From Clostridia bacterium (lineage in GTDB: Bacteria > Bacillota > Clostridia > Oscillospirales > Acutalibacteraceae): DNA of 40,248 bases. The stretch covers positions 1-40,248 of the forward strand of contig JAFXDE010000015.1 of NCBI GenBank assembly GCA_017516315.1, read 5' to 3'. The position numbers were made by a program, and so were the translations under genes. This document shows positions 1 to 40,248 of the stretch, piece by piece. The notes below the pieces were generated by a model. It was not told where the DNA came from. It ran no database searches and saw only the letters and a list, made by a program, of their open reading frames with translations. How positions within the stretch are numbered: the stretch's first letter is position 1; each line of letters begins with the position of its first letter.

Positions 1-372
1 GCACCGTCGGGAGTAATCGTAACGGTGATTTTGTCTGTTTCGCCTTCTTCAAGCTCGAAGGTATCCTTTTCTGCTATGATATCCTCAGTAGGAACATAAG
101 GCTTCTTAACCGTAACGGTAACTGTTTCCTTTACACTGCTGTTATCCTTAGAGGTAACGGTAACAGTGGCTGTGCCTTCGCCTACGGCTGTGATGTTACC
201 GTTTTCGTCAACCTTGACTATACTTTCATCACTTGACTCGTAGGAGACTTCTTTATTGGTGGCACCGTCGGGAGTAACCGTAACGGTGATTTTGTCTGTT
301 TCGCCTTCTTCAAGCTCGAAGGTATCCTTTTCTGCTATGATATCCTCAGTAGGAACATAAGGCTTTTTAACC
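1..372 (-). repeat. Near-identical tandem DNA repeat inside the Ig-like region
   Basis: Bases 1-111 and 262-372 are almost identical (I see one difference, T/C at 18 versus 279), at a period of 261 bases or 87 codons. This equals one Ig-like unit. The other units in the gene are clearly more diverged, so this pair looks like a recent duplication or gene conversion. Confidence 0.85.
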
Positions 373-2723
373 GTAACTTTAACGGTTTCCTCCGCTTTAC
401 CATCCTCCGTTTTAACGGTGACAGTCACTTCGCCTTCTTTTTTTGCGATTATCTTACCGTCTTCCGTAACCTCTGCAATATCGGGATTGTCGGATTCGTA
501 TGTAAGACCGTAATCGGAATCCTCGGGTTTTACGGCAGCGCCGATTTCTTTTTCGTCACCTATCTCGAGAATAATATCCTTATTCTCTTCCGGAATTATA
601 ATATCCTCTGACGGCTTTTTAACCGTAACGGTAACCGTTTCCTTTATACTGCTGTCATCCTTTGAGGTAACGGTTACGGTAGCAGTGCCCTTGCCTACTG
701 CAATAATGTCACCGTTACTGTCAACCTTTATAACACCCGGATCACTTGATTCATAGATGAGCTCCTTATTTGTAGCATCCTCGTTGACTTGCGCACCGGC
801 ATTCTGTATTTCGTTAATATCGAGAGTTATTTCCTTGTCCTTTACGGTAATCTCGGTTACGGGAATTTTAACCGTAACTGTAATCTCTTTTTTTACCGTG
901 GGGTCATCGTCGGAGGAAACGGTGACGGTTGCGGTGCCTTCGCCTACGGCGGTAATGTTACCCTTTTCATCTACCTTTACGACGGTTTCATCGTTTGATT
1001 CGTAATTAATCCTTTGGTTGGTTGCCTCGGGATTGACCTCGGCTGTTATTTTGCCTTCGTCACCCTTGTTAAGAGTGATTTCGGTTTTATCTGTGATAAT
1101 CTCGGTTACGGGAATTTTAACGGTAATATTTACGGTGTCGCTCTTAGTGGGGTCATCCGCCGATTTAACGGTGACGGTAGCTTCGCCTTCGCCTACAGCA
1201 GTAATATTACCGTATTTGTCAACCTTTACTACTTTTTCGTCGCTTGATTCGAAGATGATGTCCTTAATCGTTGCATCCTCGGGATTGACATACACATTAA
1301 TTTTTGTTGTTTCGTCCTTATTTATCGTAACGGTATCTTCTTCCGTCATAAATTCAACGCTTTCAACGGGGATTTTAAAATAGCCGTAAAAAACCACATC
1401 GTTTTCGGGCATTATAAACATATCGCCTGCAACATCAGCATCTTCTGTAGTCCAGCCGAAGAAAAGATGTCTGTAAACATAGGGAACACCGAATAAATCG
1501 ATGTATTCGCCTGCTGTATAATATTCGGCTTCGGGAAGCTCGGGAGCGCCGTAGGGTACCTCGTAGCCGTCTGCGTATCTGTATTCTACCTTGTAAAGCT
1601 TACTCCATGAGCCTACAAAGTGAACATCATTATTTACAGTAAAGGAGTTATCAGCTACGGTCGTATCGGATGTGGTCCAGCCTGAAAATACATAGCCGTC
1701 GGCAGAGGGAGCATCGGATACGTCGACCTTTGTGCCTTCCGTGTAGATAGCTTTATCGGGAACGGACACACCTTCGGGAATAACTTCACCGATAAATTCG
1801 TAGGTGACCTCATATTCTTCCGGTGCCTTATAGGTAAGGAAGCCGCCCTCCTCTTTGGTCTTGGCGTATTCCTTTGTGGGGGAATAGGGATGTTCTCTGT
1901 CGTAGACTTCTTTTCCTCCTACGATTGCATAACAGCAGTTAAACATTTCTCCGTCGTCGGTAACATTTTCCACAGACCAGCTCTGACCTATATAAACGGG
2001 ATCAAGCTCCATACATTTATAAAACATACGCTTCATATTTGTGACATTTTCAGTGTTAAAGGAGCTTAAATCAAGGTATGTCAAGGCGTGGCAGTTATTA
2101 AACATATATGCCATAGCAGTCGCTTTTTCTGTGTTCCAGCCGCAGAGATTTATCTCTGAGATAACCTGACATTCAGAAAACATATAGTTGAAGTTTGTGA
2201 CATTTGATGTGTCGAAGGAGCTTAAATCAAGATACTCGAGTGAACGGCATTTTTCAAACATTCTGAAAAATGTGGTTACATTATGGGTTTTGAAATTATC
2301 CAGGCCGTTGATTTCCTTCAGTGCATAGAAGCAGTAAAAAATATAGGACGAATCGGCGTTTGCACTGACACCGCCTTCACCGCCGATGTAAACATCGTAT
2401 CTGTCACTTCCTGCTGCCTCAGAGGCATCGGTGTTCTTTTTCATCCAGGCCATAACGCTTGCGTCTTTGTTTGCCGAAACGTCCCATGAATAAAGAGTGT
2501 CGGCAGAGGCTATGTCGTTATAGTCGATTCGGTCAAGAAATGTGACAGAATAAACTGAATTGTAATATTTGTGATAATCTCCCGAGGAAGCGGAGTTGTA
2601 GACCTCCATCACAGGCAAATCATCACTTGTTGCTGAAGTAAAAATAACATTTGGTATCATAGTGAAAAGTATAATAACAGCTAATACCAATGATAAAGCT
2701 TTTTTAGGTTTTAAGGTACCCAT
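1..2723 (-). CDS. BspA-like secreted surface protein with DUF285-type LRRs, InlB-type and Ig-like (Big_2) repeats; 3' end outside window
   Basis: The reading frame stays open from an ATG at 2723 to the left edge (907 codons, no stop), so the C-terminus is missing. GGAG lies just upstream of the ATG. Residues 1-28 form a signal peptide (lysines, a hydrophobic stretch, then FTSA). Residues of about 140-255 carry BspA/DUF285-type units of the form LDLSSFDTSNVTNM..MF. Two InlB/Listeria-Bacteroides type modules follow (around 300-350 and 370-440), each with a GWTT signature. From about 453 to the edge there are six Ig-like group 2 units with the recurring core KVDEKGNITAVGEGTATVTV. Such proteins are exported adhesin-like surface proteins; the ligand cannot be told. 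A cell-wall or membrane anchor would lie beyond the window. Confidence 0.85.
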   Translation of the reverse strand, partial: MGTLKPKKALSLVLAVIILFTMIPNVIFTSATSDDLPVMEVYNSASSGDYHKYYNSVYSVTFLDRIDYNDIASADTLYSWDVSANKDASVMAWMKKNTDASEAAGSDRYDVYIGGEGGVSANADSSYIFYCFYALKEINGLDNFKTHNVTTFFRMFEKCRSLEYLDLSSFDTSNVTNFNYMFSECQVISEINLCGWNTEKATAMAYMFNNCHALTYLDLSSFNTENVTNMKRMFYKCMELDPVYIGQSWSVENVTDDGEMFNCCYAIVGGKEVYDREHPYSPTKEYAKTKEEGGFLTYKAPEEYEVTYEFIGEVIPEGVSVPDKAIYTEGTKVDVSDAPSADGYVFSGWTTSDTTVADNSFTVNNDVHFVGSWSKLYKVEYRYADGYEVPYGAPELPEAEYYTAGEYIDLFGVPYVYRHLFFGWTTEDADVAGDMFIMPENDVVFYGYFKIPVESVEFMTEEDTVTINKDETTKINVYVNPEDATIKDIIFESSDEKVVKVDKYGNITAVGEGEATVTVKSADDPTKSDTVNITVKIPVTEIITDKTEITLNKGDEGKITAEVNPEATNQRINYESNDETVVKVDEKGNITAVGEGTATVTVSSDDDPTVKKEITVTVKIPVTEITVKDKEITLDINEIQNAGAQVNEDATNKELIYESSDPGVIKVDSNGDIIAVGKGTATVTVTSKDDSSIKETVTVTVKKPSEDIIIPEENKDIILEIGDEKEIGAAVKPEDSDYGLTYESDNPDIAEVTEDGKIIAKKEGEVTVTVKTEDGKAEETVKVTVKKPYVPTEDIIAEKDTFELEEGETDKITVTVTPDGATNKEVSYESSDESIVKVDENGNITAVGEGTATVTVTSKDNSSVKETVTVTVKKPYVPTEDIIAEKDTFELEEGETDKITVTITPDG

Positions 2724-2768
2724 AATTATTCTCCTTTTGTATAATATTTGACCTACTTATACAATTTC

Positions 2769-2797
2769 AATATAGCACAGAGAAAAATTTTAGTCAA
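2769..2797 (-). promoter_or_regulatory. Sigma-A type promoter for the BspA-like gene
   Basis: On the minus strand TTGACT (2792-2797) is followed after 17 bases by TATATT (2769-2774), about 45 bases before the start codon. Confidence 0.65.
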
Positions 2798-2884
2798 TCT
2801 TATTTAAAGAAATAAGCTTTATACCTATATCGAATTAACTTATTTTTAATAAGTTTAAAATCTTATTCCAACAATTGGCATAAA

Positions 2885-2913
2885 TATCCCCGCTTCAGAG
2901 TGAAACGGGGATA
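2885..2913 (-). terminator. Intrinsic terminator after the flavin-reductase-like gene
   Basis: TATCCCCG (2885-2892) pairs with CGGGGATA (2906-2913), just past the stop codon of the gene ending at 2919. The sequence after it on the minus strand is T-rich only in part. Confidence 0.6.
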
Positions 2914-2918
2914 AAATA

Positions 2919-3851
2919 TTATTTCTTTTTCTTTTCTTTTTCCTTGGCTCTCTTATCGTTAATAATCTGCATGTGCTCTGCAGTAATGAGCTCTACACCG
3001 TTTTCCTTAGCCCAATCCACACAGCCTTTAAGAACGAGTGGCAGGAAGACACGGGGGACAGCCAGAACGGTCTTTAACGCATCGTCGGTAAATTTGACTT
3101 TATCGTCAGCTCTGTCAGCGGCATAGCGTACAGATTCGAGAGAAGCCTGGCGCATCTGTAAAAGCTCGGCTCTCATTTTAGTTTTTCTGTGGAACCAGAA
3201 GTTTTTACTGTCTCTGTAGCCGTAGTCTACGGGAAGAGAGGGGAAATCCTTAGCCCTTACACCGTTTATGATAGCATCGCTGTACTTCTTTTTCATTAAG
3301 ATTTTATCTACGCGGAGAATGAAATGGGCTCCGAATTTACTGGTAATACCGTTGAAATCGTGGTAGGGACCCTCGTAGCCGTTCAGCTCACCGGGCAGAT
3401 CCTTATCTGCTCCGTCAAGCTCACGCATCCAGGTACACTCGATAGCCTCGATGGCATCGGTGAGTACCATAGGTCTCTTTTCGCCCGTTTCCTCTTCTAT
3501 CATACTTTTTTCGAGCCTGAATTTGCATTTAGGCATCTTTTCCTCAGGCTTATCGCCGGGCCAGGAAAGCTTGACAGCTTCCTTGAAGCTTTTAGGCTTG
3601 TCATCGATAAAATTAAGGGCGCATTTGCCGTTACGAAGGATGTTCTGTGCCGTGTTTGAGGAGTTACGGCAGCACAGAAGCATAGCGTAGTAGTCCTTTC
3701 CTGCTACATAGTAGGGCTGAACGAGGGAATAGGGACCGAGATTTGTACTGCCGTCCTCACAGAGAGTACTGATTATAACCGTAGGCATAGGGAAAAAGAG
3801 TGAGGTCTGATAAAAATTATCTACTATACGAAGATTTTCAAAGCTGCTCAT
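2919..3851 (-). CDS. Flavin reductase-like FMN-binding split-barrel protein
   Basis: 310 aa. Residues of about 15-200 resemble the flavin reductase-like/DIM6-NTAB split barrel: FPMPTVIISTLCEDGSTNLGP near the N-terminus, followed by SLVQPYYVAG and CCRNSSNTAQNI, the pattern that holds FMN. Known members are FMN reductases or FMN-binding oxidoreductases; the substrate here is unknown. It is longer than the usual 170-200 aa because of an extra C-terminal part of about 100 residues that ends in a lysine-rich tail (EKEKKKK). GGAG stands 8 bases before the ATG. It has its own promoter downstream of the GH43 gene, so the two need not be co-regulated. Confidence 0.75.
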   Translation of the reverse strand: MSSFENLRIVDNFYQTSLFFPMPTVIISTLCEDGSTNLGPYSLVQPYYVAGKDYYAMLLCCRNSSNTAQNILRNGKCALNFIDDKPKSFKEAVKLSWPGDKPEEKMPKCKFRLEKSMIEEETGEKRPMVLTDAIEAIECTWMRELDGADKDLPGELNGYEGPYHDFNGITSKFGAHFILRVDKILMKKKYSDAIINGVRAKDFPSLPVDYGYRDSKNFWFHRKTKMRAELLQMRQASLESVRYAADRADDKVKFTDDALKTVLAVPRVFLPLVLKGCVDWAKENGVELITAEHMQIINDKRAKEKEKKKK

Positions 3852-3893
3852 AAAAGATTCTCCTTAAATATTAAAAAAAATTAATCTGACTAC

Positions 3894-3922
3894 ATTATAG
3901 ACCTCTCATTAAGGAAAGTCAA
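3894..3922 (-). promoter_or_regulatory. Sigma-A type promoter for the flavin-reductase-like gene
   Basis: TTGACT (3917-3922), a 17-base spacer and TATAAT (3894-3899) on the minus strand lie in the 77-base gap behind the GH43 gene, making the downstream gene independently transcribed. Confidence 0.75.
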
Positions 3923-3928
3923 CCCGTA

Positions 3929-4828
3929 TCATTCCCTTATGAGGAGACAGTCTCCCTTATCCTCCACGGAAACGAAATGGGGATGCTCGGAGCCTTTGGT
4001 GTTCGGAGTGTGGTAGGTGAGGAAAAGCTTATCTTCCTTTCCGGAGAAGACCATACCGTGACCGCCGTCATTATCGACTATAGGCTCAAGATGCTCGAAG
4101 GCCGTTCCTATTTCACCGTCTGTAAATCGGACAAGACATTCGGCATACTGACCCTTTATATAGGTAGACCAGAGCATAAGAAGCTCATCCTTTTTCGTGC
4201 GGTACATAAAGGGACCGTCTGTTATTCGGTGCTCGAGCTTTGATTTGCTTTTGTCTGCCCAATAGGGCTCTGAGGCCTTAAAGAGAGTTACGGCTTCACC
4301 TGCGATTTCCGTAAGGTCATCGCTTAGGGGTGCATAGCAGACAGTTCCGTCGATTATCTGCGTATGCTCGTGGCAGAAAACTATGTAGGGCTTACCGTCT
4401 TTGCCGATGTAAAGGGTTCCGTCGAGACATTCCCATTCCTCGGGAGTAACGGGACCTCTGCTGTGGGGAACGAAGGGGCCGAGAGGACTGTCTGCCCTGA
4501 GAACGAAGGTGCCTCGCATACGGCAGCTTTTTCTGGTGAAGGTGGCAAGCATATAATACTTACCCTTATATTTATGAACCTCGGGCGCCCAGTTAACCAT
4601 AAAATTCATACGGTATCTTTTTGAATTGAAGCATTCGTGAGGTCTGCTCCAGCTTTTAAGGTCGTCGGACATATAAACATCGAAGCCGCCGGTCTTTATT
4701 CCGAAATTTTTTGCTCTTGTGCCGTACATATAGTACTTTCCGTTTTCGTAAAGAACGAAGGGGTCGCGGATGTTTATGTCCTTACAGGACAGCACGGTTT
4801 TTCTTCTGATATGCTTCGAAAAAATCAT
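3929..4828 (-). CDS. Glycoside hydrolase family 43-like enzyme (five-bladed beta-propeller)
   Basis: 299 aa from ATG 4828. An ATG at 4834 is also in frame, but it sits one base from the GAGGT ribosome site, whereas 4828 has a normal 7-base spacing. No signal peptide, so it is probably cytoplasmic. GH43 landmarks: IRDPF with the general-base Asp22, YYMYGT, NWAPEVHKYKGKYYM, ECLDGTLY with the pKa-modulating Asp136, and GHGMVF near the end. Where many GH43 enzymes have the catalytic Glu of an EGP motif, this protein has ITDGPF (Asp204). GH43 members cut arabinose, xylose or galactose linkages in plant glycans; specificity cannot be read here. Confidence 0.85.
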   Translation of the reverse strand: MIFSKHIRRKTVLSCKDINIRDPFVLYENGKYYMYGTRAKNFGIKTGGFDVYMSDDLKSWSRPHECFNSKRYRMNFMVNWAPEVHKYKGKYYMLATFTRKSCRMRGTFVLRADSPLGPFVPHSRGPVTPEEWECLDGTLYIGKDGKPYIVFCHEHTQIIDGTVCYAPLSDDLTEIAGEAVTLFKASEPYWADKSKSKLEHRITDGPFMYRTKKDELLMLWSTYIKGQYAECLVRFTDGEIGTAFEHLEPIVDNDGGHGMVFSGKEDKLFLTYHTPNTKGSEHPHFVSVEDKGDCLLIRE

Positions 4829-4860
4829 TGTCATTACCTCGTTTCGTGTGTTATAGGTTC

Positions 4861-4888
4861 ATTTTATCATTAAAGAAAATATTTTCAA
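4861..4888 (-). promoter_or_regulatory. Promoter for the GH43 gene
   Basis: TTGAAA (4883-4888), a 16-base spacer and TAAAAT (4861-4866) on the minus strand, about 30 bases before the start. Confidence 0.55.
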
Positions 4889-4949
4889 GTAGTATTAAAA
4901 AATATCTGATAATAAAAGTAGTCGGTATGGCTGTTTCTCTGTCGGTTTA

Positions 4950-4978
4950 TTGACAATGTGAAAGAATTATGATAGATT
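4950..4978 (+). promoter_or_regulatory. Promoter for the gene at 5053
   Basis: TTGACA (4950-4955), a 17-base spacer and TAGATT (4973-4978), divergent from the GH43 promoter. The leader then runs about 65 bases to the start codon. Confidence 0.5.
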
Positions 4979-5052
4979 TAAGTCAGCAGTAGTGATTACG
5001 GTATGTAATGTCCTACGGCACTGTAATTTATTTTTTTTAAGGAGAGATTTAT

Positions 5053-6291
5053 ATGGTATTTCCACCCCTTATGGCAAAAATCGTAGGCTTTATTCTCGCT
5101 TTATTGACACCGCTTCTTAATTTCTTCCTCGCCGATTATTCGAAGAAATATGATGCAGAGGTAGAAATCGCTATGGAGAAAACGGGAGGTTATATGAAGG
5201 GTGTCTGTCATGCAGAGCCTCAGTATGACCTCATCAGGGAGGGAAACATCGAATGGTTCCGAGATGACATTCCTTTTCCTTATAATGAAGACGGCAGCCT
5301 TTCCGAAAGCTACACGGAATGGAAGAAATATGTAAAGGGCTACGCTGATAAGGGTATAAGAATTTTCGGTATCACTCCCTATCCGGAGGATTACCTTGAA
5401 TACGGTCTTGACCCGAGAGAGCCGGAAAACCGTGAAGCCATTCAGGATATAGCCCGTTTTTATATGGAAGACCTGCGCGGAATAGTAGGAGCCTTTCAGG
5501 TTACAAACGAAATGGGTATAGACCGCTTCACCTATCCTCTTACGATGGAGGAGGCTTACGAGTTTATAGGTATGCAGCTCGAGGCCATGTATCCCATAAG
5601 AGGCGATGTTCTTATCGGCTATAATCTTGCCGCACTTTCTATTCTTGATATGCCTAAGAAGATGAGTGAATATCATCAGTTCTGTGATTATGTCGGTGTA
5701 GACCTTTATCTTGGCTGCTTCGAAAATCTGCTTAAAAACGCAAACCAGTTCATTACCGTTCTTAATTATGTGAGAAAGGTTACTCATAAGCCTGTTATTC
5801 TCTGTGAATTCGGTTACATCGGACTCGGCGAGCCTAAGAGCAAGACTGAAAAGCAGGCCATCCTCGAAAGCTACGGCTATTCGAGCGAGGAGGAGGCAAG
5901 AGCAGACATCGATAACTTCATAAAGGCTTTACCCGAGGAGCTTTCCAATGAGTTCGACAGATACGCTGAGGAAACTCCCGAATACAGAGCTGAGCTTATG
6001 TTTGAGGGTGAGTTTTCGAACCATCTTTACAGAGAGCTTCATGAGGGCTTCGGTCTTTATAATTTCCCCCACACTCCCGAGGGTCAGGCAGAGTTTTTCT
6101 CCTACATAATACCGAAAATCAGAAAGCTGGATTATGTTATCGGCTCCTTCATTTATATGTGGGACGATACGGGTGACTGCTATGTCTGCGGTCAGGAGGA
6201 CTGTCCCGTAGAAACTAAGTGGGGTCTCGTTGACTCTGAGGGTAAGCCGAAGCCTGCATATTATGCAGTGCAGGAGGCTTTCGCTGACTGA
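5053..6291 (+). CDS. Putative clan GH-A type (GH5-like) glycosidase with N-terminal membrane segment
   Basis: 412 aa. Residues 8-27 are a hydrophobic segment that may anchor the protein or act as an uncleaved signal. The rest reads as a TIM barrel: GIRIFGITPYPEDYL around strand 3, FQVTNEMG with Asn152-Glu153 (the Asn-Glu pair holding the acid/base in clan GH-A), GVDLYLG at 215-221, and PVILCEFGY with Glu252 as the likely nucleophile. The C-terminal FIYMWDDTGD and KWGLVDSEGKPKPAYYAVQEAF match the end of many clan-A enzymes. I cannot assign the exact family or substrate. AAGGAGAG precedes the ATG. It is monocistronic, with a long hairpin after the stop. Confidence 0.7.
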   Translation: MVFPPLMAKIVGFILALLTPLLNFFLADYSKKYDAEVEIAMEKTGGYMKGVCHAEPQYDLIREGNIEWFRDDIPFPYNEDGSLSESYTEWKKYVKGYADKGIRIFGITPYPEDYLEYGLDPREPENREAIQDIARFYMEDLRGIVGAFQVTNEMGIDRFTYPLTMEEAYEFIGMQLEAMYPIRGDVLIGYNLAALSILDMPKKMSEYHQFCDYVGVDLYLGCFENLLKNANQFITVLNYVRKVTHKPVILCEFGYIGLGEPKSKTEKQAILESYGYSSEEEARADIDNFIKALPEELSNEFDRYAEETPEYRAELMFEGEFSNHLYRELHEGFGLYNFPHTPEGQAEFFSYIIPKIRKLDYVIGSFIYMWDDTGDCYVCGQEDCPVETKWGLVDSEGKPKPAYYAVQEAFAD

Positions 6292-6308
6292 GTGTTAATA
6301 AAATAAAA

Positions 6309-6388
6309 AAAGAGGCTGTTGGGCGGCACTTCATAAGGCTAAATTCCTTATGGAGTGTCGCCCTTACCGGGATGGTGACAGCCTCTTT
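6309..6388. terminator. Long nested hairpin acting as a shared terminator
   Basis: AAAGAGGCTGT (6309-6319) pairs with ACAGCCTCTTT (6378-6388), and inside it 6321-6338 pairs with 6346-6363 (GGGCG.. with ..CGCCC; 18 pairs with few wobbles). On the minus strand it is followed by a T-rich run (TTTTTTTATTTTATT), so it can end the 46-aa gene. On the plus strand it ends in TTTTAG after the glycosidase. Confidence 0.7.
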
Positions 6389-6437
6389 TAGTTATAGTGT
6401 ATTTTTAGGTGACTGTTTGATAAAGTGGGATTTGCAG

Positions 6438-6578
6438 TTATCTGCATCCAAACATTTCCTTAAAAACCATATAGTTATCATTACGGTAGACAGTAATCTC
6501 TTCTCCGACTACATCTTCGCCACAACACAATCCGCAGTTATACCAATTTAGTTTGAAACAAGTTATTTTATCTTTCAT
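6438..6578 (-). CDS. 46-aa cysteine-rich small protein, function unknown
   Basis: The ATG at 6578 has GGAG 7 bases upstream and a promoter further up (TTGTAA-N18-TATAAT), and a terminator hairpin follows, so this looks like a real gene despite its size. The product has five cysteines (C7, C15, C18, C19, C45), including the cluster CGLCC near the middle, no signal peptide and no membrane segment, and is slightly acidic. The C-x2-CC grouping could bind metal or form disulfides. No maturation enzyme is nearby, so a peptide natural-product precursor is not supported. I do not recognise the family. Confidence 0.6.
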   Translation of the reverse strand: MKDKITCFKLNWYNCGLCCGEDVVGEEITVYRNDNYMVFKEMFGCR

Positions 6579-6618
6579 TAGTAATCTCCTATTATACAAA
6601 TTCTTATTTATCGGGATG

Positions 6619-6648
6619 ATTATATCACATTTTATTACTGAATTACAA
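6619..6648 (-). promoter_or_regulatory. Promoter for the 46-aa gene
   Basis: TTGTAA (6643-6648), an 18-base spacer and TATAAT (6619-6624), with an extended -10 TG (TGTGATATAAT) on the minus strand. Confidence 0.65.
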
Positions 6649-6671
6649 TCGGGTGTGGGTGTCCCGCCTGC

Positions 6672-6780
6672 TATTATTCATTATTAATTCTTCATCAGCG
6701 AAGCGACTTCATTATTCATTAGGAAAAGTCACATCAGCACCAATGAATAATGAAAAATGAAGATTGAATAATGAATAATA
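6672..6780. repeat. MITE-like palindromic repeat built on ATTATTCATT
   Basis: The left arm 6672-6695 (starting TATTATTCATTATT) and the right arm 6757-6780 (ending AATAATGAATAATA) are inverted copies with about three mismatches. A second inner pair (CATTATTCATT at 6710-6720 and AATGAATAATG at 6742-6752) adds to the fold. It has no coding content. Short AT-rich palindromes of this kind are scattered in many Clostridia; mobility is inferred only. Confidence 0.6.
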
Positions 6781-6781
6781 A

Positions 6782-6821
6782 AAAAAAGAAAAGCCACACT
6801 GCCGTGCGACTTTTCTTTTTT
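6782..6821 (-). terminator. Hairpin terminator with A/T tracts, favouring the minus strand
   Basis: The arms 6782-6799 and 6804-6821 form 18 base pairs around TGCC. Two positions pair as G-U only in the minus-strand RNA (C-A mismatches on the plus strand), suggesting that the minus RNA is the selected form. No minus-strand gene lies immediately upstream, so it may be left from an earlier arrangement. Confidence 0.55.
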
Positions 6822-6876
6822 GGAAGAAACTACACTGGTTGATACAATGCAACCGTTATAGAGAGTGTTGCATTAA

Positions 6877-7005
6877 GTGAGTTTCTCCTTGCTGAAGCTT
6901 GAATTCGATGAGGTGCTGTGGCATACAACCGTTGAGAATGTTACGGTGTATGGGGATGGGAGGATGGTGTGGAGGTTCAGGAATGGGTGTGAGGTTGCGA
7001 TGTAA
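6877..7005 (+). pseudogene. C-terminal remnant of a large serine recombinase
   Basis: From 6877 to the TAA at 7003-7005 one frame reads LEFDEVLWHTTVENVTVY, GDGRMVWRFRNGCEVAM. This is the typical end of large serine (resolvase/invertase type) recombinases: an FD..LW..LV..V.V turn, then a DGR..F.F.NG strand. A stop (TAA 6874-6876) closes the frame just upstream. The catalytic domain and its Ser are absent, so this is a relic, probably of the element that brought in or neighboured the island. Confidence 0.6.
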
Positions 7006-7064
7006 CGACAAATATAAATAATGTTTATATTTGGTTATGCTTAATAGTTAGTATTTGGTATTTG

Positions 7065-7093
7065 TTGTTTGTATAAGTTTTTTATGATATAAT
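7065..7093 (+). promoter_or_regulatory. Promoter for the island operon
   Basis: TTGTTT (7065-7070), a 17-base spacer and TATAAT (7088-7093) with an extended -10 TGA. The ATG at 7092 overlaps this -10 box, which rules it out as the start of the next gene. Confidence 0.65.
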
Positions 7094-7124
7094 GTTATTG
7101 AAAATTCGCAAAAGGAGTAAAACT

Positions 7125-8054
7125 ATGGATAGAAATGTAATATATTCAGAATTAATGCAAATGCAAAGCGCAGATGGTATCTCTTTGATAGGTCCAAAAG
7201 ATATGAAAAATATCAAATTGCTTCCTGATTATAATTTAGAATATTTTTATATTTACGCAAAAGCTTATATCTCAAAAAATGATAAAGAAGTTGCCAAAAA
7301 TTATGTGAGCATTGTAAATAGGTTTTTGACACATATATCAAAGTTTAATTGCGATTTAAAAGATGTCAATCAGGAACTCGTTAACAGTTTTTTTGAAACA
7401 AACAAGAACCATAGTCAATCAACCATTAACAATTACAAGATTTGGCTTAGCAACTTTTTCTCATTCTTTTCCTTATTAAAAAAAATAGATTTAAGCCAAT
7501 TCAAAGGAAAAATAGAAAGTAAAGACAATAAAATAATCTCAGCAGAAAAATTATCAAAAGCTAAAGAAGTGTATAGAAAGATTCGTAGAGAATCCGACAA
7601 AGACAGTGAAGATTACAAAACAGCTACTAAGAGTTTATTTGTTCTTGAAATGTTGTTCTCTGTACCTTTGTCTATGAATGACATTGGTAGATTTCATAAA
7701 GAAAAAGGTAAATACAGCAAAAACAAAATCTATTTTGAAGGAGAAACCTATGATGCCCCTGCTTCATTGATTAGTCTTATTGAAGAAATGTATGTGACAA
7801 ACTTGTTCTTTGAGACCAATGACATCACAACAACAGTAAATCGTATGAAAAAAGAACTATCCGATTACGATATGGGAGCACTAACCGCTAAAAAGAAAGA
7901 TGGAGGAGCAAAAGCGACTAGAGACGCTATTTTTTGGGCTTGTCCACAATGTGGCGAAAAGTATGAAGCTGTGGCTGAAAATTGGTGTGTAAAACAATAC
8001 ACATCTAACGGAGAAAATTGGGTAGTTTGTAGGGAGAACTGTGCTAATGGGTAA
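7125..8054 (+). CDS. Integrase-like protein with SAM-like core-binding domain, no visible catalytic residues, C-terminal zinc ribbon
   Basis: 309 aa from ATG 7125 (AAAGGAG at 7111-7117). Residues of about 36-118 look like the phage-integrase SAM-like core-binding domain: EYFYIYAKAYIS, NRFLTHISKF, STINNYKIWLSNFFSFF. Residues of about 165-250 resemble the first part of a tyrosine-recombinase catalytic domain (TATKSLFVLEMLFSVPLSMN), but the GLR arginine is replaced, and no later H-x-x-R box or Tyr nucleophile is visible. Instead there is a Cys cluster (C273-x2-C276, C288, C302-x3-C306) that looks like a zinc ribbon. I infer a DNA-binding protein derived from an integrase. The stop overlaps the nuclease start by 8 bases, implying translational coupling. 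Confidence 0.7.
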   Translation: MDRNVIYSELMQMQSADGISLIGPKDMKNIKLLPDYNLEYFYIYAKAYISKNDKEVAKNYVSIVNRFLTHISKFNCDLKDVNQELVNSFFETNKNHSQSTINNYKIWLSNFFSFFSLLKKIDLSQFKGKIESKDNKIISAEKLSKAKEVYRKIRRESDKDSEDYKTATKSLFVLEMLFSVPLSMNDIGRFHKEKGKYSKNKIYFEGETYDAPASLISLIEEMYVTNLFFETNDITTTVNRMKKELSDYDMGALTAKKKDGGAKATRDAIFWACPQCGEKYEAVAENWCVKQYTSNGENWVVCRENCANG

Positions 8055-8610
8055 AGTTGTATCTTTGATTGATTTTGTTCCTTATTTTCCATATATAGAA
8101 ACATCATCCGATAACTCTTTACAAAACGAAACATATGATTGGGTTGAAAAACAAAAAGACTTAGGTAACAAAGGTGAAAAAATAGTTGAATTGTATTTAA
8201 AAGAAAAGCATAATAGCACAAAGGTAACAAAACAAAAAGATGATAGTGCAGGTTATGATTTAGATGTAGATATTCCTGGTGTAGTGCCATATATAGAAGT
8301 TAAAACTACATCTGAAAGAAAAAAACATTTCTTAGTTTCGTACAACGAAATTAAAGTAGCAAAAGAAAAAGGTTCGGATTATCAAATTTATTTCGTATGC
8401 CTAAAAAATAAAGTCGAAGGAACTATTTATGTTATAGAAAACCCATTTGTTACATTAGGTTTAAACAAGGTTTTTGAAACAACAAATTCTAACAATATAG
8501 CAAGATTAAAAATAGGCTCAATTGAGGTTGAGATTTTAAATTTTGAAAACTTTAAAAGAATCGATGATGAAATAAGTAGAGCTGTTATAAAACAAGTTAT
8601 GGATGATTAA
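8047..8610 (+). CDS. DUF3883-like PD-(D/E)XK nuclease domain protein
   Basis: 187 aa from ATG 8047 (AGGGAG at 8031-8036). A GTG at 8041 is possible, but it lies only four bases from that site. The C-terminal two thirds match the DUF3883/Mrr-like restriction-endonuclease fold: GNKGEKIVELYLKEK (Glu44), DSAGYDLDV (Asp71), PYIEVKTTS (Glu84, Lys86), then a FLVSYNEIKVAKEKG..YQIYFV helix and strand. Asp71, Glu84 and Lys86 fit the D-(D/E)-x-K active site. Family members cut DNA and often sit in restriction or defence proteins, usually fused to other domains; here the domain is nearly alone. The overlap with the integrase-like gene suggests that the two work together, perhaps one as DNA reader and one as cutter (inference). 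Confidence 0.75.
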   Translation: MGKVVSLIDFVPYFPYIETSSDNSLQNETYDWVEKQKDLGNKGEKIVELYLKEKHNSTKVTKQKDDSAGYDLDVDIPGVVPYIEVKTTSERKKHFLVSYNEIKVAKEKGSDYQIYFVCLKNKVEGTIYVIENPFVTLGLNKVFETTNSNNIARLKIGSIEVEILNFENFKRIDDEISRAVIKQVMDD

Positions 8611-8631
8611 AAAGGTTTAATTCAACCTTTT
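8610..8631 (+). terminator. Terminator of the island operon
   Basis: AAAAGGTT (8610-8617), a 6-base loop and AACCTTTT (8624-8631) directly after the nuclease stop codon. Confidence 0.6.
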
Positions 8632-8701
8632 AACGATACCCCACAATTTAACGATTACCCACCCTCAAATCAACATAACTACACACTATACACATAAAAA
8701 C

Positions 8702-8742
8702 AGCGTTGCAGACGGTAGCACATCTACCCAAACTGCAACGCT
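8702..8742. other. Nested hairpin between nuclease and tRNA-Ser
   Basis: AGCGTTGCAG (8702-8711) pairs perfectly with CTGCAACGCT (8733-8742), and GGTAG/CTACC pair inside the loop. The tail TTTGTATTATA is only weakly T-rich. It may be a back-up terminator or part of the island end. The rest of 8632-8791 shows no gene. Confidence 0.5.
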
Positions 8743-8791
8743 TTGTATTATAACCCCTTATACTACAAGGGAAAATCGCTTTAAAATAACG

Positions 8792-8827
8792 ATACCACCG
8801 TCGATAATATTGTATCAACAGTGGTAT
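8792..8827 (-). terminator. Hairpin after tRNA-Ser, likely its terminator
   Basis: ATACCAC (8792-8798) pairs with GTGGTAT (8821-8827), with GATA/TATC inside. On the minus strand it is followed by TTATTTT. The right-hand inverted repeat of the candidate island lies inside this hairpin. Confidence 0.5.
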
Positions 8828-8833
8828 TGATTT

Positions 8834-8926
8834 TGGCGGAGAGCAAGGGATTCGAACCCTCGAAGCCGTTTTAGCGACTTACACGATTTCCAATCGTGCT
8901 CCTTCGACCAGCTCGGACAACTCTCC
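8834..8926 (-). tRNA. tRNA-Ser (anticodon GGA)
   Basis: On the minus strand the acceptor arm GGAGAGT pairs with GCTCTCC (last pair T-G) and is followed by G and an encoded CCA. The anticodon loop TTGGAAA is closed by a CGA/TCG stem and gives GGA, reading UCC/UCU. A long variable arm and the T loop GGTTCGAATCC are class II serine features. Length is 93 bases with CCA. Its 3' end faces the AT-rich island. Confidence 0.95.
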
Positions 8927-8992
8927 ATAACAACTTTGACATTATAACCTATTGAAACGGAAAAATCAAGTGATTTTCAAAAATAATTTAAA

Positions 8993-9021
8993 TTGCCGCC
9001 GAAAATTTTATCCGACGGCAA
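8993..9021 (-). terminator. Terminator after the FAD oxidoreductase gene
   Basis: TTGCCGCCG (8993-9001) pairs with CGACGGCAA (9013-9021) with one G-U in the minus-strand RNA, 12 bases past the stop. Confidence 0.6.
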
Positions 9022-9032
9022 GGTTTTTATCA

Positions 9033-10343
9033 TCAGAGAGCCTTATATTTTTCTGCCCAGGCATTTACAGCCTCCTCGCTGTATATTTCAGGCATTTTTC
9101 TGCACACTGAGTCCATAAAGGGGAGGGTGCGGAAATTTTTTACCAAGGGCGGAATGAGCTTCAGAAGGGGAGGACAAACGGCGATAATGTGCTTTATCTG
9201 CTTGGCTGAAAGATTTATGGGCGCACCGTCTGCTACTGCGATAAGCTCAGGAGTGAGTATTTCCTTTTCGAGAAGATAATCTACTTGCTCACCCTTGACG
9301 AAATTGAAAAAGTCCTTGAGCTTGTCGATGATTATAAGATCCTTTGCGTAGTGGTGGAAATATTCGTACTGATAGGGCCATAGAGACCTTTTATCGTAGG
9401 TGCCGACAGCCTTCATTACGGTTTCGGCTAAAATTTTGCCTGCATTCATGCTGAGGATTATACCGCTTCCGTTAAGAGGCACGGTCATACCTGCGCTGTC
9501 ACCGATAGCGGCATAGCCGTCGCAGACGAGAAGAGGAAGCATACGCTTTATGGGAAGGTCGATAAAGGTACCGCCGCGGAGAATCTCCTGACCGATGAAA
9601 GGAAACTCCTTTCTGAATGCGTCAAGAGAGGAATTTACCTCTTCGGCCGTAAGGGGACCTGCCGAGCCGAATTTTCCTATAAGAATGTCCACATATTTTT
9701 CGTCCGTAACTGTCCAACCAATGCCGGGAATGTTTCGGTTAAAGAGATTTATGAGATAAGGAGGGTCAGTTTTTTCACCTGTAAGATTTTTGAAATATGC
9801 TCTGTAAACGTGGAAAATTCCGGTGCTTTCCGGCTCTCTTTCTATTCCGCAGACAGAGGGAAGCTGTGTACGGACGGGAGAGTACATACCTGCCGCGTCG
9901 ATTACGAGGTCACAGTAAAGAGCGTATATTCTCTCGCTGTCACGGAGATTAAGCCCCTTTACCTTTGCTCCCTCGGTTACGGGAGAGAGGATTTCCGTGT
10001 CAAAGATAAATTTAACTCCTGCCTCCTCAGCCAAAGAGATAAGATAGGCGATAAGGAGCTTTCTGTCCATACAGATAGAGCCCTCGCCTACGGGAACACG
10101 GAGCATTACCGTGGCCTTGGGATTACGGAAGCCCTGAGGCATACCTGCAAAGAAGGTGCTTTCATCGGGACGGTCGATTCCTGAACGGTCGAAGGCATCC
10201 AGACTAAGCCAATCGTGCCAGTCATGGCCGATGGTGTCGGGATTTTCCTTTTCTACTACGGTGATGTCATAGCCGTTTTTAGCTAAATGTATGGCAGCTA
10301 CGAGACCGCCGTGACCGGCGCCTGCTACTAAAATCTTACTCAT
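9033..10343 (-). CDS. FAD-dependent oxidoreductase (geranylgeranyl reductase / FAD monooxygenase-like)
   Basis: 436 aa. The N-terminal Rossmann motif ILVAGAGHGGLVAAIHLAKNG (GxGxxG) is followed by VVEKE, the acidic residue that binds the FAD ribose. Later come LVIDAAGMYSPVR and YAAIGDSAGMTVPLNGSGI, the GD motif that contacts the FAD phosphate. The order fits the family of geranylgeranyl reductases, halogenases and aromatic monooxygenases. The substrate is not evident, and no prenyl-lipid or aromatic genes are nearby. AAGGAG precedes the ATG. The 233-base leader upstream contains hairpins (for example 10452-10484, CCGTA..TACGG) but no riboswitch that I recognise. Confidence 0.75.
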   Translation of the reverse strand: MSKILVAGAGHGGLVAAIHLAKNGYDITVVEKENPDTIGHDWHDWLSLDAFDRSGIDRPDESTFFAGMPQGFRNPKATVMLRVPVGEGSICMDRKLLIAYLISLAEEAGVKFIFDTEILSPVTEGAKVKGLNLRDSERIYALYCDLVIDAAGMYSPVRTQLPSVCGIEREPESTGIFHVYRAYFKNLTGEKTDPPYLINLFNRNIPGIGWTVTDEKYVDILIGKFGSAGPLTAEEVNSSLDAFRKEFPFIGQEILRGGTFIDLPIKRMLPLLVCDGYAAIGDSAGMTVPLNGSGIILSMNAGKILAETVMKAVGTYDKRSLWPYQYEYFHHYAKDLIIIDKLKDFFNFVKGEQVDYLLEKEILTPELIAVADGAPINLSAKQIKHIIAVCPPLLKLIPPLVKNFRTLPFMDSVCRKMPEIYSEEAVNAWAEKYKAL

Positions 10344-10576
10344 ATATTAACTCCTTGTGTTCGATAAGCTCCCCCGACTTTCGCGGGCGGATTACTCTGC
10401 GGTTATAATGCAGATACAGATTCATTTTAGGTGGTTTAACGGACAGTTATACCGTAGAAATTGCAGAAATAAAGCAATTTACGGGAAATGTGCCTTCTTT
10501 AGCAGCAAGCGGCTTAAAAAGTAGTACCGGACTGCTCTTTTCAGAAGTCTGCCTGCTTTAAATTACGCACCTCTTA

Positions 10577-12031
10577 TCAGTCCCATTCACAGCCGGTTAC
10601 TTTATCCATATCGATGCCCTTGGTATCGTTTGTCTTACGGATAAGACAGATAAGGGCCGCGATGAAGCCGGGAACGAGAAGAGCGAATGAGACGATACCT
10701 GTTACGCTGTTTCCGAGGATAGTGATAAGGGGAAGGCTGATTATGTATGAGATCGCTACGCCCACAGCCGTTACGATGAACTGAGCAGACATAGTGGATG
10801 AACGGAGATTTGTGGGTGAGGATTCGCCTATCATCATAATGATAACATCGTTGGTCGAATAGTAGCTTCCGATGAATGCACCGCAGCAGAAACCTACTAT
10901 ATAGGGGTTGAAGGCTACGGCGGAGCCTACGGAGAAGAGCACGAAGAAGAGAAGACCGTCAAATGCAGTAGTTACCGCAGCGGCTTTTCTGCCCTTTGAG
11001 TCACAAATAAAGCCCATAATTACTTGGGAAACAGCACAGCCTACGGGGAACATAAACAGAGCAGATGTTACATCTCCTATGCTTACTGCCTCGAGAGCAG
11101 CCTCTAGAGACTCAAAAAGACCCTTTCCGAAGTAGTTTTCAGCGTATCCGTAGGACATAATTACCTGATAGTTTATAGTACCGATGAAGCCGAGATTTGC
11201 TATGGCTGAGGTGATGTAAAGCCATTTGAGCTGACGGTGATTCATAGCGAATCTGAGTGCGGGGATAAGGCCGCCCTGGGCATCCTCAGCTTTTTTCTGT
11301 GCCTTCTGAGCGAGTCTTTCCTCGTCGCTCATTTTAAGGTAACGAAGACGGGAGTCGATGAAGGTGTCAGGCTCTCTTGCGAAAAGAAGGGCGATAAGGC
11401 TGGTTACGATACCTACGATAGCAGGGATAAGATAAACATTTCTCCACTGTGAGGAGTCAGCCATAAGCATACGTCTGAGAAGAGGTACGAGCATAACCGA
11501 CATATTGGCGAAGAATTTTATAACCGAATAGGTTCTCGCTCTGGTTTTCGCAGGTGAGGACTCCATAATGTAGACAACATGCATATCGTGAGGAATAAAG
11601 AACTGAATCATACATGCGCCGATAAAATACATAACGAGATTTCCTGAGAGGAAAACAATAAACATAGCAAAGCTCATACCGAAGGTGTTGATGATAAGGA
11701 ATCTCTTTCTGCCCCATTTGTCGGCTAAAGGACGGTAGAGAAGACCGAGAGCCTGGAAGGGAACGACGAGGATGGAAAGAATGTCCAGAAGGCCTACGGA
11801 GCTTTCACCGAACTTAGAGAAAAGGTCATTGGCGATTTCTGTTTTCATAAGTGTGCTTATCTGGGAAGCTATTTCGTCGGTAGCATAGATTATGCAGATA
11901 ATCAGCACCAGATAAGCGAAATAATAATTTCTTTTCGGCCTTGCCTTTTCCTTTTCCCATTTAGCGATTTCTTTTTCTCTTTTTTTCTGCTGACGCAAAA
12001 GCTTTTCAGCGGAAATTTCTTTTGTTTTCAT
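10577..12031 (-). CDS. MFS transporter
   Basis: 484 aa with a charged cytoplasmic N-terminus of about 35 residues, then about 12 membrane segments. The MFS motif A appears as RPLADKWGRKR between helices 2 and 3 and again as FICDSKGRKAA in the second half, with a charged central loop (KMSDEERLAQKAQKKAED). This is a metabolite or sugar permease-like transporter of the plasma membrane; the substrate is unknown. AAAGGAG precedes the ATG, and a perfect consensus promoter lies 30 bases upstream, so it is expected to be well expressed. It is followed by the FAD oxidoreductase after 233 bases, without evidence that they form one operon. Confidence 0.8.
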   Translation of the reverse strand: MKTKEISAEKLLRQQKKREKEIAKWEKEKARPKRNYYFAYLVLIICIIYATDEIASQISTLMKTEIANDLFSKFGESSVGLLDILSILVVPFQALGLLYRPLADKWGRKRFLIINTFGMSFAMFIVFLSGNLVMYFIGACMIQFFIPHDMHVVYIMESSPAKTRARTYSVIKFFANMSVMLVPLLRRMLMADSSQWRNVYLIPAIVGIVTSLIALLFAREPDTFIDSRLRYLKMSDEERLAQKAQKKAEDAQGGLIPALRFAMNHRQLKWLYITSAIANLGFIGTINYQVIMSYGYAENYFGKGLFESLEAALEAVSIGDVTSALFMFPVGCAVSQVIMGFICDSKGRKAAAVTTAFDGLLFFVLFSVGSAVAFNPYIVGFCCGAFIGSYYSTNDVIIMMIGESSPTNLRSSTMSAQFIVTAVGVAISYIISLPLITILGNSVTGIVSFALLVPGFIAALICLIRKTNDTKGIDMDKVTGCEWD

Positions 12032-12060
12032 AAAATCTCTCCTTTGGTTTACTATCTGAA

Positions 12061-12089
12061 ATTATAAAGCACCCGGAGTTATATGTCAA
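12061..12089 (-). promoter_or_regulatory. Perfect sigma-A consensus promoter for the MFS gene
   Basis: TTGACA (12084-12089), exactly 17 bases, TATAAT (12061-12066) on the minus strand. Confidence 0.8.
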
Positions 12090-12446
12090 GGCAAATAATG
12101 GAAAGATGTCTCTTTTCGATTATAAGGAATTCCTTTCTCAGTAAAAGAAGATGTCTGTCAATGCAGCGGCAGAGGGGGAGAGCCCTTCTTTTCCGGAAAA
12201 GAAGGGTGAGCAGGCGGTTACACAGACTGATTCTGATACCGAGCAGAGCAAGTATTAAAGCGTTTGACATAATAATAAATTTTTCTCTCATAATCTTCCT
12301 CTTTTCTTAAAATATGTAAAGAAGTGTTTTCTTTCATCCTTATTCTACATCTTCCGCATAAAAAATCCTGTCGAAAAAGGTAGGGAGAATGTCTTTTTTT
12401 GAAAAGAAAAGGATTTTTTGTTAGTTTTTCGCCGTAAAAAAGTCAC
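12090..12446. other. Gene-free stretch between the MFS promoter and the argH terminator
   Basis: I see no convincing gene here. Two overlapping short frames on opposite strands (12079-12291 and 12083-12310) are rich in Arg and Leu and resemble no protein I know; the minus one has a GAGGA site but runs into the MFS -35 box. The notable element is the perfect palindrome at 12183-12206. Confidence 0.5.
12183..12206. repeat. Perfect 24-bp palindrome
   Basis: CCCTTCTTTTCC is followed directly by its exact reverse complement GGAAAAGAAGGG. There is no spacer and no T-tract, so it looks more like a protein-binding site or a mobile-repeat core than a terminator. Confidence 0.8.
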
Positions 12447-12494
12447 AAAGCGACACCTTGTAAGATTTTTGTCTTTCTTTCAAAGTGTCGCTTT
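12447..12494 (-). terminator. Terminator after argH
   Basis: AAAGCGACACCTTG (12447-12460) pairs with CAAAGTGTCGCTTT (12481-12494) with one G-U, starting 10 bases past the argH stop. On the minus strand a GTGACTTTTTT tail follows. Confidence 0.7.
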
Positions 12495-12503
12495 ATTTTT
12501 AAA

Positions 12504-13880
12504 TTACATACCGAGCTTAAGGCGCGTATTTTTTATTTCATTGAGAACACATTCGGGAGACGGGCTGCCCTTGACTGTTCTTTTTTTAACACATTCGTCA
12601 AGGTCGATAGCCTTGTACACATCCTCATCGAAAAGCTCGCAGACAGCCTTGTACTCTCCGAGAGGTAAGGTTTCGAGAGTCAGCTCCTTGTCTATGCACA
12701 GAGCCACCAGCTGACCTGTGGCCTTGTAGGCATCTCTGAAGGGAAGTCCCTTATAAACGAGATAGTCTGCGGCGTCGGTAGCGTTGATGAAGCCCTTGGC
12801 GGCTGCCTTTCGCATATTGGCGGGCAGAACCGTAGCCGTGGCGAGCATGGGAGTAAAGGTTTCGATACACATAAGAGTGGTATCGAGGGCATCGAAAACG
12901 GCCTCCTTATCCTCCTGCATATCCTTATTATAGGCTAAAGGAAGGCCTTTCATAACAGTTAAAAGCGTCTGAAGGTTACCGAAAACTCTTCCCGACTTAC
13001 CGCGGACAAGCTCAGCGATATCGGGATTTTTCTTTTGGGGCATAATGCTGCTGCCCGTAGAGAAGGCATCGTCAAGCTCGATAAATTTGAATTCCCAGGA
13101 GCACCACATAATGATCTCTTCGGAGAAGCGGGAAAGATGAACCATTATAATAGAAAGAATACTTAAAAGCTCGAGGGCATAGTCTCTGTCGGAAACACCG
13201 TCGAGAGAATTATCGGTAACCTTGCCGTCAAGACCAAGGAGCTCAGCGACATATTCTCTGTCGAGGGGATATGTGGTGCCTGCAAGAGCGCCCGAGCCGA
13301 GAGGGGAGACCTTCGTTCTTTCCAGCCAGTCGGAAAGCCTGTCAAGGTCGCGGCTGAACATACTTACATAAGCCATAAGGTGATGACCGAAGGTGATAGG
13401 CTGTGCGCGCTGAAGGTGGGTATAGCCGGGCATAACTGCATCGTAGTTTTCCTCGGCTTTGTCTAAAATCGCTCCGATAAGATCTCTCAGTGAGCCGTCG
13501 ATTCTTTCGTATTGGTCGATAAGGTAAAGCTTGAAGTCGAGAGCTACCTGGTCATTACGGCTTCTGGCGGTGTGTAATCTTTTACCGCTGTCACCGATTC
13601 TTTTCGTAAGCTCGCCCTCTACAAAGGAGTGGATGTCCTCAGCGGTCATATCAAAGCTGAGTCTGCCCTCATCCAGATCTGCGAGAATTTCTTTAAGGTT
13701 TTCTACGATTTTTTCGCTTTCCTCCTTAGCTATTATGCCCTGCTTTCCGAGCATTGTAGCATGAGCGACAGAGCCTTTTATGTCCTGAGCGTACATTCGG
13801 CTGTCAAAGGAGATGGATGAATTGAAATCGTTGGTTTTGCTGTCGAGCTGTTTTTTAAAGCGTCCTGTCCAAAGGGGCAT
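12504..13880 (-). CDS. argH: Argininosuccinate lyase
   Basis: 458 aa, the usual length. It splits argininosuccinate into arginine and fumarate, the last step of arginine synthesis, in the cytoplasm as a tetramer. The fumarase/aspartase superfamily signature [12 protein letters not shown] (276-287) carries the mobile catalytic Ser278. HTARSRNDQ (103-111) and YTHLQRAQP (153-161, with His155) are the other two conserved regions. It lies downstream of argG in the same direction. The gap is 190 bases with an argG terminator and a separate promoter, so the two genes are adjacent but can be transcribed separately. AGGAGG precedes the ATG. Confidence 0.97.
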
Positions 13881-13978
13881 AGGGGATTCCTCCTTGATTT
13901 AGTGTGTTCATATATTTAAGTAAGCTGTTATAATACCGACCTGCCGTATTATTATCTCTGAACGGCTTTGCCGAAGAG

Positions 13979-14007
13979 ATTATATCATAAACTGCAGCCA
14001 TATTCAA
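13979..14007 (-). promoter_or_regulatory. Promoter for argH
   Basis: TTGAAT (14002-14007), a 17-base spacer and TATAAT (13979-13984) with an extended TGA on the minus strand. TGAATATGGCTGCA across the -35 is a weak match to an ArgR box (TGNATWWWWATNCA). Confidence 0.65.
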
Positions 14008-14034
14008 TAGAGCAGATACTATTTAAATATATAA

Positions 14035-14056
14035 GGGGCTATCGTCTGACAGCCCC
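14035..14056 (-). terminator. Hairpin after argG
   Basis: GGGGCT (14035-14040) pairs with AGCCCC (14051-14056), 15 bases past the argG stop. The downstream minus-strand tract (TTATATATTT) is only moderately T-rich, so read-through into argH is possible. Confidence 0.55.
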
Positions 14057-14070
14057 GTAATCTGTGAAAA

Positions 14071-15291
14071 TTATTTGATATCCCAATCCTTGGAAAGCAT
14101 AGCCTTAACCTTAAGGGGAAGACCGAAGAGATTTATAAAGCCCTGTGAATCCATCTGATCGTAGCAGTCATCCTCATCGAAGGTAGCCATTTCTTCACTG
14201 TAAAGTGAGTAGGGTGACTTCATACCGGCACCGATGATGTTGCCTTTGTAGAGCTTGAGCTTAACTTCACCTGTAACTGTCTCCTGGGTTTTGTCCACGA
14301 AGGCTGAAAGAGCCTCACGGCAGGTGGTGAACCACTGACCGTTGTAAACGAGCTCGGAGAACTTAACTGCAAGCTGGCTCTTGAGATGCTGTGTCTCTTT
14401 GTCAAGGCAAAGCTGCTCGAGCATTTCGTGTGCCTTGTAAAGGATAGTTCCGCCCGGTGTTTCGTAAACGCCTCTGGATTTCATACCTACGAGACGGTTT
14501 TCAACCATATCTGCAATACCGATACCGTTTTCGCCGCCGACCTTATTGAGAGCCTTGACCATAGCGGGACCGTCGAGCTTTTCGCCGTTAAGGGTGGTGG
14601 GAACGCCCTTTTCGAAGCCGATGGTGATATAGGTGGGAGCGTCGGGAGCGCTTTCGGGTGTTACGCCCATTTCGAGGATTTCCTCGTACTTAGGCTCATT
14701 AGCGGGATCCTCAAGGTCGAGACCCTCATGGGAAAGGTGCCAGAGGTTTTTATCCTTTGAGTAGTTTGTCTCTCTGGTGATTTTGAGAGGAATGTTCTTT
14801 TTGATAGCGTATTCGATTTCTTCCTCACGGCTCTTGAATTCCCAAACACGCCAGGGAGCGATAATCTGCATATCGGGAGCGAAAGCCTTGATAGCGAGTT
14901 CGAAACGAACTTGGTCATTACCCTTACCTGTACAGCCGTGACAGATAGCGTCTGCGCCCTCTGCGATAGCGATTTCTACGATTCTTTTTGCGATAAGAGG
15001 ACGGGCGAAGGAGGTACCTAAAAGATACATACCCTCGTATACTGCGCCTGCCTTAAGAGTGGGATAGATGTAATCCTCTACGAATTCCTTATTAAGGTCC
15101 TCGATGTAAAGCTTTGATGCGCCGGTTTTGATGGCTTTTTCTTCGAGTCCGTCAAGCTCTGTGCCCTGACCTACGTCACCTGAAACTGCAATAACCTCAC
15201 AGCCTTCATAGTTTTCCTTGAGCCAAGGGATGATGATAGATGTATCAAGACCGCCTGAATAAGCAAGTACAATTTTTTTAATCTGTTTCAT
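14071..15291 (-). CDS. argG: Argininosuccinate synthase
   Basis: 406 aa, the usual length. It joins citrulline and aspartate with ATP to give argininosuccinate. The N-terminal PP-loop AYSGGLDTS (10-18) binds [25 protein letters not shown] and YETPGGTIL are family landmarks for substrate binding. argH follows. The upstream region holds a strong promoter and a likely ArgR site. No other arginine genes (argC, argJ, argB, argD, argF) lie in the window, so citrulline must come from enzymes encoded elsewhere. Confidence 0.97.
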
Positions 15292-15326
15292 AGTTCTGTC
15301 TCCTCTGTTTTGAAAGTATGGATAAG

Positions 15327-15354
15327 ATTATACACTCATTTATGCAAAAGTCAA
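15327..15354 (-). promoter_or_regulatory. Promoter for argG
   Basis: TTGACT (15349-15354), a 16-base spacer and TATAAT (15327-15332) on the minus strand, 36 bases before the start codon. Confidence 0.7.
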
Positions 15355-15373
15355 GGGATTTTTTAATTATTTT

Positions 15374-15387
15374 TACATTTTTATTCA
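15374..15387 (-). promoter_or_regulatory. Candidate ArgR (ARG box) operator upstream of argG
   Basis: On the minus strand TGAATAAAAATGTA matches the ARG box pattern TGNATWWWWATNCA at 13 of 14 positions. It lies about 20 bases upstream of the argG -35. A second dyad, TATTCAA/TTGAATA, overlaps it at 15382-15400. Confidence 0.4.
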
Positions 15388-15485
15388 ATTTTTTTGAATA
15401 TACAGATAAAATATGCAAAAAATCTTTTCGTTGTACGCTGAAAAGAGCTGAAATCAGATAATTTTTTCAAATATAGAAAAAAATC

Positions 15486-15515
15486 TTGTATTAATCATCA
15501 GTTTTATGGTATTAT
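15486..15515 (+). promoter_or_regulatory. Promoter for the lipase gene
   Basis: TTGTAT (15486-15491), an 18-base spacer and TATTAT (15510-15515), divergent from argG. Confidence 0.45.
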
Positions 15516-15545
15516 ATCCGTAGGAAAATTAAGGAGGCATAAAAT

Positions 15546-16742
15546 ATGCAGGTTTTTATTAGTAATATTGTATACAAATTTATCAGTCTTATAGTGTCGG
15601 TGGCGATGCTTTTCGGTTATTCGGGTGAATGCCTTAAGGCTGACAGTACAGAATGGAACACAAACTATAAATATGTTTTTGTTCACGGACTTTCCGGCTG
15701 GGGAAGCTACGATGCCGCTTATAAGGTTATGCCTTACTGGGGTATGTTCGGCGGTGATCTTATGAAGTATCTTAACGATAAGGGCTTTGAATGCTATGCA
15801 GCATCTGTGGCACCGAATCTTAGTGCCTGGGACAGAGCCTGCGAGCTTTATGCGCAGCTTACGGGTAATGTGGTCGATTACGGAAAGGCTCACAGCGAGG
15901 AGTGCGGTCATGAAAGATATGGCACGGATTACACAGGCAGAGCTCTCATAGATTCTTTCAGCAGAGAGGACAAGATTAATCTTTTAGGCCATTCCTTCGG
16001 CGGTGCTACGGTGAGACTTTTCGCGAGCATAATGGAAAAAGGCGCTGAGGCTGAAATAGCTGCTACTTCCGCAGAAGAGCTTTCCGACTTCTTCAAGGGC
16101 GGAAAGGGAGACTGGATCTACAGCGTTACGGCTTTGGCAGCACCTCATAACGGAACCACAGCCTATATGGTAGATAAAGAGGATATGCCCGAGACAGGGA
16201 ACGCTTTCGGTGAGCTTACCAATGAAATACAGTATAAGCTTTCCTCTATGATAAAAACAGCTACAGGCGTTACTGATGAGACAAGAAGTGAAAAGGATTA
16301 TGCTTCCTACGATATGTATATTGATAATGCTCTCGAGCTTAACAGTACCATTCTCACGCTGAAAGACACCTATTATTTCTCCTTCCCCTGTAATGCTACA
16401 GAGCAGAGAGAGGACGGTACCTATGCTCCCGTAGAAGAGAAAATGGAATCTCTTTTCATCGCCTCCTCCAAGGCTATGGGTGCATATACAGGTGAAACAA
16501 AGGGAGGTTATGCAGTCGATGAAAGCTGGCAGATGAATGACGGTCTGGTAAATACACTTTCTGCTACAGCTCCTTTCGGTGCACCCTCAAAGGATTTCGA
16601 TATTAACAGTATAGAAAAGGGAATATGGAATATTATGCCCGTTTATGACGGAGACCATATGTCACTTCAGGGCGGTCTTCTGAAGCCCAACTATGTGAGA
16701 GACTTTTATGTAGAGCATCTTTCGATGATTAACAGTCTCTGA
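15546..16742 (+). CDS. Secreted lipase, staphylococcal/Geobacillus family I.5-like
   Basis: 398 aa. Residues 8-29 are hydrophobic and probably a signal peptide or anchor, so it acts outside the membrane. The alpha/beta-hydrolase features match family I.5 lipases: the oxyanion-loop YVFVHGLSGWG (43-53), the nucleophile elbow GHSFGGA with Ser150, LAAPHNGT, MNDGLVN with Asp332, and DGDHMSL with His371 as triad His. The long distance between Ser and His, filled by a helical lid region, is typical of that family. The product probably cleaves esters of fatty acids. AAGGAGG precedes the ATG, and a strong shared terminator follows. Confidence 0.8.
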   Translation: MQVFISNIVYKFISLIVSVAMLFGYSGECLKADSTEWNTNYKYVFVHGLSGWGSYDAAYKVMPYWGMFGGDLMKYLNDKGFECYAASVAPNLSAWDRACELYAQLTGNVVDYGKAHSEECGHERYGTDYTGRALIDSFSREDKINLLGHSFGGATVRLFASIMEKGAEAEIAATSAEELSDFFKGGKGDWIYSVTALAAPHNGTTAYMVDKEDMPETGNAFGELTNEIQYKLSSMIKTATGVTDETRSEKDYASYDMYIDNALELNSTILTLKDTYYFSFPCNATEQREDGTYAPVEEKMESLFIASSKAMGAYTGETKGGYAVDESWQMNDGLVNTLSATAPFGAPSKDFDINSIEKGIWNIMPVYDGDHMSLQGGLLKPNYVRDFYVEHLSMINSL

Positions 16743-16758
16743 TAATTAACCGAAAATT

Positions 16759-16797
16759 AAGGACAGGCTTCCGTGCTTGCACGGTTGACCTGTCCTT
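16759..16797. terminator. Bidirectional terminator between convergent genes
   Basis: AAGGACAGG (16759-16767) pairs with CCTGTCCTT (16789-16797), with CCGTGC/GCACGG inside. It ends in TTTTG for the lipase and serves the convergent gene on the other strand. Confidence 0.75.
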
Positions 16798-16803
16798 TTG
16801 CGG

Positions 16804-17478
16804 TTATTCTTTACTTTTAAGCGTGCTTTCTTCCTCATCCTGTACGCTGACATCGGTAATTACAGAGGAAAGAAAGGCATCATCTATCCAGCCGTAGGAA
16901 TCCTTTTCGGGTACATAGACATAAACCCAGCTTCCGTCTACTCTTTCGCCGCCGACGATGTGTACGGCCGTACCCGACGGAAGAATATCTGTCTGACCGT
17001 AGGAGCTGTCGGGTCCCTTTCTGAGGGCTTGTCCCTTGTTGCCCGTCACATAGGCTACGGCAGTTCTGTAGTTCACACGGGGAGAGACCACACCCGAGTC
17101 GGGGTTATAATCTGCGGAGGAGGTAGGGGGTGCGGTGGTTTCTTCGGGGGAGGAGGCAGAGAATATGGAGGCGATGGCGGTAGATAATACGGGCAGCTCC
17201 GTACCTGCTACGACGAACACACCGACTAAAACGGTACACAGCACGATGACAAGATAAATACCTGCCTTCGATTTTTTCTCCTTCGGCTGCTCCCGACGGT
17301 ATTTCGGCGGAGCTTCATCGGCGAAAATATTAGAAGAAATATCTCTTTCCGACGAAAAAATTACCGACGGTGCTTCTGCTTCCTTATATACTTCCTTTTC
17401 TTTACTGCAGGGGCTTCCGCAGTCGGGACAGTAGCTTTCACTTCCTTTTAAAATGTGATTGCATTTCTGACAAATCAT
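16804..17478 (-). CDS. Zinc-ribbon, single-TM protein with extracellular SH3 domain
   Basis: 224 aa. Residues 2-24 form a zinc ribbon (CQKCNHILKGSESYCPDCG: C3-x2-C6 and C17-x2-C20). A charged linker leads to one membrane helix (about 72-94, IYLVIVLCTVLVGVFVVAG). After a Ser/Thr/Pro-rich linker, residues of about 138-205 are a bacterial SH3 domain (ALRKGPDSSYGQTDILPSGTAVHI..GSWVYVYV..YGWIDDAFL), which usually binds cell-wall peptide. The topology is cytoplasmic zinc ribbon with the SH3 domain outside. The role is unknown; sensing or holding the wall is an inference. The ATG has AAGGAG upstream. Coding ends seven bases past the shared terminator stem. Confidence 0.75.
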   Translation of the reverse strand: MICQKCNHILKGSESYCPDCGSPCSKEKEVYKEAEAPSVIFSSERDISSNIFADEAPPKYRREQPKEKKSKAGIYLVIVLCTVLVGVFVVAGTELPVLSTAIASIFSASSPEETTAPPTSSADYNPDSGVVSPRVNYRTAVAYVTGNKGQALRKGPDSSYGQTDILPSGTAVHIVGGERVDGSWVYVYVPEKDSYGWIDDAFLSSVITDVSVQDEEESTLKSKE

Positions 17479-17563
17479 AGGAACACTCCTTTTCTTTTAA
17501 TGGTAAAAAAGAGTGTACCACCGATCAGGGGAGAAGTTTGTCACAAATTGAAGGAAAGAAAAT

Positions 17564-17684
17564 AAAGAAACCAGGCGGAGAGACCTGGCTTCTTTACGTA
17601 TATTTGAAAGGAGAGGGGAGTGCGGTGGGAAGGAGGGAGACAAGTGAAAAATCGGAAAAAAACACTTGTCAGTTCCCATCGCAC
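17564..17684 (-). ncRNA. Candidate stand-alone small RNA with C-rich single-stranded motifs
   Basis: On the minus strand a perfect TATAAT (17691-17696) with a weak upstream -35 sets a start near 17684. That is exactly the first base of a long stem: GTGCGATGGGAA (17673-17684) pairs with TTCCCACCGCAC (17620-17631) at 11 of 12 positions, and GACAAGTG with CACTTGTC (17663-17670, 17639-17646) continues it. C-rich stretches (CTCCCTCC and CTCCCCTCTCC) are left outside the stems. The RNA ends at an intrinsic terminator, arms 17584-17595 and 17564-17575 (CCAGG/CCTGG core), followed by TTTATTTTC. Length is about 120 bases. The C-rich parts could pair with GGAGG ribosome sites, as in known Firmicutes small RNAs (inference). 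It could also be a structured 3' end of the upstream gene. Confidence 0.45.
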
Positions 17685-17747
17685 AATCACATTATAGGGC
17701 AATAACTTTAAATCAAATTAAAGTAGGGATTAAAAAATCTTAAGACT

Positions 17748-19223
17748 TTACTTTATTTCCCTTATGACCTCTTTATTGTACTGAAAATCGTAGTATTCGA
17801 AGGCGGCTTTTTCAAGCTTTCCGTCGGCAAACCACAGCTGAATAAAGATGTCTCTGTCCTTGTTATAGTCGTTTAGATTATGCTCCGAGGGGGAGCCGTA
17901 GCTGTGAATACGGCAGTAATCCTTCTGTATTCCCTTTTCTGTTTCTGAAAAGAGCGAATACAAATGACCGTTTTCTTCTGCAAATTTTTTCAGCATCTCG
18001 TACTTGCTGTCACCCTTTTCGGCGCTTATGAAGTCTTCTTCACATTTGCCTGTGTCAAAGACTTTTCCGCAGTAGTGGTGCTTTGAGCCGTATTTATCTT
18101 CAAAGGGACAGGCGACACCGATACCTTTGCCGCTTATCAGACCGTTCTCATCCGGTTTTATGAATATAAAGCCGTTCTCATCAGAACTGTAGGATTTTCT
18201 CTCTTTTTCAAAGAAAACTATATATTCTCCGTCAAATGAGAAATCCATTTCGCTGATATTATAGCGGAACATTTTCTTCTCATTACGACTGAGAGTTTTT
18301 ATATAGTCTTCAGTATTTATATATCCGAGATGTTCGAGATAAGCCGTAGCGTCTTTATATGTACAACCGAGGGGAAGCGAATCGAAAACACTGAGTGTTT
18401 TTTCTGTTACCGTATCGTTTCTCGGGTTGAACCAGGTGCGATATTTTCTGTAATAGTTATCGGCATTGGAATAAATTACAGAGCTGAAAAATGAAAGGGT
18501 GACTACAACGGTTGAAAGAACAGAAAAGACCTTCAAGGTTTTATGTTCTACCTTTGATTTTCTTTTTACTGTTCCGGCAAGAACAAATGAAACAGCTGCT
18601 ATGAATATTATGAAAATAAAAGCTCCTGAGAAAGAGAGTAAATCCGGAAGGCTGTCGGCGACACCTTTCATTATAAGCGGTGTAAACTTTTCAAGGAGAT
18701 AGGACGCGTTAAGAGCGAGAGCAAAGAAAGCTGACTGGGGATAAGCGATAAGTATAAGGGAGCACAGTATAAGCAGATTTGAAACTCCCGTAGCAATAAG
18801 ACTTTTTCGCAAGCCCTTCATAAAGCAAAAGGCGATTTGTAAAATCACGAAGCCGACGGAAAGAGAGCTTATAAATACTGCACTATCTGACGGATCGCCA
18901 AGCTTGTCGGCGGAGTGAATAAACGCTCCCGTAAATCCGATTACCGTATTAAAAATCAGAGGTATAAGCCCTGCAATAAGTGCATAGTACCATCTTTCGT
19001 GATAAAGCTCCTCGAAATCCTTTTTTATGCTTTCCTTCATTTCGTTCTCTTCACCGAAGCATTCCATGCTTTTCGCAAGTGCCGTTTCCTCGTCGTAGCC
19101 TATTTCTATGTAAAAATCTGCCCTGTCGAGGATGTGACATTCCATTTCGTCGTACAACTGCTGTCTTTTCTTTTTAGAAATATTGTCAGGTAAAAAGGAA
19201 TTTATAAATTCATTCACGGTCAT
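17748..19223 (-). CDS. Permease-prefix/DUF1700-like membrane protein paired with PadR
   Basis: 491 aa. Residues 1-75 are a helical cytoplasmic domain like the permease prefix domain/DUF1700 (FLPDNISKKKRQQLYDEMECHI..GYDEETALAKSMECFGEENEMK). About six membrane helices follow between 80 and 265, then a soluble C-terminal half of about 225 residues (YYRKYRTWFNPRNDTVTEKT onward) with no family I recognise. Such proteins are usually encoded directly behind a PadR-type regulator, as here (80 bases downstream of padR, same strand). The job is unknown; a PadR-controlled membrane or envelope stress module is the best guess. CGGAGG precedes the ATG. Confidence 0.7.
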   Translation of the reverse strand: MTVNEFINSFLPDNISKKKRQQLYDEMECHILDRADFYIEIGYDEETALAKSMECFGEENEMKESIKKDFEELYHERWYYALIAGLIPLIFNTVIGFTGAFIHSADKLGDPSDSAVFISSLSVGFVILQIAFCFMKGLRKSLIATGVSNLLILCSLILIAYPQSAFFALALNASYLLEKFTPLIMKGVADSLPDLLSFSGAFIFIIFIAAVSFVLAGTVKRKSKVEHKTLKVFSVLSTVVVTLSFFSSVIYSNADNYYRKYRTWFNPRNDTVTEKTLSVFDSLPLGCTYKDATAYLEHLGYINTEDYIKTLSRNEKKMFRYNISEMDFSFDGEYIVFFEKERKSYSSDENGFIFIKPDENGLISGKGIGVACPFEDKYGSKHHYCGKVFDTGKCEEDFISAEKGDSKYEMLKKFAEENGHLYSLFSETEKGIQKDYCRIHSYGSPSEHNLNDYNKDRDIFIQLWFADGKLEKAAFEYYDFQYNKEVIREIK

Positions 19224-19259
19224 ATTAACACCTCCGATTACAATAAGTAAACATTATAT

Positions 19260-19300
19260 GCCGTCCCTGAAAGGGAAGGTGTCACGGAGTGACGGAAGGG
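19260..19300. repeat. Double-hairpin intergenic repeat between padR and the membrane gene
   Basis: On the minus strand this reads CCCTTCCGTCACTCCGTGAC followed by ACCTTCCCTTTCAGGGACGG: two small hairpins (GTCAC/GTGAC and CCCT/AGGG) with complementary outer ends. Elements with the same CTTCCGTCAC..GTGACACCTTCC..AGGG plan are, from memory, scattered in gut Clostridia. A perfect TATAAT (19253-19258, minus) lies right at its edge and could start the downstream gene. Confidence 0.5.
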
Positions 19301-19302
19301 TT

Positions 19303-19644
19303 TTAAGTCAGCACCGCCTTTGCGGTGATAACCTTTTTGACTGCGAGGGAGTAGGCTTCCCACTCCTCCTTGCTTTCTCTGAGGGCATCGAGACCCTTAC
19401 GGGTGATGTGGTAGTATTTTCTCTTTCTGCCCTGCTCACTTTCCTGCCAGTAGGCCTTCACATAGCCGTCTTTTTCGAAGGCGTGGAGAATAGGATAAAG
19501 AGTGCCTTCCTTAAGAGTGAAGACAGACTCGGAGAGCATTTCGATTTCCTTTACTATTCTGTAGCCGTACATATCCTCCTTTTCGAGGACAGATAGAACT
19601 AAAAGTGAGCTGCTTCCTTTGGTAAGCTCTTTTTTGATATTCAT
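19303..19644 (-). CDS. PadR family transcriptional regulator
   Basis: 113 aa from ATG 19644. An upstream in-frame ATG at 19662 contains the GGAGG site itself and is rejected. The winged-helix PadR domain fills the protein: LLVLSVLEKEDMYGYRIVKEIE, LKEGTLYPILHAFEKDGYVKAYW, then RKRKYYHITRKGLDAL (the wing) and a short C-terminal dimer helix. PadR proteins are dimeric repressors released by small ligands or envelope stress. It heads a two-gene unit with the permease-prefix protein and has a dyad over its own promoter, so it probably represses itself. Confidence 0.92.
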   Translation of the reverse strand: MNIKKELTKGSSSLLVLSVLEKEDMYGYRIVKEIEMLSESVFTLKEGTLYPILHAFEKDGYVKAYWQESEQGRKRKYYHITRKGLDALRESKEEWEAYSLAVKKVITAKAVLT

Positions 19645-19672
19645 AATCAAACCTCCTTGCATAGAATTTCGA

Positions 19673-19723
19673 TATACCTATGTGTTCTATGTATAGTGTA
19701 GCACGGAAAGAATGGTTTGTCAA
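19673..19723 (-). promoter_or_regulatory. padR promoter with overlapping PadR-type operator
   Basis: On the minus strand TTGACA (19718-19723), a 17-base spacer and TACACT (19695-19700). Just downstream is the dyad TATAC-N13-GTATA (19673-19695), placed over the start site. Its ATAC..GTAT ends resemble PadR operators, which fits self-repression. Confidence 0.55.
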
Positions 19724-19815
19724 GATTGATTTTTTCTATTTCAGATGATAAAAATAAAACAGATGCAACATTTATGCCTTCTGAAAGGAACTAAAAGTGA
19801 AAGGGGGAATGTAAA

Positions 19816-20316
19816 ATGCAAATCCAATCATTACGTACGGATGATTGTTTTGAAGAAGTAATGGAAGAATACGCTGATATGATTTACCGAATAGCCTATG
19901 CAAATGTCAGAGTAAAGGCGGATACAGACGATGTTTTTCAGGAGGTATGGTGCAGATATTATCAGAAGAATAAAACCTTCGAAAGTGAAGAACACCGACG
20001 GAACTGGCTGATAAATGTGACGCTGAAATGCTGTAAAAAGATTTATTCCTCAGTGAGATATAAAAGGACGGTGCTGACGGATGATATGTCCTTGCTTAAA
20101 GAGAAGCTACCCGAAAGGGATTTTGAAATATATGATGCTGTTATCCGCCTTCCTGAAAAATATCGCATACCCGTTTATCTTTATTATTACGAGGACTTTT
20201 CCGTAAATGAAATCAGCGAGATAACGAAAACAAACGCCTCCACTGTAAGAAGTCAGATGAAGCGGGGGAGAGAAAAACTGAAAGAAATACTGGGAGGAGA
20301 TGATTTTGATGAATAA
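19816..20316 (+). CDS. ECF-type RNA polymerase sigma factor
   Basis: 166 aa. The sigma-70 region 2 spans about 12-80 (YADMIYRIAYANVRVKADTDDVFQEVWCRYYQ, with the region 2.2 DDVFQEVW core that binds RNA polymerase). Region 4 spans about 108-158 (LPEKYRIPVYLYYYEDFSVNEISEITKTNASTVRSQMKRGREKL), a helix-turn-helix for the -35 element. Regions 1 and 3 are absent, as in ECF sigmas. AAGGGGG precedes the ATG. The stop overlaps the next gene by 8 bases, the usual coupling of an ECF sigma with its anti-sigma. TGCAACATTT at 19764-19773 could be its own -35 element (weak). It diverges from padR. Confidence 0.92.
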   Translation: MQIQSLRTDDCFEEVMEEYADMIYRIAYANVRVKADTDDVFQEVWCRYYQKNKTFESEEHRRNWLINVTLKCCKKIYSSVRYKRTVLTDDMSLLKEKLPERDFEIYDAVIRLPEKYRIPVYLYYYEDFSVNEISEITKTNASTVRSQMKRGREKLKEILGGDDFDE

Positions 20317-21196
20317 AGAAAGTATCGAGATAATCAAAAATACAGTAAAGCCCGACAGCAGTTTAATAGAAAAAACCAAAGCTGTCGCTATGAGCAAAAA
20401 AAGAACAAAAACACATATACCTGCGCTTATTGCCGCCTGTCTGCTTGTTATTCTATGTGCCTCATTTGCCGTGACAAAAATACAAAGCGGAGATTTCACG
20501 GGTACGGTACCTGTGAATGAAACCACGGAAGAAGAAAGGGAGCTTTTATACAGTAAGCTTGTGCCTCAGGAGTCTTTGAAAGAGAATAAAATTGACCGCA
20601 ATGTTATTTTATCCGTTGCGCCCTTCAGTGAAACTTATCTTAAAGACAGTGTAGCAGTTATAGAGGGAGAAGTTCTCTCTGTAGGTAAAAAGGAATACAC
20701 TGTTATTTATGAATTTGACAAATTTGAAAAGGGCGGCAGACTCACTCAGAAAACCGAAACTCTGATTATTGAAATCAGGGCAGACAAGGTATGGTTCGGA
20801 GATATAAAAGAGGGGGAAACCGTCACCGTTGAAACCGAAATGTATTTTATGATGCTTCCTGCAGTGGGCAGAAAATATGTACTGCCTCTCTGTGATGAGG
20901 GCAAGGAAATAAAGCTTGATGAAGCAGGTCAGACCTATCTCAGCGGAGATATAAGGCGAGATAGTATATACAGTATTATTTATCCCTTTCAGATGCAGAT
21001 AGAAAGAATAGAAAATGGGTATCTTTTTACCGATAACTGGATAAGCCTCATCACCGGTGAAACCAAATCAGTCAAGGTAGATATACCTCTTACCGAGGCA
21101 GAGGAAGAATATGCCGATAAAATGTACTTAAACTCCGAAGAGGTATTCACGGAGCAGTTTTTAAAACTCCTCGCTAATGTAGGTCTCTTAAACTGA
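20309..21196 (+). CDS. Putative membrane anti-sigma factor
   Basis: 295 aa from ATG 20309. The in-frame ATG at 20300 abuts the GGGAGGAG site and cannot be used. A short cytoplasmic N-terminus (1-34), one membrane helix (about 36-56, IPALIAACLLVILCASFAV) and an extracellular domain of about 235 residues form the plan of single-pass anti-sigma factors. The N-terminus has no zinc-binding HxxxCxxC motif, so it would be a non-ZAS type. The outer domain is rich in beta structure (VAVIEGEVLSVGKKEYTVIYEF) and may be the sensor. The assignment rests on coupling to the sigma gene and on topology; no clear sequence family is recognised. Confidence 0.65.
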   Translation: MNKESIEIIKNTVKPDSSLIEKTKAVAMSKKRTKTHIPALIAACLLVILCASFAVTKIQSGDFTGTVPVNETTEEERELLYSKLVPQESLKENKIDRNVILSVAPFSETYLKDSVAVIEGEVLSVGKKEYTVIYEFDKFEKGGRLTQKTETLIIEIRADKVWFGDIKEGETVTVETEMYFMMLPAVGRKYVLPLCDEGKEIKLDEAGQTYLSGDIRRDSIYSIIYPFQMQIERIENGYLFTDNWISLITGETKSVKVDIPLTEAEEEYADKMYLNSEEVFTEQFLKLLANVGLLN

Positions 21197-21203
21197 AAAG
21201 CAA

Positions 21204-21229
21204 AACCGCAGGGATTACTCTCTGCGGTT
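21204..21229. terminator. Bidirectional terminator
   Basis: AACCGCAG (21204-21211) pairs with CTGCGGTT (21222-21229) between the convergent anti-sigma and XRE genes, followed by ATTT on the plus strand. Confidence 0.65.
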
Positions 21230-21231
21230 AT

Positions 21232-21453
21232 TTACAGTAAATCTTCGTATTTAATACCAAGCAGTTTAACTAAAGCCTTAAGCTCGTCGATATAAATGTG
21301 TCTTTGTCCGACTTCTATTTTCGCTAAGGCGCTTCTCGTAATATCACAGCCCTCAAGCTGTAACTTAGCCGACAGAAGCTCCTGCGTCATTTTCTTTTTT
21401 TCACGGTAGAAGCGTATTTTACCGCCTATTTCCTTTTCATATTCTGCGTTCAA
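21232..21453 (-). CDS. XRE-family helix-turn-helix repressor
   Basis: 73 aa, probably starting at TTG 21453, which has GAAGGAGT 8 bases upstream. A longer frame reaches 21498, but it runs through that ribosome site and one of the operators. The Cro/C1-type HTH covers nearly the whole protein: KIRFYREKKKMTQELLSAKL, DITRSALAKIEVGQRHI, DELKALVKLLGIKYEDLL. It has no second domain, so it is a minimal DNA-binding repressor. It diverges from a secreted cysteine-rich protein. Paired 22-bp operators around the divergent promoter suggest that it controls that gene and itself. Confidence 0.85.
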   Translation of the reverse strand: MNAEYEKEIGGKIRFYREKKKMTQELLSAKLQLEGCDITRSALAKIEVGQRHIYIDELKALVKLLGIKYEDLL

Positions 21454-21477
21454 TACACTCACTCCTTCAAAAATCAC

Positions 21478-21557
21478 TTTGCACTCAAATAGGAACAAAT
21501 CTCTTGACTTTATTTTAGGATAGAGTTATAATAATTTTGCACTTATATAGGTGCAAA
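21478..21557 (+). promoter_or_regulatory. Promoter flanked by two 22-bp operators, likely of the XRE repressor
   Basis: TTGACT (21504-21509), a 17-base spacer and TATAAT (21527-21532) drive the gene at 21585. The site at 21536-21557 is a dyad, TTTGCACTTAT then ATAGGTGCAAA. The site at 21478-21499 has the same length and layout, TTTGCACTCAA then ATAGGAACAAA, with one decayed half. One sits just upstream of the -35 and the other just downstream of the -10, so bound repressor would block the promoter. Confidence 0.75.
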
Positions 21558-21584
21558 TTATAAATATTGAAAGGATGTAAAGAA

Positions 21585-22682
21585 ATGAAAATGACAAAGA
21601 GAATTTTAGCTCTCGTTCTGTCTGTAATTATGGTGTTGTCAATTATGCCGATGGCTTTTGCTACTGAGGAATGTGAGCATGAATTTAATGAGGAGACATT
21701 AGAAAGACCGGGAGACTTTCAACAAAACGGTTATTATTTCTGTGATGAATGTAAAAAATATGTTTCGGTTGAAGCAGCGGATTATAATGAGTATTTTTCC
21801 GTTTTGTTAATACTTATGGCTAAGTGCTTCAGCGTTTATTCTTTAGGCGATATCGATAGTTTTTCTGAAATAAAAGAACTTGACGTTGAAATTGAAGAAG
21901 TAACTGAAAAAATGGACAGGGTTGAGGGCTTATATATAGAATCAGAACAATTTATAGTTGACTATTATACCGGAAGAATAATAGAGATAACTGAAAAGTT
22001 TGATGCGTTTATTGAAGCTTCAGAAGCGGAATTAATTGTAGATGCATTTGATTATGTAAGATACGGTCAGGCATTAAACTATGAATTGGGTTTGAAATAC
22101 ACTAACCGAGAAGTACAAAAACTTTTTGATGCTTGCATGAACACAGATTTACATCGAGAGGCTGAAATGTCTAGATCGAGAGCTTTAAAGTATTTGTCAG
22201 AAGGCTATAAGAATCCCGAAAATGTTTCACAAGAAGAGTTTGACTGTATTTTCAAGAACTGTAAAGATTTTTGTATGCAAATACATAATTGTTTGGATGG
22301 TAAACATAAATTTGACACAGCTACAGATAATAATGACGGAACGCATAAAGGTACTTGTACATTCTGTTTGGCTGAAAATGTGACAGGTGAACATACGTGG
22401 GGAGAGTACATACCTAATGGTAATTCACATTGTGCTTATCGAGGAACAAAAACGGCTACTTGTATAAGCTGTACGGCAAAGGATATAATGGAAGGCGACT
22501 TTGATAATACAAAACATATTAATCAAGACGGTGATTATTACTGCGATAACTGCAAAGAAAACGTCGTTGAAAGATGTCTTTTCTGCAACGAAGCAAAACA
22601 CGAAGGTTATATACAGTACGTATGTATGCTTAAAACTTTCATAGTACTTTTGGTGAATTTTTTTCAGAGTATTGCTAAATAA
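21585..22682 (+). CDS. Secreted or membrane-tethered cysteine/histidine-rich protein, function unknown
   Basis: 365 aa from ATG 21585 (AAAGGA upstream; the frame extends to a TTG at 21567 that contains no usable ribosome site). Residues 1-27 are a signal peptide ending in MAFA. CxxC pairs appear near both ends: FCDECKK around 50, CTFC, CISC, YYCDNCKENV and CLFC between about 265 and 345, with His-rich stretches (CEHEF, GKHKFD, GEHTWGEY). The middle third is acidic and helical. The last 18 residues are hydrophobic (FIVLLVNFF). These zinc-ribbon-like surface repeats also occur in the BspA-like protein at 38137. It is expressed from a promoter bracketed by two XRE-type operators. The role is unknown. 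Confidence 0.65.
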   Translation: MKMTKRILALVLSVIMVLSIMPMAFATEECEHEFNEETLERPGDFQQNGYYFCDECKKYVSVEAADYNEYFSVLLILMAKCFSVYSLGDIDSFSEIKELDVEIEEVTEKMDRVEGLYIESEQFIVDYYTGRIIEITEKFDAFIEASEAELIVDAFDYVRYGQALNYELGLKYTNREVQKLFDACMNTDLHREAEMSRSRALKYLSEGYKNPENVSQEEFDCIFKNCKDFCMQIHNCLDGKHKFDTATDNNDGTHKGTCTFCLAENVTGEHTWGEYIPNGNSHCAYRGTKTATCISCTAKDIMEGDFDNTKHINQDGDYYCDNCKENVVERCLFCNEAKHEGYIQYVCMLKTFIVLLVNFFQSIAK

Positions 22683-22700
22683 AATAAGAGTTAATAATTT

Positions 22701-22724
22701 AAGGCTGCCCGTATGGGCAGCCTT
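22701..22724. terminator. Intrinsic terminator
   Basis: AAGGCTGCCC (22701-22710), GTAT loop, GGGCAGCCTT (22715-22724), then TTATAT. It ends the Cys-rich gene and may also serve fhs from the other side. Confidence 0.75.
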
Positions 22725-22796
22725 TTATATCCTGTTTACTTGGCGGACTGTCGTTTTATTCTTAATAAAACCTTACCCGCGATTTCGCATTCCGAA

Positions 22797-24479
22797 TTAA
22801 AACAGTCCCGTAATCTTGCCCTCCGCATCCACATCTATCTTCTCTGCGGCAGGTACCTTGGGAAGACCGGGCATAGTCATAATGTCACCGGTGAGAACTA
22901 CGATAAAGCCTGCACCTGCGGAAACCTTTACGTTTCTTACGGTTACGGTGAAGCCCTCGGGGGCACCGAGCTTGGTCGGGTCGTCGGAGAAGCTGTACTG
23001 TGTCTTTGCCACACAGACGGGGAGCTTATCGAGGCCCATATCGCAGAGCTTTTTAATCTGCTTCTGGGCAGAGGGGAGAATAGCTACATCCTTACCGCCG
23101 TAAACCTTGGTAACGATATCTTTAATCTTGCCCTCGATGGTGTCGTTAACATCGTAGGAGAAGGTAAAGGCTGAATTATCCTCTTCCTCGCAGAGACGGA
23201 CTACCTCTTTAGCCAGCTCTTCGCCGCCCTTGCCGCCATCGGCCCATACGGTGGAAAGGCATACATTTACGCCAAGCTCCTTACATTTAGCGATAACGAA
23301 ATCGATTTCGGCATCTGTGTCTGTGGGGAAGCGGTTAACGGCAACCACACAGGGAAGCTTGTATACATTCTTTATATTTGAAACATGACGGAGAAGATTC
23401 GGGATACCCTTTTCGAGAGCCTCGATGTTTTCTTCTCCTAAAGCTGTTTTGGGTAAACCGCCGTGCATTTTAAGAGCGCGGATGGTAGCTACCATAACTA
23501 CTGCCGAGGGGGTGAGACCTGCCATACGGCATTTGATGTCGAGAAATTTCTCCGCACCCAGGTCTGCACCGAAGCCTGCTTCTGTGACAGCGTAATCGCC
23601 CATCTTAAGAGCAGTTTTGGTAGCGATAACCGAGTTACAGCCGTGAGCGATGTTAGCGAAGGGACCGCCGTGAACGAAGGCGGGAGTGCCTTCAAGGGTC
23701 TGAACGAGGTTGGGCTTGAGAGCGTCCTTTAAAAGAGCAGTCATAGCGCCTGCCGCATTGAGCTGACCGCAGGTTACGGGCTCGTCCTTATAGTTATAGC
23801 CGACGATTATACGGGAAAGTCTTTCCTTAAGGTCGGTTACCGATGAGGCAAGACATAAAACAGCCATTACCTCACTTGCAACGGTGATGTCGAAGCCGTC
23901 CTCACGGGGAGTACCGTTTATTCTGCCGCCGAGACCGTCGGTGATGAAGCGCAGCTGTCTGTCGTTCATATCCACACAGCGCTTCCAGGTAATTCTTCTC
24001 ACATCGATGCCCAGAGCGTTGCCCTGCTGAATGTGGTTGTCGAGCATAGCGGCGAGGAGATTATTTGCGCTTGTGATGGCGTGGAAGTCGCCTGTGAAAT
24101 GGAGATTGATATCCTCCATAGGTACTACCTGAGCATAACCGCCGCCTGCGGCACCGCCCTTGACACCGAAAACGGGGCCGAGTGAGGGCTCACGCAGAGC
24201 TACGGTAACCTTTTTACCTATTCTTTTCATACCGTCGGCAAGACCGATGGTGGTCGTGGTTTTTCCCTCGCCTGCAGGGGTGGGGGTGATGGCGGTAACG
24301 AGAATAAGCTTGCCGTCCTTTTTATCCTTGCTGTCATTTAAAAGGGAAAGGTCTATCTTTGCCTTGTAGTTGCCGTACTGTTCGATATACTTTTCGTCTA
24401 CTTCTGCTGTCTTTGCTATTTCTGTTATGTGCTTCATTTGGCACTGCTGAGCGATTTCGATGTCGCTTAAAAAAGCCAT
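22797..24479 (-). CDS. fhs: Formate-tetrahydrofolate ligase
   Basis: 560 aa, the normal length. It makes 10-formyl-tetrahydrofolate from formate, tetrahydrofolate and ATP, feeding purine and one-carbon metabolism, and in acetogens the methyl branch of CO2 fixation. The P-loop [16 protein letters not shown] (65-80) and the family blocks [47 protein letters not shown] and [14 protein letters not shown] are all intact. No folD or other folate gene is adjacent, so this does not show acetogenesis by itself. AGGAGG precedes the ATG. Transcription is from its own promoter. Confidence 0.97.
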
Positions 24480-24531
24480 ACTTATTTCCTCCTAATCCGA
24501 ATCTGCTGTAATGCAGATAGACATTATTTAT

Positions 24532-24560
24532 AGTATACATATTTATTGTCAGCAAGTCAA
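24532..24560 (-). promoter_or_regulatory. Promoter for fhs
   Basis: TTGACT (24555-24560), a 17-base spacer and TATACT (24532-24537) on the minus strand. The leader holds a small hairpin (ATCTGC/GCAGAT, 24501-24518) too short to be a tetrahydrofolate riboswitch. Confidence 0.7.
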
Positions 24561-24606
24561 TATTTTTTTCGCAGAGAAAAGGTAGGACAGGCTTTCTTCC
24601 TTTCTC

Positions 24607-24636
24607 TTGAAAAGGCAGGACAGGATGTGGTATAAT
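24607..24636 (+). promoter_or_regulatory. Promoter for the esterase gene
   Basis: TTGAAA (24607-24612), an 18-base spacer and TATAAT (24631-24636). Confidence 0.65.
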
Positions 24637-24678
24637 CCTTTCAGTAAATACTGCGAAATTTCAGCAAGGGAGAACAGC

Positions 24679-25446
24679 ATGAAGATTTGCGATTTTATTC
24701 AGCGGAAAAGAGATACACTGAGAAGAAACAGATATGAGCTTAAGCCTTATCTGGTGAAGGACGGAAAAAGCCATCCCTTTGCTCTTATCTGTCCCGGGGG
24801 CGGCTACAGCGAGGTATGCTCCTTCGGAGAGGGAAGGCCCTTTGCCGAGGAGCTGAACAAATCAGGCTATCACGCCTTCGTGGTATATTACCGGGTAAAG
24901 GATAAGGCGAAATACCCTAATCCTCAGGATGACCTGGAAAGAGCCGTCAGAGAAATTTTCGGAAATTCCGAAAGGTGGAGGGTTGACACTGAAGGCTGGT
25001 CCTTGTGGGGAAGCTCAGCAGGCGGACATCTTGCGGCAAGCTACTGCACGGAGAAAAGAGGTACACCGAAGCCCTCGGCTCTTATTCTCGTTTACCCCGT
25101 AATCACTATGGGCGAGCATACTCATGAGGGCTCGAGAAATAATCTTCTCGGAAAAAATCCCTCCCGGGAGATGATAGATAAGCTTTCCGTAGAAAAGCAG
25201 GCAGGCCCCGATTATCCTCCCGTTTTCGCCTGGTACGGTACAGCAGACGATACGGTAGGTACGGTCAATACGGAGATGCTGGCGAAGGCTCTCGAAAGGG
25301 TCTCGGTTACCCATAAGGTCGAGGCCTACGAGGGGATAGGACACGGAGCAGGTCTTGCGAAGGGAACAGCGGCAGAGGTCTGGTTAAGTCACGCCGTAGA
25401 GTTCTGGGAGAGTCAGAGAAAGGCTTTATCTGAGCCGCAAGGCTGA
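24679..25446 (+). CDS. Alpha/beta-hydrolase, acetyl-xylan-esterase/BD-FAE-like
   Basis: 255 aa from ATG 24679 (AGGGAG upstream). The frame is open further up to 24607, but that part overlaps the promoter. It has no signal peptide and is likely cytoplasmic. LICPGGGYSEVC is the HGGG-like oxyanion loop of the esterase/lipase superfamily. WGSSAGGHLAA holds the nucleophile Ser113. YGTADDTV offers Asp191 and GIGHGAGL offers His222. The layout fits small carbohydrate esterases that remove acetyl groups from xylan-type oligosaccharides, which would suit the surrounding glycoside hydrolases, but the substrate is inferred. Confidence 0.8.
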   Translation: MKICDFIQRKRDTLRRNRYELKPYLVKDGKSHPFALICPGGGYSEVCSFGEGRPFAEELNKSGYHAFVVYYRVKDKAKYPNPQDDLERAVREIFGNSERWRVDTEGWSLWGSSAGGHLAASYCTEKRGTPKPSALILVYPVITMGEHTHEGSRNNLLGKNPSREMIDKLSVEKQAGPDYPPVFAWYGTADDTVGTVNTEMLAKALERVSVTHKVEAYEGIGHGAGLAKGTAAEVWLSHAVEFWESQRKALSEPQG

Positions 25447-25504
25447 TAATTTTTCATTTTCACGCGACAAATTTTGCATTTCTCTTTATTTTATCTTTAA
25501 TATG

Positions 25505-25513
25505 TGATATAAT
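25505..25513 (+). promoter_or_regulatory. Extended -10 promoter for the M20 peptidase gene
   Basis: TGATATAAT (TATAAT at 25508-25513) with no good -35. The same TGTGATATAAT word occurs before the genes at 6578 (minus) and 36176. Confidence 0.5.
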
Positions 25514-25543
25514 TTTTACAATATTTATTGGGGAGATGAAAAA

Positions 25544-26866
25544 ATGAGCGATAACCGTTCAATGAAGTACGCTGAAATACTTTCAAAGCTTATTAAGGTT
25601 GAAACTATTTCATCAAGAGAAAATAATGACATAAACAAATTTCTTGCTTTCCATGAGGTTCTCCGTGAAACCTATCCTAAGCTTTTTGCCACAGCTGAGG
25701 TCGAGAGCTTCGACGGCAATCTTTTACTTAAATGGAAGGGTAAGGATTCATCCCTGAAGCCCGTTCTTCTTATGAATCACCACGATGTCGTAGAGGCAAG
25801 CGGTGAATGGACACATCCCGCTTTTTCGGGTGCTATCGCCGACGGCAAGGTATGGGGCAGAGGCACTCTTGACACAAAGGGCGGTCTGGCTATGATGTTC
25901 CAGGCGGCAGAGGAGCTTATCGGTGAGGGCTTCACACCTGAAAGAGATACATATTTCGTTACTGCCTGCACCGAGGAAATCGGTGGCGAGGGCGGAGATG
26001 CGATCTCTTTGGCCTTACAGGAAAGAGGTATAGAATTTTATATGGTGCTCGATGAGGGCGGTATGATTCTTTATGACCCTATCGGCGGCGCTGACGGTAC
26101 CTTCGCTATGATAGGAGTAGGTGAAAAGGGTTATGTAGACCTTAAGTTTATCGCCAAATCAAACGGCGGCCACGCCTCTGCACCGGGTAAGAACACTCCG
26201 CTTGTCCGTCTCGGTAAATTTATGGCTGAGGCAGAAAAGGCAGAATGCTTCGATGTTTATATGTCAGACACAGTCAAGGAAATGCTTTCTCGCTTCTCTC
26301 CGACAATGAAGGGTGTTATGAAAACGGCCTGCAGTAATGTAAATGCCTTTAAGCCTGTTCTTAAAAAGGTTATGCCTATGATTTCACCTGCAGGTGCGGC
26401 GCTTCTCAGAACTACTCTTGCCTTCACTATGAGTAAGGGCTCAGACGGAACTAATGTTATTCCTCAGGAGGCCTGGGTAGTGGGCAATATGCGCTTCTCA
26501 CATCATCAGGGCAAAAAAGCAAGCGTTGATGCCATTACTGCTCTTGCCAAAAAATACGATATCGAAACAGTAGTTACCGATGACGGTATAGAATCGGGAA
26601 TTACAGATTTCAAGGGTGAGGCATTCACCTTTATCGAAAAGGCAGTAAATAATGTTTTCCCTGAATATAAGCCTGTTCCCTATATTATGAACGCCGCTAC
26701 AGACAGCAGATATTTCTGCAGAGTATGTGACAACTGTATCCGATTCGTTCCCTTTAAGATAGACAAACAGCAGCTTGACAGCGTTCACGGCATAGATGAA
26801 AATGTGGATGTGGATACTCTTGCACCTGCAGTTGATTTTTATAAGTATGTGATTAAAGAGGTATAA
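25544..26866 (+). CDS. M20 family metallopeptidase / deacylase
   Basis: 440 aa. M20 enzymes are cytoplasmic two-metal peptidases or amide deacylases. The metal ligands line up as His79 with Asp81 (LMNHHDVV), Asp110 in GRGTLDTKGG, the catalytic base pair Glu144-Glu145 (CTEEIGGEGG), Asp170 (VLDEGG), and a late His in SVHGIDENV. The dimerisation domain sits between about 190 and 310. It is similar in plan to carboxypeptidase-S/acetylornithine deacetylase-like proteins, but closeness to argG/argH does not show an arginine role. GGGGAG precedes the ATG. Confidence 0.9.
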   Translation: MSDNRSMKYAEILSKLIKVETISSRENNDINKFLAFHEVLRETYPKLFATAEVESFDGNLLLKWKGKDSSLKPVLLMNHHDVVEASGEWTHPAFSGAIADGKVWGRGTLDTKGGLAMMFQAAEELIGEGFTPERDTYFVTACTEEIGGEGGDAISLALQERGIEFYMVLDEGGMILYDPIGGADGTFAMIGVGEKGYVDLKFIAKSNGGHASAPGKNTPLVRLGKFMAEAEKAECFDVYMSDTVKEMLSRFSPTMKGVMKTACSNVNAFKPVLKKVMPMISPAGAALLRTTLAFTMSKGSDGTNVIPQEAWVVGNMRFSHHQGKKASVDAITALAKKYDIETVVTDDGIESGITDFKGEAFTFIEKAVNNVFPEYKPVPYIMNAATDSRYFCRVCDNCIRFVPFKIDKQQLDSVHGIDENVDVDTLAPAVDFYKYVIKEV

Positions 26867-26877
26867 TAAGAGCTTTT

Positions 26878-26900
26878 CCCCTGACTTAAAAGGTCGGGGG
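26878..26900 (+). terminator. Terminator after the M20 gene
   Basis: CCCCTGAC (26878-26885) pairs with GTCGGGGG (26893-26900) with one G-U, then TTATTGCTTT. Confidence 0.6.
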
Positions 26901-26903
26901 TTA

Positions 26904-26933
26904 TTGCTTTGTAATAAGCAGCTGTGCTATAAT
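26904..26933 (+). promoter_or_regulatory. Promoter for the HAD phosphatase gene
   Basis: TTGCTT (26904-26909), an 18-base spacer and TATAAT (26928-26933), directly behind the previous terminator. Confidence 0.6.
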
Positions 26934-26968
26934 AGGGCAAGGAAACATATATAACGGGAAGTGATAAT

Positions 26969-27607
26969 ATGTATAAAACCGTTCTTTTTGATCTGGACGG
27001 CACACTGACAGACCCGGGACTCGGCATTACAAATTCAGTAGCTTATGCACTGAAAAGGTACGGCATAGAGGTACAGGACAGAGAAGCACTGTATGCTTTT
27101 ATAGGTCCTCCTCTAAATGATTCCTTTAAAAGGTATTATAATTTTTCTGATGAAAAGGCTATGGAAGCCATAATGCTTTACCGTGAGTATTTTAAGGATA
27201 AGGGTATTTTTGAAAACGAGGTCTATGAGGGAATAATTCCGCTTCTGAAAAGGATTAAAGAATCGGGCAGAAAAATTATTCTGGCAACCTCAAAGCCTGA
27301 GGAGTTTGCGGTGAGAATACTTGAGCATTTCGGCCTTGCGGAATATTTTGATGTAGTTGCAGGCGCATCTATGGACGAAAAACGAAACAAAAAAGGCGAT
27401 GTTATAAAATATGCGTTAGAAAAGGGCGGACTGACAGCTGAAAATGCGGTCATGATTGGTGACAGAGAGCACGATGTTTACGGAGCACGGGAAAACGGAA
27501 TAGACACCATTGGCGTGCTTTACGGCTACGGCAGCAGGGAGGAACTGGAAAAAGCGGGAGCTATGTATATTGCAGAAACAGTCGGGGATATTTACGCTCT
27601 TTTATAA
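26969..27607 (+). CDS. HAD-superfamily phosphatase, phosphoglycolate phosphatase-like
   Basis: 212 aa. HAD motif I FDLDGTLTDPG has the nucleophile Asp8 and acid Asp10. A four-helix cap follows (about 15-85). Motif II is ILATSKPEEF, motif III the Lys in the KRNKKGDVI region, and motif IV MIGDREHDVYGARENGI. The C-terminal IDTIGVLYGYGSREELEKAGA is typical of Gph/PpaX-like enzymes that remove phosphate from phosphoglycolate, pyrophosphate or nucleotides. The substrate is open. GH31 follows after 35 bases, so the two may be cotranscribed. Confidence 0.88.
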   Translation: MYKTVLFDLDGTLTDPGLGITNSVAYALKRYGIEVQDREALYAFIGPPLNDSFKRYYNFSDEKAMEAIMLYREYFKDKGIFENEVYEGIIPLLKRIKESGRKIILATSKPEEFAVRILEHFGLAEYFDVVAGASMDEKRNKKGDVIKYALEKGGLTAENAVMIGDREHDVYGARENGIDTIGVLYGYGSREELEKAGAMYIAETVGDIYALL

Positions 27608-27642
27608 AAAGGGACGGCTGAAAAATAAAAGGTGGAGAAAAT

Positions 27643-29595
27643 ATGAATAATCTTATCATTAAAGACAACGAAATACTGTTTACACGCTATACGGAGCTTG
27701 TCCGTATCAGTGCCTGCGGAAAAAACGCCATCCGCTTTCAGGGCTTTCCCGATAACAGGGTGATCGATGAGGATTACACTCTTATGCCTCAGAAGGCAGA
27801 GGCTGTAATCGAGGACCGCGGCTACTGTGTGACTCTTACCTGCGGCACTCTTACGGTAAAGCTCGAGGAAAACGGAAAGCTGACCTTTTACGAAGGGGAT
27901 AGAGTTATTCTCTGCGAAAAGCCTGAGCTTACCTTCCACAGTAATTTCCGCCATTTCGATAATAAGGGAAGCGGTCTTTGGTCGGCAAGAGTAACCTTCG
28001 AGCCGAATGAAAACGAACACTTTTTCGGCCTGGGTCACAGCTGGGATAACGGCTTCGACCTTAAGGGCTCGTCTATCGACATCCGTAATGTAAACGCCAA
28101 ATGCACCATACCTTATGTTTATTCCTCACTGGGCTACGGCTTTTTATGGAATAATCCCTCTACGGGTCTTTGCGAGCTTTCAAATAACCGTACACGCTGG
28201 AGCTGTGACAGCTGTAAATTTATGGACTTCGTGGTTATGGCAGGTACTCCGAAGGAGGTTTGCACCACCCTTTGCGACCTTACGGGCTATGCACCGAAAA
28301 TGCCTGAGTGGGCGACAGGCTTCTGGCAGTGCAGACTCCGTTATGAAACTCAGGAGGAGCTTCTTTCCGTGGCGAGAAAATATAAGGAGCTGGAAATACC
28401 TCTTTCGGTTATTATCGCTGACTATTTTCATTGGACGGAGCAGGGCGATTATAAGTTCGACCCGAAATACTGGCCCGATGTAAAGGCGATGACCGATGAG
28501 CTTCACAGTATGAATACGAAGCTCGCCGTATCCGTGTGGCCTACCATAAACGAGAACAGCGAAAACTATTGGTATATGAGAAACAATAATATGCTTATGC
28601 GCAACGCTCACGGTCCGGACAGAGTTTTCGAATTTTACGGCTGGCAGAATGAAATAGATGTCACTAACCCTGCTACGAGAGAATTCGTATGGAGTAAGCT
28701 CAAGGAAAATTATATAGACCGGGGCGTGGATGCTCTCTGGTTTGACGAGGCTGAGCCCGAGATACATCCCGAATGCTTTGATAATCTTATATGGCATAAG
28801 GGCAGAGCTGATACGGTAGGCCTTATCTATTCTTATTACTATTCCAAAATGGCTTATGACGGCTTTAAGTCCATAGGCAGAGATGACATAATCACTCTTA
28901 CCCGCTGTGCCTACCTGGGAAGTCAGAAATTCGGCTCTCTGGTATGGTCGGGCGATATCGAGTCTACCTTCGAGTCTCTCGCCTGTCAGGTAAGAGCAGG
29001 CCTTAATATGGCGATGTGCGGTATACCCTGGTGGAATACGGATATCGGCGGCTTCTACGGCGCTGACATCACAAGCGATTACTTCAGGGAGCTTATCGTG
29101 CGTTGGTTCCAGTTCGGTCTCTTCAGTCCCGTAATGAGGCTTCACGGTTCCAGAATAAGACACTTCGAGCCTACGCCCGGACTTAAGGAGCCAAGCGGTG
29201 ACCCCAATGAAATCTGGAGCTTCGGCGAAGAAAATTTCGAAATACTGAAAAAGCTTATTTTCATCCGTGAAAGACTGCGCCCCTATATTCAGAAGCAGAT
29301 GGATACGGCATCGGAAAAGGGCTATCCCGTTATGAGACCGATGTTTTTCGAATATCCCGACGATGAAATCTGCTACACTCTCGACAGTCAGTATATGTTC
29401 GGTGACGATATTATCTTCGCACCTGTCGTAAATCAGGGACAGACGGTGAAAACCGTTTACATTCCCGACGGTGAATGGATTTTAACCAAGGATAAAAAGC
29501 TTTACACTAAAGGCACCTATGAAATCACGGCAGAGCTTGACGAGTTTATTGCTTTGGTCAGAAAGGGCTCGGATGTAATTGATTGTTTCGGATAA
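27643..29595 (+). CDS. Glycoside hydrolase family 31 (alpha-xylosidase/alpha-glucosidase type)
   Basis: 650 aa, no signal peptide. An N-terminal beta-sandwich (1-210) with FFGLGHSWDNGF is followed by the TIM barrel. ALWFDEAEPE carries the nucleophile Asp368; the EAEPE form is typical of alpha-xylosidases rather than the DMNE form of many alpha-glucosidases. WSGDIESTFESL carries the likely acid/base Asp438. IPWWNTDIGGFYG, RWFQFGLFSPVMRLHG and PVMRPMFFEYPDD are strong family blocks. The enzyme would release xylose or glucose from the end of imported oligosaccharides in the cytoplasm. GGTGGAG precedes the ATG, and a strong terminator follows. Confidence 0.92.
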   Translation: MNNLIIKDNEILFTRYTELVRISACGKNAIRFQGFPDNRVIDEDYTLMPQKAEAVIEDRGYCVTLTCGTLTVKLEENGKLTFYEGDRVILCEKPELTFHSNFRHFDNKGSGLWSARVTFEPNENEHFFGLGHSWDNGFDLKGSSIDIRNVNAKCTIPYVYSSLGYGFLWNNPSTGLCELSNNRTRWSCDSCKFMDFVVMAGTPKEVCTTLCDLTGYAPKMPEWATGFWQCRLRYETQEELLSVARKYKELEIPLSVIIADYFHWTEQGDYKFDPKYWPDVKAMTDELHSMNTKLAVSVWPTINENSENYWYMRNNNMLMRNAHGPDRVFEFYGWQNEIDVTNPATREFVWSKLKENYIDRGVDALWFDEAEPEIHPECFDNLIWHKGRADTVGLIYSYYYSKMAYDGFKSIGRDDIITLTRCAYLGSQKFGSLVWSGDIESTFESLACQVRAGLNMAMCGIPWWNTDIGGFYGADITSDYFRELIVRWFQFGLFSPVMRLHGSRIRHFEPTPGLKEPSGDPNEIWSFGEENFEILKKLIFIRERLRPYIQKQMDTASEKGYPVMRPMFFEYPDDEICYTLDSQYMFGDDIIFAPVVNQGQTVKTVYIPDGEWILTKDKKLYTKGTYEITAELDEFIALVRKGSDVIDCFG

Positions 29596-29620
29596 AAGAT
29601 ACCCCGATAAACTTTGTTTT

Positions 29621-29651
29621 CCCCTTCTGCAGTATTGTTCTGCAGAAGGGG
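29621..29651 (+). terminator. Strong terminator after GH31
   Basis: CCCCTTCTGCAG (29621-29632) pairs perfectly with CTGCAGAAGGGG (29640-29651), then CTTTTTCTC. Confidence 0.85.
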
Positions 29652-29698
29652 CTTTTTCTCTGCTGAACGGTTTTTGCTCTGATTCCACAGTCCGTAGG

Positions 29699-29727
29699 TT
29701 GTCTTTTATTCTTTTCAGAGTTATAAT
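29699..29727 (+). promoter_or_regulatory. Promoter for the XRE-desulfoferrodoxin gene
   Basis: TTGTCT (29699-29704), a 17-base spacer and TATAAT (29722-29727). Confidence 0.65.
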
Positions 29728-29756
29728 TATTTCACTACATCCGAGGAGGAAAAATA

Positions 29757-30341
29757 ATGAATACTTACATTACAGGCGCTACGGTTAAAAAGCTCCGTGA
29801 GGCCAAGGGTATAACACAGCAGCAGCTGGCAGATATAATAGGAGTGACGGCTAAGGCCGTTTCCAAATGGGAGACAGCAAAAGGGCTTCCCGATATTTCG
29901 CTTATCGAGTCCCTTAGTCAGGCTCTCGGAGTTTCGGTAATGGAGCTTATGTCAGGTGAGACGGTTACAAACCGTAACGCCTCATCTAATCTTCTTCGCT
30001 CTGAATTTTATGTCTGTCCCGTATGCGGAAATGTAATACACACCACGGGAGAGGCTGTCATAAGCTGCTGCGGAATCGCTCTTCCGCCTCTGGAGGCTGA
30101 GGAGACCGATGAAAAACACAGCATAAGCATCGAAAGCGTAGAGGATGAGAAATTTATAACCGTAAATCACGAAATGACCAAAAGCCATTATATTTCCTTT
30201 ATGGCTTATGTGACTACGGATAAGCTGCAGCTTGTAAAGCTTTATCCTGAGGGTAACGCCGAAACGAGAATTCAGTTCAGAGGAAGAGGCTATCTTTACA
30301 TCTTCTGTAATAAGCACGGACTTATGAGAGAAAGAATATAA
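29757..30341 (+). CDS. XRE helix-turn-helix fused to a desulfoferrodoxin (superoxide reductase) domain
   Basis: 194 aa. Residues 8-64 are a Cro/C1-type HTH (VKKLREAKGITQQQLADIIG, AKAVSKWETAKGLPDI). Residues 87-194 match a whole class I desulfoferrodoxin. Centre I appears as C87-x2-C90 plus C104-C105 (CPVCGNVI..SCCGIAL), the four-Cys rubredoxin-like iron site. Centre II appears as E119-K120-H121, H138 and H144 (NHEMTKSHYISF), and C184 with H187 (FCNKHGL), giving the four His and one Cys that hold the active iron, plus the Glu and Lys that help catalysis. The domain would reduce superoxide to peroxide or sense it. The HTH suggests a redox-responsive regulator that may keep enzyme activity; targets are unknown. 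It has its own promoter and sits between two glycosidase genes. Confidence 0.85.
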   Translation: MNTYITGATVKKLREAKGITQQQLADIIGVTAKAVSKWETAKGLPDISLIESLSQALGVSVMELMSGETVTNRNASSNLLRSEFYVCPVCGNVIHTTGEAVISCCGIALPPLEAEETDEKHSISIESVEDEKFITVNHEMTKSHYISFMAYVTTDKLQLVKLYPEGNAETRIQFRGRGYLYIFCNKHGLMRERI

Positions 30342-30349
30342 AATAGTTA

Positions 30350-30378
30350 TTGAAATAGCGGAAGAAATGTGTTAGAAT
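30350..30378 (+). promoter_or_regulatory. Promoter for the GH36-like gene
   Basis: TTGAAA (30350-30355), a 17-base spacer and TAGAAT (30373-30378), placed in the 65-base gap after the XRE-desulfoferrodoxin gene. Confidence 0.65.
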
Positions 30379-30406
30379 TTTTATCAATAAAATAAAAGGA
30401 GAAAAT

Positions 30407-31906
30407 ATGAATTTTGACATTAAAAATTTTTCCGTTAAAATCATCTGTGAGGGCGGAAATACAGATACGGTTATAGAAACAGAAGCCAAAGGAAATGAAA
30501 TGAAGCTTTATTTGAAGGCTACGGAGGATAAGCCGAAATTTATCGAGCTTCACTGGGAGACTGAGGTGCAGGAGGATTTGCTTGTTCTCGGCGATGCCTG
30601 GGAGAGAAGCTACGGAAATCTCAGATTTCTGCCTCTTTCGGAGAATGACCGATGGATGCCCTGGTATTTTATTGCTACCGATAAGAAAAAGTGCTTTTGC
30701 TTCGGTGTAAAGACAGGCTGTAATTCCTTCGTCAGCTTCCGCTTCGACAGAAAGGGGATTACCGCCACGGTTGATGTGAGAAACGGCGGCAGCGGTGTGC
30801 ATCTCGGCGGAAGAAGGCTTTGCCTTTGTACCTTTGTCTGTGAGAAATATGACAGCGGTGAGGTTTTCGAAAATCTCTGCGATTACTGCGGTAAGCTTTG
30901 CGATAATCCAATTCTCCCCAAGGAGAGAATTTACGGCGGAAATAATTGGTACTATGCCTACGGAAAGAGCAGCTATGCTCAGATTATCTCCGATACCCGT
31001 CTTCTTGTTGAGCTCTCTGAGGACATAGAGAACAGACCCTTCGAGGTTATTGATGACTGCTGGCAGAAAAACAAATGTGCAGGTCCCTGGCTTCCCAATA
31101 AAAAGTTCGGAGATATGAAAAAGCTTGCTGACGAAATAAGAGAAATCGGGGCAAGACCGGGAATATGGGTGCGTCTTCTCCGTAATAAGCACAGAAGGCT
31201 TAAAAGAGCCTATAAAATCAAGCGTAAGGGCAGAAGAAGCTATCTTGACCCGACACATCCCGAGGTGCAGAGGTACATAAGAGCTGACATCGAAAGAATA
31301 AAGGGCTGGGGCTATGAGCTTTTGAAGCACGATTTTTCTACTGCTGACCTTTTCGGTGACTTCGGTGGAAATCTTACCTCAGGAATCACCAATGTCGACC
31401 GCTGGCATTTTTACGACAGGACAAAGACCAATGCCGAAATAGTTCTCGATTTCTACCGTCTCATAAAGGATGCGGCAGGGGATATGTATATAATTGGCTG
31501 CAATACGGTTTCTCATCTTTCGGCAGGTCTCGTTCACATCTCCAGAACGGGTGACGATACCAGCGGCGTCGAATGGAACAGAACGAGGGATTACGGGGTA
31601 AATACTCTGGCCTTCCGACTGGCGCAGAATGAGAAATTCTATATGTGCGATGCGGACTGTGTTGGTATACAGAAGGATAACATCCCTTGGGAAAAAAACC
31701 GTCAGTGGCTTCATTTGCTTTCTTACAGTAATACACCTCTTTTCGTGTCCTGCTGTGATGATATCGGCGAAAGGCAAAGGGCAGATTTGAGAAAGGCATA
31801 TAAGATTTTTAACGAGTCTCATTCCTTTAAGCCGCTGGATATTTTCGACACTAAAATTCCGACGGAATGGGAGATAGACGGAGAAAAGATAAAATATGAA
31901 TGGTGA
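30407..31906 (+). CDS. GH36-like alpha-galactosidase (clan GH-D)
   Basis: 499 aa, no signal peptide. An N-terminal beta domain (about 1-170) precedes a TIM barrel with NNWYYAYGKSSY, FEVIDDCWQ, ARPGIWVRLL, YLDPTHPEVQ and GYELLKHDFST, where Asp309 is the likely nucleophile of clan GH-D. HISRTGDDTSG provides the acid/base (Asp383 or Asp384). It is shorter than classic GH36 enzymes (about 700 aa), so it may belong to a less studied subgroup or a neighbouring family. The activity, removal of alpha-galactose or a related sugar, is inferred. AAAGGAG precedes the ATG. A transporter gene follows under a separate promoter. Confidence 0.78.
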   Translation: MNFDIKNFSVKIICEGGNTDTVIETEAKGNEMKLYLKATEDKPKFIELHWETEVQEDLLVLGDAWERSYGNLRFLPLSENDRWMPWYFIATDKKKCFCFGVKTGCNSFVSFRFDRKGITATVDVRNGGSGVHLGGRRLCLCTFVCEKYDSGEVFENLCDYCGKLCDNPILPKERIYGGNNWYYAYGKSSYAQIISDTRLLVELSEDIENRPFEVIDDCWQKNKCAGPWLPNKKFGDMKKLADEIREIGARPGIWVRLLRNKHRRLKRAYKIKRKGRRSYLDPTHPEVQRYIRADIERIKGWGYELLKHDFSTADLFGDFGGNLTSGITNVDRWHFYDRTKTNAEIVLDFYRLIKDAAGDMYIIGCNTVSHLSAGLVHISRTGDDTSGVEWNRTRDYGVNTLAFRLAQNEKFYMCDADCVGIQKDNIPWEKNRQWLHLLSYSNTPLFVSCCDDIGERQRADLRKAYKIFNESHSFKPLDIFDTKIPTEWEIDGEKIKYEW

Positions 31907-31916
31907 CGGTATTTTA

Positions 31917-31945
31917 TTGACAAAAAAACCGTCAGATGGTATTAT
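31917..31945 (+). promoter_or_regulatory. Strong promoter for the GPH-like transporter gene
   Basis: TTGACA (31917-31922), a 17-base spacer and TATTAT (31940-31945). Confidence 0.75.
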
Positions 31946-31958
31946 TATTCTGTTAGAT

Positions 31959-31988
31959 AAACGGCATCCGTAAACCACGATGCCGTTT
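31959..31988 (+). promoter_or_regulatory. Hairpin in the transporter leader
   Basis: AAACGGCATC (31959-31968) pairs perfectly with GATGCCGTTT (31979-31988), in the leader between the promoter and the GGAGGAG site. There is no good T-run. It may be an operator, an mRNA-stabilising stem or a weak attenuator. Confidence 0.45.
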
Positions 31989-32018
31989 CATTCTTAACAG
32001 ATAAAGGAGGAGTATTTT

Positions 32019-34124
32019 GTGGAAAATGAAGAAAAGAAAGGTATTGTATCAAAGGCGAAAAAAATCATAGGTACGGCAAAGGAATACTGGACAGAGCCGC
32101 CTAAGGGGAACTATATTCCTTATAAGGAGGTAGCATGTATCAGCGGTGCCGGCTTCGGTGTTCATTGGATGACCCTTCTTTCGTCAGTCATCGCACTTGA
32201 TGCATCGAACTTCCTTGTAGGTGCCAGTATAGGTCTTAAGCCTACAGATTTGCAGGTTATGGCTATCGTGGCAAATATCATAGGTATACCTATCGGTATT
32301 TTCCGTGCATGGTATTTTGATAACCATAAGCTTAAGGGCGGTAAGTTTCTGCCGTTTTTAAGAAGATGTGGCTTCCCGATAGTTTTAATTGCCACGATTT
32401 TTGTATGGCTTCCCTACGAAAATATGGAGTATATCACTAAAGCGGTAGTTGTATGGCTTATGTATTTTATGCTGAGTATTTTTGCAGGCTTTTTCAACGA
32501 AAGCTATACATATTTCCAGCAGATAATTACGCCTAATTCTCAGGAGAGAGCTAATGTGATGAGTATTTCTCAGGTCATATATTCTCTTGCTCCTACTATT
32601 ACAGGGTTAGTGGTTCCTTTGGTTGCGGGTCTTACGTGGGGCCTTAACAATATCTGGACATACAGAGTTATTTATCCGCCCTTTACAATTTTCGGGCTGA
32701 TAGTCTGTGTAGTGTTTTTTCGTAAGGTAAAGGAAAGGCTTATTCTTCCAAAAAAGAAGCCTGAACCTGTCAGAATGCTTGACGCTCTCAGAGAAGTTGC
32801 TAAAAATAAATACTATTGGATTATACAGGCGGCCGGTTGGGTTGTTTTCCTTGAATCGGGCTACGGTGTTATTCTGGCCTGGTCCTTCGTTTACGGTAAC
32901 GGGGGAGAGAATCAGGCAGCTTTAGGTCTGGCAAATACAGTTATAGGTAATGCATCACTTTGGGCGATGCTTCTTTGTCCGCTTGCTATCAAATTTATGG
33001 GCAAAAGAAATATGCTTATAACGGCAAACTCCATTAACATAGTAATTCTTCTTATTCTTTATTTCGTATATCAGAATCTTATTCTGGTTTGTGTGCTGTG
33101 GTATATAAACACATTCATTAATACTTTCTGGAATATCGTTCAGCATCAGATAAGTGCTGATATGAGAGACTACCATCAGTGGAAAACAGGAGTCAGAGTT
33201 GACGGACTTTTCGGACCTCTCGGTATCATAGGTACAGTTCTCGGCTTCTTTACAGGTATGGTGTATCCTGCCATTTATGAAAAAATGGGACTTACCACAG
33301 ATTATAATATTCTTTATGATGATACAGTAAGAAATAATCTCTTCGAGGTTCTTATTTTATGCTCAGCCTTCGGTGCACTGCTCAATCTCATTCCTTATAT
33401 TTTCTATGACCTTACGGAAAACAAGCATAAGGCTTATGTGGGTGTTCTGAAAATTCGCGCTATGTTCGAAAATTCTTTTCTCGGTAAACTCGAAGACGAA
33501 GAGCTTGAAGATGCCATGTCTGTTGTTCTTGAAGCGAAAAAGTATTACGGAAAAGATAAAATGTCTTTGAAAGGAGTATCGGATAAAGCGGAAAAAAAGC
33601 GTATTAAGGAGAATAACCTCGCTATTGAAAGAGCAGGCATTGTAATGGAGGATCTTACCAAGTTCTCGAGACATGCAGGTAAAGCAAGACTCAGACAGGC
33701 GGAAGCCGATAGAGCAAAGGGCCTCATATATTCTTACGAAAATGCGAAGGAAGAGCTGAAAAACGCTAAAAAGCTTCCTAAAAATACTGCTGAAGAAAAG
33801 GAAATCCGTTCCGATGCCATAAAGAATGCTCATGTTAAAAAGAGAGCAGCAGCTCTTATTAAAAAGTACGGTAGAGAGAATATCGAGGCTCCCGACGAAA
33901 CCGTCAAAAATGAAATTATGGACAGAGAAGCAAACAGCTTCCTCGAAAGCATAAAAATCAAGCGTGAGCTTAACAGATGGCTCAAGAAGGCTTCCCTTTA
34001 TGCGGATATTACAAAGCCCTATACCAATGCGGAAAGTCTTCTGGCTCAGGCTGAATACTACGCTCATTATGAGGAGCTTGAAAAGCGATATTTTGAGCTT
34101 ACGGTAAAGGCAGATTCTCAGTAA
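32019..34124 (+). CDS. GPH/MFS-type sugar transporter with a long cytoplasmic helical tail
   Basis: 701 aa from GTG 32019, which has AAGGAGGAG upstream. Residues of about 35-465 hold around 11-12 membrane helices with features of glycoside-pentoside-hexuronide:cation symporters (PIGIFRAWYFDNHKLKGGKFLPFLRR after helix 2, and DMRDYHQWKTGVRVDGLFG in the second half, as in MelB/XynP-like proteins). The remaining residues, about 470-701, are a highly charged, soluble, alpha-helical tail (KKYYGKDKMSLKGVSDKAEKKR, ENAKEELKNAKKL, EANSFLESIKIKREL) not found in the usual 450-500-aa family members. It likely imports the sugars used by GH31 and the GH36-like enzyme. The tail may regulate or bind partners (inference). 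Confidence 0.75.
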   Translation: MENEEKKGIVSKAKKIIGTAKEYWTEPPKGNYIPYKEVACISGAGFGVHWMTLLSSVIALDASNFLVGASIGLKPTDLQVMAIVANIIGIPIGIFRAWYFDNHKLKGGKFLPFLRRCGFPIVLIATIFVWLPYENMEYITKAVVVWLMYFMLSIFAGFFNESYTYFQQIITPNSQERANVMSISQVIYSLAPTITGLVVPLVAGLTWGLNNIWTYRVIYPPFTIFGLIVCVVFFRKVKERLILPKKKPEPVRMLDALREVAKNKYYWIIQAAGWVVFLESGYGVILAWSFVYGNGGENQAALGLANTVIGNASLWAMLLCPLAIKFMGKRNMLITANSINIVILLILYFVYQNLILVCVLWYINTFINTFWNIVQHQISADMRDYHQWKTGVRVDGLFGPLGIIGTVLGFFTGMVYPAIYEKMGLTTDYNILYDDTVRNNLFEVLILCSAFGALLNLIPYIFYDLTENKHKAYVGVLKIRAMFENSFLGKLEDEELEDAMSVVLEAKKYYGKDKMSLKGVSDKAEKKRIKENNLAIERAGIVMEDLTKFSRHAGKARLRQAEADRAKGLIYSYENAKEELKNAKKLPKNTAEEKEIRSDAIKNAHVKKRAAALIKKYGRENIEAPDETVKNEIMDREANSFLESIKIKRELNRWLKKASLYADITKPYTNAESLLAQAEYYAHYEELEKRYFELTVKADSQ

Positions 34125-34150
34125 AACAGTCTGAACTTTTCCGTTCCCTA

Positions 34151-34179
34151 TTGCAAAAAAAATAAAAAGGTGTTAATAT
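34151..34179 (+). promoter_or_regulatory. Promoter for the 161-aa gene
   Basis: TTGCAA (34151-34156), a 17-base spacer and TAATAT (34174-34179). Confidence 0.5.
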
Positions 34180-34213
34180 ACTCGGGTATCAAATAAAAGA
34201 ACGGAGAATAACA

Positions 34214-34699
34214 ATGGCATATTTCTACAAAAAAGACGGGGAAATCTTTATTCCCGAAAAAATCAATCCCGACCTCGTAAAGCTTTGCTTCGGCATCGTA
34301 AAGGCGTGTAAGCTTTCCTTTAAATATAAGATGAAGGCAACATCCTTAGAAAACACTCTCAAGGCAGGTAAGGATGAGCAGATGCTTTCCATTATCCAGA
34401 AATGTCTCGAAAAGAACAAAAAGCTTTATGATCAGGATATGACTCTCGCAGGCGTTACCGTCGAAGAGGTAGACGAAGGCTTTTTCGCAGACAAGGATAC
34501 GGAATTTCTTAAAAATCAGCTGCAGGTGCTTATCGATTTCGCTATGATTAACACTGTAGTAGAGTCGAGGATGATGAGTCTTCTCAGTGCAAGCTGTGAA
34601 AAGATTCTCGGTACACCTCTCAATAAAATCAAATTCTTTACAAACCAGGAAGAAATTCTCTCGGTAGACGAAGAAGGGGAAGAAGAGAGCGCAGAATAA
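34214..34699 (+). CDS. Hypothetical 161-aa helical protein
   Basis: No family recognised. The product is soluble, mainly alpha-helical and charged, with a hydrophobic helix of about 100-130 (LQVLIDFAMINTVVESRMMSLLSASCEKIL) and a very acidic C-terminus (DEEGEEESAE). It has no signal peptide, no Cys motif and no nucleotide-binding motif. ACGGAG precedes the ATG, it has its own promoter and a clear terminator, and its codon use matches the neighbours, so it is a real gene. It follows the transporter with the helical tail; a link is possible but not shown. Confidence 0.7.
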   Translation: MAYFYKKDGEIFIPEKINPDLVKLCFGIVKACKLSFKYKMKATSLENTLKAGKDEQMLSIIQKCLEKNKKLYDQDMTLAGVTVEEVDEGFFADKDTEFLKNQLQVLIDFAMINTVVESRMMSLLSASCEKILGTPLNKIKFFTNQEEILSVDEEGEEESAE

Positions 34700-34705
34700 A
34701 ATAAA

Positions 34706-34732
34706 AAAGAGGCTGCTTAGAGTAGCCTCTTT
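34706..34732. terminator. Bidirectional terminator
   Basis: AAAGAGGCT (34706-34714) pairs with AGCCTCTTT (34724-34732), with A- and T-rich flanks on both sides, between convergent genes. Confidence 0.75.
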
Positions 34733-34763
34733 AATATTTTACAGACGGAATTATCCGTTCCTT

Positions 34764-35783
34764 TCAGCAGTAAATGCTCCTGAAATCATACATATCTCTT
34801 GTATTGTCTTCTTCGGTGTGTATTGTTATGAGGGTGCTTGCCAGAGATGCTTTCGGTGTTACATGGTAGTAGGAGCCTTCATAAAAGCTGCATTGTACCG
34901 TAAGGGGATGGTTATGGCCCATAGAGAGAAGTCCGACACAGCCGCTTTCGGCGAAAACATCGTCGAGAGGCTGATTTTTCGGAATGTTGTATTTTTCGGG
35001 TCGGATGTTGAGAACGGGGTATCCGAATTTATACATTTCACCCTTTTTTGCGGCACGGAAAAAGTTTGGTGTATTTTCGTGAAGGAATACACTCATATAA
35101 ATATTTTCATTTTCGGTCAGTTTTTTAGCTATTTCTTCTTTGCACCAGTTTACCTGGTCATCATGAACATACCCGTAAATATGGTCTTCATCTTCGTTAT
35201 CATAGTCCATTGTATCGATAAACATAAGTGAATGAGTTATTTTTTCTCCGTCGGTGATGTCGACAGTATATTGACATCCGCCGGATATTTCGGGCTCATC
35301 TGAGACGAGGCAATGCTCATACTGTGAAAGGTAAGCTACTACATCAGCGCTTGTTCCGTAGTTAATACCGTCATTGTTGCCCGGGACATAGGCCCAATAT
35401 TGGTCGGCATCTTCGAAGATTTCAGCCACGGTACGAAGGACATAAGCTTTATTGAAATCTCCGTCATTACCGTCATCGATCATATCTCCCGAGATTACTA
35501 CCAGGTCGGGGTCATATTTTTCTGTAAGCTTTTCCATTTTATTAAGAGTTAGCATATCGGAAAAGCTGATGCCTGTGGTGAAATGGGTGTCAGAAAACTG
35601 TAAAACGGTAAAGTCTCCGTTTTCGTCTGCATAAAGGTCGGGAAGCTCCTTTTGTACGGTAACCGTCTGTGCGAAGCCTGAGATGTCACCCTTGTTTTTC
35701 ATCTCTTCAGACAGCTCTCCGCCTGATTGAAGAGAGATAATAACCGTAATAAAGGCAATGAGTGTGGCTAAAAAGTTTGTCAT
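34764..35783 (-). CDS. Exported or membrane-anchored calcineurin-like metallophosphoesterase
   Basis: 339 aa. Residues 4-18 are a hydrophobic N-terminal segment (signal or anchor), so the enzyme likely faces outside. The two-metal phosphoesterase blocks are in order: FSDTHFT (Asp65, His67), VVISGDMIDDG (Asp100), VPGNNDG (135-139), FLHENTP (His235) and MGHNHPL (His290, His292). In the GNHD block the His that usually helps catalysis is Asn137, a common variant in the Dcr2/purple-phosphatase-like group but worth noting. The substrate is unknown. AAAGGATG precedes the ATG. It lies behind a promoter, a structured RNA and a terminator-like hairpin, so expression may depend on read-through. Confidence 0.82.
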   Translation of the reverse strand: MTNFLATLIAFITVIISLQSGGELSEEMKNKGDISGFAQTVTVQKELPDLYADENGDFTVLQFSDTHFTTGISFSDMLTLNKMEKLTEKYDPDLVVISGDMIDDGNDGDFNKAYVLRTVAEIFEDADQYWAYVPGNNDGINYGTSADVVAYLSQYEHCLVSDEPEISGGCQYTVDITDGEKITHSLMFIDTMDYDNEDEDHIYGYVHDDQVNWCKEEIAKKLTENENIYMSVFLHENTPNFFRAAKKGEMYKFGYPVLNIRPEKYNIPKNQPLDDVFAESGCVGLLSMGHNHPLTVQCSFYEGSYYHVTPKASLASTLITIHTEEDNTRDMYDFRSIYC

Positions 35784-35843
35784 AATTTTTCATCCTTTCG
35801 TTAATGGCTTTCCGTGTAATTAAAGTGTACTGACCTCCTAATT

Positions 35844-36023
35844 AAAAAGTGTGTGCAAACCGAAATCCGCACACACGAAAAATGCAGTTCCGATTAAGCT
35901 ACCACACAAAATCTGACAATACCCTCGCACAAGAAATGCGAAAATAGAAGTCTGCATTTTTACCGAGAATAAAAAAGCACACCTCTTGCTTAAGGGGGAA
36001 AATTATTCAGATTTCGTGTGGTG
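35844..36023 (-). ncRNA. Candidate structured RNA (6S-like or leader riboswitch), about 180 bases
   Basis: On the minus strand a strong promoter predicts a start near 36023. The RNA begins inside a 20-base closing stem: 36007-36026 (ends TCAGATTT and GGTGGCT) pairs with 35897-35916 (AGCTACCACACAAAATCTGA) at 18 of 20 positions. Inside are a large asymmetric loop and a terminal hairpin (CTCG..CGAG outside AAATGC/GCATTT). The transcript then meets a perfect hairpin GTGTGTGC (35869-35876) with GCACACAC (35849-35856), followed by TTTTT, a textbook terminator. Length, 5' end within the closing stem and open centre recall 6S RNA. Lying 60 bases before the phosphoesterase gene also allows an attenuating riboswitch. 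I recognise no known riboswitch core. Confidence 0.5.
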
Positions 36024-36028
36024 GCTTT

Positions 36029-36057
36029 ATTATATCAAACATATTATTTCCTTTCAA
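36029..36057 (-). promoter_or_regulatory. Strong promoter of the structured RNA / phosphoesterase leader
   Basis: TTGAAA (36052-36057), a 17-base spacer and TATAAT (36029-36034) on the minus strand. Confidence 0.75.
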
Positions 36058-36135
36058 GTAAAATTCACCCTTTTTTCTTCGTCAATTTATCCAAAAACCT
36101 GCCCTTTTTTTCTATGACCCAAAAGAGGAAAACTG

Positions 36136-36144
36136 TGATATAAT
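36136..36144 (+). promoter_or_regulatory. Extended -10 promoter for the GPH transporter
   Basis: TGATATAAT (TATAAT at 36139-36144), 31 bases before the ATG, without a clear -35. Confidence 0.55.
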
Positions 36145-36175
36145 CAAAGGTAAGAAAAAACAGGAGGTAAGAACG

Positions 36176-37672
36176 ATGAATACTTACACCAAAAAAGAAA
36201 GGAATATGTACCTTATCGGTCTGGCGGGACAGAATATTATCTATAATATCATCGCCACGGGTATGACCTTTTATTTCCAAAGCGTAATCTTTATTCCGGC
36301 TATGGCTATAAGCGTAATTACGGGTGTAGCCAGAGTATGGGACGCAATCAATGATCCGATGATGGGTACCATAGTAGACAGAACGAGAAGCAAATACGGT
36401 AAATGCCGTCCCTATCTTTTCTTTGTTCCCGGTATAGTCTGTGTCACCACCATTCTTACATTCATCAACGGACAGTATTCCTCAGCGAATTCACCGTCAA
36501 CCAATGCCCTCATTATCGGCTGGGCGGCTGTTTCCTATATCCTTTGGGGTATGACCTACACGGCAGGTGATATTCCTATATGGGGTATTACGGCTCTTAT
36601 GACTGAAAGCGATAAGGACAGAGCAAAGCTTTTAGGTCTGGCGAGATTAGTAGCATCCGTGGGCAGCGGTGTTGTTCTCGTAGCTCTTATTCCCGTTTCT
36701 CAGAGTGTAGGTGCTTCCTTTGCGGAGAGTATGGGACAGGCAAAGGGCCTTCAGATGGGCTTTATCGTAGTTTGCGGTGCTCTTACGGTTTTAGGCTCCC
36801 TTCTTTTCCAGTGCTCCGCCTTTGCCAAGGAAAGAGTTTCTCAGCCCTCCGATGAGCATAAGGGCTTTATCGACAATGTAAAGATTATGTGGAACTGTAA
36901 GCCCTTCCGCCGTATTCTTATTTCAGGTATTATTAAGGCTCCCACACAGATTCTTTCTCTCGTGGCTATGACTCTTCTCTCTTATTACTTCGGCGATAAC
37001 GGCGGCAGCGGTCAGAGTTATATGCTTTATATGGCGTGTCTCGGCGGTCCGATGTTTATCGGTATGTTCGTGGCTATGGCTCTCGTACCGAAGCTTTGCG
37101 ATAAGTTTGAGAAGAAGATTGTATTTAACGGTACAAGCGTTATCGGCGCCATTCCCTTCGGTCTTATCTTCGTAGCATATCTTATCGACCCCACAGGTCT
37201 CTACAAGCCCGGCTGGCTTCCGGTTATGGCAGTTCTCTTCTTCATAGCAGGTGCAGGTACGGGCGCATCGGGTGTTATCCAGTCCATTATGATAGCCGAC
37301 TGCGTAGACTATGACGAATATCATACAGGCTACCGTCCCGACGGTGTATTCTTCTCGGGTCAGTCCTTCATCACCAAGCTCGGTGCAGGTCTTTCCTCCT
37401 TCATTCAGGGTATAGTTTTCGCTGCCGTAGGCTTCAGCGGCGATGCTGTCAAGGCATGTAATGAGGCTCTCGCTGCTTCTTCGGCTACAGACTTTATGTT
37501 TGCTACGGCACCCGAGTTCGAGCCTTACCGCTTCGGTATGTTCTTCCTTATTACGATTCCTGCCTTCGTAAGCAGTCTCATTTCTGTTATTCCTATGAGT
37601 AAGTACGAAATCACAGCTAAAGAATATTCGAGAATTCTTTCTGAGCTTAATGAGAAGAGAAACGCGAAGTAA
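36176..37672 (+). CDS. Glycoside-pentoside-hexuronide (GPH) cation symporter, MFS superfamily
   Basis: 498 aa with about 12 membrane helices. The hallmark GPH block DAINDPMMGTIVDRTRSKYGKCRPY (residues of about 56-80) follows helix 2, with the acidic residues that bind the cation in MelB. The second half has DCVDYDEYHTGYRPDGVFFSGQSF, the matching conserved loop of the family. It imports a mono- or oligosaccharide or glycoside with Na+ or H+ through the plasma membrane. No glycosidase is directly attached, so the substrate is open. AGGAGG precedes the ATG, and a terminator follows. Confidence 0.9.
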   Translation: MNTYTKKERNMYLIGLAGQNIIYNIIATGMTFYFQSVIFIPAMAISVITGVARVWDAINDPMMGTIVDRTRSKYGKCRPYLFFVPGIVCVTTILTFINGQYSSANSPSTNALIIGWAAVSYILWGMTYTAGDIPIWGITALMTESDKDRAKLLGLARLVASVGSGVVLVALIPVSQSVGASFAESMGQAKGLQMGFIVVCGALTVLGSLLFQCSAFAKERVSQPSDEHKGFIDNVKIMWNCKPFRRILISGIIKAPTQILSLVAMTLLSYYFGDNGGSGQSYMLYMACLGGPMFIGMFVAMALVPKLCDKFEKKIVFNGTSVIGAIPFGLIFVAYLIDPTGLYKPGWLPVMAVLFFIAGAGTGASGVIQSIMIADCVDYDEYHTGYRPDGVFFSGQSFITKLGAGLSSFIQGIVFAAVGFSGDAVKACNEALAASSATDFMFATAPEFEPYRFGMFFLITIPAFVSSLISVIPMSKYEITAKEYSRILSELNEKRNAK

Positions 37673-37684
37673 AGGATAAAAAAT

Positions 37685-37718
37685 AAATGCTCTTACAGAT
37701 AAAAATGTAAGGGCATTT
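37685..37718. terminator. Bidirectional terminator
   Basis: AAATGCTCTTACA (37685-37697) pairs with TGTAAGGGCATTT (37706-37718) with one wobble, T-rich after it, between the convergent transporter and XRE genes. Confidence 0.75.
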
Positions 37719-37958
37719 TTAATGTCTTTTTTTAATTTTTCCCGTTTCTCTTTTTTTATCGGGGACTGTGTCCAAAATAAAATCGGCAGAGATATTATAC
37801 AAAAGGCAAAGGCTTTTCAGATGTCTTACGGGCATTTCATTTGCCCCTCTTTCGTACCGTGCATACATTGTCTGTGATGTGCCGAGATAATCGGCTACAT
37901 ACTGCTGCGTAAGGTCGTTATCCTCTCTCAAGGCTCGCAGTTTTTCTATCGCCGTCAT
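37719..37958 (-). CDS. XRE-family helix-turn-helix regulator
   Basis: 79 aa. A Cro/C1-type HTH covers residues 5-62: LRALREDNDLTQQYVADYLG, SQTMYARYERGANEMPVRHLKSLCLLYN, ending in a basic tail (KKRETGKIKKRH). There is no effector domain. GGGAGG precedes the ATG. It diverges from the large BspA-like gene at 38137, and the intergenic space holds two inverted repeats around the divergent promoter. The arrangement copies the XRE/Cys-rich pair at 21232-22682, although the two regulators are only distantly alike. Confidence 0.88.
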   Translation of the reverse strand: MTAIEKLRALREDNDLTQQYVADYLGTSQTMYARYERGANEMPVRHLKSLCLLYNISADFILDTVPDKKRETGKIKKRH

Positions 37959-37977
37959 AGTAAGAGCCTCCCTGAAA

Positions 37978-38079
37978 TTTAGTATAAAGAGATTTTACAA
38001 CAGTAAACTTATATACTAAAGGTTTTAATAAATAAATTTACTATACAGTATTGACTTTAGTAAATAAATGTATTAAACT
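37978..38079. promoter_or_regulatory. Divergent control region with two inverted repeats and a promoter
   Basis: TTTAGTATA (37978-37986) and TATACTAAA (38012-38020) are perfect inverted 9-mers between the XRE start and the middle of the gap. TTTACTA (38037-38043) and TAGTAAA (38058-38064) flank and overlap the -35 TTGACT (38051-38056) of a rightward promoter whose -10 is TAAACT (38074-38079). All four contain the TTTAGTA/TTTACTA theme, so one repressor may bind both; the XRE protein is the obvious candidate. Confidence 0.5.
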
Positions 38080-38136
38080 TAATTCAGGTAAATTTTACCT
38101 TAAAATTGCTTTTTAGCAGAAACGGAGATATGTATA

Positions 38137-40248
38137 ATGAGAAAAATGAAAAAAATGACAGCTGTACTGCTCTGCATACTGATGGCTATGAGTGTGCTCA
38201 GCGCAGTAAGCTTTGCAGAGGATGCCGAATGTACACACGATTCCGTTTATCATGAAATTATTGACGGCAAATGGTATGAGGTGTGTGACTCCTGCAAAGC
38301 TAAAACCTGTGCCTGTTCTTACTATGGTCATGACTATGAATACGGTGTAGATTATACCTATGAGGTTTGCAATGAATGCGGTAAAAAGACTGTTTTCTGC
38401 GATCATTCCGACTACGATTTTGTTGGCAATAATGCTTACGACGTCTATTGTCACGGCGGTGATGAGGTATGTAGCTGCGGACAGGCTGTTAAAAGCGGCA
38501 CAAAGCATCAGCCTGTAGATTATGATACAAAAAAACATCAGTACGAATGTAAGCTGTGCGATGGTATTATTAATTTTTGGTCCTATGAGGAATCTATGAA
38601 CCGTATTATATCTGAAAAGGACGGCACATACAGCGGTGTATGGTTTAATGTAAACAGAAACACCGGTGAAGTCAGCGGTGAAGGTACATGGACCTTCGAT
38701 AAAAACGGTGTGCTTACCTTTCTCGGTAAAGGTGAGGTTGATATAAGTAATGTATTATTAAGATTGTCGGATCTGACTAAAGATGAGAAGGTATGTGATT
38801 ATTGTGTGCGAGCTTCTCAAACTCAGGACGAAAACGGAAAAATGATAGTTCTTGAAGAAGAGGTTGTACATATTTCAGATATTCTTACTAAAAAGCTTAA
38901 AAAGCTTGTTCTTGGTGAGGGTATAACCTCAATGTATGAAATTTATGACGGAAGGGCAAACTATTCGGCTCTTATTGAAGAGGTTGTACTTCCTGATTCC
39001 TTTAAGGGCGGATGGTGTAATTATGATTATGAAGATTCTTTTCATCAGCTTCTTTTAACTAATGCTACCGTTAAGCTTCCTGTCGGTACAGAGCTTCCTG
39101 ACAGTGAGGACGGAGTGGCATATATCGGTAATGTAATAATCGACAAAAACAGTCTTTATTACAGCACAGACGATGAAGGAAATATATATAACAAGGATAA
39201 AACTGTTTTCTATAAGTATCAGGGAAAGGGTAAAAGCTTTACCGTACCCTCTACAGTTAAGGAGATTGCAGATTTTGCCTTTTCTATGACTGATGTTGAG
39301 GCTGTTGTATTACCTTCAGGTGTTAAAAAAATCGGCGACTACGCATTTTATTATGCATTGAAGCTTAAAAGTGTAAATCTTCCTTATGGGTTAGAGTCTA
39401 TCGGTGAAAATGCTTTCGAGGCTTCGCGTATAGAAAAAATAAGTATACCCGATTCTGTAAAAGAAATAGGAAAAAATGTATTTAATGCTTGCGTTTGCCT
39501 TAAAGAAGCAAAGCTTCCTGATGGCTTATCTGTAATTCCAAAACAGGCGTTCTACCAGTGTATGTCTCTTAAGAGTGTGAATATTCCGTCTGCAGTGAAG
39601 GAAATAGGCGTTAGAGCTTTTTCATGGTGTTCTGCTCTTGAATCACTCGTTATTCCCGAAGCGGTAGAAACGATAGGCAGTCAAGCCTTTGATGATTGTC
39701 TTTCGCTTACTGATTTTACCGTCGCTTCTGATGATGTGGATTTAAGCGATTCTTTTCTCGGCTTTACTGAGGTTGATATGAGAGGCGAAATCCGAGATAT
39801 TTATGTAAGCGATGAATTTGTTCAGGTATATTGGTCATTTATCGGTAAAAATAAAGAATATGACACAGAAAAATATGATAATTTACTTGCAGCAGGTGAG
39901 TGTCGTATGAGACAGCTTGAAAAAAAGCTTATATACGCTTTAATGAATTCTTATAACAGTGCTGTAGAAAATGGTGTTACATATTTTGATGACCTTGTTA
40001 TCTACTGCCTCGAAGGCTCCTCCGCCGAAGCTTACGCTATCGAAAAAGGCATCAAGTATGTATCAGAGGTTTGTGAGCATAATTTCGGTGAATGGGTAAC
40101 AGACACAGCAAACAGTATTAAATATAAGACCTGCAGTAAATGCGGTAAAACCTACGAGGAAGAGCTCGCTGACGGTACTGACAGCGGTATCATCGTAGAG
40201 GGCGGTAACGCTGACAGCGAGAATAAGTTTACTGTCGAAAATCTCGAC
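38137..40248 (+). CDS. BspA-like secreted protein with CxxC-rich N-terminus and LRR_5 repeats; 3' end outside window
   Basis: The frame runs open from ATG 38137 (CGGAG 9 bases upstream) to the right edge, 704 codons without a stop. Residues 1-28 are a signal peptide ending in SFAED. Residues 30-150 carry repeated Cys/His pairs (ECTH, CDSCKAKTCAC, CNECGKK, CSCGQ, CKLCDG). Residues of about 370-530 contain BspA-type LRR_5 units with the pattern IP..V..IG..AF..C..L: VKKIGDYAFYY, LESIGENAFEA, VKEIGKNVFNAC, VKEIGVRAFSWC, VETIGSQAFDDC. A second Cys segment comes near the edge (VCEHNFGEW, CSKCGKTYEEE). It is likely an exported surface protein; the ligand is unknown. Confidence 0.85.
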   Translation, partial: MRKMKKMTAVLLCILMAMSVLSAVSFAEDAECTHDSVYHEIIDGKWYEVCDSCKAKTCACSYYGHDYEYGVDYTYEVCNECGKKTVFCDHSDYDFVGNNAYDVYCHGGDEVCSCGQAVKSGTKHQPVDYDTKKHQYECKLCDGIINFWSYEESMNRIISEKDGTYSGVWFNVNRNTGEVSGEGTWTFDKNGVLTFLGKGEVDISNVLLRLSDLTKDEKVCDYCVRASQTQDENGKMIVLEEEVVHISDILTKKLKKLVLGEGITSMYEIYDGRANYSALIEEVVLPDSFKGGWCNYDYEDSFHQLLLTNATVKLPVGTELPDSEDGVAYIGNVIIDKNSLYYSTDDEGNIYNKDKTVFYKYQGKGKSFTVPSTVKEIADFAFSMTDVEAVVLPSGVKKIGDYAFYYALKLKSVNLPYGLESIGENAFEASRIEKISIPDSVKEIGKNVFNACVCLKEAKLPDGLSVIPKQAFYQCMSLKSVNIPSAVKEIGVRAFSWCSALESLVIPEAVETIGSQAFDDCLSLTDFTVASDDVDLSDSFLGFTEVDMRGEIRDIYVSDEFVQVYWSFIGKNKEYDTEKYDNLLAAGECRMRQLEKKLIYALMNSYNSAVENGVTYFDDLVIYCLEGSSAEAYAIEKGIKYVSEVCEHNFGEWVTDTANSIKYKTCSKCGKTYEEELADGTDSGIIVEGGNADSENKFTVENLD

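Follow-up and report, generated by a model that had tools for sequence, protein, structure and literature searches.

A two-gene nuclease unit with a constant first gene

Analysis of a 40,248-nucleotide stretch of a Clostridia bacterium genome (hereafter the window; contig JAFXDE010000015.1 of GenBank assembly GCA_017516315.1) and of its relatives points to a two-gene unit, in which a constant first gene (gene 1) is followed by an overlapping second gene (gene 2) whose predicted nuclease domain varies, being of either the DUF3883 or the HNH type. Both nuclease domains are known, and we rate the pairing as a two-gene nuclease module whose effector can be exchanged; a description of this pair as a system was not found in the literature searched, in which subscription papers were mostly out of reach. 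The operon of the window is plausibly a member of such a module that is moved horizontally and serves restriction-like or abortive defence without linked methylation, a reading to which we give somewhat less than an even chance. The features on which the analysis draws are as follows.

7125-8054, plus strand: gene 1 (P0001), an open reading frame of 309 aa with a putative integrase-type core-binding domain and a C-terminal Cys ribbon; 38% identical to its relative P0003 over residues 1-308
7245-7469, plus strand: SAM-like core-binding region, roughly residues 41-115 of gene 1; sub-threshold in Pfam, with P0009 above the cut-off there
7941-8042, plus strand: C-terminal ribbon of gene 1, residues 273-306 (CPQCG...C..C), the best conserved part of the family
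8047-8054, plus strand: overlap of gene 1 and gene 2, 8 nt, equal in length to the overlap in L006
8047-8610, plus strand: gene 2 (P0002), 187 aa, a predicted DUF3883/NOV_C nuclease (PF13020, 3.4e-15) with D...E-x-K
8056-8100, plus strand: proposed docking peptide of gene 2, residues 4-18, similar to the start of the HNH partner protein in L006
8173-8418, plus strand: NOV_C domain of gene 2, residues 43-124
6889-7004, plus strand: recombinase-like remnant, seen in translation; 91% over 99 nt in L043
8598-8833, no strand assigned: stretch next to the tRNA, found again in other islands of the genus (9 of 30 fetched loci, one of them with only 34 nt)
8834-8926, minus strand: tRNA-Ser(GGA), whose 3' end carries a 19-nt core (8834-8852) that recurs nearby in other genomes

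The original prediction described an AT-rich two-gene operon with an 8-base overlap beside tRNA-Ser, equipped with its own promoter and terminator. Both open reading frames were found with their overlap, their G+C contents (31.5% in gene 1 and 27.3% in gene 2) are well below the 42.5% of the window, and tRNA-Ser(GGA) adjoins the operon. The promoter and the terminator did not hold up: promoter-like sites are no more numerous than in shuffled sequences (13 vs a mean of 10.8, sd 3.6), the nearest one on the plus strand upstream of 7125 ends at 7022 in the site scan, and the scan found no plus-strand terminator-like site downstream of 8610. A short palindrome was seen by eye just 3' of the gene 2 stop codon.

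Domains of gene 1

Gene 1 had been described as tyrosine-recombinase-like. The part of this claim with partial support is an N-terminal core-binding domain: P0001 matches integrase SAM-like core-binding domains below the Pfam threshold only (best 4e-4), while the match of P0009 to PF02899 (8e-6) is the one gene-1 match exceeding a Pfam cut-off, and P0003, P0005 and P0007 gave no Pfam match to this domain. A catalytic domain, even a degenerate one, was not seen, with no Pfam match to PF00589 in any of the five gene-1 proteins. The H-x-x-R motif is absent from P0001, P0005, P0007 and P0009, and the single H-x-x-R of P0003 (residue 233) appears chance-like and is without counterpart in the other four. 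The R...H-x-x-R...Y set of a normal active integrase is thus missing, in agreement with the predicted absence of catalytic residues. Because P0001 has no H-x-x-R and none of the five has PF00589, gene 1 is judged from its sequence to be no active recombinase, and one N-terminal domain weakly suggests a recombinase ancestry. Neither hhalign of gene 1 against three local integrases nor an HMM built from four local integrases produced a match.

The Cys4-type ribbon claimed for gene 1 is present and conserved in the family. In P0001 it consists of CPQCG at residue 273 followed by Cys 288, 302 and 306, and across the family (protein length 296-396 aa) it follows the C-terminal pattern CPxCG...C..C. 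It is the most conserved part of the protein, the last 45 residues being 78% identical between P0001 and P0003 as compared with 38% overall. A search of PDB sequences with the gene-1 profile was topped by a zinc-finger array, aligned to the ribbon (0.0016); P0009 reached an integrase core-binding domain with E = 2 only, and P0005 a TIR-like chain at 0.03. Over its full length gene 1 had no match that passed a family's curated cut-off (all five proteins against Pfam and PADLOC, P0001 also against PHROGs and NCBIfam). A weak match of P0001 to the MTase_II model of PADLOC (2.1e-5) did not recur in the four relatives.

We infer that gene 1 may bind DNA. The weak matches of P0001 include the core-binding domain of MrpR, the prophage SPbeta repressor, below threshold (0.026). 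MrpR is a recombinase-fold repressor without recombinase activity, in which the core-binding domain serves DNA binding (PMC10516654). MrpR has a full recombinase-like fold, whereas gene 1 carries a C-terminal Cys ribbon and is paired with a nuclease.

Gene 2 and the partner nucleases

The second gene had been called a DUF3883-like nuclease with an intact D..E-x-K set, and the domain and the residues of this description are confirmed. P0002 matches PF13020 with 56.3 bits against a cut-off of 22.1 (E 3.4e-15), and the D...E-x-K residues of the PD-(D/E)XK type (D...E-V-K in P0002) are kept in its relative P0010, which is 36% identical. A nuclease role of gene 2 is predicted from the domain together with these residues. 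DUF3883 was called a novel REase domain in a HEPN superfamily study (PMC3710099), and an archaeal survey groups it among presumed restriction enzymes (PMC10609329).

The partner in L006, P0004, is an HNH_2 nuclease (PF13391, 1.2e-13) that matches type II restriction models of PADLOC (6.2e-24 and 7.8e-17), and P0006 matches a type IV restriction model (3.8e-10). The DUF3883 partners match the C-terminal parts of TmtA and PDC-S36. Gene 2 proteins thus match parts of several PADLOC models, and the gene pair does not fit the models of any one system in PADLOC-DB 2.0.0, which catalogues neither the pair nor gene 1 as a system. In TmtA and PDC-S36 the DUF3883/NOV_C domain ends larger proteins, whereas gene 2 is small and stand-alone, with its own N-terminus, and is coupled to gene 1. 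Similarly, what the L006 and L072 partners share with HNH restriction enzymes (the HNH, type II and type IV models of PADLOC) is just the nuclease end of longer models; they lack the customary recognition part, and gene 1 stands alongside instead.

Members of the gene-1 family

A scan of the whole-genome collection with P0001 (41 pattern stretches, one relative) identified P0003 in Oscillospiraceae record SVJW01000012.1 (L006), where P0003 and the downstream gene P0004 overlap by exactly 8 nt and P0004 is HNH, not DUF3883. A ribbon-only model then gave P0005 (L072) and P0007 (L073), each overlapped by an HNH gene by 20 nt, and a refined model gave P0009 (L078), 31% identical to P0001 and overlapped by a DUF3883 gene by 14 nt. 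An overlapping nuclease (8-20 nt) therefore lies downstream of gene 1 in all five members, two of DUF3883 and three of HNH type. The proposed neighbourhood of the two genes is accordingly upheld for gene 1 and an overlapping nuclease (5/5), but for DUF3883 itself in just 2/5. Since the nuclease type varies, the unit is better described as a constant partner with an exchangeable nuclease than as an integrase with DUF3883.

P0001, P0003 and P0009 were accepted by sequence alone, and these three are all nuclease-coupled, with two folds among them. P0005 and P0007 first matched at 27.9 and 25.7 bits, and their adjacent nucleases aided acceptance, which makes their coupling partly circular. Eight further hits at 20.8-29.3 bits stand outside the member count. 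Three of them were rejected on inspection, G1432 as a 156-aa ribbon ORF without a nuclease partner of this kind, and G1067 and G1027 as unrelated two-ribbon proteins; the other five are G775, G820, G1347, G940 and G537.

The gene-1 family is rare within the collections searched. In partly overlapping genome samples, P0001 found 1 of 394 genomes of the order, its own, and P0002 found 2 of 98 relatives, its own and a weak 59-residue match in G042. Model A1 (P0001 and P0003) gave 3 of 398 phylum genomes (its own and the weak G775 and G820) and, in the family of L006's genome, 1 of 21, that genome itself. The ribbon model A2 hit 4 of 391 class genomes (its own, G1145, G1086 and G1092); the contig number and coordinates of G1145 equal those of L006's genome, so the two are probably identical. 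Search A4 returned 4 of 225 genomes in the order of G1092 (G1092, G1389 and the weak G1347 and G1432), and A6 returned four genomes among the 58 of G1086's order (G1086, G1067, G1027 and G940) and 2 of 343 phylum genomes (its own and the weak G537). The members come from differing families and orders among the taxa searched; G1086, G1092 and G1389 belong to the same class as the window's genome, and L006's genome probably does too, via G1145.

Eight scans of viral contigs showed no gene-1 relative. Plasmids held no match to P0001, P0003, P0005, P0007 or P0002; the HNH domain of P0004 matched 78 plasmid records, mostly over 60-80% of its length, and the 46-aa tail matched one, at E = 5. Phages gave no match to P0001 or P0009, two distant matches to P0002 in different settings, and 14 records for the 46-aa tail, all with E >= 4. 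The whole-genome, viral, plasmid and phage collections may omit records close to the window's own genome.

A shared N-terminus in two unrelated nucleases

The nuclease domains of P0002 and P0004 differ, and the likeness of the two proteins is confined to about the first 18 residues, which align at the same position with 9 identities in 18 (E = 4e-4 within this comparison). With the first three residues removed, because the gene overlap could explain their match, the score was reached by 1 of 2000 shuffles, a count uncorrected for the ten pairs compared. Of 60 bases aligned at the DNA level, 39 agree (13, 16 and 10 of the 20 at first, second and third codon positions), a pattern that points to a kept protein sequence rather than recent copying. 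P0002 and P0010 also match at their N-termini (5/2000), which may be ordinary homology as both are DUF3883. No match was found between P0004 and P0010 (1116/2000) or between P0006 and P0008 (496/2000), and five other N-terminal cross-comparisons gave 250 to 1817 of 2000. The shared N-terminus suggests a docking peptide; since the other pairs are mostly without a match, it is a good lead from one pair rather than an established feature of the family.

Genomic settings of the five copies

The pair occurs in mobile settings of several kinds. In L075 a TnsD/TniQ protein lies on one side of it and a Mu-type transposase on the other (PF15978, 5.7e-82; PF09299, 1.7e-9), a Tn7-like arrangement, and nearby is a gene which, by eye, we take to be glmS. 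L081 has a conjugation coupling protein and a topoisomerase around the pair. In L074 a ParA gene is near, along with ORFs recognised by eye that are presumably ParB-like and a full-length integrase. The copy in the window belongs to a tRNA-Ser island.

Defence genes stand beside two of the five copies. LmuA and LmuB of Lamassu directly adjoin the pair in L075 (PADLOC, best 1.3e-96 and 1.2e-174), and the pair itself matches neither. In L006 a UvrD helicase is beside the pair, and its best PADLOC matches are to GajB (1.4e-46), which may reflect general UvrD similarity. The defence link of the pair thereby gained partial support from its neighbour genes, and a defence activity is a prediction drawn from these contexts. 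A regular-expression scan of up to 8 kb around the five pairs, with less sequence covered at locus ends (4.7 kb at one flank of L076), revealed no methyltransferase motif in any neighbourhood; the one hit, in the window, was discarded as an FAD oxidoreductase. Separately, a protein-kinase-like ORF at 14443-16212 of L081, a few genes from P0009/P0010, matches the PD-T4-6 and Mads kinase models of PADLOC (up to 1.3e-37).

Proposed function and alternatives

In the defence reading favoured here, gene 1 would bind DNA and hold or direct the nuclease, perhaps by contact between its own ribbon tail and the short peptide at the N-terminus of gene 2. Together they would spare host DNA and cut upon meeting invading DNA; the trigger might be an infection signal, or DNA that is modified, replicating or recombining. 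Because no linked methyltransferase was seen, another way of sparing the host would be needed, such as sensing modified DNA, a DNA structure or an infection signal. In a more specific version, gene 1 would be a DNA sensor, derived from an integrase and ending in a zinc ribbon, that recruits interchangeable nucleases (PD-(D/E)XK or HNH) via an N-terminal docking peptide, so that the sensor lineage changed its weapon and kept the plug; we hold this version only tentatively and consider it rather doubtful. If it is true, gene 1 would be a natural adaptor for two unrelated nuclease folds, the family would illustrate effector swapping by defence systems without re-evolving recognition, and an integrase-type DNA-binding domain would have moved into defence, comparable to its use in the repressor MrpR.

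The main rival is a toxin-antitoxin system, in which gene 2 would be a toxic DNase and gene 1 a DNA-binding antitoxin and autorepressor that neutralises it, which would stabilise the mobile element. It fits the layout nearly as well, with two small overlapping genes, the first likely DNA-binding, in mobile settings. Usual antitoxins are smaller than the 296-396 aa of gene 1, however, and the HNH domain of P0004 is nearest to restriction enzymes and defence genes adjoin two of the five copies; we consider this account unlikely, though a serious contender. Panacea toxin-antitoxin networks likewise swap effectors behind a constant component in two-gene operons (PMC10440598); in contrast, no Panacea domain was found by Pfam in the five gene-1 members, and the effectors here are nucleases. 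The mobile settings, and the faint resemblance between P0001 and the core-binding domain of MrpR, would also suit a function for the mobile element itself, with gene 1 as a recombination accessory or regulator and gene 2 as a nuclease that aids spread or excludes rivals. But the surrounding elements differ in kind (Tn7-like, conjugative, tRNA island), which argues that the pair is cargo and not the machinery of one element, and leaves this alternative improbable.

A type II restriction system with its methyltransferase encoded elsewhere in the genome would agree with the type II matches of P0004 (6.2e-24, 7.8e-17), with the placing of DUF3883 among presumed restriction enzymes in the archaeal survey (PMC10609329) and with the weak MTase_II match of P0001, the last missing in the four relatives. 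Given that none of the five neighbourhoods showed a methyltransferase motif (up to 8 kb, regular-expression scan only), we regard such a system as very improbable. Least probable of all, in our assessment, is a decaying passenger that is presently functionless: the family is rare and island debris such as the recombinase remnant surrounds the operon, but neither frame is interrupted, the two genes still overlap, and the ribbon cysteines and nuclease residues are kept family-wide.

The tRNA-Ser(GGA) site

The original prediction placed the operon on a tRNA-linked island, and comparison of presence and absence at this tRNA agrees with a mobile gene pair. The operon stretch 7101-8597 matched none of 30 loci fetched from the tRNA region of the genus (picked for matching this region, some genomes contributing two), and gene 2 turned up in none of 33 further genomes searched within the genus, several of which are incomplete. 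Same-genus genomes without gene 2, together with scattered members elsewhere, are what is expected of a mobile gene pair. The tRNA and the adjoining oxidoreductase are conserved in G013, G016 and G032, and in G013 and G032 the island side holds other content. In 13 of the 30 loci (L039-L068) the 19-nt tRNA 3' core occurs once more close to the tRNA, often about 190 nt off, and these extra cores look like accumulated tandem insertions. The window has no second core that would mark the far (left) boundary of the island.

The remnant at 6889-7004 is presumably the 3' end of a recombinase gene, and its part 6889-6987 recurs in L043 (91%) and partly in L042 with different cargo alongside. We discarded 6889-8835 as a mobile cassette with two conserved ends, because the window has no second core, though the ends flank other cargo in L043. 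There (8195-9809), the cargo between the window's island-end segments includes a 269-aa frame with no Pfam or PADLOC match, which by eye resembles an HNH-type protein. The segment 8598-8833 contains an imperfect hairpin (GCGTTGCAG...CTGCAACGC), found also elsewhere in L043 (8195-8403 and 9853-9897), which might act as a terminator or mark the end of an element. By eye only, a short inverted similarity around TTGATACAAT flanks the operon at 6831-6848 and 8806-8827. On the same tRNA side in L039 (5033-16817), from a related genome, lies a cluster with several proteins of about 640 aa that by eye are radical-SAM-like.
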